NCBI RefSeq assembly: GCF_001679785.1
Contig: NZ_CP016286.1
Coordinates: 992,001-1,056,000, forward strand
Length of the DNA: 64,000 bases
From: Rhizobium leguminosarum
GTDB taxonomy: Bacteria; Pseudomonadota; Alphaproteobacteria; Rhizobiales; Rhizobiaceae
Reading direction: 5' to 3'
The notes beneath the pieces are model-generated. The model saw only the letters and a program-made list of their open reading frames with translations. It made no database searches and was not told the origin of the DNA. Made by a program: the position numbers and the translations under genes. Shown piece after piece: positions 1 to 64,000 of this stretch. Within the stretch, counting starts at the first letter, position 1; every line of letters starts with the position of its first letter.

Positions 1-2
1 TC

Positions 3-149
3 ATCGAGGTGGCCGAGGTGATCCGCTCGATCGTTGCAAACAGGCCGATGTGGCCGACATTCGATACAGGCCATCACATCTGCCAGATTGTCGACGCATG
101 CATGGAGTCCTCCCGGCAAAGGCGCTGGGTCGACATCCCGCTGGGCTGA
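3..149 (+). CDS. Gfo/Idh/MocA-family oxidoreductase, C-terminal end (partial)
   Basis: The last 48 residues of a protein whose start lies before the window. The tail (EVAEVIRSIVANRPMWPTF followed by GHHICQIVDACMESSRQRRW) resembles the C-terminal helix and strand of Gfo/Idh/MocA NAD(P)-dependent sugar dehydrogenases, where such an 'I..ai..sa..gr.v' ending is usual. The stop codon is 6 bases before the next start, so it probably shares a transcript with the flavoprotein downstream. The family call rests only on this tail. Confidence 0.6.
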   Translation: MEVAEVIRSIVANRPMWPTFDTGHHICQIVDACMESSRQRRWVDIPLG

Positions 150-155
150 ACGCCG

Positions 156-2234
156 ATGACCACAGACGTTCCGCAGGAAATTCTTGACGCACTGACCGAT
201 GTCGACATGCCGCGGCTCCCAACCGAGCCCGGCCGTTCGGACGTGGTCCGGCTCGCCGGCGTCGAGGCGCCGATCTATCGAGCCGGTTGCGTCGTCGTCG
301 GATCCGGCGCGGCGGGTCTGCGTGCGGCGGTGGAATTGAAACGGCGCGGCGACGACGTCGTCATTATCAGCCAAAGCGCGTGGGGTGGAACCTCGGCCTG
401 TTCGGGATCGGACAAGCAGACTCTTCACACGGCAAACACGACCGATCAGGGCGACAATTACAAGGCAATGGCGCGCGCCATCCGCAGCGGCGGTGCGATG
501 GACGAGGACACGGCCTATGTCGAGGCTGTAGGCTCGTCCCGGATGATGGCATCACTCCAGTTCTTAGGCCTGCCGCTGCCTCAAGATCCGCTTGGCGGGA
601 CGCTCAGATATCAGACCGACCATGACGAGGTCGGCCGCGCCACCAGTTGCGGCCCGCGCACCTCGCGCCTGATGGTCAAGGTGCTGGCCGAGGAAGCGAT
701 CCGGCTCGGAGTGCCGTTTTACAACCAGACCACCGCGGTAAAGATCCTTACCGAGGGCGCTGGCGGTGACCGTCACGTCGTCGGGATAGTCGCCATGCGC
801 GCCAGCGACCGCAGGGAGGAGAACCCGCTGGGCCTTGCGCTGTTCTTCAGCGGCGTGATCGTGCTCGCCGCCGGCGGGCCGGGTGAACTCTATCGCGACA
901 GCGTTTATCCCAACGGCTGCTTCGGCTCTCTCGGATTGGCGCTGGACGCAGGCGTCGAACTCGTCAACCTGACCGAAAGCCAGTTTGGCATCGGAACACG
1001 TAGGGAGGGATTCCCGTGGAATCTGTCAGGCACCTACGTCCAGGCGATCCCGCATATTTACTCGGTGGACGCCGAAGGCGCCGAGCATCACTTCCTGGCA
1101 GAATACTATCGCAGCACCCAGGAGCTGGCGTCGAACATCTTCCGCAAGGGCTATCAGTGGCCATTTCACGCGACACGCATGCTCGATTTCGGCTCGAGCC
1201 TGGTCGATCTGGCCATCTTCAGGGAGACCGCCGCGGGACGGCGCGTCTTCATGGACTTCAATCGCAATCCGCTGCCGGGGGACCTGTCGTTCAGCTTGGA
1301 AAGACTGGATGAAGACGTCCGTCTCTATCTCGGCAAGGCCGGTGCCGACCAGGACATGCCGATCGATCGGTTGAAGCATATGAACCCGCTCGCGATCGAA
1401 CTCTATCGCCGCTCCAAAATCGACATTGCCGAGGAGCCGCTGGAATTTGCCGTCAACAATCAGCACATGAACGGCGGCATCATGGTCGATACCTGGGGCC
1501 GCAGCAGTCTCGGCGGCTGTTACGCGGTCGGAGAGGCGGCGGGCACACACGGCGTGACGAGGCCGGGTGGAGCGGCGCTCAATGCCGGGCAAGTCTTCGG
1601 TACGCGCGCGGCGGAGCACATCAGCGCGAGTGGCAGGGCAAAGCGGTCGGCGGCAGATGACATCGCCGATATCGCAGAGGCGGGCATCGCCGACCTCCTT
1701 GCGGTCCTTCGGACCGAGAGCCCGCACACCGTCAAATCTATCCGTTCGCAAGTACAGGCGCGAATGAGTGAAAAGGCTGGCATCCTCTGCGATCAGGAAA
1801 GTGTCAGCGGCGCCCTGCTCGAAGCACGCAAGCTGAATGCTGAAATTCGCGATAACGGCGTCGCCTACGGTCGAGCAGCGGAGGCGGTTCGCGGCGTGCA
1901 ATGGTGGCATATGGCGCTTGCTTCGGAAGCCGTGCTCAGCGCGCTTGATTTCTTCATTCGCAACGGCGGCGGCAGCCGCGGGGCGCGGGCGATATGCGAC
2001 GCGGAAGGCGAATCTCTCCCGCTGGCGCGCTCAGGACCGTTGCAGGATTATCGCTTCCAGAAAGAACGCGAAGCGCATCGCAAAGAGCAGATCGTCGTTC
2101 GTCTTGATGGGAATGAGATCAGGCTTTCAACGCGTGCGAACCGCACATTCGATGAAAGCGCCAGATCCTTCTTCGAGCGAGACTGGCCAGCCTGGCTGAC
2201 CGGTCGCATCTATGATCTTGGCATAGATGAATAA
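156..2234 (+). CDS. FAD-dependent oxidoreductase, fumarate reductase/succinate dehydrogenase flavoprotein-like
   Basis: A 692-residue cytoplasmic flavoprotein. An N-terminal dinucleotide motif (VVVGSGAAGLRAA, glycines 49, 51 and 54) is followed by a GGTSACSGSD segment typical of the flavin-contacting loop in this superfamily. Near residue 445 comes NNQHMNGGIMVDTWGRSSLG, then GGCYAVGEAAGTHGVTRPGG, the conserved FAD-binding C-terminal block. The HMNGG element corresponds to the 'H.t.GGi' loop of succinate dehydrogenase and L-aspartate oxidase flavoproteins. No signal peptide or membrane segment is seen. Its substrate is unknown. The close upstream Gfo/Idh/MocA gene suggests a polyol or sugar-derivative catabolic operon, but that is inference from context. 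Confidence 0.85.
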   Translation: MTTDVPQEILDALTDVDMPRLPTEPGRSDVVRLAGVEAPIYRAGCVVVGSGAAGLRAAVELKRRGDDVVIISQSAWGGTSACSGSDKQTLHTANTTDQGDNYKAMARAIRSGGAMDEDTAYVEAVGSSRMMASLQFLGLPLPQDPLGGTLRYQTDHDEVGRATSCGPRTSRLMVKVLAEEAIRLGVPFYNQTTAVKILTEGAGGDRHVVGIVAMRASDRREENPLGLALFFSGVIVLAAGGPGELYRDSVYPNGCFGSLGLALDAGVELVNLTESQFGIGTRREGFPWNLSGTYVQAIPHIYSVDAEGAEHHFLAEYYRSTQELASNIFRKGYQWPFHATRMLDFGSSLVDLAIFRETAAGRRVFMDFNRNPLPGDLSFSLERLDEDVRLYLGKAGADQDMPIDRLKHMNPLAIELYRRSKIDIAEEPLEFAVNNQHMNGGIMVDTWGRSSLGGCYAVGEAAGTHGVTRPGGAALNAGQVFGTRAAEHISASGRAKRSAADDIADIAEAGIADLLAVLRTESPHTVKSIRSQVQARMSEKAGILCDQESVSGALLEARKLNAEIRDNGVAYGRAAEAVRGVQWWHMALASEAVLSALDFFIRNGGGSRGARAICDAEGESLPLARSGPLQDYRFQKEREAHRKEQIVVRLDGNEIRLSTRANRTFDESARSFFERDWPAWLTGRIYDLGIDE

Positions 2235-2263
2235 AACTGCGCGTCACGTGCGAGATATTCCGA

Positions 2264-2446
2264 TCAATCGGGATTCGGAACCGGCGGCGGAACCCGTACG
2301 CGCTCCGTGTCGTCGGAGCCTTCGGCGATGGCTTCCTCGCTTTTGCGCACGTGCCTCGGCGGGTCCTTTCCTTCGACAGGCTTCGGCGACAGCTGGTCGT
2401 CGGCCTGGATCTCGTCGGTGTTCAGGTAGTTCTTGCTTTCGCCCAT
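2264..2446 (-). CDS. small hydrophilic hypothetical protein
   Basis: A 60-residue, strongly charged protein with no cysteine, signal or membrane segment. It begins MGESKNYLNTDEIQADDQLS and ends in a proline-rich tail (RVRVPPPVPNPD), and looks disordered. A GAAAG stretch lies about 8 bases before the ATG. I do not recognise a characterised family. It is convergent with the flavoprotein gene and stands apart from xthA downstream. It may be a false gene, but amino-acid composition and start context favour a real one. Confidence 0.5.
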   Translation of the reverse strand: MGESKNYLNTDEIQADDQLSPKPVEGKDPPRHVRKSEEAIAEGSDDTERVRVPPPVPNPD

Positions 2447-2551
2447 GGCGTTACTTTCGGTTGGAGAATTGTGGGGCAGGGATGCCGTCCCGCGCTTTGG
2501 GATAACTCTCGGCGACGTGACAGGTTCCCTCGCTCCCGAGCGGCCTACGGC

Positions 2552-3346
2552 TTACAGATCTGCTCCAGCTTCGGAAACGTCGAGCTCGATCATGACGGGC
2601 GCGTGGTCGCTCGTATGCTCCCAGCTGCGCGGCTTTCTCCTGACGGTTGCTGATCGAAGCAACGGGGCGACTGCCGGACTGAGCAGGAAGTGATCGATCC
2701 GAAGCCCGGCGTCACGTTCGAAGCTGTTCCGCCAGTATTTCCAGAAGGTGTAGACGCGCTCTCCCGGATGCAGGTGCCTCACGGCATCAGTCCAGCCCTG
2801 GGCGACGAGATGAGCATAGGCCTCGCGCACTTCCGGCCTGAATAGGGCATCGTCCAGCCATCGCTCCGGCTTGTAGACGTCGATCTCCGTCGGCATGACG
2901 TTGAAGTCGCCGGCCAGGATCGAAGGCACTTCGAGCTCGAGGAGTTCGGCGGCGTAGTCCTGCAGACGGCGGAACCAGCGCAGTTTGTAATCGAACTTTG
3001 CTCCTGGAAACGGATTGCCGTTGGGAAGATACAGGCATCCGACCAGGATGCCGTCGACGGCAGCTTCGATATACCGGCTGTGGGTATCGTCAGGATCGCC
3101 GGGAAGACCGCGACGCGTCAGTATCGGTGTCTTGCCCTTCGCCAGGATGGCAACCCCGTTCCAGGATCTCTGTCCGTGCCAGATGGCGCCGTAGCCGGCC
3201 TGTTCGATCTCCTTTCGCGGAAACCTGGCATCGTCTGTCTTCAGTTCCTGGAGGCAGACCACATCAGGGACATCCTCCTTGAGCCAGCGCAGCAGGATCT
3301 CCAGCCGCCCATTGATGCCGTTGACATTGTAGGTTGCGATTTTCAT
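2552..3346 (-). CDS. xthA: exodeoxyribonuclease III
   Basis: A 264-residue endonuclease/exonuclease/phosphatase-fold enzyme for base-excision repair (AP-site incision and 3'-end cleaning of duplex DNA). The starting block MKIATYNVNGINGRL, the metal-binding glutamate in VVCLQELKTDD (residue 34), the LAGDFNVMPTEIDVY core, the RIDHFLLSP segment and the terminal SDHAPVMIEL catalytic Asp-His pair are all present. The start at 3346 is chosen because the family begins with MKIATYN; a longer open frame reaches back only through a non-conserved stretch. It lies just downstream of the GFA-fold gene on the same strand. Confidence 0.95.
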   Translation of the reverse strand: MKIATYNVNGINGRLEILLRWLKEDVPDVVCLQELKTDDARFPRKEIEQAGYGAIWHGQRSWNGVAILAKGKTPILTRRGLPGDPDDTHSRYIEAAVDGILVGCLYLPNGNPFPGAKFDYKLRWFRRLQDYAAELLELEVPSILAGDFNVMPTEIDVYKPERWLDDALFRPEVREAYAHLVAQGWTDAVRHLHPGERVYTFWKYWRNSFERDAGLRIDHFLLSPAVAPLLRSATVRRKPRSWEHTSDHAPVMIELDVSEAGADL

Positions 3347-3385
3347 GAGGCCCCCGCAAGAAGCCCGGGCGATGCCGGGCAACAT

Positions 3386-3787
3386 CTAAAAGCGCTCCTG
3401 AGTTTCCTCCTCAGGAAGTCCCCCTCCGCAATCGGCCCAATCAAGGCGGCTCTCCACACCGTAATGTCCCGCAGGGCTGATCTTCTCCGGGCGGTCGAGC
3501 GAGCCGACAGTCACCCGGATCAGTTCGTCGCCGTCGTACTGAAGATAGAGTGGTGTTCCGCACTTGCCGCAGAAGCCGCGCGTGGCGATCGGCGACGATC
3601 GGTACGATGTGGGCGTATCGGCCGTCCAGGCAAGATCGTCGATCCTCGCCTGAACCAGGACCGCGAAAGGGCCTCCCGTCGCCTTCTTGCACATATCCCA
3701 ATGGCAGTATCCCGAATGCGGCGGATCACCGTCGAATTCGTACCGGCAGGATCCGCAAAGACAGCCGCCAGTCCATCGCGCTGCCAT
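3386..3787 (-). CDS. GFA-fold (glutathione-dependent formaldehyde-activating-like) zinc protein
   Basis: A 133-residue protein of the GFA/CENP-V superfamily. The expected cysteine pairs are visible: GGCLCGSCRYEF near the start, HWDMCKKATGGPF in the middle and GFCGKCGTPLY at two thirds of the length. These bind structural and catalytic zinc. Family members include S-hydroxymethylglutathione synthase, but most have no proven substrate. The ATG at 3787 is preceded by a GAGGAG ribosome site; a TTG further upstream is less likely. It follows the stress-type gene by 10 bases, so the two are probably co-transcribed. Confidence 0.88.
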   Translation of the reverse strand: MAARWTGGCLCGSCRYEFDGDPPHSGYCHWDMCKKATGGPFAVLVQARIDDLAWTADTPTSYRSSPIATRGFCGKCGTPLYLQYDGDELIRVTVGSLDRPEKISPAGHYGVESRLDWADCGGGLPEEETQERF

Positions 3788-3797
3788 GGCTGGCTCC

Positions 3798-4295
3798 TCA
3801 ACGCGTCGCGCCAAAGACGAAGGCGAGACCGGCGACGATCGCTGCGGCCGTCAGCGGCTGCCGGCGTATGCGATCCTCGAGATCATGGACGAATGTGCGG
3901 GCTTCGGCCTTTGCCAGGCGAGCAGATCCGGACGCCAGTTCCGATGCGGACTCGGCGACGCGGCTTGCTTCTCTCTGAAGAGACCGCATTCCTTGGCGAT
4001 CGACATCGGAGGCCTCGGAGGAGCGGGCGGTGTCGCCGGTCGAGCGTAGAGCTTGATCGACAAACGGATATTGCTCGTCAAGCCTGGTGGGATCCGGCTC
4101 CCGCTTCACACGCTCAGCCGCCTCGACGTCGCTGCGACCGGCAGGAATAGAAGTATGAGTGGCAGACACGGGGTCGGACGCAGGAAATGTATCCTCGATT
4201 GCTTTGTCGAGTTCGCCTTTTCGCGCCTGCTTCCGCTGCTCTGCCTGTTCTTTTCGCAGGGACTGGACTGCGGGGGATTCGTTTGGGTTTGCCAT
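3798..4295 (-). CDS. stress-type protein with C-terminal DUF883-like hydrophobic segment
   Basis: A 165-residue protein. The N-terminal half is charged and likely helical (SLRKEQAEQRKQARKGELDK, then AIEDTFPASDPVS, a short motif frequent in small alphaproteobacterial stress proteins). The C-terminal half has a helical stretch ending in RRQPLTAAAIVAGLAFVFGA, resembling the short membrane anchor with glycine-alanine zipper of YqjD/DUF883 proteins. The ATG at 4295 has AGGAAAC upstream. A GGAAC-N17-CTTT sequence (minus strand, 4327-4352) is a one-mismatch match to the general-stress promoter. Function unknown; membrane association is inferred. Confidence 0.7.
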   Translation of the reverse strand: MANPNESPAVQSLRKEQAEQRKQARKGELDKAIEDTFPASDPVSATHTSIPAGRSDVEAAERVKREPDPTRLDEQYPFVDQALRSTGDTARSSEASDVDRQGMRSLQREASRVAESASELASGSARLAKAEARTFVHDLEDRIRRQPLTAAAIVAGLAFVFGATR

Positions 4296-4495
4296 GGAAG
4301 TTTCCTCTGTTGCACCTTGAACAGACAAAGCGGCGAAAAGCGGAGAAGTTCCATAGAAGGTACGAACGGACGCCAGCAGAGGAACGCTTGCGGCGCCACC
4401 GTGCGGCGTTTTTCCGATGAAAAGCATTGCACTCGGCGAGAGGCGGACCAAAGTCTTGCCGCACCTACTACCTAGGTCGGTTGCATTCTTTACTT

Positions 4496-4520
4496 GGAAC
4501 AGCGAAAAGTCTCATACGTC
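4496..4520 (+). promoter_or_regulatory. candidate EcfG-type general stress promoter
   Basis: GGAAC (4496-4500), 16 bases, then CGTC, one mismatch from the alphaproteobacterial EcfG consensus GGAAC-N16/17-cGTT. It ends 46 bases before the start of the glycine-rich protein gene. Not proven. Confidence 0.4.
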
Positions 4521-4566
4521 GTATTGCATGGGAAGCGGGCAACGAACGGACAAACGAGGCTATGGC

Positions 4567-5061
4567 ATGAGTATCCGGAAACGCGATTTTCTGAGATTGG
4601 GCGGCAGTGCGGCCGTCGCTCTCATCGCTGCTGCATCACCAGTCAGTTTAAATTTCGGCGGTTTCCTTCCTGTTCTGGCGGCGGACTTTGCGCAGGCAAA
4701 GGACGGCAACAACGGTAATGGTGGAGGGAATGGCAACGGCGGCGGTGGTGGCAATGGGAACGGGGGAGGGAATGGCAATAGTGGCGGCAGCGGCAACGGC
4801 AATAGCGGTTCGGGAAACGGCAATGGTGGAAATTCCGCCGGTGGTGGGGGATCGTCTTCCTCTAGCACAGGATCGCCAGCAAGATCGGGCGCGAGAGCAA
4901 CAGCGGCGTCCGATGGCTCCATCGACGTCCGCCATTCGAACGGCATAACTGAAACCCTGCAACGCGGTCGCTACGTTATGAAGGACTCGAAGGGCCGGAC
5001 AATTATCAGTCGACAAGCAACGGCAAACGATGCCCGCCGATTGAGCCGCTTTCTTCGCTGA
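4567..5061 (+). CDS. glycine/asparagine-rich exported protein with Tat-like signal
   Basis: A 164-residue protein. The N-terminus MSIRKRDFLRLGGSAAVALI has a twin-basic-like RKRDFLRLGG motif followed by a hydrophobic helix, suggesting Tat or Sec export. Residues about 45-100 are almost only Gly, Asn and Ser repeats of the GNGNGG kind. The C-terminal 60 residues (DVRHSNGITETLQRGRYVMK and after) form a small folded-looking basic domain. The ATG at 4567 follows an ACGAGG site; longer starts would add an unlikely leader. Function unknown. The repeat could be a flexible linker or surface matrix segment. Confidence 0.7.
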   Translation: MSIRKRDFLRLGGSAAVALIAAASPVSLNFGGFLPVLAADFAQAKDGNNGNGGGNGNGGGGGNGNGGGNGNSGGSGNGNSGSGNGNGGNSAGGGGSSSSSTGSPARSGARATAASDGSIDVRHSNGITETLQRGRYVMKDSKGRTIISRQATANDARRLSRFLR

Positions 5062-5083
5062 CGTTAGGCGGTGATAATTCGTC

Positions 5084-5707
5084 TCAGCGCCGTTCGCGCC
5101 ACTGTAGAGCCGCCTCGGTCCGGTTTGAGGCGCCGAGCTTGCTCAGGATTTGGGTCATATGGTGCTTCACGGTCTTTTCCTGCAGGCTGAGACGCAAGCC
5201 GATATGCTTGTTTGACAAGCCTTGAGCGACAAGATCCATCACCTCGCGTTCCCGTGGCGTCAGGCTGCTTTTGTCGGAGGTTCCGCCATTCAACGAATTC
5301 TCCATGACTTTCGCCGACATCGTCGGCGAGATATATCGCGAGCCACGCAGGACGGTTTGGATTGCTTCGGCGAGGCCACGCGAACCAACACCTTTCAGAA
5401 CATAACCCATCGCGCCCCGTTGCAGAGCTCCCAGTAAAGTGTCCACCTCCTCGGATACCGTCAACATCAGCACTTTCGTTGTAGGGCTCCGCGCCAACAC
5501 GTCACTGATCGCAGACAGCCCACCGCCGGGCATCGAGACATCGAGGAGCATGATGTCGGGGTGGTTGTCCGAAGCGATCATCGCGGCATCATCGCTGCTG
5601 GCCCCCTCGCCAACGACGATAAAGCCGCTGATCTCCGACAGGCTACGCGTTACACCCTCGCGAAAAAGCGGATGATCGTCCACGACGCCGATGGTGATTG
5701 CTGTCAT
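5084..5707 (-). CDS. NarL/FixJ-family DNA-binding response regulator
   Basis: A 207-residue response regulator. An N-terminal receiver has acidic pocket residues VVDDHPLF, phosphoacceptor Asp56 in LLDVSMPGGG and a threonine/lysine switch region (MLTVSEE, VLKGVG). A C-terminal LuxR-type helix-turn-helix (LTPREREVMDLVAQGLSNKH, then KTVKHHMTQIL) follows. The preceding histidine-kinase gene ends 2 bases upstream, so the pair forms a two-component operon. The target genes are unknown. The nearest candidates are the envelope and stress genes on either side, but nothing in the sequence proves this. Confidence 0.93.
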   Translation of the reverse strand: MTAITIGVVDDHPLFREGVTRSLSEISGFIVVGEGASSDDAAMIASDNHPDIMLLDVSMPGGGLSAISDVLARSPTTKVLMLTVSEEVDTLLGALQRGAMGYVLKGVGSRGLAEAIQTVLRGSRYISPTMSAKVMENSLNGGTSDKSSLTPREREVMDLVAQGLSNKHIGLRLSLQEKTVKHHMTQILSKLGASNRTEAALQWRERR

Positions 5708-5709
5708 CC

Positions 5710-7098
5710 CTACTCTCCCACTTCCATTGGCTCGAAGATCATGGTCACGGTCGTTCCTCCTTCGCCTGTCTTGATGTCGAAAGATCCTCCCAGGCTGTCG
5801 ATGCGCTCCCGCAACCCCACGAGGCCAAGGCTCGTTGGCCTCACCTCGGTCGGATCGAAGCCGTCGCCGCGATCGCTGACCTCGACACGGACATGACCCT
5901 TGTGCGAGACGGCCCTGACAGCCTGCTGCACGCCGCCGCCGTGGCGATAAGCGTTGTTCAAGGCTTCCTGAACGAAGCGATAGATACAGATCTTTACGGC
6001 GGGGGGAAGTTCCGGTCCATCCTCGTCGATAACAGTTTCGACATGGCTTTCGCTCTTGTGTTGATGCGCTTCGACGACCCGCGTGACGATCTCGGTGATT
6101 GAGGATTTTTCGATGTGTGGAAGCACCAGTCCGCTGCAGATATTGCGGATCTCGGTCATCGCTTCGGCAAGGCTCGAGCGTATCCAGGCAAGCTCCTTTT
6201 CGCGTGCTTCGGGCTGGGTGGAGGCATTGATCAACACGTCGCTGTCCAGGCGCAATGAGGCATAGGCGATGTGCTGGGCCGGACCGTCGTGCAGATCTGC
6301 ACCGATGCTGCGCAAATAGGTTTCGTTCAGCGCTGCCGCCCGCTGCGAGGCGCGCTGCAGCCGACGCTGTAGCCCGCGGTTTTCCGCCAGCAGCGCAGAC
6401 AGTTCGGTGACCCGTTCCTTGAGGTCCTTGCGCTGCGCCTCGATCGTGCGGCTACCCCGGAACACCAGAACGGAGAGAACAAGGAAAAAGGTCGCCGTCA
6501 GAGCGGTGACGGCGCCCCAACTCCGGAGCCTGGCATGCGCCAGACTATCGCCCAATCCTTCTGCCGTCTCGTAGAACTCAAGGACGGCGACTGCCTGTCC
6601 GGACCAGGGCTGGAGCACCGGGTTATAGATCTCCATCAACGGCTTGCCGAGCGCGCGCTCCTTATCGCTTTCCGGATCGCTGGCAATTTCGTAGCGCGCG
6701 ACGAGAGACCCTGCGAATGCCCTCTGCAGCTTGTCGCTGACCGCAAACTTCCTGCCCACCAGCTCCTTCTCGTTCGAATAGAGGATGGTGCCGTCGCTTC
6801 GCCACAGCTTGAACGAAACAAGGCGTTTGCCGAGTGCACCCTGGCCGAGCGTCTCGTCCAGAGCCAGAGCACTCGCTTCATCAAGCAGTGATTCTGTTTG
6901 CATATCGGGAAGGAGCGGTGCGATTACGCTATCCACATAAAGCGCCGTTGCCGCTCCCGAATTGTGGATGACGGTTTCCTCGATGAGGTGGCTCACGAAA
7001 AGGCCCACCACCAGCATTGCGGCGATCGATATGAGCCCACCCGCAATGAAGAACTGGGAGGCAAGTGAGCGGGCATTCCAGCGGCGAAGCCAATTCAT
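5710..7098 (-). CDS. membrane sensor histidine kinase, NarX/HisKA_3 type
   Basis: A 462-residue kinase partner of the regulator downstream. Two membrane helices (about residues 16-38 and 195-215) flank a periplasmic region of about 150 residues with no recognised ligand motif. A coiled segment follows, then the HisKA_3 dimerisation box with His270 in GADLHDGPAQHIAYA. The ATP-binding domain shows the N box (EALNNAYRHG), a DRGDGFDP G1 box and LGLVGLRERIDSLGG. It lacks the iron-sulfur or PAS modules of some relatives. The signal sensed is not evident. Confidence 0.92.
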   Translation of the reverse strand: MNWLRRWNARSLASQFFIAGGLISIAAMLVVGLFVSHLIEETVIHNSGAATALYVDSVIAPLLPDMQTESLLDEASALALDETLGQGALGKRLVSFKLWRSDGTILYSNEKELVGRKFAVSDKLQRAFAGSLVARYEIASDPESDKERALGKPLMEIYNPVLQPWSGQAVAVLEFYETAEGLGDSLAHARLRSWGAVTALTATFFLVLSVLVFRGSRTIEAQRKDLKERVTELSALLAENRGLQRRLQRASQRAAALNETYLRSIGADLHDGPAQHIAYASLRLDSDVLINASTQPEAREKELAWIRSSLAEAMTEIRNICSGLVLPHIEKSSITEIVTRVVEAHQHKSESHVETVIDEDGPELPPAVKICIYRFVQEALNNAYRHGGGVQQAVRAVSHKGHVRVEVSDRGDGFDPTEVRPTSLGLVGLRERIDSLGGSFDIKTGEGGTTVTMIFEPMEVGE

Positions 7099-7160
7099 TT
7101 TGATACCGATAATAGACTTGCCGATGAGCCTACCGCGTCTTCAGAGTTTTCCAAACAGCG

Positions 7161-7337
7161 TCAGGGCAAATTCCTCGTGTCGAACACCTCGGCGCCTCTT
7201 ATGCTCTCGGTCAACCCGACGGTATCGCCGGACATGGCCGCGCCGAAGACGTAGAGAAGGGCAGCCAGAACGACAACAAGTGCGAAGACGGACGCGTTGC
7301 ACGCGTCATTCACTCGGGATCTATGACTCTGGGGCAT
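7161..7337 (-). CDS. small single-span membrane protein
   Basis: A 58-residue protein with one clear membrane helix (ASVFALVVVLAALLYVFGAA), a basic N-terminus (MPQSHRSRVND) and a short acidic outer tail. The ATG at 7337 has an excellent AAGGAGAT ribosome site 7 bases upstream, which decides this start over longer frames. A perfect GGAAC-N17-CGTT promoter lies 25 bases upstream, so expression under general stress is likely. No known family recognised. Confidence 0.75.
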   Translation of the reverse strand: MPQSHRSRVNDACNASVFALVVVLAALLYVFGAAMSGDTVGLTESIRGAEVFDTRNLP

Positions 7338-7362
7338 GTTGGATCTCCTTGGTCTCTTTCGA

Positions 7363-7388
7363 AACGGAGCGATCCCGATCCGCGTTCC
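7363..7388 (-). promoter_or_regulatory. EcfG-type general stress promoter
   Basis: On the minus strand GGAAC (7384-7388), 17 bases, then CGTT (7363-7366), an exact match to the GGAAC-N16/17-cGTT promoter of alphaproteobacterial EcfG sigma factors. It stands 25 bases before the start of the 58-residue membrane protein. Confidence 0.65.
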
Positions 7389-7498
7389 ACTCCAGGGACT
7401 TCGGTCGGACAGGGCTGGGACCAAGGTCTGACGCTCATAGACATCAACGGATTCAGTCATATTTCACGATCGACAGACCAAGGTTTGGAGGCTTGTAC

Positions 7499-8347
7499 GT
7501 GACGATTTCCGCAGATATCGACGGCGGCATCAGCGCCGCACCTGCCGTTTTTCCGGCGCCGTTCGAGGAAGACGTTGCCGACTTTTACGAGGCCTTTCTC
7601 GTGCCCATACTCTTCGAGCCTTATGCGTCGGAGATGGCGATCGTCGCCGAACGGTTGAAACCCGGCAGCGTTCTCGAGGTTGCTGCGGGGACCGGCGCCT
7701 TGACACGCGCTCTGCGGGCGACACTCGATCATGCAACAGAGCTCGTTGCCACCGATCTCAGTCAGGCGATGATCGACGTCGGGGCACCATCGCTGACGAT
7801 GTCGCGGACTCACTGGATGCACGCCGACGCGCAAAATCTCCCCTTCGCGCCCTCGATGTTCGATCTCGTCGTCTGCCAGTTCGGGGTGATGTTCTTTGCG
7901 GATAAGCTCAAGGCCTATGGCGAGGCTGCAAGAGTGTTGCGGAGCGGCGGTCGTTTCCTGTTTGCGACCTGGGATTCGCTTTCTGCTAACGACTTCGCGA
8001 GATATGTGGACGAAACCCTGGCAGGCCTCTTTCGGTCCGACCCGCCGGACTTTCTAAGTCGCCTGCCATATTCCTATTTCGACCCTCATACGATCAAGGC
8101 GCATATGTCTTCGGCTGGATTTGATTCGGTTTCCTGCGATCGGATCGAGTTGACCTCCGTCGCGGCCGCGCACGACGTCGCTGCAGCCTTCTGTCAAGCC
8201 ACTCCGCTCAGGGGAGAGATCGAAAAGCGGGCGCCGGGGCGCATTCTGGAGATCGTCGACGAAGTGGCCGAGCAACTGGAATCGCGCCACGGAGTGCGTC
8301 CGTGCGGCGGCATGAGTGCGTTGGTCGTCGTCGGCCGTGTTTCATAA
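7499..8347 (+). CDS. class I SAM-dependent methyltransferase
   Basis: A 282-residue methyltransferase of the UbiE/Methyltransf_11 type. Motif I is VLEVAAGTGALTRAL, motif II LVATDLSQAMIDVG, motif III HADAQNLPFAPSMFDLVVCQ and the motif after it is RVLRSGGRFLFATWD. A GTG start at 7499 is chosen because GGAGG sits 7-8 bases upstream. The substrate is unknown. A second methyltransferase of the same build lies at 51.8 kb; both have the unusual FGVMFFAD stretch after motif III. It appears monocistronic. Confidence 0.88.
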   Translation: MTISADIDGGISAAPAVFPAPFEEDVADFYEAFLVPILFEPYASEMAIVAERLKPGSVLEVAAGTGALTRALRATLDHATELVATDLSQAMIDVGAPSLTMSRTHWMHADAQNLPFAPSMFDLVVCQFGVMFFADKLKAYGEAARVLRSGGRFLFATWDSLSANDFARYVDETLAGLFRSDPPDFLSRLPYSYFDPHTIKAHMSSAGFDSVSCDRIELTSVAAAHDVAAAFCQATPLRGEIEKRAPGRILEIVDEVAEQLESRHGVRPCGGMSALVVVGRVS

Positions 8348-8437
8348 TTCTCGTCAGCGTTGCGGCGGCAATCAAGCGGTTCCTCCATATTGATTTCCAA
8401 AAGTTCCTGCCCGCCGAGATATGACGGCTCACCGGGG

Positions 8438-8704
8438 TCAGCTTGTGCGTTGCGCGTAGGAAGGCTCGCACATGGCTCGGATGACGTGCCGTTCTATTTC
8501 CGAGCAGGTCTCGTCATATTCCCGTACAAGGTTCGGATTGAACCGCTGCCGTCGAACTGCGTCGCGTGCTTCGACGGCCATCTGGTAGGCTTCGAAGAGC
8601 TCGAGCTGCCACGGGTCGCGGCTTTCCATGATCAGCTTGCGCATCTGCGGCAGGCGCATCGCCAGGCGCCTGCGTCCCGCCTCCCGACGGTTGGATCGTG
8701 CCAT
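8438..8704 (-). CDS. hypothetical basic helical protein
   Basis: An 88-residue protein, arginine-rich in its first third (MARSNRREAGRRRLAMRLPQ) and apparently all helical. It has no signal, membrane segment or known motif. The ATG at 8704 lies immediately after AAGGAG, a poor spacing, so the true start may be an upstream TTG in the same frame (up to 8794). Not recognised; reality of the gene is supported only by composition and length. Confidence 0.45.
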   Translation of the reverse strand: MARSNRREAGRRRLAMRLPQMRKLIMESRDPWQLELFEAYQMAVEARDAVRRQRFNPNLVREYDETCSEIERHVIRAMCEPSYAQRTS

Positions 8705-8828
8705 CTCCTTCAGTCTCCTCAATGCCCGCGACCACAGGGCCTTCCGATCCGCAATTAGCGCCGGCGACCGATATTGAAATGGGTTTAGGACCAAAGGCCG
8801 GGGCCGATCGGACTGAGGTCCGGGGCGT

Positions 8829-8854
8829 GGAACGACCCTGGGCTCCAGCTAGTT
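8829..8854 (+). promoter_or_regulatory. candidate EcfG-type general stress promoter
   Basis: GGAAC (8829-8833), 17 bases, then AGTT (8851-8854), one mismatch from the general-stress consensus. It ends 48 bases before the DUF1236 gene, a position similar to the other candidates in this window. Confidence 0.45.
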
Positions 8855-8902
8855 GGTTTGCCAGCGGTCACGAAGGCCGCCTCGAAACAGAAGGAGGAGA
8901 AA

Positions 8903-9298
8903 ATGCTCTCCAAGCTTATCGTCGGTGCGGCTGCCGCGACCCTCATGTCGGGCGCCGCATTTGCCCAGTCCTCGACCGTCAATGGTGCCGCCGGTGGCGC
9001 GGTTACCGGTGCGATCGTCGGCGGTCCAGTCGGCGCTGCTGTCGGCGGCGTTGCCGGCGCAGTCGTTGGTACGGCGATCGATCCGCCGCCCCAAAAGGTC
9101 ATCACCTATGTCCGCGAGGCTCCGGCCCCGTCGGCGCGCGTGGTCGTCAAGGAGAAGGTTGTCGTCGGCCAGCCCCTGCCGGAGACGGTCGTCGTGACGC
9201 CTATTCCGGATGACCCGACCTATGCTTACGCGGTGGTCAATGATGAACGTGTCATCGTCGAGCCGTCGTCCCGCAAGGTGATCCAGGTTATCAAGTGA
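8903..9298 (+). CDS. DUF1236 exported protein
   Basis: A 131-residue secreted protein. A Sec signal peptide (MLSKLIVGAAAATLMSGAAF, cleaved after AQ) is followed by a glycine-zipper-like stretch (AAGGAVTGAIVGGPVGAAVG) and a C-terminal domain ending in YAYAVVNDERVIVEPSSRKV, the DUF1236 signature. AAGGAGG lies 6 bases before the ATG. DUF1236 proteins are common in Rhizobiales and have no assigned biochemical role; an envelope location is inferred. First gene of a four-gene run of exported proteins. Confidence 0.85.
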   Translation: MLSKLIVGAAAATLMSGAAFAQSSTVNGAAGGAVTGAIVGGPVGAAVGGVAGAVVGTAIDPPPQKVITYVREAPAPSARVVVKEKVVVGQPLPETVVVTPIPDDPTYAYAVVNDERVIVEPSSRKVIQVIK

Positions 9299-9414
9299 CC
9301 TGATCCTACGCGGTCTCTGCCGCGTCTTGCCTCTCAACATCATCGTTAGAACCTGAGAACCGCCGCACGACGGACGACAGCGTCGTCGTGCGGCCAAAAA
9401 GCAGAGAGATTGTT

Positions 9415-10287
9415 ATGAAGACCAAAACACTCGCCGTGCTGATGACGGCACTGTCGATCGGCGTTTCGCCGGTGGGCATCATTTCCGCCGTGGCGCAGGA
9501 CGCGCCGATTCTTCCCAAGAAAGGTGCTGCTCAAAACGACCAATCCAGCGGCGGCGCGACCCAGCAACCGGATGCGGGCGGTGCCTCCTCGGGCGGCGCG
9601 GGAGTATCGAGCGAGCAAGCCACGCAGCCTTCCGGCTCCGACGGAAGCTCGTCGGGTGCGTCGAGCGGAACCTCCACGGATGGATCTTCCGATCAGACGA
9701 CAACTCAGCCCGGAGCTAAGAAGCAGTCCGGAAGCTCGACCGAAACCGGCTCCGGTGCCGCAGGCACGGACGCCTCAGGCGGAAGCCCGGACAGTTCGAA
9801 GTCTTCCAAGTCGGGACAGTCCTCGACGGAAAGCCAGAAGCCTGCCGGCAGCCAGGACACTGGCACGTCGACCGGCTCCGATGAAACCCAGAAGTCCGGC
9901 GACGCGAAGTCTTCCAGCGGCTCGACCGAGACCCAGTCGAACAGCAAGACGAAGGCCGAGAACAACAACCCATCCGTCGACAGCAACACTGAGAACACCA
10001 CGAAGACTGAGACGAGCAATACGACCGACGTGAACATCTCCGTCGAACAGCAGACGGAAATCCGCAGCGTCGTGAAGGAGGTTCATGTCGAGCCGGTTCG
10101 GGAGGCGGATTTCACGGTCTCGGTCGGCACCACCATCCCGAAGAAGATCAGGCTCGAGCCGCTGCCGCCGCGGATCGTGGAAATTGTACCGCAGTACAAG
10201 GCCTACCGTTTCTTCCTTCTCGCGGATGGCCGGATCGTCATCGTCGATCCTTCCGCATTCACGATCGTCTACATCATTTCGGCATAA
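9415..10287 (+). CDS. DUF1236 exported protein with long Ser/Thr/Gly-rich linker
   Basis: A 290-residue protein. A signal peptide (MKTKTLAVLMTALSIGVSPV onward) is followed by about 170 residues of low-complexity Ser, Gly, Thr, Gln and Lys (for example SGSSTETGSGAAGTDASGGS), then a DUF1236 domain whose end (YKAYRFFLLADGRIVIVDP) parallels the previous gene. The two products are therefore paralogous at the C-terminus, and the linker length is the main difference. It lies 116 bases after the first DUF1236 gene. Probably an envelope or periplasmic protein reaching through peptidoglycan; that is inference. Confidence 0.8.
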   Translation: MKTKTLAVLMTALSIGVSPVGIISAVAQDAPILPKKGAAQNDQSSGGATQQPDAGGASSGGAGVSSEQATQPSGSDGSSSGASSGTSTDGSSDQTTTQPGAKKQSGSSTETGSGAAGTDASGGSPDSSKSSKSGQSSTESQKPAGSQDTGTSTGSDETQKSGDAKSSSGSTETQSNSKTKAENNNPSVDSNTENTTKTETSNTTDVNISVEQQTEIRSVVKEVHVEPVREADFTVSVGTTIPKKIRLEPLPPRIVEIVPQYKAYRFFLLADGRIVIVDPSAFTIVYIISA

Positions 10288-10336
10288 CGGGCAGTGCCCG
10301 GCGGCGGCCTCCGCCGCCGGGGCCAAGGAGAGGAAC

Positions 10337-10504
10337 ATGATCTATTCCGAAGAGAAATCCGGTGGTCTGGCCTTGCCGCTGATCGTCATCCTGCTGGCAA
10401 TGGCCGTTATTCTCGCGGTGCTTGTTGCCACAGGCGGCCGACAGGGCAGTACCTCCGGCCGCGTCTGGGTTCCACAGGCTCAACAGCAGGGGTCGGGACA
10501 ATGA
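10337..10504 (+). CDS. tiny single-span membrane protein
   Basis: A 55-residue protein: an acidic start (MIYSEEKSGG), one membrane helix (LALPLIVILLAMAVILAVLV) and a Gln/Gly-rich tail. AAGGAG stands 7 bases before the ATG. Its stop codon overlaps the next start by 4 bases (ATGA), which strongly supports both genes being real and translationally coupled. Function unknown. Confidence 0.75.
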   Translation: MIYSEEKSGGLALPLIVILLAMAVILAVLVATGGRQGSTSGRVWVPQAQQQGSGQ

Positions 10505-11082
10505 AAGCCATCGCATCCGTTGCCTTTGGGATCTTGAGCTCGGTCGGGGCTTGCATGGCTGCTGCATCTGTCGCGTCCCACGTCGTGGCGGATTCCGAGC
10601 CCCACGCTTTCAATGACCTTGCAGCGCCCGATCTCTGGACGACGGCGCCGGTGAAAGTCGATCCTCGGCAGCAGCGCTATGAGCGAATTCCGCCTCTCTA
10701 TTCCAGCTATGTCACCGAGGCATCGGCCGTCATTACCGCAAGGGCCAGGCCGGAACCCGTTCGCCCGACGGCCGAACGTCAGACACCCCAGCCAGAATTT
10801 TCGGTCGAGCATCTTGCCTGGTGTGCGGACCGCTACCGCTCTTTCGACCCCGCGACGAACAGTTATCGTTCCTATAGCGGCGAGACCCGCGAGTGCATGT
10901 CGCCGTTCCAGCGGATCGTCGCGGGGGCTGATGAAGGCATCGGCACGAAAGTAAATGCACAGGCGGCAGCCCGGTGCGCCGCTCGCTACAAGTCGTATCG
11001 AGCGGAAGACAATACGTATCAACCATGGGACGGACCGCGGCGCAGTTGCGACGTGTCGGATCTCGTAGCGGCGAGCAACTGA
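10501..11082 (+). CDS. BA14K-like exported protein
   Basis: A 193-residue protein with an N-terminal hydrophobic export signal (ASVAFGILSSVGACMAAASV). Two copies of a BA14K-like cysteine motif follow: HLAWCADRYRSFDPATNSYR and RCAARYKSYRAEDNTYQPWD, each followed by a Cys (TRECMS, RRSCDV). The BA14K family was first known as an immunoreactive Brucella protein with lectin-like properties. A segment LWTTAPVKVDP recurs in the protein encoded at 60309-60626. Start overlaps the previous stop (ATGA). Confidence 0.78.
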   Translation: MKAIASVAFGILSSVGACMAAASVASHVVADSEPHAFNDLAAPDLWTTAPVKVDPRQQRYERIPPLYSSYVTEASAVITARARPEPVRPTAERQTPQPEFSVEHLAWCADRYRSFDPATNSYRSYSGETRECMSPFQRIVAGADEGIGTKVNAQAAARCAARYKSYRAEDNTYQPWDGPRRSCDVSDLVAASN

Positions 11083-11194
11083 TGTGCTCGCGCGGTGCGT
11101 ACCCGATTGCACGACCTGGTCAGTCGGACTAAAGTCCGTGTTGCAAACGCTACGGTTGTGATACCTGGTTGCATTCAGAGCTTGGAGAGCGGGG

Positions 11195-11509
11195 ATGGCG
11201 ACGGCGCTGATAACGGAAATCCAGCAGGCACAGACAAGGCTTCCGCTCTTGAGCCGGGCAGACCGTGGAGCCCTTATCGTTCGCATTCTCCGCGAGCTGA
11301 AGACGCATCGGCGAGAGGTTCTCGGACATGTGCCGGCCGAGCGCTGCGTTTGGATCGACAAGCTGATCGCGTCCGTGTCCTCGACGATATCGGAAATCGC
11401 CAACATGCAGGACGCCGAGTTCAATCGCGTCTTGAATGAGTTCGAAAAGCTTATAGCGACGCTCGATGACATTTCGGATACCGAGAAGCGGTCGAAGACA
11501 ATTCACTGA
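11195..11509 (+). CDS. hypothetical helical protein
   Basis: A 104-residue soluble protein, predicted helical throughout, with no cysteine cluster or signal. It contains RADRGALIVRILRELKTHRR and EFNRVLNEFEKLIATLDD, suggesting a helical bundle. GGAGAG lies about 8 bases before the ATG. No family recognised. It stands alone between the BA14K-like gene and the convergent LysR gene. Confidence 0.55.
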   Translation: MATALITEIQQAQTRLPLLSRADRGALIVRILRELKTHRREVLGHVPAERCVWIDKLIASVSSTISEIANMQDAEFNRVLNEFEKLIATLDDISDTEKRSKTIH

Positions 11510-11644
11510 GAGGGTCACCAGCGGGCGGCCAAATGAGCGCCTCACCGGAAGCGATCCCTGCGCGTCGGCGTTTTCCTTCCATGATGCGTTACATCGAATA
11601 TGCAGCCATCCAAAGGGCGCCGTAGAAAAGACGATGACCTATCG

Positions 11645-12538
11645 TCAGGCTCGATGGCGCAGGGCGTCGACGAGCGCCACGAAAGCCGGAGAGGACTGCC
11701 TTCTGCTGGGATAGTAGAGATGGTAGCCATCCCAGTGTGGCGAAAAGGCTTCCAGCACGCGTCTCAGACGGCCTTCCGCGATATGAGGTAGCGCGACGTC
11801 TTCCGGTACGTATGCCAGGCCAAGTCCGTCCAGCGCCGCTTCCACACTCTGATAGGAGTTATTGAAGGCAAGCTGTCCCTCGACCCTGATCCTGATCTCT
11901 TTCCCGTTGTCTTCGAACTCCCATGCCCAGAAGCCGCCATATGTGGGCAGGCGCTCGTTGATACAGTTGTGGCGGACGAGGTCCTGCGGATGCTCCGGAA
12001 CCCCCTTGCCCTCGAAATATGAGGGTGCTCCGACGACGGCAAAAGGGAAATCAGGCCCGATGCGTGTCGAGATCATGTCTTTCGCCACCTGCTCCCCCAT
12101 CCGGACGCCGCCGTCGAAGCGCTCGGTCACGATGTCAGACAGCCCGTTTTCGCGTATCAGCTCCACTTTGATGTCAGGGTTGTTCGGCAGGAAGCGCTGG
12201 AGTTTCGGCCAGATGATCCACCTTATTGCGTGGTCTGATGCCGTGATGCGGAGGTTCCCGGCCGGCTTTTCCCTGAATTCGGTGAGGGTTTCAAGTTGCG
12301 CCTCGATCTCGTCGAAATGAGGCCCCACGCCTTGGAACAACCGCTCTCCGGCGTCGGTGAGCGAAACGGCCCGCGTGGTACGGGTCAGCAGCCGGATTCC
12401 GAGCCGTGTCTCGAGCTGGCGGACAACGTGGCTGAGCGCCGATTGAGACACGCCCAGCTTCGCAGCCGCTCGCGTAAAATTCTTCTCTCGGGCGACCGCC
12501 AGAAAAGCCAGCAGGTCATTGACGCTCTCGCGCGGCAT
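11645..12538 (-). CDS. LysR-family transcriptional regulator
   Basis: A 297-residue LysR regulator. The N-terminal winged helix-turn-helix (FTRAAAKLGVSQSALSHVVR) is followed by LETRLGIRLLTRTTRAVSLT and a type 2 periplasmic-binding-fold effector domain, including the ASDHAIRWIIWPKLQRFLP segment typical of the CrgA/PecT-like subgroup. It is divergent from the L,D-transpeptidase gene with a 128-base gap. A local regulatory link is possible but unproven. Confidence 0.92.
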   Translation of the reverse strand: MPRESVNDLLAFLAVAREKNFTRAAAKLGVSQSALSHVVRQLETRLGIRLLTRTTRAVSLTDAGERLFQGVGPHFDEIEAQLETLTEFREKPAGNLRITASDHAIRWIIWPKLQRFLPNNPDIKVELIRENGLSDIVTERFDGGVRMGEQVAKDMISTRIGPDFPFAVVGAPSYFEGKGVPEHPQDLVRHNCINERLPTYGGFWAWEFEDNGKEIRIRVEGQLAFNNSYQSVEAALDGLGLAYVPEDVALPHIAEGRLRRVLEAFSPHWDGYHLYYPSRRQSSPAFVALVDALRHRA

Positions 12539-12666
12539 TCACGAGCTCCTTCGGATCGAATGGCCGTTGTACTGAATTTGCTGAGGCTGGACATTGAAAT
12601 CATCGTGAACACCCGCCTGGCTCTGTTCGCACTGGAACAAGTTGCGCCGCTGGCCATTTGTCGTCC

Positions 12667-13659
12667 ATGAAAACAGCCCTGCCGATGTCGCTGCTCGCTC
12701 TGGCCTTCTCCGTTGGCGGTGCTGTCGCGCGCGAACTCCGACCCGAAGAAATCAATACCGCGTCGATTGCGTCCATCGGGACTGAGAAATCTGGGCCGGG
12801 AGATCCAGACCCGGCGATCGTCCGTCTTCAGGTTCTGCTCGACCGTGCAGGCTCGTCTCCCGGCGTGATCGACGGCCTCTCGGGCGAAAACGTCGACAAG
12901 GCCGTGGCCGGCTTCGAGGCGATGAACAACCTGCCTGTCGATGGGAGGCTCGATCCAGAGGTCGCCTCCCGCCTGGAAGGCAATGCCCCGATCGTTGAGA
13001 GCTATGTCGTCTCGGCAGAGGATGCCGCGGGTCTCGTTGACAAGATCCCTGAAGACTATGGCGAGAAGGCAAAGATGCAAAGCTTGGGATATACGAGCGT
13101 TGCCGAGAAACTGTCCGAGCGGTTCCACATGGGTATCGATCTCGTGCATGCGCTCAACCCGGCTTCGCAGTTTGCTCCTGGCGACACGGTGTGGGTGGTG
13201 AACCCGGGTCCTCCAAGGGAAGGGAGGGTCAAGAGGATCGAGGCTGACAGGAAGACCGGGCAGGTGCTCGCCTATGCTGCGGATGGATCGCTGCTTGCAG
13301 TCTATCCCGCAACGATCGGAAGCGAAGACAATCCGGCGCCGTCAGGCAAGCACAAGGTTAAGGGCGTCGCACGGATGCCGGTCTACAGATATGACCCGAA
13401 GCGCAACTTCAAGCAGGGAAAGAACGACAAGGTCCTGACGATCCCGAAGGGGCCGAACGGTCCTGTTGGTACGGTCTGGATCGACCTGACTGAGCCCACC
13501 TATGGGATACATGGGACACCGGAGCCGAAGCTCATCGACAAGGTGGGATCGCATGGCTGCGTGCGGCTGACGAACTGGGATGCCGAAGAGTTGGCGGCTA
13601 TGGTCAAGCCAGGGGTCGTGGTGGACTTCGTCAATCGAAGTTCAGCCACGCCGAAATGA
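12667..13659 (+). CDS. L,D-transpeptidase with peptidoglycan-binding domain
   Basis: A 330-residue periplasmic cell-wall enzyme that forms 3-3 crosslinks or attaches proteins to peptidoglycan. A signal peptide (about residues 1-21) is followed by a PG_binding_1-like repeat (IVRLQVLLDRAGSSPGVIDG), a LysM-like middle and a YkuD catalytic domain with IHGTPEPK (His282) and SHGCVRLTNWD (His296, Cys298). The ATG at 12667 is used; an in-frame TTG lies three codons earlier. Confidence 0.93.
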   Translation: MKTALPMSLLALAFSVGGAVARELRPEEINTASIASIGTEKSGPGDPDPAIVRLQVLLDRAGSSPGVIDGLSGENVDKAVAGFEAMNNLPVDGRLDPEVASRLEGNAPIVESYVVSAEDAAGLVDKIPEDYGEKAKMQSLGYTSVAEKLSERFHMGIDLVHALNPASQFAPGDTVWVVNPGPPREGRVKRIEADRKTGQVLAYAADGSLLAVYPATIGSEDNPAPSGKHKVKGVARMPVYRYDPKRNFKQGKNDKVLTIPKGPNGPVGTVWIDLTEPTYGIHGTPEPKLIDKVGSHGCVRLTNWDAEELAAMVKPGVVVDFVNRSSATPK

Positions 13660-13749
13660 GGGGGAAGATATTGAAAATCCCACTCTTCTCTGCTTCTCAC
13701 TGACGACTTCCTGCTCAGCGCCTGCGCATAGGCCGTGCCGCCTGCATGA

Positions 13750-13980
13750 TCAGTTCGCTTGAGGCTTGTATGCGACATCTTTCCGAACCGAAGCGACGCC
13801 CTTTACCGCGCGAAGCGCATCGAGCGCATCAGGATTGACAGTACCGTTGACAATCATGAAGCGCTCGTGGCTTTGCACCTGTTCGAGGCCTTTCAACTTC
13901 AAGTCGCCGACGACCTCTCCCAAACTGCGGGCCTCCTTTTTATCGATCCGAATGGTAACTTCAATCTTATCGGTCGTCAT
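13750..13980 (-). CDS. free-standing subtilisin-propeptide-like (I9-fold-like) small protein
   Basis: A 76-residue protein whose order of elements (strand KIEVTIRID, helix EVVGDLKLKGLEQV, strand RFMIVNGTV, helix NPDALDALRAVKGV, strand ASVRKDVAYKPQ) is that of the beta-alpha-beta-beta-alpha-beta inhibitor I9 propeptide. The 'VKGVASVRKD' ending is like the propeptide's last strand before the protease. Its start overlaps the protease stop by 4 bases (ATGA), so the two are translationally coupled. Likely a folding chaperone or inhibitor acting in trans on the adjacent protease. The fold call is mine, from pattern only. Confidence 0.6.
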   Translation of the reverse strand: MTTDKIEVTIRIDKKEARSLGEVVGDLKLKGLEQVQSHERFMIVNGTVNPDALDALRAVKGVASVRKDVAYKPQAN

Positions 13981-15326
13981 ACCTCGCCGCTTCCTCTTGC
14001 CTGGAGCAGGCCCTTGCCAACATCCCTAGCAGGGGAAGATAGGGGCTTTGTAAGCTGAATCAAGCGCGCCCATAGCGCCCATCCGCGAAACTTCGGATCA
14101 GACTGAGCAATAAGAGCCGCAACGCCAGCAACATGTGGAGTCGCCATGCTGGTGCCATCCCATCGGTCATACTTATCATCGGGCAAGCTCGAAAATATGT
14201 CGACGCCAGGAGCGGCAATGTCCACTTCCTGACCAGGATTCAAACCGCCGCATGAGAACGACGCCGGCACGAAGGGGCGATCCACGGCGCCAACTCCCAG
14301 GATCGTGGACGCATTCGCCGGAGAACCAACTGGCGCAATCTGTTGAGGACGAGAACTCTCGTTCCCAGCGGCGGCAACAACTAAAGTTCCCGCGTCTAAA
14401 CATACCTGCCCAATTTGCTCGTAGTCGTCACTCGGCGCATCTCCAAATTGCGTTGCAGCGCCTAGCGACATCGAAATAACATGGCAACCTTCATCCAGCG
14501 CCCATTCCATGCCGGCAATGACCGACCGGTCGGTGCCGAAGCCGTCGTCGCCCAGCACCTTTCCAGCGTAGATTTCCGCCTCATGGGCGATGCCGTAGCG
14601 TGGGCCGCTGGTCGGTCGCAATGGACCGCATGCCGTGCCGATGCAATGCGTTCCGTGACCGTGAACATCGCCTTCGGAACTACGTGTTGCAAAGAGCTTC
14701 TTGGTGACGGAGCGGCCGACAAAATCCTGATGAGTTTCGTCAAATCCGGTATCCAGTACTGCTACCTTGATGCCGGCCCCGCTCAGGTCACCTTCGATAG
14801 CCCTGATAGCCTGCAGTCCCCAAGTGTTGCTGGTCTCGTCAAAGGCGGCCCGGGCCACAAGCCCCTCCGCGCCCTTTTTGCCCAATAAGCGATCGACCAG
14901 TTCGTTCACAGCGTCACGATAGCCGAGCAGGTAGTCACGGTCCAAAGAGGTTGCAACGCCGCCCACCTGTGCGAGGTCTAGCCGCATCGTCTGCGGGCCG
15001 CCGAGAGCACGATAGGATCGCTCTGGCCGAGCCGCGCTGATGACCTTCCGCTGCATGGCATTTTGCAACATGGGCTTCAGTCTCTCGCCGTCACGGCGCA
15101 CAATTGCGATTCCGAAACGTTCGAAGTACTGAACATCAGCGCCATCGAAATCATTTGGCACCGCCACGGCGCTGCGAAAATCTTTGGACGATGCGACACG
15201 GAAGCCGCCTTTTTCGAGTTGCTGTACACCCTCGCTCCTTGCTTTGGGTGTAAATCGCACCACCATGCCAAGACCCGATGTGCCGTCGCCTTGTGCGTTG
15301 ACCCTGCCTCGCGTTGATTTCGCCAT
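13977..15326 (-). CDS. S8 family (subtilisin-like) serine protease without signal peptide
   Basis: A 449-residue subtilase. The catalytic triad is seen as Asp192 (VAVLDTGFDETH), His224 (DVHGHGTHCIGTA) and Ser393 (DGTSMATPHVAGVAALIAQS), with the oxyanion Asn322 in VVAAAGNES. The first 150 residues are a charged region including a possible degenerate prodomain (GLGMVVRFTPKARSEGVQQL). No signal peptide is visible, so the enzyme may be cytosolic or exported by a non-Sec route. The ATG at 15326 (GGAGAG upstream) is chosen over one 13 codons earlier. Coupled to the I9-like gene. Confidence 0.88.
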   Translation of the reverse strand: MAKSTRGRVNAQGDGTSGLGMVVRFTPKARSEGVQQLEKGGFRVASSKDFRSAVAVPNDFDGADVQYFERFGIAIVRRDGERLKPMLQNAMQRKVISAARPERSYRALGGPQTMRLDLAQVGGVATSLDRDYLLGYRDAVNELVDRLLGKKGAEGLVARAAFDETSNTWGLQAIRAIEGDLSGAGIKVAVLDTGFDETHQDFVGRSVTKKLFATRSSEGDVHGHGTHCIGTACGPLRPTSGPRYGIAHEAEIYAGKVLGDDGFGTDRSVIAGMEWALDEGCHVISMSLGAATQFGDAPSDDYEQIGQVCLDAGTLVVAAAGNESSRPQQIAPVGSPANASTILGVGAVDRPFVPASFSCGGLNPGQEVDIAAPGVDIFSSLPDDKYDRWDGTSMATPHVAGVAALIAQSDPKFRGWALWARLIQLTKPLSSPARDVGKGLLQARGSGEV

Positions 15327-15996
15327 GATACCAACTCTCCCCCATCTTTCACGGTTTGAAAGCAATACAAAAGCCGCAAGCTTGACGCGGCATACCCGTT
15401 AATCGAGCCGAAACTCGCGTTCGGGACAGCGGCGGCCCTAAAGGTAGATCGATGCGGATTGCCGCTGACTTGCCGCGAGAACACAAAGCTTCGCCGTCCG
15501 AAAATTGGAGCATTCGGCAGGCAAGCATAATAAATTGTACCTTGTAGGTCGATTTCGGGATGTACTTCCCTAGATAAAATCTCGGCGGCAAATATACATC
15601 TTATTGTTGAGTTAGCAAATGAAAATTCTAGTGGATGTTCGTCAGCATTTCATTGCTTTTCAGGTAACCTATACTTCTGCATCTCCTCCCATTGGTTTTC
15701 CTCGTTATTTTTGGGCCTGAGGAGGCCCTGTCCGATTATCGATACTGCCGTGCAATAATGGACTTGCCGCGAAAAGCGCCGGCGATGCCGGCTGTGGCAC
15801 CGCTTACAGCGAGGCGCCAACCGCGGGGCAGGGGGTACGATGCGCACAAAACGAGTGCGCTGAATCCGCACATATATCGACCTGTTTACGGGTAATTTAC
15901 CAACTTTAAGATGAATAATAGCCCAATATGATTAGTTGACTTCGCGTTCTAGGTGTATGAATTATCCCGCGGGCTGGAAAACGGAGGGTGTTGCCA
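15327..15996. other. intergenic region, no gene found
   Basis: About 670 bases between divergent protease and peroxidase genes. The stretch 15500-15960 is clearly AT-richer than its surroundings. Short open frames here have no coding character or ribosome sites. It should hold the promoters of both neighbours, but I could not identify either. Confidence 0.5.
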
Positions 15997-17821
15997 ATGG
16001 CAATCGTTTTTCAATCGCACGGGGGTGCGGAGAAAGAGCGCGCAGTTCCAGGGCCGAGCGTTCGGGCCGGGCGGCCAGCGACGGGTGACGTCGCGGTCGA
16101 TGAAGAAGCTGACTTCGGTTATTTCGTACCGCCATTAGATGCGCCAGAGAATTACCTTCCCAACACGGCGGAAACGCTTGGGGAACTCGATGAGCTCGGC
16201 GAAATGATGATCGATGTTGTCGCGACGCCGACGAGCGAGGATCCGACGGAAGATTCCACGCTCCCGCCTGTCTTCACATATTGGGGACAATTCCTGGATC
16301 ACGAGCTGACGGCCCGAACTGATCGCGAAGGGGCGATCTCGAGCATGGTCAACGCTCACCCGCCTGTCGCCTCGTCGACAGTGGAGAGCCAGTTCAGAAA
16401 TGCTCGCTCGCCCCGTTTCGATCTGGATAGTGTCTACGGCGGATCTGCCGTCGGCGAGGGGATAGATGCAGATGTTGTCAAAGTGATCTCCGGCCTTCGC
16501 CACCCCACGCTGACAAACAAAATGCGTGTAGGGACAGCCGTCGATCCGGGGCCGCTTCCAGACAACCTCGACGAACATCGCGACCTTCCTCGTTATGGCC
16601 AGGTCCAGTCGTCTGTCCGGGAGGCGGCTTTACGTCTGGCTCAGGCCGCGATGACTCCCGAGGCGTTTCAGAAATTCTCCGATAGCTTGCCCCAGCGGGC
16701 GATAATCGGGGATAATCGCAACGATGAAAATCTTGTCGTCGCGCAGTTCCATCTGAGCTTTCTCCGGTTTCATAACAAGGCAGTCGACTATCTTGCATCG
16801 CATGACACGGGCTGGATCGCCGATTTCAGCTCAGCGCAGGCTCTGACAAGACTTCATTACCAATGGTTGATTGTAGAAGGATATCTCAAGGGCGTTTGCG
16901 ATCCGGTTGTGGTGGACCGCGTCGTCAACGATCGGGCATCTCATTTCTTCAAATTCAGAGCCGAGTTCGATGCCCGGAGGCAGAATACCCGGCTCGGCAA
17001 TGCTCTGCCGTTGGAGTTCTCCACCGCAGCCTATCGGTTCGGTCATTCCATGGTCAGAACCTTCTATGACTACAACAAGAACTTTGGGCGGCCGGGCACA
17101 GGTTTTCTACCGCGCGCCACCTTGAAGTTGCTTTTCGAATTCACTGGCGGCGGCGGCAGGCTGGATGACGACAAGAAGCTGCCCAAGAATTGGATAATCG
17201 ACTGGACGCGCTTTACGGGAGCCGATCCCCATGATGCGAGCGATGGGGAGCCGGCCCGTCTTGCCAGGAGGATCGATACGGAGCTTGCTCCGCCATTGCA
17301 TACGCTGTTCAAGGAGGGGGAGGACCAGGCCGACCAACAGCTCAAGGAGTTGTTCAAGAACCTGGCAAGGAGGAACCTTCGTCGGGGCTACAATCTCAGG
17401 CTCCCGACGAAGGTTCCTCCTTCGTCGGGGCTACAATCTCAGGCTCCCGACGGGCCAGGCTTTGCACAAGCATCTCAGGCAAATTGGCGCGGTGCAGTCC
17501 TCGCCGATCCAAGATGTCTCAGCATTGTTCGCCGCGAAGCCCGATTTGAAGAACTTCCTCGCCGGCACTGCATCGCGTTTCCACGAGCGTACGCCGATCT
17601 GGTTCTACATTCTGGCCGAAGCCGAGGCTGCAGGCGGAAATCGATTGGGCGAAGTCGGGAGCTGTCTCGTGGCGTCGACCTTCGTGGGCGTGCTGCTTGC
17701 GGATCCGGACTCGGCTCTTTCGCGTGGGTTCACGCCCAGTCAGAGCCCTCTCAAGATGCCAGACAACTCACCGATCGACTCGATCATCAAATGGATGCGG
17801 TTCGCGGCGGTCATGCCATAG
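15997..17821 (+). pseudogene. animal-type haem peroxidase, disrupted by a 43-bp duplication
   Basis: A haem peroxidase of the animal/myeloperoxidase superfamily. Visible are the distal His102 in TYWGQFLDHELT, the IIGDNRNDENL loop and the proximal His350 in AAYRFGHSMV. After LARRNLRRGYNLRLPT the frame is lost: a 43-base insertion (17410-17452) shifts it by +1. Without the insertion the frame continues GQALHKHLRQIGAV, then FYILAEAEAAGGNRLGEVG, to the stop at 17819-17821, giving 593 residues. As it stands the frame runs on out of phase to 17937. A GGAGGG site precedes the ATG at 15997. No signal peptide. Likely inactive unless the region is resolved differently. Confidence 0.88.
17367..17452. 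repeat. quasi-palindrome with 34-bp direct repeat (template-switch scar)
   Basis: A 34-base direct repeat (17376-17409 and 17419-17452, period 43) that also contains a perfect 20-base inverted repeat (17367-17386 with 17403-17422, loop 16). The spacer between copies is the reverse complement of the sequence just before copy one. This is what is expected if a replication fork copied the opposite strand at a short hairpin (CGTCGGG/CCCGACG) and then returned. Confidence 0.9.
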
Positions 17822-17835
17822 TGCTCGCAAGACTG

Positions 17836-17862
17836 TTGCCTCGCCGCACCGCGGCGAGGCAA
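17836..17862 (+). terminator. hairpin terminator after the peroxidase gene
   Basis: A perfect 12-bp stem TTGCCTCGCCGC/GCGGCGAGGCAA with loop ACC, 14 bases after the peroxidase stop and just before the convergent phhA stop. There is no long T run; it may serve both strands. Confidence 0.6.
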
Positions 17863-17881
17863 ACCGCCATATCATCGGGGT

Positions 17882-18673
17882 TCACGACGCTTTGGCTTCG
17901 AAAGCGGGGGCGAAATCACCCAGCGATTTTGCCTTGAGGATAGTGGCCTCGATATCCTGCTCCACGATCGCTTCAAGATCGGCGAAGCCGTCGATGACAT
18001 AGTAGATCGGCTGGAGGATATCGATCCGATAGGGCGTCCGGAGCACGCTCAGCAGATCGAACGGCCGGAATTCGCACGCCTTGCCTTCCATTGCCGCCTT
18101 CGCTTCGCTTGGCGATGAGACGATGCCCGCGCCGAAGCAGCGGCGGCCTTGCGGCGTATTAATCAGGCCGAATTCGACGGTGAACCAGAAGATCCTGAAC
18201 AGGTGCCATGAATAGCCCTTGCCGAGGCGGACGGCGGTTTCGCCGAAATGCCGGACGAAATTGGCATAGCTCTGGTCGGTCAGCATGGGGCAATGGCCGA
18301 AAACCTCGTGGAACAGGTCCGGTTCCTCGATATAGTCGATATGTTCGCGACGGCGCAGGAAGGTTGCGAGCGGGAATTTGCCTTGCGACAGAAGCTCATA
18401 AAAGCGTGAGGGCGGAATGAGCGCCGGCACGCCTTCGACGCCGAAGCCGGTGGTCTCGTTCAGGCGTCTGTTGACGTCGAGAAGCTGAGGCACCTTATCC
18501 GGCTTCAACCCTAGCATTTTGACGCCGTCCAGATATTCGCGGCAGGCTGTATCGGCCAGCAGTTTCATCTGACGCCGGTAGAGTTCACCCCAGATTGCAT
18601 CTTCATCCGGAGCGTAGTCATACAAACCGTCCGGGCCGGGCAGTTTGGCGGTGTAGCTGCTTTCCTTTGTCAC
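17882..18673 (-). CDS. phhA: phenylalanine 4-monooxygenase
   Basis: A 263-residue pterin- and iron-dependent phenylalanine hydroxylase turning phenylalanine into tyrosine, the entry step of the pathway at 19.9-24.2 kb. The iron ligands are His122 and His127 in DLFHEVFGHCPML and Glu167 in FWFTVEFGLI. The PAH family core IPPSRFYELLSQGKFPLATF is present. Length fits short bacterial enzymes without a regulatory ACT domain. It is divergent from an Lrp/AsnC gene with a gap of about 110-120 bases, so that regulator probably controls it. Confidence 0.95.
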   Translation of the reverse strand: MTKESSYTAKLPGPDGLYDYAPDEDAIWGELYRRQMKLLADTACREYLDGVKMLGLKPDKVPQLLDVNRRLNETTGFGVEGVPALIPPSRFYELLSQGKFPLATFLRRREHIDYIEEPDLFHEVFGHCPMLTDQSYANFVRHFGETAVRLGKGYSWHLFRIFWFTVEFGLINTPQGRRCFGAGIVSSPSEAKAAMEGKACEFRPFDLLSVLRTPYRIDILQPIYYVIDGFADLEAIVEQDIEATILKAKSLGDFAPAFEAKAS

Positions 18674-18796
18674 AGGCTGATCCTCCCGAGAACGGCGCTA
18701 TTCCTGCCATTATGATCCGAGTTTGGAGGATTTTCTTTTCTTTCATGCTGGCTGTCGCCATAATGGTGGCAAATCTTCCCGAATGTGACGCTGAAA

Positions 18797-19258
18797 ATGA
18801 AAGAACCTGGGAATTTTCGTCGCAAGCTTCTGCAACTCGTCCAGGCCGACGGCAGCCTGTCGCTGGCCGACCTGGCGGAAAAGGCCGGCATGTCACAGAG
18901 CTCGGCATGGCGGAAGATCCAGGAGCTGGAAGCCGACGGCGTCATCCGCAAGCGTGTGACATTGCTCGATCCAGGAAAACTTGATCTCAAGCTCTGCGTG
19001 ATCGCGCATGTGACGCTGGAGAATCACCACGAAGAGGCGGTCGCATCTTTCGCTTCGATGGTGCTGGAGCGGCCTGAGATCATGGAATGCTACGCCCTGT
19101 CAGGCGCCTTCGACTACATGCTGAAGATAAGGGCAAGCGACGTGGAAAGCTACGAAGCCTTCATGACCCGCTATCTCATGCGCAACCCGCATGTGCGCAC
19201 GGTCGTCTCGAGCTTCGTGCTGCGCGAGCTGAAATTCTCGACCGAATTGCCACTCTAG
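18797..19258 (+). CDS. Lrp/AsnC-family transcriptional regulator (divergent from phhA)
   Basis: A 153-residue Lrp/AsnC protein. A helix-turn-helix (SLADLAEKAGMSQSSAWRKI) and QELEADGVIRKRVTLLDPGK are followed by a RAM ligand domain (PEIMECYALSGAFDYMLKIR). The start is uncertain: GTG at 18785 and ATG at 18797 are both possible and neither has a strong ribosome site. The gene pair with phhA suggests response to an aromatic amino acid. Confidence 0.9.
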   Translation: MKEPGNFRRKLLQLVQADGSLSLADLAEKAGMSQSSAWRKIQELEADGVIRKRVTLLDPGKLDLKLCVIAHVTLENHHEEAVASFASMVLERPEIMECYALSGAFDYMLKIRASDVESYEAFMTRYLMRNPHVRTVVSSFVLRELKFSTELPL

Positions 19259-19308
19259 ATATGACTGCGGGGCGCGATGCCGTCTCCATCATCGCGTGCT
19301 GTCGCCAA

Positions 19309-19788
19309 TCAGTGACCCGGCATCAGCACCGGAAAGCCTTCGAATGTCTTCAGCGTGTCGAGGACGATGGACGTCTTCACGTGTTGCACCGACTCGTGGG
19401 GCAACAGCACGTCGTTGACGAATTTGGAGAGGTCGGCAAGTCCGCGGGTCGCGACCGTCAGGTGATAGTCCATTTCACCGGTCAGCGCATAGGCTTCGAG
19501 AACTTCCGGCAGTCCGTTGATCAGTTGCGAAAACCGGCGGGCATTGTCTCTGTTATGGGTCGCAAGCGTCACGGAGATGACCACCAGCATATCGAGACCA
19601 AGCTTCTGCCGATCGAGGTAGGCGCGGTAGCTGCGGATATATCCTTCAGCCTCCAGTCTTGTGCGCCGGCGTGAACATTGCGACGGTGAAAGCCCGATCC
19701 GCTCGCCCAACTCGTTGTTCGTCAGCCTGCCGTCCTTTTGAAGTTCCTGGAGCAGGCGCAGATCCAATTTATCGAGTGGCTCATCCAT
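19309..19788 (-). CDS. Lrp/AsnC-family transcriptional regulator (divergent from hpd)
   Basis: A 159-residue Lrp/AsnC protein with LDLRLLQELQKDGRLTNNEL, the helix-turn-helix GERIGLSPSQCSRRRTRLEA and a RAM domain containing PEVLEAYALTGEMDYHLTVA. It is transcribed away from hpd across a 130-base region with three inverted repeats built from a TTGCA half-site, so it probably controls both itself and the homogentisate operon. Confidence 0.92.
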   Translation of the reverse strand: MDEPLDKLDLRLLQELQKDGRLTNNELGERIGLSPSQCSRRRTRLEAEGYIRSYRAYLDRQKLGLDMLVVISVTLATHNRDNARRFSQLINGLPEVLEAYALTGEMDYHLTVATRGLADLSKFVNDVLLPHESVQHVKTSIVLDTLKTFEGFPVLMPGH

Positions 19789-19848
19789 TGCACGAAATCT
19801 CCAATATACTCACGGATCGTGCATAATCTCTTCCCATGGCATAAAGAA

Positions 19849-19898
19849 TGCAAGAACTTTGCACGCGTTTTGGGCCACACTTTGCATATCAAATGCAA
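19849..19898. promoter_or_regulatory. paired inverted repeats, likely Lrp/AsnC operator of hpd
   Basis: TGCAA-N5-TTGCA at 19849-19863 and TTGCAT-N5-ATGCAA at 19882-19898, centres about 34 bases apart. A third pair, TGCACGA/TCGTGCA, overlaps the regulator's own start near 19790-19824. Repeated sites in phase with the helix are typical of Lrp-type octamers. Assignment to this regulator is inferred from position. Confidence 0.5.
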
Positions 19899-19918
19899 TC
19901 TCCTCTGGAGGAAAGAAA

Positions 19919-21028
19919 ATGGGTCCTTTCCCGCATGATGCGCCGCCCTCGGAAATCACCGCCGACAATCCGGCCGGCACCGACGGCTTCGAATTCGTCG
20001 AATTCGCCCATCCTGAGCCCGAGACGCTGCGCGAGCTCTTCACACGCATGGGCTACACCGCCGTCGCCAAGCACAAGACGAAAGATATCACCGTCTGGAG
20101 ACAGGGTGACATCAACTATGTCCTGAACGCCGAACCGGGCAGTCATGCCGCGCGTTTCGTCGCAAATCACGGTCCCTGCGCCCCATCGATGGCCTGGCGC
20201 GTCGTCGATGCCAAGCACGCTTTCGACCACGCGGTATCAAAAGGCGCTGTTCCCTATGAAGGGGACGACAAGATGCTCGACGTCCCGGCGATTGTCGGCA
20301 TCGGCGGCTCGCTGCTCTATTTCGTCGAGACCTATGGCGCCAAGGGATCGGCTTACGAGGCCGAGTTCGACTGGCTTGGCGAGCGCAACCCGCATCCTGA
20401 AGGCATCGGCTTCTATTATCTCGATCACCTGACGCACAACGTCTTTCGCGGCAACATGGACAAGTGGTGGGATTTTTACCGCAACCTGTTCAATTTCAAG
20501 CAGATCCACTTTTTCGATATTGATGGGCGCATCACCGGTCTGGTGAGCCGCGCCATCACCTCGCCCTGTGGCAAAATCCGCATTCCGCTGAATGAATCGA
20601 AGGACGACACCAGCCAGATCGAGGAATATCTGAAGAAGTACAAGGGCGAGGGCATTCAGCACATCGCCGTTGGAACGGAGGATATTTACGACGCCACCGA
20701 CAGGCTTGCCGACAACGGCCTGCGCTTCATGCCGGGTCCGCCGGAGACCTATTACGACATGTCCTATGAGCGCGTGAACGGCCATAGCGAACCTGTCGAA
20801 CGCATGAAGAAACACGGCATCCTCATCGATGGCGAAGGTGTGGTGAATGGCGGCATGACGAAGATCCTGCTGCAGATCTTCTCCAAGACCGTCATCGGGC
20901 CGATTTTCTTCGAGTTCATCCAGCGCAAGGGCGACGAAGGCTTCGGCGAAGGCAATTTCCGGGCTCTCTTTGAGTCGATCGAGGCCGATCAGATCAAGCG
21001 TGGTGTCATCGGCACTGCAGCGGAGTAA
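19919..21028 (+). CDS. hpd: 4-hydroxyphenylpyruvate dioxygenase
   Basis: A 369-residue VOC-fold, Fe(II)-dependent dioxygenase converting 4-hydroxyphenylpyruvate to homogentisate. The second VOC module contains [19 protein letters not shown] with a metal His, and the C-terminal segment [19 protein letters not shown] carries the final metal Glu and closing helix. The ATG at 19919 follows GGAGGAAAG. First gene of the homogentisate operon. Frame intact. Confidence 0.95.
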
Positions 21029-21035
21029 ACTCACT

Positions 21036-21066
21036 AGCGCCGCGCATCTTTCAGACGCGCGGCGCT
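21036..21066. repeat. hairpin between hpd and hmgA, RIME-related arm
   Basis: A 10-bp perfect stem AGCGCCGCGC/GCGCGGCGCT with an 11-base loop, 8 bases after the hpd stop. Its sequence matches the GC-rich arm of the larger RIME-like repeats in this window. Within an operon it may stabilise or attenuate the transcript. Confidence 0.6.
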
Positions 21067-21089
21067 GGAGTGTTCGGGGAGGAGTGAGC

Positions 21090-22451
21090 ATGGACCAGAC
21101 ATCGATCCAGACGTCGGATGGTGAAGCCGCGACAGCAAACACGCTGAAATATTTGCCGGGGTTCGGCAATGACTTCGAAACCGAGTCGCTCCCCGGCGCC
21201 TTGCCGCAAGGCCAGAACAGCCCGCAGAAGTGCAACTATGGTCTCTATGCGGAGCAGCTTTCCGGCTCGCCGTTCACCGCGCCGCGCGGGACCAACGAAA
21301 GGTCCTGGCTTTACCGCATCCGCCCGAGCGTGCGTCATACCCGCCGCTTCTCCAACGCGTCCTATCCGCTCTGGAAAACCGCGCCGTGCCTGGACGAACA
21401 TTCGCTTCCCCTCGGCCAGCTTCGCTGGGATCCCATCCCCGCACCCGCGGAAAGGCTGACATTCCTCGAAGGGGTGCGGACCATCACGACGGCAGGCGAT
21501 GCCGCCACCCAGGTGGGCATGTCAGCCCATGCCTATGTCTTCAATGAGGACATGGTCGACGATTACTTCTTCAATGCCGATGGTGAACTGCTGATCGTGC
21601 CGCAGCTCGGCGCCATCAGAGTGTTCACCGAAATGGGCATCATGGACGTCGAGCCCCTGGAAATATGCCTGATCCCGCGCGGCATGATGTTCAAGATTCT
21701 GAAGGGCGGCGAGCAGACGGTCTGGCGTGGCTATATATGCGAGAATTACGGCGCGAAATTCACCCTGCCGGACCGCGGGCCGATCGGCGCCAACTGCCTG
21801 GCAAACCCGCGCGATTTCAAGACGCCTGTCGCCGCATTCGAGGACAAGGAAACGCCTTGCCGCGTGCATGTGAAGTGGTGCGGAAAATTCTATGTCACGG
21901 ATATCGGCCATTCGCCGCTGGATGTGGTGGCCTGGCATGGCAACTACGCCCCGTTCAAATACGATCTGCGGACATTTTCTCCTGTTGGCGCGATCCGCTT
22001 CGATCATCCCGATCCGTCGATTTTTTCTGTGCTGACCGCGCCGACCGAAGATGCGGGCACGGCGAATGTCGATTTCGTGATCTTTCCGCCGCGCTGGCTG
22101 GTCGCCGAGCACACCTTCCGTCCGCCCTGGTACCACCGCAACATCATGAGCGAATTCATGGGGCTGATCCACGGCCAGTATGACGCCAAGGAGGAGGGCT
22201 TCGTGCCTGGTGGCATGAGCCTGCACAACATGATGCTTCCGCACGGGCCGGATGCGCTCGCCTTCGAAAAGGCATCCAATACCGAGCTCAAACCGGTGAA
22301 GCTCGATCACACCATGGCCTTCATGTTCGAGACCCGGTACCCGCAGCAACTGACGAAATACGCAGCCGAGCTCGAGACGCTGCAGGATAATTACCTGGAA
22401 TGCTGGGACGGCCTGGAACGCAAGTTCGACGGAACCTCTGGTATCAAGTGA
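21090..22451 (+). CDS. hmgA: homogentisate 1,2-dioxygenase
   Basis: A 453-residue cupin-fold, Fe(II) dioxygenase opening the homogentisate ring to maleylacetoacetate. Typical elements are [20 protein letters not shown] at the start, [20 protein letters not shown], and the C-terminal iron region [28 protein letters not shown] lies about 8 bases before the ATG at 21090; the frame is open further upstream but without conserved sequence. Second gene of the operon. Confidence 0.95.
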
Positions 22452-22506
22452 GGGGGTATCAAGTGATGCATCAACTGAAGTCATCCTCCTGCACGGGATC
22501 TCGGAC

Positions 22507-23535
22507 ATGAAACTTGCGACGTTAAAAGACTCCACGCGGGACGGCCGGCTCGTCGTCGTTTCCCGCGACCTGACCCGCTGTTCGGAGGTCGGTCACATCG
22601 CCCGGACCCTGCAGGCAGCACTCGATGACTGGGCGCATGTGGCTCCGAGGCTCGCGCTCATTGCCGAAGGCGTCGAGACCGGAGCCCAGCCGACGATCCG
22701 GTTTCACGAACATGACGTAACGTCACCTTTGCCGCGGGCCTATCAATGGGCCGACGGCTCCGCTTACGTCAACCATGTCGAACTGGTGCGCAAGGCACGC
22801 GGCGCCGAGATGCCGGCGAGCTTCTGGACCGATCCGCTGATCTATCAGGGCGGGTCGGACGCTTTCCTCGCGCCGCGCGACCCGATCGTGATGGCTGACG
22901 AGGCTTACGGGATCGACATGGAGGGCGAGGTCGCCGTCATCACCGGCGACGTCGCCATGGGTTGCAGCCCGGAGGTCGCACGCGGCGCCATCCGTCTGCT
23001 GATGCTGGTCAACGACGTCTCGCTGCGCGGTCTGATCCCGGACGAGTTGGCGAAGGGATTTGGCTTCTTCCAATCGAAGCCGGCATCGGCATTTTCTCCG
23101 GTCGCGGTGACGCCGGACGAGCTTGGAGATGCGTGGGATGGCCGCAAGCTGCATCTCCCGCTGCTGGTGAGCTTGAACGGCAAGCTATTCGGTAAGGCGA
23201 ATGCCGGCATCGACATGACGTTCGATTTTGGCCAGTTGATCGCCCATGCCGCCAAAACCCGCAATCTCGCTTCCGGCACGATCATCGGCTCGGGAACGGT
23301 GTCCAACAAGCTCGACGGCGGCTGCCCGGGCAAGCCGGTGGAAGACGGCGGAAGCGGCTACTCCTGCATTGCCGAACTCAGGATGATCGAGACGATCGAG
23401 GCCGGCTCGCCGAGAACCCCCTTCATGAAGTTCGGGGATCAGGTCCGCATCGAGATGAAGGATCATGCCGGCCATTCGATCTTCGGAGCGATCGAGCAGA
23501 CGGTCGAAAAACACCGAGGGGCCGGGCCGCAATGA
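22507..23535 (+). CDS. fahA: fumarylacetoacetate hydrolase family enzyme
   Basis: A 342-residue fumarylacetoacetase-type hydrolase that would cleave fumarylacetoacetate to fumarate and acetoacetate. The FAH core shows VNHVELVRKARGAEMPASFW, DMEGEVAVITGDVAMGCS with the metal-binding acidic residues, GTIIGSGTVSNK and a conserved final barrel. Its place between hmgA and maiA, with a 4-base overlap into maiA (ATGA), makes the pathway role nearly certain even though the wider family has other substrates. Confidence 0.92.
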   Translation: MKLATLKDSTRDGRLVVVSRDLTRCSEVGHIARTLQAALDDWAHVAPRLALIAEGVETGAQPTIRFHEHDVTSPLPRAYQWADGSAYVNHVELVRKARGAEMPASFWTDPLIYQGGSDAFLAPRDPIVMADEAYGIDMEGEVAVITGDVAMGCSPEVARGAIRLLMLVNDVSLRGLIPDELAKGFGFFQSKPASAFSPVAVTPDELGDAWDGRKLHLPLLVSLNGKLFGKANAGIDMTFDFGQLIAHAAKTRNLASGTIIGSGTVSNKLDGGCPGKPVEDGGSGYSCIAELRMIETIEAGSPRTPFMKFGDQVRIEMKDHAGHSIFGAIEQTVEKHRGAGPQ

Positions 23536-24164
23536 ACGAGGTCGTTCTTTACGACTACTGGCGATCATCGGCGAGCTATCGCGTCCGCATCGCGCTCAAT
23601 CTCCTGGGCGTCGATTATCAGACCGTGTCCATCAACCTGTTGGAGGGCGCGCACAGGACGCCGGACTATCTGGCCCTCAACCCGCAGGGGCTGGTGCCGA
23701 CATTGGTGATCGACGGGAAAACACTGACGCAGTCGCTGGCGATCGTCGAATACCTCGCCGAGACCCGGCCGGAATGTGGATTGCTGCCATCGGATATTGC
23801 CGATCGCCAGAAAGTCCGCGCCCTTGCCTATGCGATCGCTATGGACATCCATCCGATCTGCAACCTGCATGTCGTGTCGCATCTGATGAGCATGACGGAT
23901 AGGCCCGATGCCCGCGAGGAATGGATGAAACATTTCATCTCCGACGGACTGGGGAAACTGGAAGCGATGATCGGCGAAGCCGATGGCGCGTTCAGCTTTG
24001 GGGACGCGCCGACGATGGCCGACCTCTGTCTCGTTCCCCAGCTCTACAACGCCCGCCGCTGGGGAGTGGAGTTGACCGCTTTCAAGCGCATCGTCGACAT
24101 CGACGCCAGATGCGCCGAACTGCCGGCCTTCCAGGTGGCGCATCCTGACCGCGTCAGACCGTAG
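23532..24164 (+). CDS. maiA: maleylacetoacetate isomerase
   Basis: A 210-residue zeta-class glutathione transferase. The N-terminal thioredoxin-like domain has the zeta signature YDYWRSSASYRVRIALNLLG (catalytic Ser-Ser) and GLVPTLVIDGKTLTQSLAIV. The C-terminal helical domain ends with LPAFQVAHPDRVRP. It isomerises maleylacetoacetate to fumarylacetoacetate with glutathione. Last gene of hpd-hmgA-fahA-maiA, overlapping fahA by 4 bases. Confidence 0.94.
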   Translation: MNEVVLYDYWRSSASYRVRIALNLLGVDYQTVSINLLEGAHRTPDYLALNPQGLVPTLVIDGKTLTQSLAIVEYLAETRPECGLLPSDIADRQKVRALAYAIAMDIHPICNLHVVSHLMSMTDRPDAREEWMKHFISDGLGKLEAMIGEADGAFSFGDAPTMADLCLVPQLYNARRWGVELTAFKRIVDIDARCAELPAFQVAHPDRVRP

Positions 24165-24402
24165 CGGCAGACCGACTGTAATGAATCCGGAGAAGCGCGG
24201 TGGGCCTATGGCAACACATCGGGAATGTAGTGACAAATCGGAAGCGGCCAGGCAGCGCTCGGAACATTACTCCGTGCTTTCAATGGCATCAGGACCGTCC
24301 GTTTCGAACGGCCCGTCTGAGACGAAGGTCAGTCTCCTTCGGTCAAGCGAACGCCGACGTTCTGCAGTCACCCGGTGGCTGCCTTCGAGGTAAGACGGCT
24401 GC

Positions 24403-25310
24403 TTAGCAGCCATCAAGCGCTTTGATCCTCGAGACCAGGGTCTTGCCAAACACGTAGGTGGTCTGGACATCGGCGCGACCCTGGCAGCGACGGCCGTCAC
24501 TGGTGACGTATTGGTACGAAACCCTGACATCATCATTACCGCGCAGCGCCGTGCCTGTGAGTTTGAGCGGCTCCGACATCGTGCCGAAGAAGGCGTGGAT
24601 CGACGCCTCGTTGAAGGGGCCTTGGCCGCGCTTCTCCGGAACGACCAGCGCTGAGGCGGTTTCACCATCGGCGGCTGCGAGCGCGGAGTAGAATGCCGTC
24701 ACCGTGCCCATCGGGTCGTGCGGAAACGTCTTGCCCCCTCGGACGCCGGATCAGGTCCGTCCTCGTCAATCGCGTCGTAAGTGATGCCCACGGTCTGCGC
24801 CTTGGCGGCCGTCAGCCACGCGATGCCTTCAGGTGGTGCCGACGTCACGTAGGCGATGGCAGTCTCGGACAATCCCAGCTGGTTGAGATAAGCTCCGACC
24901 AGCGCATTGGCGACGCCGCTCTCGCTGGCCTTGCCGTCCACTACGCGATAGGCGGCATGGAAGCCGATATTGGACTCGGGCTGAAGAAACCGGGGCGACC
25001 CGGCAAGCCAGGTGAGGGCGCAAGCTGACGCACACAAGGTCCCCGGCGGGGTGGCCGTTGCAAAGCCTCGAAGGCGGATGGCACGCCCGATCTCGATCCC
25101 GGCTTTGAGATCCCCGCCCTCGCTGTTTAGAAAAACAAGGGCCTTGCTGGAGGCCGTGGCCAGGTTTCTGAAGATGATTTCGTCACCGTCATTCAAGACG
25201 CCCGTGACGGAGATCAGGTCCGTATCATTCTCCAACGGCTGCCGCGTGATCTCTGCCGCAGACAGAGGAAATGCGCATAGAAACAACAACCCAGCAACGA
25301 TGTAACGCAT
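24403..25310 (-). pseudogene. exported ClpP-like (COG3904-type) protein, frameshifted
   Basis: The first 203 codons give an exported protein: a signal peptide (MRYIVAGLLFLCAFPLSAAE) and a ClpP/crotonase-like fold (VFLNSEGGDLKAGIEIGRAI, then TLCASACALTWLAG with the Ser-Ala-Cys corner seen in COG3904 proteins). The frame breaks at a G5 run (plus strand C5, 24734-24738). One extra G would join it through FPHDPMGTVTAFYSALAAAD to a 102-residue NTF2-like C-terminal domain ending YVFGKTLVSRIKALDGC, for 302 residues. As read, the first part stops at 24699 and the second could restart at 24711. A sequencing error is possible. Confidence 0.75.
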
Positions 25311-25537
25311 TGATTCCCCCCGCGTTCGTGATCGCTATTCAACATCGGGAGGAATGTTCTTGCAAGTCCGATCGGAGCCGACCCAGGCAGGCTTCGGCTA
25401 CTCCGCGGTCTGGCGGATCGAAGTGTAAGATGGTTCCGAATCGCCAATCTCTGCGCAAATGCGCTATGACATTCCTTCGCGTCGGTCTTGATCCGGTATA
25501 CATCGTCGCCATCCATTTAAACGTGACACGACAAAGC

Positions 25538-26804
25538 ATGTCAGAGCACGAGCATTTCGAGGAAAACACCGTCTTGTCGGGATTCGACGAACCCGAGAAG
25601 CCTGTGGAGCTACCAACTCGGCCTTTGCCTTTCGGGCGGCGGCTATCGGGCCATGCTTTTCCATGCGGGATCGCTTGCGAGACTCAACGAGGCCGGTCTT
25701 CTGGCGAAACTCGATATGGTCTCGTCGGTGTCGGGCGGATCTATCGCATCCGGCTTGCTGGCCTATGTGTGGCCACGGCTGGTCTTCGAGAACGAGGTCG
25801 CCGTCAATTTCAAAGCTGAGTATTTGGATCGCATCCTGGCCTTCAGCCAGGTCTTTGCGGATGGGCCGAGCTTCCTGAAGGGGGTGTTCAACCCCTTCTC
25901 GAGCGCGGCGGAGGAAGCCGCCAAACTCTACGAGCGGCATCTCTTCGACGGAAAATCACCAAGCCTGAGTGATCTTCCGGGATTGCCCTGGTTCGTATTT
26001 TGCTCCAGCAATCTCAGCACTGGTTCACTCTTCCGGATGTCGAACCGCTATATCGCGGATTACAGGATCGGGGTGTCGTTTCATCCGACACTTTCGCTCG
26101 CGACTGCGGTTGCTGCTTCGGCAGCATTCCCGCCGGTGCTGTCGCCGCTGCGATTGGACCTGTCGCGGTTTTCCTGGAAGAGGGAAAAGCTCGACGACAG
26201 CGTTGGCGAAACGGTTGCTCCGGGCAGGGCGATATTGAGCGACGGCGGCGTCTATGACAATCACGGCATCGAGCCGGCGCTGAAACGCTGCGACTGCCTG
26301 CTTGTCAGCGATGCCGGAGCGCCTTGGCGATCCTCGAGCCACGGATACTGGAACTATCTCTCCCAGCTCAAGCGCGTTCTCGATACGACCGACAATCAGG
26401 TGCGGTCGTTGAGGCGCCGAGACCTGATCGGTGGCTTCAAGGCCGCAAAACAGGCTGATAGGCTTGGCCTCGACGATCTCGCGAAATCGACACTGCGCGC
26501 AAGAACCCGCGGCGTCTATTGGGCGATCGACAGCAAGGACGTCGAGCTCAAGCCCTACGCGTCCTACACGCTGCCGCCGTCCTCGGTCGTTCCCTCGGAG
26601 GTCGGCACCTATCTCCATTTTCTGGGCGCGAAGGAGACGGAGCATTTGACGAACTGGGGGCACTACGTGTGCGACGCGATGCTCAACCGGTTCTATCAAT
26701 CGCCCTTGGCTCCATCGTCCGGCCCGCCATTGGCGGCCGGGATCGTGAAGCCCTCGTGGGCGGCAAGCGCAAGCAAGCGGCTGTTCGACTTCCTGCCCTT
26801 TTGA
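25538..26804 (+). pseudogene. patatin-like phospholipase, frameshift near the N-terminus
   Basis: A patatin-like lipase. The glycine-rich oxyanion loop LGLCLSGGGYRAMLFHAG, the nucleophile elbow VSSVSGGSIASG and the catalytic Asp in LSDGGVYDNHGIEPAL are intact in the frame ending at 26804. That frame has no ATG, GTG or TTG before the conserved GGGYRAM. The probable true N-terminus (MSEHEHFEENTVLSGFDEPE from ATG 25538) is in another frame. Removing one base near 25603 (EPEKPWSYQLGL) joins them into 421 residues. If the ATG at 25653 were used, the oxyanion loop would be lost. Confidence 0.72.
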
Positions 26805-26878
26805 AACGGGGTCGGAAGTGCGTAGACTCGGCAAGTTTGGTGAGTCATCCGGGAGCTGAAGATAGATATGTCGGCAAT

Positions 26879-27646
26879 CTAAAATGCCACTCTCCCGACC
26901 TCAACAGCACGCGATGGCCGTCGCAGTGAATTGGCGGCTCCCGCAATGTTCAGGTTGCGTCGCTTCGCCTGGTCGGCCGTCGATCCTGTCAGGAATCTCT
27001 CGATCTCACGCAGATGCTCTGGCTTGACGGCGTCATTCTCGCATTGGCCGTGATGCCCCTTCCAGATCTTCGCAGCGATCGGGCTGTTGACTGCCTCGGT
27101 GATCGCCTGTTTCGCAATGTCGTTCTCGGAAACGCGATTTTTCTTCATCAAGGTGTGGATGGCCTCGCCGAGAACGACGGCCGAATCGTGGAAGTCGATA
27201 TGCTCGATGGCAGTGTAGATGGGATCTCATCGTCCGTCATCGAGGCAGTGGCGCGCGGTGAAAATCCAGTCATGGATCATGTAGGCGGGTGCTTAGCCCC
27301 ACGGGTTAAAGCCCTTGAACGGTTGAACGATCTTCGGCACGGAGCCGCCGTCAGTGTACATGATATCCGGAACGAGCGGAGCCGAGTTGCCGTCAGGACG
27401 GCGGAACGTCAATGGGGCATGTGGGTCGGGCACGAATACGAATTTCCCATCGCCAGCCCTATCGCCTTCACCAACCCACATGACGATCAACGTTCCAGAG
27501 AAAGTACCAGCCTGCAGATCGTCGAAATCGATGGTCGAGCAGCTCGTAAGCACGGACGCCATTGATGCCGCGATCAGCACTATCGAACTTTTTCGTCGGC
27601 TTGGCCTTCGGCGAATCGAGTTTGCAATCTCAGCCAAGGCCGCCAT
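26879..27646 (-). pseudogene. DUF1353-like lipoprotein with two in-frame stop codons
   Basis: One continuous minus-strand frame with internal stops TAA (27293-27295) and TGA (27227-27229). The start MAALAEIANSIRRR leads to a lipoprotein signal with lipobox VLTSC, then a DUF1353-like core (MYTDGGSVPKIVQPFKGFNP, stop, then APAYMIHDWIFTARHCLDDG). The rest reads HIDFHDSAVVLGEAIHTLMK and continues coding-like to 26879. The two sense segments fit one protein of about 255 residues. Two substitutions rather than an indel would be needed to restore it, so this looks like real decay. Confidence 0.72.
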
Positions 27647-27677
27647 CTGTGAGCCGCTCCCCTTCTCACTTTGACAA

Positions 27678-27704
27678 TTTCCAGGCACCTTGAGTGCCTG
27701 GAAA
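27678..27704 (-). terminator. possible terminator downstream of nrdJ
   Basis: A perfect 11-bp stem TTTCCAGGCAC/GTGCCTGGAAA with a 5-base loop, 82 bases after the nrdJ stop. No T run follows on the minus strand, so factor-independent termination is uncertain. Confidence 0.4.
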
Positions 27705-27785
27705 ATCTGCATTGTTGAATGCCGGTTGCGGTGGCCAGTTCTTGCTTCGGGTTTTCACTCCAGAACTAAAGAGCAACAAGCCTAC

Positions 27786-30700
27786 TTAGCTACACCCGCT
27801 CGTAGCACCACACGTGTCGCACTTCTCGCAGGTCCCATTCCGCACCATCGTGAAGTTCTGGCACTCCGAGCACATGTTGCCGGTATAGCCCTGCATGATC
27901 GAGCGCTGGCGGCGTTCGGCTTCGCGCTTCTTGGCTTCGGATTTCGCCGTTGCCGCGTCGGCTGCCGCCTTGTCGGAGAACAAGGCCGTTGCGTCGCTGG
28001 TGAGTTCCTCGGTCACCTCTTCGGCGATCTCTTCCGCCAGTTCCTTGGCGCGCTCCTCGTAGTCGCGCTTGAAGGCAACGATTTCGGAGGTGGAGACGGC
28101 AATCGTCGGCTCCAGCTTGCGGGCAGCCGCGCCTGCAAAGGCAGTCACGGTGCCGGTGGAGGCGGCGCGCGCAGGGGCGGCGGTTGCTGCACCCTTGGGT
28201 TCGCCTGCCTGGCGTTCGCCGCCGGTGCCGGACACCAGCGTCGGCTTGTAGCCGCGGGTCCAGCCGGTGGAGAGCAGGTTGGTCTTGCCTTCCTGGATGC
28301 CCTTGCCGAGTGCGGTGTTCGAGAAATCCGACGTATCGACATGCGCCAGGTCATGGCGGCCGAGATAAGAGACGGCAAGCTCGCGGAAGACATAGTCGAG
28401 GATCGAGGTGGCGTTCTTGATTGCGTCATTGCCGATGACCATGCCGGCCGGCTCGAACTTGGTGAAGGTGAAGGCCTCGACATATTCCTCGAGCGGCACG
28501 CCATATTGCAGGCCGAGCGAGATGGCGATGGCAAAATTGTTCATCATCGCACGGAAGGCAGCGCCTTCCTTGTGCATGTCGATGAAGATCTCGCCGATGC
28601 GGCCGTCGCCGAATTCACCGGTGCGGAGATAGACCTTGTGTCCGCCGACGGCGGCCTTCTGGGTATAGCCCTGGCGGCGGTTCGGCAGCTTCTCGCGTTC
28701 GCGCGAAACTCGTTCGATCACCCGCTCGATGATCTTCTCGGTGACGGTAACGGCCTGGGCGGCCAGCGGCGCCTGCAGCAGTTCCTCCAGCGTATCGTCG
28801 TCGTCTTCGTCCTCGATCAGCGAGGAGTTGAGCGGCTGCGACAGTTTCGAGCCGTCGCGATAGAGCGCGTTGGCCTTGAGGCCAAGCTTCCAGGAGAGCA
28901 TGTAGGCGTTCTTGCAATCCTCGACGGTCGCCTCGTTCGGCATGTTGATCGTCTTGGAAATTGCGCCGGAGATGAACGGCTGGGCAGCCGCCATCATGCG
29001 GATATGGCTTTCGACCGAGAGGTAGCGCTTGCCGACCTTGCCGCACGGATTGGCGCAATCGAAGACCGGCAGGTGCTCATTCTTGAGGAAGGGCGCGCCT
29101 TCCAGTGTCATCGCACCGCAGACATGGATGTTGGCGGCTTCGATGTCCTTCTTCGAGAAGCCGATATGGTCGAGCAGGCTGAAGCTCATGTCGGCGAGCT
29201 GTTCGTCGGAAACCTTCAGCGTCTCCTTCAGGAAGTCGGCGCCGAGCGTCCACTGGTTGAAGACGAACTTGATGTCGAAGGCGCTCTTCAGCGCGGCGTT
29301 GACAGCTTCGACCTTCTCGTCGGTGAAGCCCTTGGTCTTCAGCGTCGACGGATTGACAGCCGGTGCCTGGTTCAGGTTGCCGTGGCCGACGGCATAGGCC
29401 TCGATCTCGGCGATCTGGCTTTCCGAATAGCCGAGTGTGCGCAGCGCGTCGGGCACGGCGCGGTTGATGATCTTGAAGTAGCCGCCGCCGGCGAGCTTCT
29501 TGAACTTGACGAGGGCGAAGTCGGGCTCGATGCCCGTCGTGTCGCAATCCATGACCAGACCGATCGTGCCGGTGGGCGCGATGACCGAGACCTGGGCATT
29601 GCGGTAGCCATGCTGTTCACCAAGCTCGAGCGCCTTGTCCCAGGCCGATTTGGCGTGGGCGACGAGATCCTGGTCCGGGTTTTCCGAATGGATCAGCGCG
29701 ACCGGGTTGATCGACAGCGCTTCATAGCCGGAGCTCTCGCCATGCGCCGCACGGCGATGGTTGCGAATGACCTTGAGCATGCTCTCGCGGTTCGGCGCGA
29801 AGTTCGGGAACGGGCCGAGCTCGGCGGCCATTTCGGCCGAGGTCGCATAGCAGATGCCGGTCATGATCGCGGTCAGCGAGCCTGCGATGGCGCGGGCCTC
29901 CGTGGAGTCATAGGGAATGCCCGACGACATCAGCAGGCCGCCGATATTGGCGTAGCCAAGGCCGAGCGTGCGGTATTCGTAGGAGAGTTCGGCGATGCGC
30001 TTCGACGGGAACTGCGCCATCATCACCGAGATTTCGAGCACGACGGTCCACAGGCGAACCGCATGTTCGTAATCGGCGATGTTGATGCGCTTGGTAGCCT
30101 TATCCTTGAACTGCAGCAGGTTCAGCGAGGCAAGGTTGCAGGCGGTGTCGTCGAGGAACATGTATTCCGAGCACGGGTTCGAGCCGCGGATCGGGCCGCC
30201 GGCCGGCGAAGTGTGCCAGTCGTTCATCGTCGTGTTGAAATGGATGCCCGGATCGGCCGAAGCCCAGGCGGCGTAGGAAATCGTTTCCCAGAGATCGCGG
30301 GCCTTCAGCGTCTTCATCACCCGGCCGTCCTTGCGGGCGGTCAGGTTCCATTCGCCATCATTCTCGACGGCGCGCAGGAAGTCGTCCTTGATCGAGACGG
30401 AGTTGTTGGAGTTCTGGCCGGATACCGTGAGGTAGGCTTCCGAATCCCAATCCGTGTCGTAGGTCTTGAATTGGAGATCCTTGTAGCCCTGGCGGGCGAA
30501 CTGGATGACGCGCTGGACGTAGTTCTCCGGAACCTGGTCCTTCTTGGCGGCGCGGATTTCGCGCTTCAGGGCAGGGTTCTTGTTGGGATCGTAGCAATCG
30601 CCGTTATCGCCGCCTTCGCAGTTGAAGCAGGCCTTCATGATCGCCTTCAGATGTTTGGCGACGACCTTCGAGCCGGTCACGAGAGCCGCAACCTTCTGCT

Positions 30701-31601
30701 CTTCCTTGACCTTCCAGTTGATGTATTCCTCGATATCCGGATGGTCGATATCGACGACCACCATCTTGGCGGCGCGGCGCGTCGTGCCGCCCGATTTGAT
30801 GGCGCCTGCGGCGCGGTCGCCGATCTTCAGGAAGCTCATCAGGCCGGAGGAGCGGCCGCCGCCGGAAAGCTTTTCGCCTTCGCCGCGCAGCATCGAGAAG
30901 TTGGAGCCGGTGCCGGAGCCGTATTTGAACAGCCGCGCTTCACGCACCCAGAGGTCCATGATGCCGCCTTCGTTGACGAGATCGTCCTCCACAGACTGGA
31001 TGAAGCAAGCATGCGGCTGCGGATGTTCGTAGGCCGACTTGGACTTGGTTAGCTTGCCGGTGAAGGGATCGACATAGAAATGGCCCTGGCCGGGACCATC
31101 GATGCCGTAGGTCCAATGCAGGCCGGTGTTGAACCACTGCGGCGAGTTCGGGGCGACGCGCTGGGTGGCGAGCATATAGGCAAGCTCGTCCTTGAAGGCC
31201 GAGGCATCTTCCTCGGAGGAGAAATAGCCGCCCTTCCAGCCCCAATAGGTCCAGGTGCCGGCAAGACGGTCGAAGACCTGGCGCGCATCGATTTCGGAGC
31301 CGGTCTGTTCGTCCTTGGACAGGGTCTTCAGCGCAGCATCGTCGGGAACGGAGCGCCACAGGAAGGAAGGAACATCGTTTTCCTCGACCTTCTTCAGCCG
31401 GGTGGGAACGCCGGCCTTGCGGAAATACTTCTGCGCCAGAACGTCGGTCGCGACCTGGGAGAACTGCGCGGGAACGTCGATGTTCTCGAGGCGGAACACG
31501 ATCGAACCGTCGGGGTTCTTGATCTCGCTCGTCGCCTTGCGGAATTCGATATCCGCATAGGCGCCTTGGCCGGCCTTTGTGAAACGACGTTCGATGCGCA
31601 T
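27786..31601 (-). CDS. nrdJ: adenosylcobalamin-dependent (class II) ribonucleotide reductase
   Basis: A 1271-residue class II ribonucleotide reductase making deoxyribonucleotides with B12 instead of an oxygen-dependent radical. The family core shows [40 protein letters not shown] and [19 protein letters not shown]. The C-terminal redox tail is [19 protein letters not shown] followed by CGATSGCS. Length is that of the large rhizobial NrdJ. Two NrdR boxes 128-174 bases upstream suggest repression by NrdR. The long open frame on the opposite strand is a codon-bias shadow. Confidence 0.97.
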
Positions 31602-32190
31602 TGTCTTGACCTCGTGTTGGCGCCCGGTCCCCGCGACCTCGGCGCAAAATTCCTATCCGGCGGCACTTTGTCGTCGCGCAGCCAGTCTCGTTTCCGTATT
31701 GTGACAGGGGTGTCATCCGGAGATGTCCTTCCTGTATCTTGTGGTGATGGTGGCTGCAAACACTAAATATAGTATTAACAGCTTATTATCGCCAGCCCCG
31801 ATGTCACTTTTTTTGGAGGCTGAAAACCGCGCAAAAATCCCGTCGGGCCTGAACCGTTCCCGGTCCATCGCCCTGATTCCGCGTCCTAATTTTCAAAAGG
31901 GAACCGGGCTCGTTACCGCCGGTCCTGTCGCCGCCGCAACATCAGGATCAGTAAAGTTTGAAACAGCTGATTCCGTCAAGGGCTGGCTTTTAATTGATTG
32001 CTAACCACAACATGTTGTGGATGCGCCTGTGGAGATTGGGGAAAGGCGGGGAGCGCTGATATTACAATGGCTTGCAGGCGTTGCCGGCTAAGGAAAACCT
32101 TAGAATGGCAAAAAAGCGTCCTGCGACAAATCTTATGATGGCATTTCCGGCGCAAATGCGCATGCCGATTCGTCGGTGAGATCAGCGCTC
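31602..32190. other. nrdJ upstream region
   Basis: 589 bases holding the NrdR box pair, a TTAA-N7-CTAA sequence (31990-32004) one base from the CtrA consensus, a perfect 16-bp palindrome CCACAACATGTTGTGG (32005-32020), and a possible 24-codon frame at 32105-32179 with AAGGAAAA upstream. No cobalamin riboswitch consensus was found. Confidence 0.5.
31729..31775 (-). promoter_or_regulatory. pair of NrdR boxes upstream of nrdJ
   Basis: Box 1 (31760-31775, minus strand ATACTATATTTAGTGT) matches the ACACTATATCTTGTGT consensus at 13 of 16 positions. Box 2 (31729-31744, TTCCTGTATCTTGTGG) matches at about 11. Centres are 31 bases apart, three helical turns, the spacing typical of paired NrdR sites at ribonucleotide reductase genes. 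Confidence 0.72.
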
Positions 32191-32781
32191 TTAAAGCGCA
32201 TCAATGGCGATGGTGACGATGGCGACGCCAATCGGCCTGTTCTCTTCGTCCATGACGACAAAGCTCGCCTGCGTCTCGAGATTCTGCGTGGATTCATTGC
32301 GTTCGGCCCGGTCGATGAAGATCTCGCGGGAGCTGTTGGCGAAGGTTCTGAGATATTTCTCCTCGTCGCCCTGCCAATAGTCGGCGGTGATGGTGCTCTG
32401 CCCGACATTCAGCCCGTGGCTGTCGGTGACGAAAAATTCGATGATCGCGCCCTGCGAGGCGTCCTGCTTGGCTTTCAGGTAATGCGACACGGATTTGTCG
32501 AGCAGCAGCTTGACCATCTGCAGGTGGTGCTGATCGACCTCAGACCGGTAGGTCTCGTCGAGCACTCGCATATCCATTTCGCTGACATTGCCGAATTTTG
32601 CGTTCTGCTCGGCAATGGCTTTCAGCACCAATGGCGTTTCCACAATTGGCCGGACCCGCTTCTCGACATAGTCGCGCACGAGGGGAATATAGGCAGGTTC
32701 AGCGCGGACAGGCGCCAGCGGCAACAGAAAGGCCGCCAGCCCGACGGTCACAACCGCTCTTATATGCCCCCACCGTGCCAT
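32191..32781 (-). CDS. periplasmic PDC/dCache-like domain protein
   Basis: A 196-residue protein with a signal peptide (AVVTVGLAAFLLPLAPVRAE). The remainder looks like a single periplasmic PDC sensor-type domain: a long N-terminal helix (RDYVEKRVRPIVETPLVLKA), then IIEFFVTDSHGLNVGQSTIT, ADYWQGDEEKYLRTF (the DYWQGDE signature of these domains) and a final ASFVVMDEENRPIGVAIVTI strand pair. No membrane anchor or output domain follows, so it may act as a soluble ligand binder. The ATG at 32781 follows AAGGAAA. Confidence 0.72.
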   Translation of the reverse strand: MARWGHIRAVVTVGLAAFLLPLAPVRAEPAYIPLVRDYVEKRVRPIVETPLVLKAIAEQNAKFGNVSEMDMRVLDETYRSEVDQHHLQMVKLLLDKSVSHYLKAKQDASQGAIIEFFVTDSHGLNVGQSTITADYWQGDEEKYLRTFANSSREIFIDRAERNESTQNLETQASFVVMDEENRPIGVAIVTIAIDAL

Positions 32782-32846
32782 CTTGTTTCCTTGTACCGTA
32801 TCGATCGTTGCACGCTTTAAGCGCAATTTGATACGATTCGCACGCC

Positions 32847-32952
32847 CTTCAGCGCCGCGCGTCTTTTCGAGAGCCGCAAAGGACGCTGTATCATTTGAAT
32901 TGCTGCATAATTTCATCCTTGAATCGATTCCGATTGAAGGAATTAGGCAGCA
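32847..32952. repeat. RIME-like intergenic palindromic repeat, copy A
   Basis: A GC-rich arm (AGCGCCGCGCGTCTTTTCGA), then ACGCTGTATCATTTGAATTG and an AT-rich arm with GAATCGATTCCGATT. It has the same modular order as the copies at 48987 and 59309 and resembles Rhizobium-specific intergenic mosaic elements. It lies upstream of the PDC-like gene. Confidence 0.7.
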
Positions 32953-33077
32953 GTCTATAAGCAACAGATAAAATAGATGTGCAGATCCCGATAGCGGATT
33001 CAGCAAACCTCGCCGACAAAATCTGGAACAATTTTCAAGTGGTAAATATAAGGGTGGCGCGCTTTGATTGGCGGCGA

Positions 33078-33572
33078 TCAGCCGGCACCCTTGGCGATCG
33101 GCTCCTGATAGGTGAAGCCCATGTCCCACGGGAAGTAGATCCAGGTATCCTGGCTCACCTCGGTGATGAAGGTGTCGACGGTCGGCACGCCCTTCGGCTT
33201 GGCATAGACGCAGGCGAAATGTGCCCTCGGCAGCATTGTGCGCACCTGTGCGGCGGTCTTGCCGGTATCTGTCAGATCATCGACGACCAGCACGGTTTCG
33301 CCGCCATTCTCCATAAGTTCGGGCGCTATTCCCTTGAGCAGCACCATATCGCCTTGGTTCACATAGTCATGATAGGACGCGACGCAGACGGTCTCGATCA
33401 GCCGGATGTTCAGTTCGCGCGAGATGATCGCAGCCGGAACGAGGCCGCCGCGGGTGATGCAGACGATCGCCTTGAACGTCTGATTCAAGCCGGCAAGCCG
33501 CCAGGCAAGGGCGCGCGCATCGCGGTGGAACTGATCCCAGGAAACGGGAAAGGCTTTATCGGGAAGGGACAT
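33078..33572 (-). CDS. gpt: xanthine phosphoribosyltransferase
   Basis: A 164-residue type I phosphoribosyltransferase salvaging xanthine and guanine with PRPP. Begins [20 protein letters not shown]. The PRPP loop [15 protein letters not shown] and the [13 protein letters not shown] flexible region are typical, with the C-terminal [10 protein letters not shown] purine-contact segment. The ATG at 33572 has GGAGAG upstream; a longer frame gives a non-conserved leader. Confidence 0.93.
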
Positions 33573-33754
33573 CGGGCTGCTCTCCGCGGCATGAAAAAAC
33601 GACACGCCGTTTGCCGGCGACCGGATGGGCTTGAAGCGGCGATTGGCAAAACGCAAATCGCGCAGCCGGAACTGCGCGAGATGGGCCGAGGCTCGAAGCT
33701 GTCATCGGTCGCCGCAATTAGCGGGATTTGCCGGCAAAAGGCAAGAGCAGCCAA

Positions 33755-34597
33755 TCAACGCGATAACAGGGTGAGCGCCGTCATCGACTGCAGCAAGGTC
33801 TTCGTCGTGCCGCCGAAGATCATCTGCCAGAGCCACGAATGCGTATAGGCGCCCATGACGAGAAGATCGATGCTGCTGTCCGAAAGCCGGTTCTCGATGA
33901 CATGCGATGCGCTCTTGTCCGCACTTTGCGCCGTCGAAAGCGTCGCCTTGACGCCATGACGCGCCAGCGTCGCGGCAATGTCGGCGCCGGCGGTCAGCGG
34001 CGATTGCAGCGCCGTGTCGGCCGGATCGACTGAAAAGATCTCCACCTCGTCGGCGGCTTTGAGGATCGGCAGCGCGTCGAAGGTTGCGCGCGCCGCCTCC
34101 TTCGAGCCGTTCCAGGCGATCAATACGCGTTTGATCGGCTTCGGCTTGCGGATGATATAGGGGATCATCAGCACCGGCCGGCCGGTTTCGAAAAGGAAAC
34201 TGTCGACGTCGACGTGGCTGTCGGAAGGTTTGGCCGGGTCGGCCTGCGAGGCGATCAGGAGGTCGGCGCTGCGCGCACTTTCGATCAGCGGGGCGGAGCC
34301 ATAACCGGTTGATGTGGCAAAGCTGCGCCATTCGAAGGAGGCACCGGATGCCTCCGCTTTCGCCCTGAAGATGCGCTCGACGGCAATCGTTTCGCTATGC
34401 GCCATGTCCTGCAGCGCCTGCACGGCAACGGGATCGGGGATTTCCATCGGCGCCACCAGCGGCACGGCGGAAATGATTTCGGCATGCAGGCCGATCACAT
34501 GGGCGCCGCTTTCAGCGGCGATGGCAAAGGCGAAATCGGCAACCGCAGAACTATTGTCTGATGTATCGAGAATGGCGAGAATGGTTTTGTAAGACAT
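33755..34597 (-). CDS. tandem universal stress protein
   Basis: A 280-residue protein with two UspA domains. The first begins MSYKTILAILDTSDNSSAVA; the second begins IKRVLIAWNGSKEAARATFD and ends LLVMGAYTHSWLWQMIFGGT, then TKTLLQSMTALTLLSR, the glycine/serine nucleotide-binding end. AAGGAGAATTGAT precedes the ATG. A cytoplasmic stress-responsive role is family knowledge; the trigger is unknown here. Confidence 0.92.
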   Translation of the reverse strand: MSYKTILAILDTSDNSSAVADFAFAIAAESGAHVIGLHAEIISAVPLVAPMEIPDPVAVQALQDMAHSETIAVERIFRAKAEASGASFEWRSFATSTGYGSAPLIESARSADLLIASQADPAKPSDSHVDVDSFLFETGRPVLMIPYIIRKPKPIKRVLIAWNGSKEAARATFDALPILKAADEVEIFSVDPADTALQSPLTAGADIAATLARHGVKATLSTAQSADKSASHVIENRLSDSSIDLLVMGAYTHSWLWQMIFGGTTKTLLQSMTALTLLSR

Positions 34598-34705
34598 ATC
34601 AATTCTCCTTGCGCTGAAATGGCTTGCGCGAGGGAAGGAATGCGCCAGACCGTTCTCCTGTTCCTTGATCGGGATCAAGGATGGCTTCCAGTTCCGGCGT
34701 TGCCC

Positions 34706-35482
34706 TCAAGCCTCGGCGGAATGGTTTTCGGCGATGTCCTTCCTTTGGCGGATGGCGTCGATCATCGCCTGCACCTCGGCGCCGGCCGCATCGATTGCCG
34801 CCTGGGAGCGGCCGCGTACGACGATCTCGGTCGAGAATTTCTGGCCGATATAACGCGGGTACGAACCGATGCTGGTTTCCGAATGTGCCTTCTGGATCGC
34901 GGTCAGCGGCGTGCCGATCTCGCCTTCTCCGTAAGGGCAGGCGATAGCGAGCGAAAGCACCGGCGTGCCGGTTCGAAGCATCGGCAGCACATTGTCGACC
35001 ATCGCCTGGAAGACCTGCGGCACGCCGGCCATGACATGGACGTTGCCGATGATGAAGCCCGGCGCCGTCGAGACCGGATTGGCGATATGCGCAGCCCCGC
35101 GCGGCATGCGCGCCATGCGCTGGCGCGCCTCGGTGAATTCCATCTCGCGGCGGCGGTACATCTCGGCAAGCAGCGTCATTGCTGTTTCGTCATATTCGCA
35201 GGGCACGCCGAAAGCCTTGGAGATGGCATCGGCGGTGATGTCGTCATGCGTCGGCCCGATGCCGCCTGATGTGAAGACGTAATCATACTTGCCGCGAAGC
35301 GCGTTCAGCGCCTCGACGATCGCGTCCTCATCGTCGGCGACGATGCGCACTTCCTTGAGGTCGATGCCGGAAAGCGTCAGCAAATCGGCGAGGTGGCCGA
35401 TATTTTTATCCTTGGTGCGGCCGGAGAGAAGTTCGTCGCCGATGGCGAGCATGGCGGCGGTGACGACGATGTCTTGGCTCAT
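34706..35482 (-). CDS. CinA-type MoCF-binding-domain protein (competence/damage-inducible protein A family)
   Basis: A 258-residue protein with the molybdopterin-binding/CinA N-terminal domain: AAMLAIGDELLSGRTKDKN, the TSGGIGPTHDDITADAISKA loop and MPRGAAHIANPVSTAPGF. It lacks the C-terminal nicotinamide-mononucleotide deamidase domain of full-length CinA. Probably hydrolyses a nucleotide-type metabolite (ADP-ribose pyrophosphatase activity is known for this domain in CinA). Separate from its neighbours. Confidence 0.88.
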   Translation of the reverse strand: MSQDIVVTAAMLAIGDELLSGRTKDKNIGHLADLLTLSGIDLKEVRIVADDEDAIVEALNALRGKYDYVFTSGGIGPTHDDITADAISKAFGVPCEYDETAMTLLAEMYRRREMEFTEARQRMARMPRGAAHIANPVSTAPGFIIGNVHVMAGVPQVFQAMVDNVLPMLRTGTPVLSLAIACPYGEGEIGTPLTAIQKAHSETSIGSYPRYIGQKFSTEIVVRGRSQAAIDAAGAEVQAMIDAIRQRKDIAENHSAEA

Positions 35483-35545
35483 GGGATGTTCCGTGATGTG
35501 AGGCTGGGGAATAGGTAGCGTCGTTCAGTCGCTTTGCAAACACCA

Positions 35546-35592
35546 GAGCATGATGCCGAAAAGTGCAGGCGGTTTTCGGACGACATCATGCG
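35546..35592. repeat. dispersed rhizobial palindrome
   Basis: A 47-base imperfect palindrome with outer arms GCATGATG/CATCATGC and inner arms CCGAAAA/TTTTCGG around GTGCAGGCGG. It resembles a short palindrome dispersed in rhizobial and Agrobacterium intergenic regions. It lies between divergent genes. Confidence 0.6.
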
Positions 35593-35768
35593 CTAACTCT
35601 TTAACTCGGGCGATGCGTCATTTTTGCCGAAATGAAAACCGCAAGCGAATTTTCGTCTCCGCGTGGTGAGCACTGAGTTCTTTAGCACGGGGCTTTGTTC
35701 AAACAGGCGCGCTGATAGAAATCGCGTCGGACACGAAATTCAACCCGATGTTTCAAGGAAGATAGAAG

Positions 35769-36365
35769 ATGGCGAAGGTTCTCGTCCTTTATTATTCGGC
35801 TTACGGCCATATCGAAACCATGGCCTATGCGGTTGCCGAAGGCGCGAAGTCGGCCGGCGCCGAGGTCACCGTCAAGCGCGTTCCGGAACTGGTTCCGGAA
35901 GACGTCGCCAAGGCTTCCTATTACAAGGTCGACCAGGCGGCTCCGATCGCCACCGTTGACGAACTGGCGGACTATGACGCGATCATCGTCGGCGCCGGCA
36001 CCCGCTTCGGCACGGTCGCTTCGCAGATGCGCAATTTCTGGGATCAGACGGGCGGTCTCTGGTTCGCCGGCAAACTCGCCGGCAAACTCGGTTCGGTCTT
36101 CACCTCTTCGGCAACTCAGCACGGCGGCCAGGAATCGACCATCCTCGGCTTCATCCCGACCTTCCTGCACCAGGGCATGGTCGTTGCCGGCCTGCCTTAT
36201 GCCTTCCAGGGCCAGATGGGTACCGAGGAAGTCAAGGGCGGCTCGCCCTACGGCGCCTCCACCATCACCAACGGTGACGGCTCGCGCCAGCCTTCCGAGA
36301 TCGAGCTGGAAGGCGCGAAATACCAGGGCGCCCACGTCGCCAAGCTTGCTGCTAAGCTCGCCTGA
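35769..36365 (+). CDS. wrbA: NAD(P)H:quinone oxidoreductase, WrbA
   Basis: A 198-residue flavodoxin-fold enzyme reducing quinones by two electrons. FMN loop [19 protein letters not shown], then [20 protein letters not shown] and [20 protein letters not shown] are the WrbA signature segments. AAGGAAGATAGAAG precedes the ATG. Followed by a clear terminator; a single-gene unit. Confidence 0.96.
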
Positions 36366-36384
36366 TCTTTGACGCTGGAATGAT

Positions 36385-36419
36385 AAAGGCGCGGCGGGCA
36401 TGGGGCTCGTCGCGCCTTT
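36385..36419 (+). terminator. terminator of wrbA
   Basis: Stem AAAGGCGCG/CGCGCCTTT with an internal GGGC/GGCTC part-pairing, followed by TTCCGTTTTC, 19 bases after the wrbA stop. Confidence 0.75.
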
Positions 36420-36471
36420 TCCGTTTTCTCTCAGGTGACAAGGGATGATTCCTGCCGGGTTACGGGGAAAA

Positions 36472-36758
36472 TGGTGCGGACGGCGGGGGTCGAACCCGCA
36501 TAGCCTAGGCCGAGGGATTTTCTTACCGCTACGGCTTTCACCGCCGCCTTCCGGCGTTTGTGGTCTGGACTATACCTTCACCCTAGCTTTGCCTTAGGTG
36601 CTGCCCGTCTAGTCTCTACACCTTCCCCTGGCGGGGCTTGGCTCGGGATTGCCATCTGACAGGTTTCCCCGACTTTGAGCAGTTCTACAGCCGGCGTTTC
36701 CGCCGGTGCACTCAATTTTGTTTAAGTCCCTTGTGTCTACCGATTCCACCACGTCCGC
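36472..36758 (-). tRNA. tRNA-Leu(UAA), interrupted by a group I intron
   Basis: 5' exon 36758-36724 begins GCGGACG (acceptor), then TGGTGGAATCGGTAGACAC (leucine-type D arm) and AAGGGACTT. 3' exon 36521-36472 is AAAATCCCT, a class II variable arm (CGGCCTAGGCTAT), T arm GCGGGTTCGACCCCCGC, CGTCCGC and an encoded CCA. Joined, the acceptor pairs 7 of 7 bases, the anticodon stem is AGGGA/TCCCT and the loop CTTAAAA gives UAA. The mature exons total 85 nt with CCA. The intron sits between U34 and A35. Confidence 0.93.
36522..36723 (-). ncRNA. group I (IC3-like) self-splicing intron in tRNA-Leu(UAA)
   Basis: A 202-nt intron. After U34 the intron begins AAACAAAATT, then GAGU (36713-36710), which pairs with exon ACUU to form P1 with the required U-G pair at the splice site. 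Core motifs follow in order: GGCAATCCCGAGCCAAGCC (P/Q region), GTGTAGAGACTAGACGGG (R), GGTATAGTCCAGACCA (S). The last base is G. No open frame for a homing endonuclease is inside. Confidence 0.92.
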
Positions 36759-36956
36759 GTGGTTCCTTCTGCTAACAAAGAGAAACGGTATTCTCAACTG
36801 ATATCCATCGGTTGTTGAAGGTATTTGCAGAATGGTCCGGGAAGTAACCCGTCCAGCGATCTCGGCACAGCCCATCACGCAAACTGCCGTCGGTCCCGGG
36901 TGTATTCGCCACCATCGTTTCTGATGCGGATGGCATCGCAATTTCTCTGGTGTCAG

Positions 36957-36973
36957 GTATGATTTTATCATAC
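36957..36973. promoter_or_regulatory. palindromic operator before parDE
   Basis: GTATGAT-TTT-ATCATAC, a perfect 7+3+7 palindrome 30 bases before the parD start. Ribbon-helix-helix antitoxins bind such sites to repress their own operon, so this is the likely ParD target and overlaps or adjoins the promoter. Confidence 0.6.
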
Positions 36974-37003
36974 TTTATAAGCAATCAAGGAAAGTGTACG
37001 ACG

Positions 37004-37294
37004 ATGCGAAACGCGGAAAAGGTGACCATTACCCTCACGGCCGATATGTTGCGGAGCGTTCGCGATACGGTCGAGGCCGGTGAATTTGCGACCACGAGTG
37101 AGGCGATGCGGGATGCTGTGCGGGTGTGGCAGCGCCAGCGGCTCGAGGATGCCGAACGCCTCAACGCGATGCGGGCTCGTATTCGCCGTTCTCTTGATGA
37201 TCCGCGCCCGAGTTTGACAGCAGAAGAGGCGGAAGTGGAAATGGACCGCTTCATGAAAGGTCAGGAAAAAGCGTCGCGCAATGCGGCGCGCTAA
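37004..37294 (+). CDS. parD: type II antitoxin, ParD/CopG ribbon-helix-helix
   Basis: A 96-residue antitoxin. The N-terminal ribbon-helix-helix (EKVTITLTADMLRSVRDTVE, then EFATTSEAMRDAVRVWQR) binds DNA, and the charged C-terminal half neutralises the toxin. Its end overlaps the parE start by 14 bases, the usual coupled order. The ATG at 37004 has only a distant AAGGA; an in-frame longer start is less likely because the conserved domain begins here. Confidence 0.88.
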   Translation: MRNAEKVTITLTADMLRSVRDTVEAGEFATTSEAMRDAVRVWQRQRLEDAERLNAMRARIRRSLDDPRPSLTAEEAEVEMDRFMKGQEKASRNAAR

Positions 37295-37607
37295 GGTCAT
37301 CTATCGGCCCGAGGCACTGAGCGACCTTCGGCAAATTTATATCGACATTGCCGATATGAGTCGGAGCCACGTCATTGCCAATGGCTTCGTGAAACGCATC
37401 ATGACGAGGTGCCGCAAGATCGGCGATGCCCCGAACGGCGGTCGTCCTCGGGATGATCTGGCGCCCGGCTTGCGAACGGTGCCGTTTGAGCATTCCGCCG
37501 TGATCGCCTATCACGTCACCGACGCGGTTGAGATCGTCAATGTGTTCTACGGCGGCAGAGACTATGAGGCCCTGTTTCGGGCGGGCGATGACGAAGATGG
37601 GTCCTAA
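37281..37607 (+). CDS. parE: type II toxin, ParE/RelE family
   Basis: A 108-residue ParE/RelE-fold toxin. It shows AKVIYRPEALSDLRQIYIDI, the central NGGRPRDDLAPGLRTVPFEH and the C-terminal strand VEIVNVFYGGRDYEALF. By family, such toxins inhibit gyrase or cleave ribosomal mRNA. Sequence alone does not settle which; ParD-type pairing and GLRTVPF favour ParE. Confidence 0.88.
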   Translation: MRRAKVIYRPEALSDLRQIYIDIADMSRSHVIANGFVKRIMTRCRKIGDAPNGGRPRDDLAPGLRTVPFEHSAVIAYHVTDAVEIVNVFYGGRDYEALFRAGDDEDGS

Positions 37608-37646
37608 CGAGCCTTTCCCATCCATTTCATTTGGAACGATCTCGAC

Positions 37647-38210
37647 TCAAGCCGCGATTTTTTTACGTTCTTCGACTTCGGCCACCGTGTCATAAGGCAC
37701 GCCTTCAAAAGAAAGGAACTGGCCGAGAAGCTTATGGGTGACGGGGATTATCAATCGCTGACTACGGTCGTAGTAACCACTGGCATCGATGGCGTCATTG
37801 TAAGCCTTTGCATCGAGCGCCCGCATCATCGGCGGCTCGTCGCCTGCAATCCGGATCATTTGACTGTACCAGCCAGCCACCCTCTCTTCAGAAGGTTGGG
37901 CTTCGGCTTCGATGTTAGATAGCAAATGGTAATATTCGCGCTGCAGCGTTTGATGATCCCTCGCTCTGCCGCCGAAATCAAAGACCAGTTGCGCTGCGCC
38001 CACTACCGCTACTGCTGCACCGACCCAACCGCGTTGGATATCTACACCATAAATTTTCAAGGCGTCCGCCATTGCCGCCGCACCCAATACGATCACCAGG
38101 AAGCTGCACCAACGGTTCCAACGATCCAGCGTCATACGTCGCGCCGTGTGGTAGAGGGCGTTTCTCAGAACATTGAAATGAATGTTTTCGCGGCTGCGTT
38201 CGATTGTCAT
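37647..38210 (-). CDS. SLATT-like two-helix membrane protein
   Basis: A 187-residue protein. Two membrane helices (about residues 33-53, NRWCSFLVIVLGAAAMADAL, and 61-80, GWVGAAVAVVGAAQLVFDFG) are followed by a long helical region (RARDHQTLQREYYHLLSNIE) and a soluble tail. Two helices followed by helix is the arrangement of SLATT proteins, proposed as membrane effectors in bacterial conflict systems. No nucleotidyltransferase partner adjoins it. The start overlaps the upstream proline-rich gene by 4 bases (ATGA). The family assignment is by pattern only. Confidence 0.6.
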   Translation of the reverse strand: MTIERSRENIHFNVLRNALYHTARRMTLDRWNRWCSFLVIVLGAAAMADALKIYGVDIQRGWVGAAVAVVGAAQLVFDFGGRARDHQTLQREYYHLLSNIEAEAQPSEERVAGWYSQMIRIAGDEPPMMRALDAKAYNDAIDASGYYDRSQRLIIPVTHKLLGQFLSFEGVPYDTVAEVEERKKIAA

Positions 38211-38386
38211 CGCTTGACTGGCGGCGGCGCTGGAACTGGTGAGGGCCTGGACGGAGCAACTGGCTGTCGTGGCCCAGGCCCTGTCTGCGGGGCAGGCTGC
38301 CTAGGTCCCATGCCGCGTTCTTCATGTGACGCGGTGGGCTGTCTCGGTCCCATTCCGTGCATCGCAACTATAAACTTCTCGACCAA
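38207..38386 (-). CDS. proline-rich GPRQP-repeat microprotein coupled to the SLATT-like gene
   Basis: A 59-residue protein from a TTG at 38386, chosen because a perfect AGGAGGTGA ribosome site lies 6 bases before it. After a short helix (MVEKFIVAMH) come three repeats (GMGPRQPTASHEER, GMGPRQPAPQT, GPGPRQPVAPS) and a proline-rich basic tail (PSPVPAPPPVKR). Low complexity and likely disordered. Stop overlaps the SLATT-like start, so the pair is translationally coupled. I recognise no family. Confidence 0.6.
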   Translation of the reverse strand: MVEKFIVAMHGMGPRQPTASHEERGMGPRQPAPQTGPGPRQPVAPSRPSPVPAPPPVKR

Positions 38387-38439
38387 GTTCACCTCCTACG
38401 AGTCTGATTACTCAAGGTAGCAGTTGTCACAGTGTCGTT

Positions 38440-38634
38440 CTACTTGGTTTTGTGTTGTCGTTTCACAGAAATCAGAACGTAGCTTTCAGGGGCGGAATAG
38501 CGGACCACCTGTGATCTGCATGATCGAGGTTTAAAGCAGGGCCAAGCCCAGATGCCGCACAACACTCGGACGATGAGCCTGACCAGCCGCGCCTGAATCA
38601 CAACCAGCAGTGCCAGGATGGCGAGGACGATCAC
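38440..38634 (-). CDS. possible small membrane protein
   Basis: A 64-residue frame from GTG 38634 beginning with a hydrophobic helix (VIVLAILALLVVIQARLVRL) and a basic tail. It begins 3 bases after the frameshifted gene upstream. No good ribosome site and no family; the second half has weak coding character. Confidence 0.3.
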   Translation of the reverse strand: MIVLAILALLVVIQARLVRLIVRVLCGIWAWPCFKPRSCRSQVVRYSAPESYVLISVKRQHKTK

Positions 38635-38637
38635 GGC

Positions 38638-38885
38638 TCACCACGAGATCAGCAACTTGGGATATTCCGTGATAGTTGACGGGCGAGGAGAGTCCATTTG
38701 GATGAAGGTTGGGCGCCAAATGTAGTGGAATTGCTCCAGGTCGAGCCATTCCTCCAACGCTTTGGCGGCATCGGTATCCGACAGGTCGAAGGGTCGCTCT
38801 TGCACGATGCGGTACTGGCGGTGGCTTTAAAATCCCTCGGCGTTGGCTGTACGGGTTCGATTACCGTCGCCCGCACCACCTTCAT
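38638..38885 (-). pseudogene. small hypothetical protein, frameshifted
   Basis: ATG 38885 (CAGGA upstream) gives MKVVRATVIEPVQPTPRDFK, and the next frame gives HRQYRIVQERPFDLSDTDAA, then LEEWLDLEQFHYIWRPTFIQ and TITEYPKLLISW to the stop at 38638. One added base near 38825 joins them into 82 residues. Each half looks coding only in its own frame. Family not recognised; possible sequence error. Confidence 0.5.
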
Positions 38886-39006
38886 AATCCTGTTTGAATA
38901 TGCTGTATATTGTGTGTAAAAGCGCGTTATTGATTGACAATGACATTTTCGGTGCAAGGATTGCGCCGCGACGGTTGAGTAAGTGTTGTCTTGTGGGAGT
39001 AAGACG

Positions 39007-39138
39007 ATGGTTTACGATTGGAGTGGGACTAGGGTTCGGCGCATCCGGATCTTCAAGACCAGTGTCGCACTTGTTCTCGGAACTGCGATAGCTGCGATAC
39101 CACTGTTCTTCTGGGCAGTGCAGTTGCGCGATTTCTAA
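39007..39138 (+). CDS. 43-residue membrane protein
   Basis: MVYDWSGTRVRRIRIFKTSV, then a membrane helix (ALVLGTAIAAIPLFFWAVQL) and RDF. GGAG lies 9 bases before the ATG. A basic patch before the helix predicts the N-terminus inside the cell. Convergent with the VanZ-like gene. No known family; a very small but well-formed gene. Confidence 0.5.
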   Translation: MVYDWSGTRVRRIRIFKTSVALVLGTAIAAIPLFFWAVQLRDF

Positions 39139-39148
39139 CTCGAGATAA

Positions 39149-39523
39149 TCATCGCTCTGTGAGCGGAAGCGCGTTTGGCGCTTTGGTCTCGCGCCACCTG
39201 TTGATCAGCCAGCCAGCCAGCAGCCCGAGGGCTGCGCCGGCGGCCTTGATGCCGGCATCGTGCAGGCGTGGATGGCGTGTTGGTGTGAGATACTGCAGAT
39301 ATTCGATGGCGACTGCACCGGCAATCAGCAGCACCGCCACCATCTTCCACTGTTTCGGATAGGCGAGCGCGAAGGCGAGGCCAACGAGAACATAGGCGCC
39401 CCCGCGGTCGGTGTCGACCGTAGTGACCGTTTCCGGCCTCAGCCCGATCGGCGAAACCGTGACGAAGAGGATGAGGGCGAGCAGCAGCCAGGCGAGCGGC
39501 CTTGCAAATTTGAAGATCATCAT
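39149..39523 (-). CDS. VanZ-like membrane protein
   Basis: A 124-residue protein with four membrane helices. It has the VanZ-like pattern: an N-terminal helix followed by TVSPIGLRPETVTTVDTDRG, then AIEYLQYLTPTRHPRLHDAG with the conserved Glu and His/Asp, and a final helix. VanZ-like proteins occur beside envelope genes but most have no known activity. No vancomycin genes are nearby. Confidence 0.8.
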   Translation of the reverse strand: MMIFKFARPLAWLLLALILFVTVSPIGLRPETVTTVDTDRGGAYVLVGLAFALAYPKQWKMVAVLLIAGAVAIEYLQYLTPTRHPRLHDAGIKAAGAALGLLAGWLINRWRETKAPNALPLTER

Positions 39524-39706
39524 GGTTTCATATTAGTGGCTTGGCTTTTCATTGACAGTTAAAATCAGTTCATCTGCCGCCGATTTCGCGATTGGCTTAA
39601 GAAAGGCTTTCCCGGGAGAGAACCGGAAATGGCCGAAACGGGCTTTCTTTTGCCGGTTGGCCTGTGCCATAGCGGCAGCGGCTACTCATGAGAATGGACC
39701 ACGCCC

Positions 39707-40957
39707 GTGACGAGACTTGATGTCGAAAGCGCCGAAGAGGCAATGCGCAGCCTGTTTCCGGCAACGCCGCTACAGCTCAACGATCATCTGTCGGCCCGCT
39801 ACGAGGCCGATATCTGGCTGAAGCGCGAGGATCTGTCGCCGGTGCGCTCCTACAAGATCCGCGGCGCCTTCAATTTCTTCCGCAAGGCGATCGGGCAGGG
39901 TGCCGCCGGCAAGACCTTCGTCTGCGCCTCGGCCGGCAACCACGCCCAGGGCTTTGCTTTCGTCTGCCGCCATTTCGGCGTTCCGGGCGTCGTCTTCATG
40001 CCGGTGACGACACCGCAACAGAAGATCGACAAGACCCGCATGTTCGGCGCCGAATTCATCACCATCCGGCTGTTCGGTGACTTCTTCGACCAGTGCTACC
40101 AGGCCGCCCGCGAACATGTGGAGGCGGTCGGCGGCGTCATGGTGCCGCCCTTCGACCATGCCGACATCATCGAAGGCCAGGCAACCGTCGCCGCCGAAAT
40201 CATGCAGCAGCTGCCGGAAGGAACGGTGCCCGACATGGTCGTCCTGCCGGTTGGCGGTGGCGGACTGGCCGCCGGCATCACCGGCTATCTCGACGGCACC
40301 GTGCCGAAATCGGCTTTCGTCTTCACCGAGCCCGCCGGCGCGCCGAGTCTCAAGCGCAGCATCGAGGCGGGCAAGGTGACGACGCTTGCTAAGGTCGACA
40401 ATTTCGTCGATGGCGCTGCGGTCGCCCGGATCGGCGACCTGAATTTCGCCGCTCTTCGCGAGTTCCCGGCAAGCCAAGTGCAACTGATGCCGGAGAACGC
40501 CATCTGCGTCACCATTCAGGAAATGCTGAATGTCGAGGGCGTCGTGCTGGAGCCGGCCGGCGCATTGTCGCTGACGGCGATTGCCGCGATGGACGGCCAA
40601 GCGATCCGCGGCAAGACCATCGTCGCTGTCGTCTCCGGCGGCAATTTCGATTTCGAGCGTCTGCCTGACGTAAAGGAAAGAGCCATGCGTTATGCAGGGC
40701 TGAAGAAATACTTCATCCTGCGGCTCGCCCAGCGCCCGGGCGCGCTTCGGGATTTCCTCAATCTGCTCGGCCCCGACGACGATATCGCCCGCTTCGAATA
40801 TCTGAAGAAATCGGCGCGTAACTTCGGCTCGATCCTGATTGGCATCGAAACCAAGGCGCCTGAGAATTTCGCTCGGCTGATCGGAAATTTCGAAGCAGCC
40901 GGCATGGGTTACGAGGATATTACCGAAAACGAGATCCTCGCCAATCTGATCATTTGA
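39707..40957 (+). CDS. ilvA: threonine ammonia-lyase (threonine dehydratase)
   Basis: A 416-residue PLP enzyme deaminating threonine to 2-oxobutyrate for isoleucine synthesis. The PLP lysine is Lys50 in SPVRSYKIRGAFNF. The glycine loop LPVGGGGLAAGITGYL binds phosphate. A C-terminal ACT-like regulatory part (YFILRLAQRPGALRDFLNLL) is single rather than double, as in the shorter IlvA form. The start is GTG at 39707; no ATG in frame lies closer to the family start. Confidence 0.93.
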   Translation: MTRLDVESAEEAMRSLFPATPLQLNDHLSARYEADIWLKREDLSPVRSYKIRGAFNFFRKAIGQGAAGKTFVCASAGNHAQGFAFVCRHFGVPGVVFMPVTTPQQKIDKTRMFGAEFITIRLFGDFFDQCYQAAREHVEAVGGVMVPPFDHADIIEGQATVAAEIMQQLPEGTVPDMVVLPVGGGGLAAGITGYLDGTVPKSAFVFTEPAGAPSLKRSIEAGKVTTLAKVDNFVDGAAVARIGDLNFAALREFPASQVQLMPENAICVTIQEMLNVEGVVLEPAGALSLTAIAAMDGQAIRGKTIVAVVSGGNFDFERLPDVKERAMRYAGLKKYFILRLAQRPGALRDFLNLLGPDDDIARFEYLKKSARNFGSILIGIETKAPENFARLIGNFEAAGMGYEDITENEILANLII

Positions 40958-40994
40958 CTTGGCGACAGCGATACGGTCGTGCTAAAGGCGGAGC

Positions 40995-41321
40995 ATGGCT
41001 TCGTTCATTTCAAATATCTTTTCGATGTTCTCCGGCGGCGGCAAACCGGCTGCGGAGGCGGCAGGGCCTTCCGGCGAGCCGCAGCTTTACGGCGATTGCA
41101 CGATCTATGCCGAGCCGCGCAAGGAAGGCGGCCAGTATCGTCTTGCCGGTCGCATCGAAAAGAAGGTCGGCGACGAGGTACTGGTGCGCAATTTCATCCG
41201 CGCCGATCTGTTTTCCTCATCCGATGACGCGCTCGAATGCACGGTGCGCAAGGCGCAGCAGATCATCGATCAGCATGGTTCGTCGCTCTTTGGCGACGGC
41301 GAGAAGCTTCGTCAGGTTTGA
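40995..41321 (+). CDS. HlyU-family protein
   Basis: A 108-residue protein. Its N-terminus MASFISNIFSMFSGGGKPAA and the core YRLAGRIEKKVGDEVLVRNF, then IRADLFSSSDDALECTVRKA, match the short alphaproteobacterial HlyU-like family. It lacks the ArsR-type DNA-binding fold of Vibrio HlyU, so the 'transcriptional activator' name should be read with care. AAGGCGGAGC precedes the ATG. Confidence 0.8.
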   Translation: MASFISNIFSMFSGGGKPAAEAAGPSGEPQLYGDCTIYAEPRKEGGQYRLAGRIEKKVGDEVLVRNFIRADLFSSSDDALECTVRKAQQIIDQHGSSLFGDGEKLRQV

Positions 41322-41556
41322 ATCGGGATCCGAGGATAGGTCCTTGATACCGGCTGCAACTATTCCTGTGTGTGACCCGGGTGCCCTCCGGCGGGCGCAA
41401 TCTCACTCACGCAATCTTAAAGGATTGCGGTGAAAGGTATCGCCTGCAGGATTTGCAGGACACCCCCGTGTTTGACTGTTTCGGACGATTGACCAAAGAA
41501 TCCGCTGTCGCGATCACCGCGCCAGCAGGAGGCCGAACGTCCGGAGCCGAGGTCTC

Positions 41557-42828
41557 ATGATGGAGACACTCAACCTCGCTCTCTTCGTCGTCGAAGCCAT
41601 CGCCTATTTCGTGCTGATGGTGACGCTTCTGCATTTCCGTCACCGGCTCGGTCTCGGGGTTTTCCTGACGGCCCTCGGCGTCATGCATTTCATGGAGACC
41701 TATCTGGCGGCGGTCTTCTATGTCTCGCTGCCGTTCGGGGATGTGTCGCCGGGCTCATCCGTCTTCTTTTCCGGCAAGCTGATGATGATCCTGATGCTTT
41801 ACCTTCAGGAAGATGCCGCGACGGTGCGCCAGCCGATCTATGGTCTTTTCCTCGGCAACCTGCTCACCGTCGGTATTGCCTGGGTGCTGCAGCTGCACCA
41901 GCCGCTGCAGATGTCGCCCAACCACACGCCCGACGTCGATTTCCTCAAGGAGATGGGCTGGCTGATGGTCTGGGGCACGGCGCTGCTCTATGTCGATTCG
42001 CTCGGCATCATCCTGCTTTACGAAAAACTCGGCGATTTCTTCCGCCGCCGCGTCGTCCTGCGCTTCCTGATTTCGGGCTTCGTGCTGCTGACCTTCGACC
42101 AGATCGGTTTCTTCGCCGCGCTGCATTACTTCCTGGATGTGCCGATCGCCGCATTCTGGGGCGGATGGAAGGCGAAAATGCTTGCCGTCTGCCTCTACAC
42201 GGCGATGTTCGCATTCTATGAATATCGTATTCGCCGCGGCGGAGCAGCCGGGTCCGCACGCTCCATCAGCGACGTGTTCGGCGACCTGACGTTCCGCGAG
42301 CGCTACAACGATCTTCTGGAGCGCACCGGCCGCGATATGCTCACCGGCGTCTACGATCGGACGCGCATGGAGGTTGAAGCGCCGCTGATGCTGCGTGAGG
42401 CGCTGAGGCAGGGGCTATACGCCACCGTTCTCATTCTCGACGCCGATCACTTCAAGGATGTCAACGACGGCTACGGCCATCTCCAGGGCGACGAGGTGCT
42501 GAAGGCGATCGCCGCCCGATTGGGCACGACGCTGCGCTCGAACGATCGCGTCTTCCGCTTCGGCGGCGAGGAATTCGTTGCCGTCTGTCCAGGCACCGAC
42601 CACGAGGAAGGCCTGCTGCTTGCCGAGCGCCTGCGCTGGACGATCGCAACCAGCGTCAAGACGCCGGATGACAGGCCGATCACGGTCAGCATCGGCGTTG
42701 CGACCGCCGACGAGGACGGCGTCGATTTCACCGCCGTGCTGACGGCTGCCGACGGCAGGCTCTACGCAGCTAAGAAGAGCGGCCGCAACTGTGTCGTCGG
42801 CCGCACCGGCGTGGTGAAACTCAGCTGA
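41557..42828 (+). CDS. membrane diguanylate cyclase (GGDEF)
   Basis: A 423-residue protein with about six to seven N-terminal membrane helices (first MMETLNLALFVVEAIAYFVL) and a C-terminal GGDEF domain: DMLTGVYDRTRMEV, ILDADHFKDVNDGYGHLQGD and the active motif RFGGEEF. Makes cyclic di-GMP. No RxxD inhibitory site is obvious just before the motif. The sensed signal would come through the membrane part, similar to other multi-helix sensor modules. Stands alone. Confidence 0.92.
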   Translation: MMETLNLALFVVEAIAYFVLMVTLLHFRHRLGLGVFLTALGVMHFMETYLAAVFYVSLPFGDVSPGSSVFFSGKLMMILMLYLQEDAATVRQPIYGLFLGNLLTVGIAWVLQLHQPLQMSPNHTPDVDFLKEMGWLMVWGTALLYVDSLGIILLYEKLGDFFRRRVVLRFLISGFVLLTFDQIGFFAALHYFLDVPIAAFWGGWKAKMLAVCLYTAMFAFYEYRIRRGGAAGSARSISDVFGDLTFRERYNDLLERTGRDMLTGVYDRTRMEVEAPLMLREALRQGLYATVLILDADHFKDVNDGYGHLQGDEVLKAIAARLGTTLRSNDRVFRFGGEEFVAVCPGTDHEEGLLLAERLRWTIATSVKTPDDRPITVSIGVATADEDGVDFTAVLTAADGRLYAAKKSGRNCVVGRTGVVKLS

Positions 42829-42835
42829 AACTCAT

Positions 42836-42928
42836 TCAGGCAGCGAGGAAGATCTTGGCGCCGGATGGCGCGCTCGTCATGCCGCCGTCGATGGTGATCT
42901 CGATGCCGGTGGTTTTGTCGCCGATCGA
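42836..42928 (-). pseudogene. C-terminal remnant of a short-chain dehydrogenase
   Basis: About 30 codons reading TTGIEITIDGGMTSAPSGAK to a stop. This is the C-terminal substrate-loop ending of short-chain dehydrogenases ('G..i.vDGG'). Nothing of the catalytic or NAD domain precedes it; the azoR terminator does instead. A leftover from a deletion. Confidence 0.5.
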
Positions 42929-42937
42929 CAAATGAAA

Positions 42938-42961
42938 AACGGCCGGCGAAGACCGGCCGTT
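42938..42961 (-). terminator. terminator of azoR
   Basis: Stem AACGGCCGG/CCGGCCGTT with a 6-base loop, followed on the minus strand by TTTCATTT, 23 bases after the azoR stop. Confidence 0.8.
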
Positions 42962-42983
42962 CCGCGGAGCGTTTAGGAGCCGA

Positions 42984-43598
42984 TCAGGCGGCCAGCGCGA
43001 TTTCCTGGACGCGCGACTTGGCGGCGTCGATGGCCTTTTCGGCAGCTTCCGGACCGAAGGCCAGGCCTTCGACATAGATGGTCTCGATATCGCTGATGCC
43101 GAGGAAGCCGAGAACCGACTTCAGGTACGGCACGGCATGGTTCAGGGGAGCGGCCGGGCCCTGCGAGTAGACGCCGCCCGAGGCGAGCACGACATAAACC
43201 TTCTTGCCGGTTGCGAGGCCGACCGGGCCGCTTTCCGTGTACTTGAAGGTCAGGCCGGCGCGGGCAACGTTGTCGATCCAGGTCTTCAGCGACGAATAGA
43301 TGTTGAAGTTGATGAGGCCGGTGCTGATGACGATCGTGTCGGCGGCGAGCAGTTCGTTGACGAGTTCGTCGGAAATCTTGACGGCTGCGGCTTCCTCAGC
43401 GGTGCGGGCCTCGGCCGGCTTGCGGATTGCGCCGGTGAAGAGGTCATCGATATGCGGCAGCGGGTTGGCGGCAAGGTCGCGGCGAACGACGACGCTGCCT
43501 GGATTCTGGCTCTTCAGCTTTTCGGCGAGATCGACGGCGATCGGCGTCGAGAGCGATTCGGCACGCGGGCTGGACGTCAGAAGAAGGATGGACGACAT
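42984..43598 (-). CDS. azoR: FMN-dependent NADH:azoreductase
   Basis: A 204-residue flavodoxin-like quinone/azo reductase. Start MSSILLLTSSPRAESLSTPI gives the phosphate loop; LINFNIYSSLKTWIDNVARA, TFKYTESGPVGLATGKKVYV and ASGGVYSQGPAAPLNHAVPY are family segments. Divergent from a LysR gene with a TATC-N11-GATA site between them, so it is likely controlled by that regulator. Confidence 0.93.
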   Translation of the reverse strand: MSSILLLTSSPRAESLSTPIAVDLAEKLKSQNPGSVVVRRDLAANPLPHIDDLFTGAIRKPAEARTAEEAAAVKISDELVNELLAADTIVISTGLINFNIYSSLKTWIDNVARAGLTFKYTESGPVGLATGKKVYVVLASGGVYSQGPAAPLNHAVPYLKSVLGFLGISDIETIYVEGLAFGPEAAEKAIDAAKSRVQEIALAA

Positions 43599-43683
43599 GG
43601 TGCATTTCCTTTCGAATGGGATTTGACGGCCCGTTGCTGGGAGGTGAGCCGCAGTCTCGATGAGGAAAATAGGTCTGGCCTGC

Positions 43684-43702
43684 TATCGAAAAAACGGTGA
43701 TA
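43684..43702. promoter_or_regulatory. LysR-type operator between azoR and the divergent regulator
   Basis: TATC-N11-GATA, a palindromic T-N11-A site, with a second inverted repeat TCGAT/ATCGA about 20 bases further on (about 43706-43722). The position in the divergent gap supports binding by the adjacent LysR protein. Confidence 0.55.
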
Positions 43703-43737
43703 ATGTCGATCGAAACTATCGATGGAATGGATAGAAG

Positions 43738-44705
43738 ATGCTGCCAAACCCCACTCTGGACCAATTGCAGGTGTTTCTGACCGTTGCCGAGACCGGCAGC
43801 TTCTCGGCCGCTTCGCGGGCGCTGAACCGTGCACAGTCGGTCGTGAGCTATACGATCGCCAATCTGGAGGCGCAGCTCGAAGTGCCGCTTTTTGAGCGTT
43901 CCGGCGCGCGCCAGCCGAAGCTGACGGAGGCGGGCAAGGCGATGCTGGAGGATGCGCGGCGCATTCTGGGCGATCTGCAAGTCATGCGCGCGCGCGTCAA
44001 GAGCCTGAGGGAAGGGCTCGAAGCGGAGGTTTCCGTCGCCATCAGTGTCATGGTGCCTTCGCGAGCCCTGGTGGACGTCCTCCGCGAATTCCGCGAGATG
44101 TTTCCATCCGTTTCGTTAAGCCTCAATGTCGGTGAGCTCGGAATGGTCATGGATCTCGTCCTCAGCGGCAAGGCGACGATCGGGATTGGCGGCGCGGTCG
44201 TCAAGCAGGACGATTCGATCGTCACGGAGCGGATCGGTCATTCCTTCATGTTGCCGGTTGCCGCGCATAACCACCCGCTTGCCGGGATCGGCCGGCCACT
44301 GACGCTCGGCGACGTCCGCGAGGAAGTGCAACTCGTCGTCACCGATGCGTCGGGACGGACGAAGGGGCGCGATTTCAACGTTCTCTCCTACAAGACGTGG
44401 CGTGTCAGCGATATTGCGACGAAGCACCAGCTCATCACGGCCGGCCTTGGCTGGGGCGGCCTTCCGGCTTCCGTGATTCATGACGATCTGACGAGCGGCA
44501 GGCTCGTTCATCTCGATCTGGATGCCTACGAACAGGGGAGTATCCCATATATTCGGTCCGTCAGCTCGCCAACCCGCCCGGACCTGCCGCCACCTGGATG
44601 ATCGACGCGTTCCGCACGCGGCTTTCCGCCTGCCCGAGCCAAGCCGATTTCCATGCTCAGATAGCGGAACTGCAGGACGCTGGTACGCCGCTCGCGGCCG
44701 AATGA
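43738..44705 (+). pseudogene. LysR-family regulator, C-terminal frameshift at a G run
   Basis: The first 265 or so residues are a normal LysR regulator (TLDQLQVFLTVAETGSFSAA, helix-turn-helix ASRALNRAQSVVSYTI, effector domain). At GGGG 44535-44538 the frame slips and ends early at 44601. With one more G the protein reads DAYEQGEYPIYSVRQLANPP, then AATWMIDAFRTRLS, to a stop at 44703-44705, for 322 residues. The final helix is usually needed for a stable fold. A single-base error in the G run is an equal explanation. Confidence 0.78.
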
Positions 44706-44747
44706 CGAAGGCGGGGGTGCCGCGCCTTCGCTGATATTGTCTTCCGC

Positions 44748-46736
44748 CTAAAGAACCAGCCTGAATTTCGAGAAACCGTCGGCCCCTTCGCCGGCATCCT
44801 CGATCTTGACGCTCTTGACCTCGGCTAGGAACTGTTTCGCCTTCGGGCCGCTTTCGAAGGTCGCGGTCGTGCCGGGGAGCGGCTTGAAGGTCCAGTTTGC
44901 GTCGGCCGACGGATTGATCGTGCCCTGATCATGAATATAGCGGACGATCACGTCGCGATTGGTGTCCGGTGCCTGGAAGATCACCTTGTCCGCGGTAATC
45001 TCGGGGAAATTGCCGCCGCCGCCGGCGCGGTAGTTGTTCGAGACGACGACGAACTTCTGCGCCGGATCGATCGGCTTGCCGTTGAAGGCGAGGTTCTGGA
45101 TGCGGTTGGCGTCCGGATGGATCGGTTTGCCGGATGAATCATATTTCGGCGGCTGCGACAGGTCGATCTGGTAGGTGACGCCGTCGATCACGTCGAAATT
45201 GTAGGACGGAAAATCATTGTTGAGCAGCGCCGCATCCTTCGAGCCAGCCTCGATGTGATTGAACATGCCGGCCGACATTTCGAGCCAGTTCTTCACTTGG
45301 GCGCCGGTAATGGCAACGGCCTGCACCGTGTTCGGGTAGAGATAGAGGTCGGCGACGTTCTTGATGGCGATATCGCCGGCCGGAACATCGGTATAGTAGT
45401 CGGCGCCGCCGCGACCGCCGGCCTTGAAGGGGGCCGCCGCCGAAAGCACCGGCAGATCCTTGAACTCGGTGTCGGCGAGCATCTGCTTGATGTACCAGGT
45501 CTGGGCTTGGCTGACGACCTGCACCGAGGGATCGTCGGCAACCAGCGCGAAGTAGGAATAGAGCGGGGCGGAGGTTTTGCCGACCGGAGTGCGGACATAG
45601 GCAAGCGTCGCCTCATGCTCGGCCTTGGCGGCCTCGACCACATCCTTCTTGTCGGCGTAGTCGGCAACCACCTTCTTCTTGTCGTCGCGGTGATAGATCG
45701 GACGTGCTTCCGAGGTGAAATCGACGATCTTCCAGCTATTGCCGTCCTTTTCGAGCAGCAGGTCGATAAGGCCGAGATGTGAGCCCCAGAAGCCGGCCAT
45801 CACGGCGGGCTTGCCGTGCAGCGTGCCCTTGACGGGGTCGGCATTGGCCACACCGTCCCAGCTCTTCGGGCCGGGGAAGACGAGGTGCTGGTGGCCGGTG
45901 AAGATCGCGTCGATCCCGTCGACGGCGGCGAGATGCAGCGAGGCGTTTTCCATCTTTTCGGACGGTGCGCTGCCGTCGATGCCGGAATGCGAGAGCGCAA
46001 TGACGATATCGGCGCCGGCTTCCTTCATGGCGGGAACCCAGGCCTTGGCGGCCTCGACGATGTCGCGCGTTTGCGCCTTGCCTTCGAGGTTCTTGATGTC
46101 CCAGAGCATGATCTGCGGCGGTACAAAGCCGATGAAGCCGATCTTGACGGGGCTCTCATTGCCGGCGCCATCCTTGATCTGTTTTTCGACGATGATGTAG
46201 GGCTTGAAGAAGAGATCGTCCTGCTTCGGGTTCGAGGCGAGCTGGCCCTTGGTCAAGTTAGCGCAGACGAAGGGGAAGTTCGCGCCTGCTAGCACCTTGA
46301 ACATGAAGTCGAGGCCGTAGTTGAACTCGTGATTGCCGAGCGTGCCGACCGTATAGCCGAGCGTGTTCATCGCCTTGATCACCGGGTGGACGTCGCCGTC
46401 CTTCATGCCGTGCTGATAGGCCATGTAGTCGCCCATCGGATTGCCCTGCAGCACGTCGCCATTGTCGATCAGCAGCGAGTTGACGGCCTCTGCGCGGATC
46501 GCGTCGATGATCGTCCCGGTGCGCGACAGGCCCATCGTGTCGTTCGGCTTGTCGGCATAATAGTCATAGGGGAAGACATTGACGTGGATGTCGGTCGTTT
46601 CCATCAGCCTGAGATGGGCCTGGTTGACGCTGGCGCGCGCGCTGAAAGGGTGCAGCAGCACCAGGGCGGAAGTGGCGGCAAGGCCGCCGAGCAGGGAACG
46701 GCGGCTCATTACACCAACATCGAAAATGGAAGACAT
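44748..46736 (-). CDS. cpdB: bifunctional 2',3'-cyclic-nucleotide phosphodiesterase/3'-nucleotidase
   Basis: A 662-residue periplasmic nucleotidase. Tat-like signal MSRRSLLGGLAATSALVLLH; metallophosphatase motifs METTDIHVNVFPYDYYADKP, TLGNHEFNYGLDFMF, IALSHSGIDG and FTGHQHLVFPG; and a 5'-nucleotidase C-terminal domain with YRAGGGGNFPEITADKV. It converts 2',3'-cyclic nucleotides to nucleosides outside the cytoplasm. The start at 46736 has AGGAGA 8 bases upstream; a Met nine codons later is possible. Confidence 0.94.
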   Translation of the reverse strand: MSSIFDVGVMSRRSLLGGLAATSALVLLHPFSARASVNQAHLRLMETTDIHVNVFPYDYYADKPNDTMGLSRTGTIIDAIRAEAVNSLLIDNGDVLQGNPMGDYMAYQHGMKDGDVHPVIKAMNTLGYTVGTLGNHEFNYGLDFMFKVLAGANFPFVCANLTKGQLASNPKQDDLFFKPYIIVEKQIKDGAGNESPVKIGFIGFVPPQIMLWDIKNLEGKAQTRDIVEAAKAWVPAMKEAGADIVIALSHSGIDGSAPSEKMENASLHLAAVDGIDAIFTGHQHLVFPGPKSWDGVANADPVKGTLHGKPAVMAGFWGSHLGLIDLLLEKDGNSWKIVDFTSEARPIYHRDDKKKVVADYADKKDVVEAAKAEHEATLAYVRTPVGKTSAPLYSYFALVADDPSVQVVSQAQTWYIKQMLADTEFKDLPVLSAAAPFKAGGRGGADYYTDVPAGDIAIKNVADLYLYPNTVQAVAITGAQVKNWLEMSAGMFNHIEAGSKDAALLNNDFPSYNFDVIDGVTYQIDLSQPPKYDSSGKPIHPDANRIQNLAFNGKPIDPAQKFVVVSNNYRAGGGGNFPEITADKVIFQAPDTNRDVIVRYIHDQGTINPSADANWTFKPLPGTTATFESGPKAKQFLAEVKSVKIEDAGEGADGFSKFRLVL

Positions 46737-46913
46737 GGAAACTCTCCTTCAAAGATCATGCATCGTCCGGCCCGTCAGAATTAGGACGATTTGACGAGGA
46801 GTACACTGCGAAAATGACAGGACGTCAAAACAATCCAGCGGGATAGCGGCATGGTCGTGAAATACAATTTATGGTACAGTGGCGGCGGTTGGAACCATTG
46901 GGGAGATGGGATT

Positions 46914-47636
46914 ATGAACAAGATCGTTATCGCTTTGGTCGGAGGTTTCGGAGGCATCGCACCCAGTCTGGTCGACAAGGCGCAGGCGCTCTACAGCGGC
47001 GATGTCGAGAAATGGCTGACGACGACGGCAAACCCTTGGATCTCAGTTGCCTGCGCGCTTGCCGCCATCGTCGTCTTCTTCATTATCGGCGGCGCTATCG
47101 CGCTGATCTATCGCGAACAGCAGTTGCAGAAGGCGCTTCTTCTTGGCATCGGCGCACCGGCTCTCATCATGGCCGCTGCACAGGGGAGTGCAGCCAACCC
47201 GCGGCCGATCGAGGTCAGCTCGGCCGCCAGCCTGTTCGGCATCGTCGGCGTCGCCCATGCTCAGGATGGCACTCGCTCCCTGCCGCCGCGGGTCGAATTG
47301 AAGGTCAATCCCGGCTGGACGCAGGGCGAATGCCAGACCTGCGATATCAAGTTCCTCGGCGGAGACGGCCAGATCATATCAAGCGAGCCGCTCTCCAGCA
47401 GCCAGGCGCCCGGCGCGGTCAACGTGCCGCTCGGCACGGAAACGATCCTGCTGTCCGGCGCCAACACCAATACCGCCACCGTCGACGTCAGGAACCTCGG
47501 CGCCAGGCTGCCGCAAACGCAAGGTTCGGTCACCCTAGACGTCAACGTCAACCGCAGCTACTGGAACGATCTCAGCCGGTCATTCGGCGCAAAGGCCGTG
47601 CAGCCTTACGATTTCAGCGTCGACGTTGCCAAATGA
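46914..47636 (+). CDS. hypothetical membrane-anchored protein with beta-rich outer part
   Basis: A 240-residue protein. Start MNKIVIALVGGFGGIAPSLV (GGGGAGAT upstream) is followed by a membrane helix about residues 40-65 (ISVACALAAIVVFFIIGGAI), then a second hydrophobic patch and a secreted-looking domain with a Cys pair (GECQTCDIKFLGGDGQIISS). No family recognised. Its last 31 bases overlap the PilZ gene on the other strand. The start could be earlier at 46851. Confidence 0.55.
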   Translation: MNKIVIALVGGFGGIAPSLVDKAQALYSGDVEKWLTTTANPWISVACALAAIVVFFIIGGAIALIYREQQLQKALLLGIGAPALIMAAAQGSAANPRPIEVSSAASLFGIVGVAHAQDGTRSLPPRVELKVNPGWTQGECQTCDIKFLGGDGQIISSEPLSSSQAPGAVNVPLGTETILLSGANTNTATVDVRNLGARLPQTQGSVTLDVNVNRSYWNDLSRSFGAKAVQPYDFSVDVAK

Positions 47637-48010
47637 GGCATCCGGTCACTATTAGTGCTGGCTTTGGCCAGCTGGCGTACCGCCAGCACCGGTCGCATCT
47701 CCTTGTGGAAAAACCGGAAATAGGAGGAAATCTGCGCCCGCGCATTCGAATTCACGTCGAACTGGATGCCGACGCGGCCATTATGCTTCCAGCGGATGAT
47801 GCCTTCGAGCAGCCCGAGGTTTTCAGCCTCGATGCGCACCTTGCTGCCGGAGGCGGCATGGAGCGGCCCCTTCATCTCCAGGGCGGCACCGGTCAGCGAT
47901 AGGTCGAGGATGCGGGCATCCACCTGGCTGTTCAGGTATTTGACATGGCCGAAAACGCGGCAGTTTTTCCGATCAGTCTTCCGGGCCGTGATTTTCAAGT
48001 TGCGGGTCAT
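47606..48010 (-). CDS. PilZ-domain protein
   Basis: A 134-residue protein with a PilZ-like core: KTDRKNCRVFGHVKY at the N-terminus and ARILDLSLTGAALEMKGPL (the D.S..G motif), then RWKHNGRVGIQFD. The RxxxR element that contacts cyclic di-GMP is imperfect (RKNCR fits the spacing). GGGAGA precedes the ATG at 48010. Overlaps the convergent upstream gene by 31 bases. Confidence 0.82.
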   Translation of the reverse strand: MTRNLKITARKTDRKNCRVFGHVKYLNSQVDARILDLSLTGAALEMKGPLHAASGSKVRIEAENLGLLEGIIRWKHNGRVGIQFDVNSNARAQISSYFRFFHKEMRPVLAVRQLAKASTNSDRMPHLATSTLKS

Positions 48011-48094
48011 ACTGTCTCCCTTGGTATTGCGAGGGAGCATAGCGCCGGAAAATTGAAATGGTTTTAGGGGCTTGGCTAAAATTGCAGTGAAACA

Positions 48095-48976
48095 TCAATT
48101 GGCGGCGGTGGCCCTGCTTCCGACCACATGCTCGCGCCAGACCGTGAAAATGCCGGCGGCAACCACGATGATCGAACCGATGATCGTGTTGAGACTGAGC
48201 GTTTCGTCATAGACCGCCATGCCGATGACCGAGGCGTAGACAAGTGACAGATAGGTCAGCGGCTGGACGGCGGCGGCATCGAGAACATCATAGGCGCGGA
48301 TCAGGAAATAGTGGCTGGAAATGCTGGTGACGCAGACGAGCGCCATCCAGCCCCAGTCACCCGACGACATCCAGCTCCAGTAGAACGGTCCGATGAGCGT
48401 CATCGTGACGCCGCCGACGACGCCGGTATAGAAGAAGCTGGTCATCGACGAATCGTCGCGGCTGACCAGACGGGTGGCGATGACGTAGAAGGCGAAGTTG
48501 AAGCAGGAAATGACGGCGAGAAGCAGCTTCACGTCGAAAAATTCGCCTTCCGGCTTGAGGATCAGCAGCACCCCGAAAAGTCCGGCACCGATCGCTGCCC
48601 ACCGCCGCCACCCGACCCGCTCGCCGAGGATCGGCATCGCCAGCAGCGCGATCAGGATCGGCGTCGCGGAAAAGATCGCCTGTGAACGGGCAAGACCGAT
48701 TATTGCAAAGCAGGTGATGGCGAGGACCACCTGGACGGCAAGCAGCACGCCGCGGGTCACCTGCAGGAGAGGGCGCTTGGTGCGGGCCGTCGCCTTGATG
48801 CCGCCGCGCATCTTCGCAGCGAGGATGATCGTGAAAAGCGCAAAGGCCCAGTAACGGATCATCGTCACGAAGACTGGCGGATAAGCCGTCGCCAGATGTT
48901 TCGAGATGGCATCTTGCAGGGAGAAGATGGTGATCGCCAGCAGCGCGAAAATATAGCCTTGGGTCTTCGATGTCAT
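48095..48976 (-). CDS. EamA/DMT-family transporter
   Basis: A 293-residue inner-membrane carrier with ten predicted helices in two EamA repeats. Start MTSKTQGYIFALLAITIFSL; EamA patterns include SQAIFSATPILIALLAMPIL in the first repeat and VQPLTYLSLVYASVIGMAVY in the second. Substrate unknown; relatives export metabolites or import carnitine-like compounds. A RIME-like repeat lies directly upstream. Confidence 0.9.
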   Translation of the reverse strand: MTSKTQGYIFALLAITIFSLQDAISKHLATAYPPVFVTMIRYWAFALFTIILAAKMRGGIKATARTKRPLLQVTRGVLLAVQVVLAITCFAIIGLARSQAIFSATPILIALLAMPILGERVGWRRWAAIGAGLFGVLLILKPEGEFFDVKLLLAVISCFNFAFYVIATRLVSRDDSSMTSFFYTGVVGGVTMTLIGPFYWSWMSSGDWGWMALVCVTSISSHYFLIRAYDVLDAAAVQPLTYLSLVYASVIGMAVYDETLSLNTIIGSIIVVAAGIFTVWREHVVGSRATAAN

Positions 48977-48986
48977 GATTTGCCAT

Positions 48987-49095
48987 TACTGCATAATTTC
49001 ACCCTTAATCGATTCCGATTTAAGGGTGAAATTTTGCAGAAGTCCAAAGTGTTACAGCGTCCTCTGCGCGTCTGAAAAGACGCGCGGCGCTGTAG
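48987..49095. repeat. RIME-like intergenic palindromic repeat, copy B
   Basis: The clearest copy. The AT-rich palindrome GCATAATTTCACCCTTAATC/GATTTAAGGGTGAAATTTTGC is followed by AGTGTTACAGCGTCCTCTGC and the GC-rich hairpin CGCGTCTGAAAAGACGCG. It lies between two divergent-reading genes and may be transcribed. Confidence 0.8.
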
Positions 49096-49154
49096 TGGGG
49101 AGGCGCTTACGCGCATCGAAAGTCTGGGCAGGCTTTCGGCAAAGATGCAAGGCC

Positions 49155-49616
49155 TCAAAGGCCGACATTCGGCTTGTCGATGATTTCTCTGAGCGCGAAG
49201 CTCGAATTGATTTTGACGACGTGGGGCAGGGCCGACAGCCAGTCCCGGTGGATCCGCTCATAGTCATCGAGGTCGCGGGCGGCGACGCGCAAGATATAGT
49301 CGTATTCGCCCGACATCAGGTAGCAGACGAGCACGTTTGGGCAGAGCTTCACCGCTGCCTCGAATTCCGCCAGCGTCTTGGCGAACTGGCCGGAGAGCGA
49401 GATATGCACGATGGCGATCATCTTGTAGTCGAGCGCCTTGTGTGAAAGCCGCGCATGGTAGCCGCCGATGACGCCGCTTCTTTCCAAGATGTCGAGCCGG
49501 CGCGAACAGGCCGAAGGCGACAATCCGATCCTTTCGGCAAGCTCGGCATTGGTGATGCGGGCGTTTGCCTGCAATGCCCGGAGAATCGCAAGATCGATGG
49601 TATCGAGATCGGCCAT
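49155..49616 (-). CDS. Lrp/AsnC-family regulator, probable alanine dehydrogenase regulator
   Basis: A 153-residue Lrp/AsnC protein: LDTIDLAILRALQANARITN, helix-turn-helix ELAERIGLSPSACSRRLDIL, RAM domain with LVCYLMSGEYDYILRVAARD. Divergent from ald with a 155-base gap, the arrangement of AldR-type regulators that activate ald with alanine. The ATG at 49616 follows AAGG. Confidence 0.92.
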   Translation of the reverse strand: MADLDTIDLAILRALQANARITNAELAERIGLSPSACSRRLDILERSGVIGGYHARLSHKALDYKMIAIVHISLSGQFAKTLAEFEAAVKLCPNVLVCYLMSGEYDYILRVAARDLDDYERIHRDWLSALPHVVKINSSFALREIIDKPNVGL

Positions 49617-49771
49617 TCGAAGAACCTTCGAAGAAAGATAGGAGAGGCGCAATAATCGCCGAAAAATCACGTCTTCGCAAATCGTCTTTGCAAGGACATT
49701 TCACTGCCTTGATGGTTGGATTCCTCATCTGAAAAATCCGCGGCTGCGGAGATAAAATGAGAGGAACGCGC

Positions 49772-50890
49772 ATGCGTGTCGGTTGCCCGAAGGAAATCAA
49801 GAATCATGAATATCGCGTCGGCCTGACGCCGGCCTCGGTGCGCGAATATGTTGCCCACGGCCACGAGGTCTGGGTGGAGACCAAGGCGGGCGTCGGTATC
49901 GGCGCTGATGATGCCGCCTATGCCGCGGCCGGTGCCAAAATCGCCGCCTCCGCCAAGGATATCTTCGAAAAGTGCGACATGATCGTCAAGGTGAAGGAGC
50001 CGCAGCCCGCCGAATGGACGCAGCTCCGCGACGGTCAGCTTCTCTACACCTACCTGCATCTGGCGCCGGATCCCGAACAGACCAAGGGTCTCATCGCCTC
50101 GGGCGTCACCGCGATCGCCTATGAGACGGTGACCGACGAGCGCGGCGGCCTGCCGTTGCTGGCGCCGATGTCGGAGGTCGCCGGACGCCTGTCGATCCAG
50201 GCAGGAGCGACCGCCCTGCAGAAGGCCAATGGCGGCCTCGGCGTCCTGCTCGGCGGCGTGCCCGGCGTGTTGCCGGCCAAGGTCGCGGTCATCGGCGGCG
50301 GCGTCGTCGGCCTGCATGCGGCCAGGATGGCTGCCGGCCTTGGCGCCGATGTCAGCATCCTCGACAGGTCGCTGCCGCGCCTGCGCCAGCTCGACGATAT
50401 CTTCGCAGGCCGCATCCACACCCGCTGTTCCAGCATCCAGGCGCTGGAGGAGGAAGTCTTCTCAGCCGATCTCATTATCGGCGCCGTACTGATCCCCGGC
50501 GCTGCCGCTCCGAAGCTCGTCACCCGCGAGATGCTGTCCGGCATGAAGAAGGGCTCCGTCATCGTCGACGTCGCCATCGACCAGGGCGGCTGTTTCGAGA
50601 CCTCGCATGCGACGACCCATTCCGATCCGACCTATGAAGTCGACGGCGTCGTGCATTATTGCGTCGCCAACATGCCGGGCGCCGTGCCGGTCACCTCGGC
50701 GCACGCGCTGAACAACGCCACATTGGTTCATGGCCTGGCGCTTGCCGATCGCGGCCTGCGCGCCATCGCCGAAGACAAGCATCTGAGGAACGGCCTCAAC
50801 GTCCACAAGGGCCGCATCACCAGCAAGCCGGTCGCCGACGCGCTGGGCTACGAGGCTTTCGCGCCGGAAAGCGTGCTGAACGTAGCGTGA
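49772..50890 (+). CDS. ald: alanine dehydrogenase
   Basis: A 372-residue NAD-dependent alanine dehydrogenase (alanine to pyruvate and ammonia). Start [20 protein letters not shown] with AGAGGAA upstream, substrate-contacting [11 protein letters not shown], Rossmann loop [20 protein letters not shown], and [20 protein letters not shown] near the end. A longer start at 49757 is less likely. Length matches the family. Controlled in all likelihood by the divergent Lrp gene. Confidence 0.96.
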
Positions 50891-50906
50891 GAGACCTGAC
50901 TATAGG

Positions 50907-51416
50907 TCAGATAGAAGCGCCGGCCTCCACCAGGGGCGGCGCCTTTACCTTGTCGATCCGGCATTGGAAGCAGTTGTTGCGCGCGGAGCGCACATGCACA
51001 TAGGCGATATCAGATCGTCCCAGCAGCTCTTCGCAATAGGCTGGAATATCGCCGATAGCAGTCACCGCGCCGGTGCCGTAGACGATGCGGTCATTTTCGT
51101 TATAGCCGCGGACGATGAAGTCACGGCTCGTCGTCAGCACCGGCGGCATGATCTCTTCGGCGGCATAGCGTGCACAAGGCTGCTTGTGCAGGAAGACCGG
51201 GCCGGTTTCGGCATAGGGCTGCAGCTCGGGGAAGGGCCGGTAAGCGAAGACCAGCAACGCCTCGCCCGCATCGATATTTTCGAGGCAATGGCGGCAGGGA
51301 TGACCGGGACCATCGGAAACGATCGTCTCGGGCAGCCTGTCATAGGCGTCGCGGCCGCCGTTCCAGAGGTGTTCGGCGTCGGTCGTCGGCATTGCGACAA
51401 AACGAATGGCGGTCAT
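50907..51416 (-). CDS. DUF1203 protein
   Basis: A 169-residue protein with the DUF1203 layout: an N-terminal MTAIRFVAMPTTDAEHLWNG, a CRHCLENIDAGEALLVFAYR centre with two close cysteines, HKQPCARYAAEEIMPPVL, and YVHVRSARNNCFQCRID near the end. Cysteine-rich, so metal binding is possible. No biochemical function is known. Convergent with ald; 16-base gap. Confidence 0.85.
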   Translation of the reverse strand: MTAIRFVAMPTTDAEHLWNGGRDAYDRLPETIVSDGPGHPCRHCLENIDAGEALLVFAYRPFPELQPYAETGPVFLHKQPCARYAAEEIMPPVLTTSRDFIVRGYNENDRIVYGTGAVTAIGDIPAYCEELLGRSDIAYVHVRSARNNCFQCRIDKVKAPPLVEAGASI

Positions 51417-51810
51417 GGCAGATCTCCTTTGTGATTGTCATGAAATGCACCCGGACGAGTGTACAAGCCACCCGATTCTTGCGCGCCGCAAGCAATTGAG
51501 CGATCGAGTGAAACGCGGAATATGCTTCTTCCTCAAAGCGCACGCTTCCACCCTCCGCGTAACCTCAGACACTGCGGGAGTGCGCCAAAAGCAGGTCACC
51601 ACGGGTCGCCCCCAAGCGGGTCGACGCCTGTCATGGACCAGCTTTCTTCTCGCTGCTCGTCGGCTCGATCGTGTCTCTCGTCGCCGCGCCGGGTATGTCT
51701 GGCGTCTTCATATCGTGGTACACGATCGGGTGGCACAGGGTCGGGCCGCTGCTCGGTTTTGAGAGGGTGCGCTGGCTGGCGGCGTCATGAATTTCGGTTT
51801 GGAGGGACAG
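51417..51810. other. intergenic region with an unassigned open stretch
   Basis: 394 bases without an accepted gene. The plus-strand frame ending TGA 51788-51790 is open from 51563 and reads hydrophobic (PAFFSLLVGSIVSLVAAPGM, then FISWYTIGWHRVGPLLGFER) but has no usable start before the hydrophobic part. It could be the tail of a decayed membrane-protein gene. Confidence 0.35.
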
Positions 51811-52638
51811 ATGATGGCTGAGGAAGCGGCATTGAACTTCGCGGACTTCTATGATGCCGAGCTTGCTCGCCACAACGCGCATTTTCGGGTCGCCGCTGCG
51901 GTCGGGCGGTCTGATCGTGTTCTCGATATCGGTTGCGGCGCCGGACAAACCACACGTGACGCCGCTCGCGCTGCGGAAGCAGGACGGGCGCACGGGATAG
52001 ACCTGTCCGCCACGATGCTGGAGATTGCCCGTCGACGCAGCGCCGAGGAGGGATTACCGAATGCGACGTTCGAACTGGCGGACGCACAGAACCATGTCTT
52101 CGCAAAAGGGGAATTCGACCTTTGTATCAGTCGATTTGGCGTCATGTTCTTCGCCGATCCGGCGGTGGCTTTCGCCAACATCGCCAACGCCGTACGCCCC
52201 GGTGGGCGTTTCATTTTCATGGTCTGGCAGGGCAGAGACCACAATGAGTGGGCGACCGCTATACATAAGGCGCTTGATCCGGATTCAACCGGTCCGGTTG
52301 CGGCCAGCAAAGCCTTTTCGCTGAGCGAACCCTCGGTAACGTCTGGACTGCTCGAAACGGCAGGATTCACCGCCATTGAGTTTCGTGAAATCAACGAGCC
52401 TGTATTCTACGGTCCGGATCCCGAGACTGCATTGGCGACGATTCAGACATTTGAAAATGTGAAGAACGCCCTCGATCGTCCCGCCACGACAGCCGAAATA
52501 CGGGCGCGGCTGCTCGACATGCTGGAGGAGCACCAGACACCCCACGGTATTCAATTCGATTCGCGCGCATGGCTCATCACCGGCCGCCGGCACGGCGACA
52601 GTCCCCCGTGCCTTATCGGTGATTTCCGCTCAGCGTGA
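51811..52638 (+). CDS. class I SAM-dependent methyltransferase
   Basis: A 275-residue methyltransferase with motif I RVLDIGCGAGQTTRDAARAA, motif II HGIDLSATMLEIARR, ELADAQNHVFAKGEFDLCIS, then SRFGVMFFADPAVAFANIAN and RPGGRFIFMVWQGRD. Start ATG 51811 follows GGAGGGACAG. Similar in build to the methyltransferase at 7.5 kb. Substrate unknown. Confidence 0.9.
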   Translation: MMAEEAALNFADFYDAELARHNAHFRVAAAVGRSDRVLDIGCGAGQTTRDAARAAEAGRAHGIDLSATMLEIARRRSAEEGLPNATFELADAQNHVFAKGEFDLCISRFGVMFFADPAVAFANIANAVRPGGRFIFMVWQGRDHNEWATAIHKALDPDSTGPVAASKAFSLSEPSVTSGLLETAGFTAIEFREINEPVFYGPDPETALATIQTFENVKNALDRPATTAEIRARLLDMLEEHQTPHGIQFDSRAWLITGRRHGDSPPCLIGDFRSA

Positions 52639-52719
52639 ATGTCGGCTTTGGGCCAAGCCGACATGGCTGGCATTTGCTATCGGATTCCGCAAAACTGCAT
52701 GACGAAAAGGAAAAAGCCC

Positions 52720-52887
52720 ATGCCCGATGTCGATCTCGCGCTGCTGGCGCAACAGAATGCGGAAATACTGGAAGAGCTCAGGGCTCTGCGGCGGGAGGTG
52801 GCAGAGCTGAAGGAACAATCGGGCCGCACACTCGATTTCGAGCGCCGCAATGATCCGCGCCGCCCGAATAGCCTAACGCAGCGTTAG
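52720..52887 (+). CDS. small coiled-coil protein
   Basis: A 55-residue protein. Residues 5-35 (LALLAQQNAEILEELRALRR, then EVAELKEQ) have a regular heptad pattern and a charged tail rich in Arg and Asp. AAGGAAAAAG before the ATG at 52720 decides the start. No partner evident; convergent with the GNAT gene. Confidence 0.55.
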   Translation: MPDVDLALLAQQNAEILEELRALRREVAELKEQSGRTLDFERRNDPRRPNSLTQR

Positions 52888-52904
52888 CTACGTCGGGAAG
52901 AGCG

Positions 52905-53465
52905 TCAGCTTTTCCGCGCAAGCTCCAGAAGTTCCTTGTCACTGAGCGGCCGGACGATGCCGGTGCCTGTCGAAACGGGGGAGAAGCCGTACATCTGGTA
53001 GAGCTGCAGCGCACGCGGATGGTCGAGGTTGTTGGTGGTGGTGGTAACCCGCTTGGGATTGAGCGACCAGATGGCATAGAGCGCCTGCAGCAGGAACCAT
53101 TTGCCGATGCCGAGACCGAGCGCATGTTCGATCAGGCCGAAATGGCTGAGCTCGATCATATCCTCGTCTTCGCAGAAATATTCGTAGAAGCCGGCGGGCG
53201 CGCCGTTCACGTAGAGAACGCTGATATTGTTACGCTTGTCGTTCAGCGTCTCGGCAAGCTGCTCGTCGCTCATACGCAACCGGTCCACCCATTGCCAGCG
53301 CGCGCCCACCTGCCGGTAGAGATAGCGGTAGAAGGGTAATGGGATCTCGGGAGCCCGCATGATCGCCGTCTGGATATTGACGGGCACCGGCATGCTCGCC
53401 TTCGGCGGCGCCGTCATTTCGAGCCGGGTGATGTGAGCTTTCAGCGAAGCGGGTGCCTTTCCCAT
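52905..53465 (-). CDS. GNAT-family N-acetyltransferase
   Basis: A 186-residue acetyltransferase. The fold shows NNISVLYVNGAPAGFYEYFC, ELSHFGLIEHALGLGIGKWF (the V/L..E.RGKGIG-like acetyl-CoA loop is HALGLGIGK here) and TTTNNLDHPRALQLYQMYGF. Last gene of a run cysK-alaX-sseA-GNAT on the minus strand, 5 bases after sseA. Start uncertain: a Met 16 codons later fits as well. Substrate unknown. Confidence 0.85.
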   Translation of the reverse strand: MGKAPASLKAHITRLEMTAPPKASMPVPVNIQTAIMRAPEIPLPFYRYLYRQVGARWQWVDRLRMSDEQLAETLNDKRNNISVLYVNGAPAGFYEYFCEDEDMIELSHFGLIEHALGLGIGKWFLLQALYAIWSLNPKRVTTTTNNLDHPRALQLYQMYGFSPVSTGTGIVRPLSDKELLELARKS

Positions 53466-53470
53466 GGCGA

Positions 53471-54340
53471 TCAGACTTTGACCGGCGTCGGCGGACCGGC
53501 GACGATGGGCGTATCGTCACGGCTGCCCCATTCGCTCCACGAGCCGTCATAAAGCTTGTTGTCGTGATGGCCGAGCGATTCCAACGCCAGCGTGATGATC
53601 GCGGCGGTGATTCCCGAGCCGCAGGAGGTGACGACAGGCTTTGAAAGATCGATGCCGGCATCCTCGATCGTCTGCCTGAGTTCGGGCAGCGATTTGAAAC
53701 GGCCCTGGCTGGCGAAGACGCCGGAGGGCAGGCTGCGGGCGCCGGGCATATGGCCGGAACGCATGCCGGCACGCGGTTCAGGTTCGACGGCGGCGAAGCG
53801 GCCGGCGCTGCGGGCATCGGCGATCTGCATCGCGCCACTGGAGACGATATCGCGCATCGTATCGAACGTCACCACGCGGCTTTCGTCGAAGTCAGGCGTA
53901 AAGGTCGCCGGCACAGGATTGGGTGTTTCGGTTTCAAGTGGACGGCCCTCGGCCTTCCAGCCGTCGAGGCCGCCGTCGAGAACGAAGACGTTTTTCGCGC
54001 CCATCACCCGGAACAGCCACCAGACGCGCGGCGAGGCGAACAGGCCGATACCGTCATAGACGACGATCCGATCATTCTCGCTGATGCCGAGCCGGCCGAC
54101 TTCGGCGGCGAAATAATCGGGCGAGGGGATCGTGTGCGGCAGCGACGTCGAATGGTCGGCGATCTTGTCCTGGTCGAAGCGGATGGCGCCGGGAATATGG
54201 CCGGCCGCATATTCGGCATCGGCATCGCGCTTCTGCGCCGGCAGATAGAAGGAAGCGTCCAGCACCCGCAGATCAGCTTTCCCGAGCTCGGACTGCAGCC
54301 AGTCGGCCGAAACGACGAAACGGCTCTTGGTCTCACTCAT
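53471..54340 (-). CDS. sseA: 3-mercaptopyruvate sulfurtransferase
   Basis: A 289-residue two-domain rhodanese. The N-terminal domain has LRVLDASFYLPAQKRDADAE and AGHIPGAIRFDQDKIADHST; the C-terminal domain has the catalytic Cys240 in VVTSCGSGITAAI, whose CGSGIT loop is typical of mercaptopyruvate sulfurtransferase rather than thiosulfate rhodanese. Works on cysteine-derived 3-mercaptopyruvate, in line with cysK upstream. Confidence 0.94.
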   Translation of the reverse strand: MSETKSRFVVSADWLQSELGKADLRVLDASFYLPAQKRDADAEYAAGHIPGAIRFDQDKIADHSTSLPHTIPSPDYFAAEVGRLGISENDRIVVYDGIGLFASPRVWWLFRVMGAKNVFVLDGGLDGWKAEGRPLETETPNPVPATFTPDFDESRVVTFDTMRDIVSSGAMQIADARSAGRFAAVEPEPRAGMRSGHMPGARSLPSGVFASQGRFKSLPELRQTIEDAGIDLSKPVVTSCGSGITAAIITLALESLGHHDNKLYDGSWSEWGSRDDTPIVAGPPTPVKV

Positions 54341-54358
54341 GATGGTCTCCCTTGATGG

Positions 54359-55096
54359 TCAGGCTTCGTCGCCGGGCGTGCCGAAGCGAATGCGGAAGCG
54401 CCGGTTCTCTTTGCCCTTCTTCTCGATCTTGGCGATATGGATCCGGCCGACTTCCTGAGTCTCGGAAACATGTGTGCCACCGCAGGGTTGGCTGTCAATC
54501 GAGGAGTTCTCGCCGATGCAGACGAGGCTGACGCGCCCGAGCCCGATCGGCGGGCGTACGTTCTTCGATTTGACGATGTCGGGATTGGCCACAAGCTCCT
54601 CGTCGGTGATCCATTGCAGAGTGACCGGATGGTTCTGCTCGACCAGTTCCATCAGCTCGGCCGTCACCTCGTCCTTGTCGATCGTTTCGGCCATGTCGAA
54701 GTCGACGCGGCTTTCCTCCTCTCCGACGGCAGCGCCGGTGATCGGATAGGAGCAGACGACGGAAAGCAGGTGGCAGGCCGTGTGCATGCGCATCAGCCTG
54801 TAGCGGCGCGGCCAGTCGACATGCAGCACCAGCATCTCGCCGACCACGGGCCGCGGCGCACCTTCGAGCGGCACGTGGATGATGACATCTTTGCTGGGAC
54901 CATGCTTCGTCTGGCCGAGCGCGATCTTGCTGCCGTCGGCGCGCTCGAGCTCGCCGGTGTCGCCGGGCTGGCCGCCTGATGTCGCATAGAAGCAGGTCTG
55001 GTCCAGTTCGATGCCCCCGTCTTCATGAACGGCAGTGACGACCGCCTCGCACGTCGAGAGATAGAAGTCGTCACGATAGAGGGCATTGACGGGCAT
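54359..55096 (-). CDS. alanyl-tRNA editing protein (AlaX)
   Basis: A 245-residue free-standing editing domain that hydrolyses mischarged Ser- or Gly-tRNA-Ala. The zinc motif HTACH (in MRMHTACHLLSVVCSYP) and the second half CGGTHVSETQEVGR are present, as are LDQTCFYATSGGQPGDTGEL at the N-terminus. Sits between cysK and sseA (gaps of 6 and 18 bases). Confidence 0.93.
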   Translation of the reverse strand: MPVNALYRDDFYLSTCEAVVTAVHEDGGIELDQTCFYATSGGQPGDTGELERADGSKIALGQTKHGPSKDVIIHVPLEGAPRPVVGEMLVLHVDWPRRYRLMRMHTACHLLSVVCSYPITGAAVGEEESRVDFDMAETIDKDEVTAELMELVEQNHPVTLQWITDEELVANPDIVKSKNVRPPIGLGRVSLVCIGENSSIDSQPCGGTHVSETQEVGRIHIAKIEKKGKENRRFRIRFGTPGDEA

Positions 55097-55102
55097 GGGG
55101 TC

Positions 55103-56140
55103 TCACACGGGCTCGTAGGGAACGTGGATATCGGGCGACTTGGCCATCCAGCCCGGAACGGGCAGCCCCTTCGAGGTCAGGAAATCCGGGTTGAAGAGTT
55201 TTGACTGATAGCGGTTGCCGTAATCGCAGAGGATCGTCACCACCGTGTGACCAGGCCCGAGATCCCGGGCAAGATTGACCGCGCCGGCAATGTTGATCGC
55301 TGTCGATCCGCCGAGGCAGAGGCCCTCGTTCTCGACGAGGTCGAAGAGATAAGGAAGCGCTTCGGCATCCGGGATCCGATAGGCATAGTCAGGTGCGAAA
55401 CCCTCGAGATTGGCGGTGATGCGGCCTTGGCCGATGCCCTCGGTGATCGAGGATCCCTCGGATTTCAGCGCGCCGTTCTGGTAGAATTCATAGAGTGCGG
55501 CGCCATCGGGATCGGCGATGCCGATCTTGACGTCTGCCTTGAAAGCCTTGAGGCCGGCGGCGACACCTGCCAGCGTGCCGCCGGAACCGACCGAGCAGAT
55601 AAAGCCGTCGACCTTGCCGTCGGTGTCTTTCCAGATTTCTTTTGCCGTCGTTTCGACATGCGCCTGGCGGTTGGCGACGTTGTCGAACTGGTTTGCCCAG
55701 ATCGCCCCGTTCGGCTCGGTCTTCGCCAGCTGCTCCGCCAACCGCCCGGATACCTTCACGTAGTTGTTCGGGTTCTTGTAGGGAACGGCGGGCACTTCGA
55801 TGAGTTCGGCGCCGAGCAGCTTCAGCGCGTCCTTCTTTTCCTGGCTCTGCGTTTCCGGGATGACGATGACGGTGCGATAACCGAGCGCCTTGGCGACCAG
55901 CGTCAGCCCGATGCCGGTATTGCCGGCCGTACCCTCGACGATGACGCCGCCCGGACGAAGCAACCCCTTCCGCTCTGCGTCGCGGATGATGTAGAGCGCG
56001 GCGCGATCCTTGACCGACTGGCCGGGGTTCAGGAACTCCGCCTTGCCGAGAATGGTGCAGCCGGTCGCCTCTGAGGCACCCTTGAGTTTGATCAGGGGCG
56101 TGTTGCCGATGGCGTCGAGGACGGAGGGGTGGAAGGTCAT
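55103..56140 (-). CDS. cysK: cysteine synthase
   Basis: A 345-residue PLP enzyme (O-acetylserine and sulfide to cysteine). PLP lysine Lys44 in LNPGQSVKDRAALYI; GTAGNTGIGLTLVA asparagine loop; SVGSGGTLAGVAAGLKAFK phosphate loop. The longer C-terminal region (GNRYQSKLFNPDFLTSKGLP) resembles the rhizobial CysK variant slightly longer than the E. coli enzyme. First gene of the sulfur operon. Confidence 0.93.
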   Translation of the reverse strand: MTFHPSVLDAIGNTPLIKLKGASEATGCTILGKAEFLNPGQSVKDRAALYIIRDAERKGLLRPGGVIVEGTAGNTGIGLTLVAKALGYRTVIVIPETQSQEKKDALKLLGAELIEVPAVPYKNPNNYVKVSGRLAEQLAKTEPNGAIWANQFDNVANRQAHVETTAKEIWKDTDGKVDGFICSVGSGGTLAGVAAGLKAFKADVKIGIADPDGAALYEFYQNGALKSEGSSITEGIGQGRITANLEGFAPDYAYRIPDAEALPYLFDLVENEGLCLGGSTAINIAGAVNLARDLGPGHTVVTILCDYGNRYQSKLFNPDFLTSKGLPVPGWMAKSPDIHVPYEPV

Positions 56141-56366
56141 GGAATCTGCCTCTATTCGAATTCTTACTTTAGGAACGGTCTTTTCCCTTCACAAGGCTGA
56201 GTTGGCAAGAAAAGCTATTCCACACCTCTGTCGGCCGCGATAAAATTTGGCTTTCCTCCTCCGAAATGACGCATGGCCCGCAATCCCGCCGTGTAAGGGG
56301 TGATCCGAAGATTGACTTTCCCCGTACGGATGACGACAAAGCGAAAACGGAGCGCGGCAACAGGGC

Positions 56367-57026
56367 GTGACCGAAACCGACATGGTTCACGAGCAGATCG
56401 ACACGATCGATGCATTGATGGCGCATTATGTCGCCGGCTCCTTGCCCGAGCCGGCGCGTGTGCTGGTGCAGTCTCATCTCGAAATGAAACCGGAAAATCG
56501 CAGCCTGGTGAACAGCCTCGAGCTGCTGGCCGCGGAGGCCCTGGAAAACGCGCCTGAAGCGGCTATTGCCGATCGCGACGCGCGGCTTGCGGCAATCTTT
56601 TCCTCTGCGTCTCCCGTCCCGGCGCCACGGACGGCCGCGCGGCCGGAAAACGCGCTGTTTCCGCAAGCGTTGCGCGCCCTCTTGGGCTTCGAGGCCGAAG
56701 ATGTGCCCTGGCGCCGTCGGTTGCCCGGTTTTAAGGAATATTCGCTCGACATGGACGGCTGCGACGTCAGCCTGATGTGGATCCGGCCGGGCCGCGCCTT
56801 GCCGGCGCACACCCACAAAGGCATGGAGCTGATTCTCATTCTCGACGGTGCCTTCAACGATGAACGCGGTCGTTTCGGTCCCGGTGATATCTCCATTGCC
56901 GACGAGACGGTCGACCACCGGCCGGTCGCCGAAAAGGACAGGCCGTGCATCGCCTTTGCCGTCTCGGACGGACCGGTCAAGCTCACCGGATCCTTCCGCC
57001 AGATGATCGGCGACCTGATCGGCTGA
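56367..57026 (+). CDS. ChrR-like cupin protein lacking the N-terminal zinc cysteines
   Basis: A 219-residue relative of the anti-sigma factor ChrR. The C-terminal cupin keeps the zinc motif HTHKGMELILILDG, then DETVDHRP. The N-terminal anti-sigma domain resembles ChrR (LMAHYVAGSLPEPARVLVQS) but its zinc pair is lost: HLEMKPENR stands where ChrR has HLALCPxCR, with Lys41 and Asn44 at the cysteine positions. No ECF sigma gene adjoins it. Start GTG 56367 or ATG 56382; neither has a good ribosome site. Confidence 0.75.
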   Translation: MTETDMVHEQIDTIDALMAHYVAGSLPEPARVLVQSHLEMKPENRSLVNSLELLAAEALENAPEAAIADRDARLAAIFSSASPVPAPRTAARPENALFPQALRALLGFEAEDVPWRRRLPGFKEYSLDMDGCDVSLMWIRPGRALPAHTHKGMELILILDGAFNDERGRFGPGDISIADETVDHRPVAEKDRPCIAFAVSDGPVKLTGSFRQMIGDLIG

Positions 57027-57124
57027 AAGCAGCCACAATAGTGTGATAGAGCCGTAAATCCGGAGGGGTTGAGGAACTTCCGGACCTGTTTTCGCATTGA
57101 TCAGGCAGCCCGGAGGAACATGTC

Positions 57125-57958
57125 ATGCGTGATTTCATTGCCCATCCCGAACATGGAATCGTCTGGATTTCGGGCGCGAGTTCAGGCATCGGCCGGGCGC
57201 TTGCACTGAGGCTCGCCGGCGAAGGATACAAGGTCGCCGTCACGGCCAGAAGCCATGAAAAGCTGGTCGAACTGCAAGCCGAAGCCAATGGCCTCTCGGG
57301 CAGTATCATTGTGCTCGACGGCGACGTCACCAATGCCGAGGACATGGAACATGTCATGGCCTCCATCGAATATGAGCACGGCACGCTCGCCATGGCGATC
57401 CTCAATGCCGGCGTCAACCTGCCCGTCCATGCCGAGGATCTGAACCGCACCGATTTCGAGAAGAGCTTTGCCGTCAATCTTTCCGGCGTCGTCAACTGTC
57501 TGCTGCCGGCGATCCGCCATATGAAGGCGAAGGGGCAGGGACAGATCGCCATCGTTTCCTCCGTCACCGGCTATGGCGGCCTGCCGACGGGAGCTGCCTA
57601 TGGCGCCACCAAGGCGGCGCTGATCAATATGGCCGAAAGCCTGAAATTCGATCTCGACAAGATGGGCATCCGCATCCAGCTCGTCAGCCCGGGCTTCGTC
57701 GATACGCCGGCAACGAGGAAGAATGCCTTTCCGATGCCATCGCTGGTATCGGTCGAGGAGGCCGCCCGGGAGATTGCCGCCGGGTTGAAATCGCAGGCCT
57801 TCGAGATCACCTTCCCGAAGCGCTTCACCGCTATGCTGAAGCTCGCGCGCCTGCTCCCCTATGGCGCCTATTTCACGCTGGTGAACCGCGTGACCGGCTG
57901 GCGGGAGCGGCCGCCGTCGGCTGGTCGCCACCCGGTGACACCGCATGCGGCGGAATGA
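57125..57958 (+). CDS. short-chain dehydrogenase/reductase
   Basis: A 277-residue SDR. The NAD(P) loop ISGASSGIGRALALRLAGEG, ILNAGVN, the catalytic SSVTGYGGLPTGAAYGATKA (Ser-Tyr-Lys) and SPGFVDTP are in order. GGAGGA lies before the ATG. The C-terminal 40 residues are hydrophobic and basic, suggesting membrane contact. Its stop abuts the convergent cfa stop with no gap. Substrate unknown; a lipid role is suggested by neighbour only. Confidence 0.9.
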   Translation: MRDFIAHPEHGIVWISGASSGIGRALALRLAGEGYKVAVTARSHEKLVELQAEANGLSGSIIVLDGDVTNAEDMEHVMASIEYEHGTLAMAILNAGVNLPVHAEDLNRTDFEKSFAVNLSGVVNCLLPAIRHMKAKGQGQIAIVSSVTGYGGLPTGAAYGATKAALINMAESLKFDLDKMGIRIQLVSPGFVDTPATRKNAFPMPSLVSVEEAAREIAAGLKSQAFEITFPKRFTAMLKLARLLPYGAYFTLVNRVTGWRERPPSAGRHPVTPHAAE

Positions 57959-59218
57959 TCAACGGCGCGAGAACACGACCTGGCGCACATCGATATTGCG
58001 GGCACGGAAGCCGGCCTCGCAATAGAACAGATAGAATTCCCAGAGCCGCTTGAAGCGCTCGTCGAAGCCCATCGGGCGGATGCGTTCCCAGACCGACCAG
58101 AAACGCTCGCGCCATTCGGCGAGCGTGCGGGCGTAGTCGAGCCCGAAGCCGAAATCCTTGACCAGCGACAGATCGACCTTGCCGGCAAGTTCGGCCAGAT
58201 GGTTGCGCGTCGGCAGCATGCCGCCGGGAAAGACGTATTTCTGGATGAAGTCGGGGTTGCTGCGATACTGGTCGAAGGATTCCGGCCGGATGGTGATGAT
58301 CTGCAGCCCAGCCTTGCCGCCCGGCTTCAGACATTGCCGGAGCTTGGAGAAATAGGACGGCCAGTATTTTTCGCCGACCGCTTCGAACATCTCGATCGAG
58401 ACGATCCGGTCGTAGAGCCCTGCTTCATCGCGGTAGTCCTGGAAGCGGAATTCCACGCGGTCATCGAGGCCGGCCTTGTGAATGCGCGCCTCGGCAAAGG
58501 CGAGCTGCTCGCGGCTGATCGTCAGCCCCGTCACCTTGCAGTTCAGCTCACTTGCGGCAAATTCGGCAAAACCGCCCCAGCCGCAGCCGATCTCCAGCAC
58601 ATGATCGCCAGGCCCGATGCCCGTCGCCTCGGCAAGCGCCCGGTATTTGGCGTTCTGGGCCGATTGCAGATCATTGGCGCCGGTCGAATAGAGTGCTGAG
58701 GAATAGGTCATGCTCGGATCGAGCCATTCCCTGTAGAAATCGTTGCCGAGATCGTAATGGGCGGAAATGTTGCGCTTCGAGCCCGTTTTGGTATTGGCGT
58801 TCATCCAATGGCGGACGCGCTCGAAGAGGCGGCCGACGCCGCCCTTGCCGTGCGCATAGCTGTGTGCTGCCTCGCCGTTGACGAGGAAGAGTTCAAGGAA
58901 GGCGGTGATGTCGGGACTGTCCCAATCGCCGTCCATATAGGTTTCGGCGACCCCGATCGTGCCGCTCGTCAGCGCCCGATAGGCAAGGTTCCAATTGTTG
59001 AGGCTGAGCGCCGCCTTCGGCCCGGGCTGCTTTCCCTCGATCAGCAGCCTGCGGCCGTCGGGAAGGGTGACGGCAAGCGAACCATGCTGCATGCGCAGTA
59101 GCCCGCGCAGCGCCAACTTCGCCTTGAAGGGCAGACCCTTCACCAGACGGGATATGTTTTCCCCCGTCAGCGTCACCGCGTCACGAGCCATCAGATTCCA
59201 GTCCTGCGCCTTGCTCAT
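57959..59218 (-). CDS. cfa: cyclopropane-fatty-acyl-phospholipid synthase
   Basis: A 419-residue methyltransferase adding a methylene bridge to unsaturated phospholipid chains. The SAM loop VLEIGCGWGGFAEFAA, AHYDLGNDFYREWLDPSMTY, MFEAVGEKYWPSYF and IQKYVFPGGMLPT are diagnostic. The start ATG 59218 has GGAGGAGGAAAG upstream. The convergent SDR ends at the adjoining base. Confidence 0.95.
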   Translation of the reverse strand: MSKAQDWNLMARDAVTLTGENISRLVKGLPFKAKLALRGLLRMQHGSLAVTLPDGRRLLIEGKQPGPKAALSLNNWNLAYRALTSGTIGVAETYMDGDWDSPDITAFLELFLVNGEAAHSYAHGKGGVGRLFERVRHWMNANTKTGSKRNISAHYDLGNDFYREWLDPSMTYSSALYSTGANDLQSAQNAKYRALAEATGIGPGDHVLEIGCGWGGFAEFAASELNCKVTGLTISREQLAFAEARIHKAGLDDRVEFRFQDYRDEAGLYDRIVSIEMFEAVGEKYWPSYFSKLRQCLKPGGKAGLQIITIRPESFDQYRSNPDFIQKYVFPGGMLPTRNHLAELAGKVDLSLVKDFGFGLDYARTLAEWRERFWSVWERIRPMGFDERFKRLWEFYLFYCEAGFRARNIDVRQVVFSRR

Positions 59219-59308
59219 CTTTCCTCCTCCGGCATTTTTTGCCGGTTCGGGACGACGATACATCCGCTACGATGTGCTCGGGCGGCCTCCGGCCATTGCA
59301 TGAAAGGC

Positions 59309-59412
59309 TACCGCATAATTCCTGAAATCGGAACCGATTTGAGGATAAGATTTTGCAGCAGCTGAAAGTGCTGCAACGCGCTTCGCGCGTGTGAAAAACG
59401 CGCGTGCTGATA
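59309..59412. repeat. RIME-like intergenic palindromic repeat, copy C
   Basis: The same module order as copy B: an AT-rich arm with GAAATCGGAACCGATTT, AGCAGCTGAAAGTGCTGCA and a GC-rich hairpin CGCGCGTGTGAAAAACGCGCG, more diverged. Upstream of cfa. Confidence 0.65.
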
Positions 59413-59722
59413 TGTCATTCCGCCACGTCTGCAAGCGGCCGGACGCCGACTTCAGGCGGAGGCGCCGGACGCCTGACGTGGCGTGAGCCTTCAGCCGCAA
59501 TTCACGGGATGATCTGCCGCCCGGAGAGATGGGCTGCGTTGAGAGCCTCGTTGTCGTCAAGGGGCGCAAATCCTTGCGAAACCAAAGGATAACCGGTTTG
59601 CCGCGTCCCTTGCCAATGAAGCGTTCCCTGACTGTGTTCTTCAACCTGCTAGGGATGTACGGAACGCCCGATCAAAAATTTCATTGCGAACGAAAAGCGT
59701 TCATCGCTGCCATGACATGGAT

Positions 59723-59744
59723 AAGGCCGGCGTGAACCGGCCTT
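59723..59744 (-). terminator. terminator of the small exported protein gene
   Basis: Stem AAGGCCGG/CCGGCCTT with loop CGTGAA, 24 bases after the stop at 59769. Confidence 0.65.
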
Positions 59745-59768
59745 TTCCGGGAGCGGAGAACCGCCTGA

Positions 59769-60095
59769 TTAGTTGTCGTATTCGCGGCAGGCTTCGCTGA
59801 TCGATGCGCCGCTCTGTCCGCCGCGCGTATCGACGCCGGACATCTGTTGCGGCATGCCGGGGCACTCCATCGTCTGCGGTCGGCCGATGCTCTGTGTCGT
59901 CGTCGGATCGACCGGCGAGACCGGTACCGGACGAATGCCGTTGTCACTATTGGTGTAATCGGACGAATAGGTGCCGGAACTCGGATCGGTCGAACCGCCG
60001 TTCGTTGGCCCGATCGGACTCGGGTTAGATTGGGCAAAGGCCGACGACGCCATGCCGATGGCAAACAGCGAAGCGGCGATGAGGGATTTAGTCAT
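59769..60095 (-). CDS. small exported protein, proline/serine/threonine-rich
   Basis: A 108-residue protein with a Sec signal (MTKSLIAASLFAIGMASSAF, cleaved at AFAQ). The rest is Ser, Thr, Pro and Gly rich, with two cysteines (MECPGMPQQM and SEACREY) that could form a disulfide. AAGGAGGATATCCT precedes the ATG. A GGAAC-N16-AGTT candidate promoter lies upstream. No family recognised. Confidence 0.68.
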   Translation of the reverse strand: MTKSLIAASLFAIGMASSAFAQSNPSPIGPTNGGSTDPSSGTYSSDYTNSDNGIRPVPVSPVDPTTTQSIGRPQTMECPGMPQQMSGVDTRGGQSGASISEACREYDN

Positions 60096-60137
60096 AGGAT
60101 ATCCTCCTTTGATTTTCATCTTGGATGACCCTGGGGT

Positions 60138-60162
60138 AACTGCCTGATGGAATCATTGTTCC
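60138..60162 (-). promoter_or_regulatory. candidate EcfG-type general stress promoter
   Basis: Minus strand GGAAC (60158-60162), 16 bases, AGTT (60138-60141); one mismatch from the consensus, 42 bases before the start of the small exported protein. Confidence 0.45.
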
Positions 60163-60308
60163 GAAATTTGCAGAAAACCTGCATTCAAGCTCTGCGGCGT
60201 GCCCGGCATGGTTAGGCGTAAACCTTAACGGGCGATGTCGCTGGATCGGCGCCAGCGCATGTCCTACTTGCATGCGGAGATACTAAAAAACCGTGGCATG
60301 AGGCCGCT

Positions 60309-60626
60309 ATGTTCATCTCCTTTCGCGAAGCCGCAGATCTCGGTCTCCAGATCGCACTTGCACTCACCTTGACGATGAGTGGCATGGCGGTCGCCTCCTA
60401 CGCCGTCAGGAATGACAAGGCTAAAATTTCCGCAATCGACGTCAGCCGTCCCTCACTCTGGACCGCCGCTCCGATGCGCGTTGATCCGGCTACGCAGGCC
60501 TCCCTGCGCGCCGACGCTCCGGCCGCACTGGAACTCGCCGATGGTGCCGATGACCTCTGCCACGACCCGATCGGCCTCCGGCTTTCCTGCCACTTGATCG
60601 TCACCTCTGGCACTGCGGCTTTTTAG
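60309..60626 (+). CDS. hypothetical exported or membrane-anchored protein
   Basis: A 105-residue protein with an N-terminal hydrophobic helix (LGLQIALALTLTMSGMAVAS). The outer part begins with RPSLWTAAPMRVDPATQASL, closely like LWTTAPVKVDPRQQRYE in the BA14K-like protein at 10.5 kb, and ends with two cysteines (DLCHDP, LSCHLI). Probably an envelope protein of the same kind; its BA14K cysteine motif is missing. No strong ribosome site seen. Confidence 0.6.
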   Translation: MFISFREAADLGLQIALALTLTMSGMAVASYAVRNDKAKISAIDVSRPSLWTAAPMRVDPATQASLRADAPAALELADGADDLCHDPIGLRLSCHLIVTSGTAAF

Positions 60627-60741
60627 GTGAAGGCGGTTGGGAGGCGTCACCGCCATTCCCGAAAGCTTGCAAAACCCTATGATTTGCCGTTTCATCGCGA
60701 TAGCGACCACCGTTCGGCTCTTTCCCTGAAGGATCAGCCTT

Positions 60742-61419
60742 TTGTCTATGCCGATGCCCCGCGGCTTCGAGAAGCCCTATGCCGCCTTCCTGTTCGATAT
60801 GGACGGCACCATCCTCAATTCGATCCGTGCGGCCGAGCGTGTATGGAGCGACTGGGCGAGGCGTCAGGGGCTCGATGTCGCCACCTTTTTACCGAAGATG
60901 CATGGATCGCGCGGCATTGACACGATCACCCGGCTGAACCTGCCTGGAGTCGATCCCGAACATGAATCGAAGCTGGTGACCGAGGCCGAGATCGCCGATG
61001 TCAGCGACGTCGTGGCCATTCCCGGCGCCGCGACCTTTCTGAGTTCACTGCCCCCGGATCGCTGGGCGATCGTCACCTCCTCGCCGTTGCGCCTTGCTCA
61101 CCGGCGGCTCGAGGCGGCAGGCTTGCCGGTGCCGAGATTCATGGTGACGGCGGAGGACGTGAAGGTGGGAAAACCCGACCCGCAATGTTATATTCTCGGC
61201 GCCGAGCGCCTCGGCGTCAGTACGCAGGATTGCCTGGTGTTCGAGGATGTCGCAGCCGGCATTACCGCCGGCGAGGCGGCGGGCGCCGATGTCATGGTCA
61301 TCTCGGCAACACATCACCAAAAGATGGAGACGCCGCACCCGACGCTTTCATCCTATGACGAGATCTCGGTCCGCATCTCCCCCGATCACAGGATGCTGAT
61401 CGTCCCGAACGCGGCCTGA
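60742..61419 (+). CDS. HAD-superfamily sugar-phosphatase-like hydrolase
   Basis: A 225-residue HAD hydrolase. Nucleophile motif AFLFDMDGTILNSI, motif II IVTSSP, Lys in DVKVGKPDPQCY and motif IV VFEDVAAGI are complete. The cap is the helical C1 type of beta-phosphoglucomutase and 2-deoxyglucose-6-phosphatase relatives. Start is taken as TTG 60742 (AAGGA 9 bases before); ATG 60748 is an alternative. Substrate not determinable. Confidence 0.9.
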   Translation: MSMPMPRGFEKPYAAFLFDMDGTILNSIRAAERVWSDWARRQGLDVATFLPKMHGSRGIDTITRLNLPGVDPEHESKLVTEAEIADVSDVVAIPGAATFLSSLPPDRWAIVTSSPLRLAHRRLEAAGLPVPRFMVTAEDVKVGKPDPQCYILGAERLGVSTQDCLVFEDVAAGITAGEAAGADVMVISATHHQKMETPHPTLSSYDEISVRISPDHRMLIVPNAA

Positions 61420-61456
61420 CAGTGCTCCGGCTGCGTCCTGCTTGCTTCTGCGCGGT

Positions 61457-64000
61457 TCACTCCGCGGCTGCGGCAAGACAGCGATCGATGATGCTGCCGA
61501 TTTCGCTACGGCAGGAGCCGCAATTGGTTCCAGCGCTGGTTTCCTTGCCGACCGCCTCGACGCTGTGACATCCGCCGCGCACGGCAGCAGCGATCTGGTT
61601 GACCCCGACACTGAAGCAGGAGCAGACGGTGGCGCCCGGATCCGGCCTGCCTGCGCCGGGACGACCCGCAACGAGCGCAAAGCGTTTCCTGAGGTCGCCA
61701 TGCGAGGCTGAGAGCTGCGATATCGCCCAGTTGCGCGCGACAGCGACGGGTTCGCGGGCGAGAAACAGCGCCGCAAGCAGGACCTCGCCATCGAAGAAGG
61801 CGAGCCTGAGGTCGCCGGATTGCCGGTCGGCATAACCAAGCGGTTCGATCTCGGCTGGAATGGCGAAAACCGCCCGGCACCAGGCCGTCCAGTCTTCGAC
61901 GTTGTCGCCGAAGGCAAGCTCCAGCCGCCACCCGCCGGCGGCTTTTGCCAGCGCCCAATAGGCGGCGTCGGGCGTGGCGGGTTTTGTGGCGGAGACGGCG
62001 AAGCCGTAATGGGCGGCGCGGAAGGGCCGGATGGCGACGGCGACGTTCTTCGACGCCGGTTGACCGGAAATGGGGTCCGTTACCGGCGCGACCACGGCGT
62101 CGATCCGTGCTCTTGCGGCGAACTGGTCGTTCCAGTGCATCGGCGCAAAGATGCCGCCGCGCGCCTGGCGATCGGTCACCAGCGCCCGCACGATTGCCTT
62201 GCCGTGCGGGCTGTCGATCTCGACGAGGCCGGCGCTTGATATACCGGTCTCGATCGCGTCGCGCGGATGGATCTCGGCAAAGGGTTCGGCGATATGCGCG
62301 GAAAGCCGCGCGCTCTTTCCTGTTCGCGTCATCGTGTGCCACTGGTCGCGGATGCGCCCGGTATTCAGCGTGAAGGGGTACTCGGCATTGGTGCGATCGG
62401 TTGCGGGCGGTTTGACCGCGACGAAGCGCGCCTTGCGATCGGGATGGAAGAAACCGCCCTCGGCGAAGAAGCGGGTTTTGCTCGGTTCTGTCCCTGCCGC
62501 CTGCGGCCACTGGAAGGGCGACAGTTCGTTATAGGCCCCGCCGCTCATGCCGGCGCGCGCGCCGATGTCGAAATCGCGGCTGCCGTTATTTTCGAAGGCG
62601 GAAAGCGCCGCGTGCTCGGCGAAGATTGCCGCCGGCGCATCAAAATCGAAGGCGGCGGCAAATCCCATGCGGCGTCCGACCTCCGCAAGCTGCCACCAGT
62701 CGGCCCTTGCATCGCCGGGGACGGCGAGAAACGGTCGCTGCCTTGAAATGCGCCGTTCGGAATTGGTGACGGTGCCATCCTTCTCGCCCCAGCCGAGCGA
62801 GGGCAAAAGCACATCTGCGTGCCGGGTCGTATCCGTCTCTTTGAGGATGTCCGAGACGACGACGAAGGGACAGGCGGCGATCGCGTTTTCGACACTGTCG
62901 GCATCCGGCATCGAGACGACGGGATTGGTCGCCATGATCCACAGCGCCTTGATGCGCCCGTCGGCCACGGCTTGGAACATGTCGACCGCCTTCAGGCCGG
63001 GCTTTGCGGCGATGACGGGCGAGTCCCAGAAGCGCTGCACGCGGTCTCGGTCTTCGGCATTCTCGATCGCCATATGGGCGGCAAGCATATTGGCGAGGCC
63101 GCCGACCTCACGCCCGCCCATGGCGTTCGGCTGTCCGGTCAGCGAAAACGGTCCCATGCCGGGACGGCCGATGCGGCCGGTCGCGAGGTGGCAGTTGAGG
63201 ATGGCATTGACCTTGTCGGTGCCGGAGGAGGATTGGTTGACGCCCTGGCTGTAGCAGGTCACGACCTTCGGCGTCGTCTCGAACAGGCGGAAGAACTCCC
63301 TGATCTGCATGGCCGGCAGGCCGGTCCGTTCCAGGAGATCGTTGATATCGAGCGCGGCTGCAGCCGCAAAAGCGTCGCCGAAACCTTCGGTATGAGCGCC
63401 GATATAATTCTGGTCGATTGCCGAACTGGTCGCGAGATGGGCAAGCAGTCCCATGAACAGCGCAACGTCGCCATCAGGACGGATGGCGAGATGCAGGTCG
63501 GCGATGTCGCAGGTCATCGTCCGGCGCGGATCGATGACGACGATCCGCATGTTTGGCCGCGCCGTCTTTGCGGCGGCAAGCCGCTGGTAGATGACGGGAT
63601 GACACCAGGCGAGGTTGGAGCCGGTCAGGATCACCAGATCCGCAAGTTCGATGTCCTCATAGGTCCCGGGAACCGTATCGGCGCCGAAGGCGCGGCGATG
63701 CCCCGCCACGGAAGAGGACATGCAGAGCCTTGAATTGGTGTCGATATTACCGGAGCCGATGAAGCCCTTCATCAGCTTGTTGGCGACATAGTAATCCTCG
63801 GTCAGCAACTGGCCCGAGACGTAGAAGGCAACGGCGTCAGGCCCGTGTTCCGCGATCGTTGCAGAAAAACGGCGGGCGACCAAGTCAAGAGCCTCGTCCC
63901 AGCCGCTCTGTTTGCCTTCGATCTCGGGATAGAGAAGCCGGCCATCGAGATCGATGGTTTCGGCAAGCGCTGAACCCTTCGAGCAGAGCCGGCCGAAATT
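61457..64000 (-). CDS. nasA: assimilatory nitrate reductase, catalytic subunit (partial, runs off the window)
   Basis: At least 847 residues of a molybdopterin-guanine-dinucleotide enzyme reducing nitrate to nitrite. The window begins inside the N-terminal region (NFGRLCSKGSALAETIDLDG). YYVANKLMKGFIGSGNIDTN, TCYSQGVNQSSSGTDKVNAI and PLVTDRQ-like molybdopterin segments follow. The C-terminus carries a BFD-like [2Fe-2S] domain (ATVCSCFSVGVNQIAAAVRG and GTNCGSCRSEIGSII), typical of NasA-type rather than periplasmic NapA enzymes. The N-terminal [4Fe-4S] cysteines are mostly outside the window. Confidence 0.93.
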   Translation of the reverse strand, partial: NFGRLCSKGSALAETIDLDGRLLYPEIEGKQSGWDEALDLVARRFSATIAEHGPDAVAFYVSGQLLTEDYYVANKLMKGFIGSGNIDTNSRLCMSSSVAGHRRAFGADTVPGTYEDIELADLVILTGSNLAWCHPVIYQRLAAAKTARPNMRIVVIDPRRTMTCDIADLHLAIRPDGDVALFMGLLAHLATSSAIDQNYIGAHTEGFGDAFAAAAALDINDLLERTGLPAMQIREFFRLFETTPKVVTCYSQGVNQSSSGTDKVNAILNCHLATGRIGRPGMGPFSLTGQPNAMGGREVGGLANMLAAHMAIENAEDRDRVQRFWDSPVIAAKPGLKAVDMFQAVADGRIKALWIMATNPVVSMPDADSVENAIAACPFVVVSDILKETDTTRHADVLLPSLGWGEKDGTVTNSERRISRQRPFLAVPGDARADWWQLAEVGRRMGFAAAFDFDAPAAIFAEHAALSAFENNGSRDFDIGARAGMSGGAYNELSPFQWPQAAGTEPSKTRFFAEGGFFHPDRKARFVAVKPPATDRTNAEYPFTLNTGRIRDQWHTMTRTGKSARLSAHIAEPFAEIHPRDAIETGISSAGLVEIDSPHGKAIVRALVTDRQARGGIFAPMHWNDQFAARARIDAVVAPVTDPISGQPASKNVAVAIRPFRAAHYGFAVSATKPATPDAAYWALAKAAGGWRLELAFGDNVEDWTAWCRAVFAIPAEIEPLGYADRQSGDLRLAFFDGEVLLAALFLAREPVAVARNWAISQLSASHGDLRKRFALVAGRPGAGRPDPGATVCSCFSVGVNQIAAAVRGGCHSVEAVGKETSAGTNCGSCRSEIGSIIDRCLAAAAE

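Follow-up and report, generated by a model that had tools for sequence, protein, structure and literature searches.

A gene encoding a haem peroxidase in Rhizobium leguminosarum is interrupted by 43 extra bases, which were probably all made by one double template switch. They throw the sequence out of frame beyond residue 471 of 593, and the gene is now probably a decaying pseudogene rather than a switch. The gene lies in the window (the whole 64,000-nucleotide stretch of DNA that was analysed), which sits on a 5.04-Mb contig of an 8.57-Mb genome. The site of interruption has a direct repeat of 34 nt, 100% identical between its two copies at a spacing of 43, and an inverted repeat of 20 nt, 100% complementary, with its right arm at 17403-17422 and a loop of 16 nt (Table 1), both as the original prediction had described them. 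That prediction had also read the spacer between the direct copies as an inverted copy of the bases preceding the first one; an exact 13-nt reverse complement is indeed present, with the small correction that the 20-bp inverted repeat includes an old 7-bp stem, which has been lengthened by 13 bp. The 43 new bases comprise a 13-nt inverted copy and a 30-nt direct copy; since their number is not divisible by three, the reading frame shifts.

Table 1. Features of the peroxidase gene and of the insertion within it (positions in the window)
Feature	Position	Strand	Basis and remarks
5' part of the peroxidase gene, in frame, residues 1-471	15997..17409	+	Open reading frame; PF03098 match; WGQFLDHEL and FGHSM lie within
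Left arm of the perfect 20-bp inverted repeat	17367..17386	+	Repeat analysis; bases 17367-17379, its first 13 nt, make up the part copied in reverse
34-bp direct repeat, first copy	17376..17409	+	Repeat analysis
Left side (CGTCGGG) of the pre-existing 7-bp seed stem	17380..17386	+	Seen in natural empty alleles, e.g. L007
Right side (CCCGACG) of the pre-existing seed stem	17403..17409	+	First switch placed within it or just after; 40 equivalent exact solutions, after 17402-17409
Inverted copy of 13 nt, ending in the CCTT putatively used for the return	17410..17422	+	Exact reverse complement of 17367-17379
Extra bases (43), placement ambiguous within the repeat	17410..17452	+	Lacking in all 17 distinct orthologous sequences
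34-bp direct repeat, second copy	17419..17452	+	Repeat analysis
Read-through tail of the shifted frame	17410..17937	+	Without a homologue found
Severed 3' part, from about codon 472 to the stop, out of frame	17453..17821	+	4 private amino-acid changes

A scan of 2,152,875 bases was made for direct repeats (12 bp or more) with a spacer lying wholly in one arm of an inverted repeat (10 bp or more), and it found a single site, the peroxidase insertion. These bases comprised the 64,000 bases of the window, 1,160,000 bases from other stretches of the same genome, and 928,875 bases from relatives (545,508 from two relatives and 383,367 from around orthologues, some of them overlapping). The same scan gave 0 matches in 1,000,000 bases of random sequence generated under a dinucleotide model, and the arrangement of repeats is therefore not attributable to chance. 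An earlier scan of 1,392,875 bases, which required longer repeats and less filling of the spacer, again returned the peroxidase site alone.

Seventy loci (L001, L002, L004, L048, L067, and L076-L115 being left out) were searched for both flanks of the insertion, and both were located at E 1e-3 in 29 of them, the other loci being too distant or without the gene. The flanks are separated by 34 bases in all 29 locus entries, compared to 77 in the window. These entries represent 17 distinct orthologous sequences, 12 from rhizobial relatives that agree with the window nearly letter for letter at the site and 5 from more distant sources, and not one of the 17 has the extra bases; comparison with the orthologues of close relatives, which had been put forward as a check on the original prediction, thus found the uninterrupted site throughout and not an insertion shared by all relatives. 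A 27-base sequence spanning the junction (up to 3 mismatches being allowed) occurs in one of 148 Rhizobium genomes, the source genome itself. These genome collections hold one genome per species, a broken gene is often without a deposited protein, and strains of the same species may share the insert. DNA of the gene is matched in 17 of the 148 genomes, in 13 of which (the source included) the match extends over the whole 1379-base query, and relatives are present in seven plasmid records (six from Rhizobium and one from Phyllobacterium), none of them nearer than about 88%.

Over the 76 bases used, the 43-base insert aside, the allele of Rhizobium johnstonii 3841 (L007) does not differ from the window. 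When all two-switch events on this allele were enumerated, 40 exact descriptions of the window sequence were obtained, without a mismatch; the 40 solutions are one event seen through microhomologies of 7 bases at the departure (17402-17409) and 4 bases at the return (17376-17380). No tandem duplication on L007 fits, the best leaving 5 mismatches. The exact fit and the 7-bp seed stem support the earlier proposal of a single strand-switching event at a short hairpin. An imperfect inverted repeat has become more perfect, as in quasipalindrome mutation, the stem growing from 7 bp in L007 to 20 bp, and three features of a short-range template switch are present: a reverse-complement insert, an exact two-switch fit, and a pre-event allele in relatives. 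The starting hairpin is modest: as single-stranded DNA, a 45-base stretch of L007, two bases short of the full stem, has a folding energy of -7.0 kcal/mol for two small hairpins together, and 26 of 200 shuffled sequences fold at least as well (z = -1.19), compared to -25.9 kcal/mol for the extended hairpin (17367-17422), which 0 of 200 shuffled sequences equalled.

According to the proposed mechanism, a nascent strand, having reached the end of ...CCCGACG, would fold back through the 7-bp stem CGTCGGG/CCCGACG and serve as its own template for 13 nt (from 17379 back to 17367), thereby extending the 7-bp hairpin to 20 bp. CCTT, now at the 3' end, would then pair again with the CCTT of the template 30 bases upstream (17376-17379), and normal copying would resume with 30 bases repeated, giving 13 + 30 = 43. 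A regressed or stalled fork, at which the nascent end is free, would be the likeliest setting for both steps, and the copy-extended hairpin might of itself keep the slipped strand in position. A mirror-image event on the opposite strand, with departure at the 4-base match and return at the 7-base one, would be equally consistent with the sequence, and is considered less likely only because its first contact would be weaker. In four-point notation the order of the switch points is 3-2-4-1 or 3-4-2-1, with re-entry before departure.

That imperfect inverted repeats can give rise to snap-back template switching is established for Escherichia coli, and the Rhizobium event as proposed here resembles the quasipalindrome mutations of that organism (the thyA hotspot and lacZ QP5/QP6), in which, as described in two reports (PMC7202029, PMC6357072), the nascent strand folds back, copies itself, and perfects the repeat. 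The QP5/QP6 reporters measure a 4-bp change in an 18-bp imperfect palindrome, whereas the Rhizobium event returns 30 bases upstream and leaves a 43-bp insertion together with a direct repeat. Among template switches of great apes there are many in which re-entry precedes departure (the '4 before 1' class of the four-point model), for which the new duplex must be opened, according to PMC7954356. The Rhizobium event is of the same class, but is located in a bacterial coding gene whose frame it breaks, and its hairpin seed and both microhomologies are visible. A regressed fork at which the free 3' end folds back is described in PMC6357072, and such a fork could supply the duplex opening that events with re-entry before departure require. 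There is also a likeness to the extension of stems in rRNA genes, where one half of a stem gains an insertion copied from the other half (PMC8794818), except that pairing matters in rRNA genes, whereas the Rhizobium hairpin is without an evident function. PMC10710837 mentions mutations of the quasipalindrome type in general terms, and among the papers listed by the literature search none has a link between quasipalindrome mutation and phase variation as its subject, although one contains both terms.

The open frame of the interrupted gene begins at 15988 (GTG), with an ATG at 15997 that is the start used by relatives. A profile search matched the gene to PF03098 (An_peroxidase, animal haem peroxidase; 51.1 bits against a cut-off of 25, residues 234-363), in agreement with the identity first predicted for it; no NCBIfam model matched the gene. 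The protein encoded before the break is 97-99% identical to those of R. leguminosarum, R. johnstonii, R. laguerreae, R. sophorae, and another Rhizobium, which places the organism in that complex. Translation in the upstream open frame gives ...RRNLRRGYNLRLPT followed by KVPPSS..., and the usual ...LRRGYNLRLPTGQALHKHL... resumes in another frame past the second copy, continuing to a stop at 17819-17821. The broken frame, another element of the original prediction, is confirmed by the relatives, which encode an uninterrupted 593 residues in all 7 cases read. With the frame shifted after T471, the last 122 residues (472-593), about a fifth of the protein, are lost.

The break falls between T471 and G472, both of which are invariant, as are Q473 and A474, in all 36 aligned homologues (chosen from the 120 listed of 2177 found), and the lost C-terminal part contains many more invariant columns, including those of L520, W521, G537, and E538. 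It is situated just 3' of an N..R......LP motif that aligns with lactoperoxidase. In an orthologue (P0002), the sequences WGQFLDHEL (distal) and YRFGHSM (proximal) align with myeloperoxidase or lactoperoxidase, weakly (whole-protein E of 0.005 and 0.017), and the window gene encodes the same two motifs upstream of the break. We take WGQFLDHEL and FGHSM to be the distal and proximal histidine motifs, respectively, with a catalytic role; on this alignment, the haem site would be encoded upstream of the break; the conserved C-terminal fifth is gone. An AlphaFold model built from the 36 aligned homologues was unusable (mean pLDDT 35), so the effect of losing the C-terminus is judged from sequence alignment. 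The shifted tail extends across the end of the convergent gene 17882-18673; it is matched by none of the 120 homologous proteins listed (of 2177 found), and a search with the tail alone found no homologue among 2546 candidates. We infer that the product of the shifted gene would be inactive. A programmed frameshift across the hairpin was considered and rejected, no in-frame heptamer of the X-XXY-YYZ type being present at 17301-17470. A second copy of the gene in the genome was likewise rejected: the family occurs once, and the one further DNA match comes from the inverted repeat of the gene itself. The available part of a study of bacterial animal-type peroxidases (PMC3396595) was of no help on the function of the Rhizobium gene.

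Private substitutions of the window sequence, although very small in number, are distributed differently before and after the break. In the severed 3' part, 4 changes alter an amino acid and 1 is silent, compared to 21 silent and 3 amino-acid changes in the same part of six relatives pooled (Fisher p = 0.007) and to 4 silent and 0 amino-acid changes in the window's own 5' part (p = 0.048). The 5' part is comparable to that of the six relatives (75 silent and 17 amino-acid changes; p = 1.0); in a dead gene about 3 of its 4 private changes would be expected to alter an amino acid (338 silent and 1075 amino-acid sites), and none does. An earlier count by codon against five relatives gave 6 silent and 0 amino-acid changes in the 5' part of the window, 1 and 4 in its 3' part, and 21 and 4 in the 3' part of the relatives, in agreement with the later count. 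Among the four 3' changes is L520I, at a position occupied by L in 135 of 137 other sequences; two of the four changed residues also occur in more distant homologues (R480 in 9 and I583 in 1). At codon 377, in the 5' part, the window has K, where 25 close relatives have Q or R and 5 more distant proteins have K; this residue change was presumably left out of the private counts because the changed base is common to one relative.

The neighbouring genes have ordinary ratios of private changes (9 silent and 3 amino-acid in 17882-18673; 6 and 2 in 18785-19258), and so the region is not simply badly sequenced. Three other genes were dropped from this comparison: hppD, for which one relative was absent (20 silent and 3 amino-acid private changes were counted against the remaining five), and hmgA and the protease gene, whose chosen spans could not be aligned without gaps to any of the six relatives. 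The severed 3' part of the peroxidase gene looks to be drifting. Its excess of amino-acid changes points to a real break, old enough to matter, and argues against a gene that is regularly switched on. Either the break is recent, chance accounting for some of the skew in the 3' part, or selection still acts on the truncated product.

The insertion has been seen in one assembly only, in which a one-base difference in the length of a G run, in the region of 44535, could be a sequencing error. An artefact of assembly or library preparation, with the strain really carrying the empty allele, is nevertheless improbable, for no similar signature is present in the 1,160,000 other bases of the same genome, a 43-base copy that includes an inverted 13-mer is not an error of the homopolymer type, and the amino-acid drift of the 3' part, as expected of a truly severed region, argues mildly in the same direction. 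The end product could conceivably also have been reached by two separate events, a small inverted insertion and then a tandem duplication, but a single two-switch event already fits without a mismatch and with microhomology at both switches, and no intermediate allele is found among the 17 orthologues, making the two-step route very unlikely.

The original prediction went further in proposing that the gene is phase-variable, the insert being gained and lost by slippage between the 34-bp copies so that the gene switches within the population. Precise deletion could plausibly act on 34-bp direct copies with a perfect hairpin between them, and in Mycobacterium smegmatis direct repeats raise the precise deletion of intervening DNA about 1,000-fold over background (PMC3519483); precise reversal between the copies is mechanistically possible, and the 5' part of the gene appears constrained. 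This part of the prediction was not sustained, and phase variation is now very improbable: the extra bases are in 0 of 17 orthologues and the junction in 1 of 148 Rhizobium genomes, so that a second state is absent from all 17 and from the other 147 (which include few strains of the same species); the shifted tail is in 0 of 2546 candidate deposited proteins; the excess of amino-acid changes (4, against 1 silent) lies in the 3' part, which an on/off gene would keep under selection; and the same gene is apparently broken elsewhere in other ways (P0026 and P0121). Equally remote is the broader notion that a fold-back double switch breaks a gene and at the same time builds its own route of reversal, short hairpins in coding sequence being latent one-step switches, here with the peroxidase turned off. 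The gene might instead be altered and not dead, its truncated protein of 471 residues with a foreign tail being still functional, as the purely silent private changes of the 5' part (4 silent, 0 amino-acid) and the location of the haem-ligand motifs upstream of the break would allow; this is unlikely in view of the loss of about a fifth of the protein with its many invariant columns (L520, W521, G537, and E538 among them), and of a tail that is without a match among the 120 homologues listed (of 2177 found) and in the tail-only search.

Two other proteins of the family have sequences that suggest further breaks in this peroxidase gene. The sequence of P0026 (502 residues) agrees with the family as far as KEG and then passes into another frame, at or near a G-rich run approximately 90 bases before the site of the extra bases in the window, a placement made from the protein only and for a change that may be a sequencing error. 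P0121 (160 residues), from a 5.12-Mb contig of R. leguminosarum, represents a C-terminal portion without disruption at the insertion site of the window, and so its break, if any, is further upstream. The ordinary picture appears to be that of a patchily distributed peroxidase that is lost now and then in these rhizobia.

The interruption is a real lesion and a very clear instance of a two-switch insertion whose pre-event allele is available, probably made by a mutation mechanism that is already known. It is an unusually legible case: one can read the sequence as it stood before the event, the seed stem, the stretch that was copied, and the microhomology of the return, and inverted and direct repeats occur together in the product. 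Such insertions would otherwise be taken for unexplained indels or faults of the assembler, and this one provides a ready-made sequence for measuring how frequently fold-back insertions revert. The biology of the peroxidase gene itself is ordinary.

Some other differences from relatives were observed in the window. The gene at 43738-44601 (+ strand), which we take to encode a LysR-like regulator, has one G fewer in a G run (44530-44540) than its counterpart in G082, with a different frame at the C-terminus and a product of 287 amino acids versus 322 in G082; this difference may reflect single-base homopolymer errors or real frameshifts in the assembly. A whole-frame comparison of the open reading frames of the window with those of two relatives gave many that are broken, most of them apparently shadow frames, which were not counted. 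The peroxidase gene adjoins genes (17882-22451 and on) that by their look are presumably for the breakdown of aromatic amino acids (a hydroxylase, Lrp-like regulators, and dioxygenases), the convergent gene 17882-18673 being presumably phenylalanine-hydroxylase-like. On the other side, the gene at 13977-15325 (- strand), presumably subtilisin-like, has 6 gap positions in total when aligned with each of six close relatives, and the counterparts of window positions of approximately 13666 and 13705 are separated by approximately 12 kb in G061.
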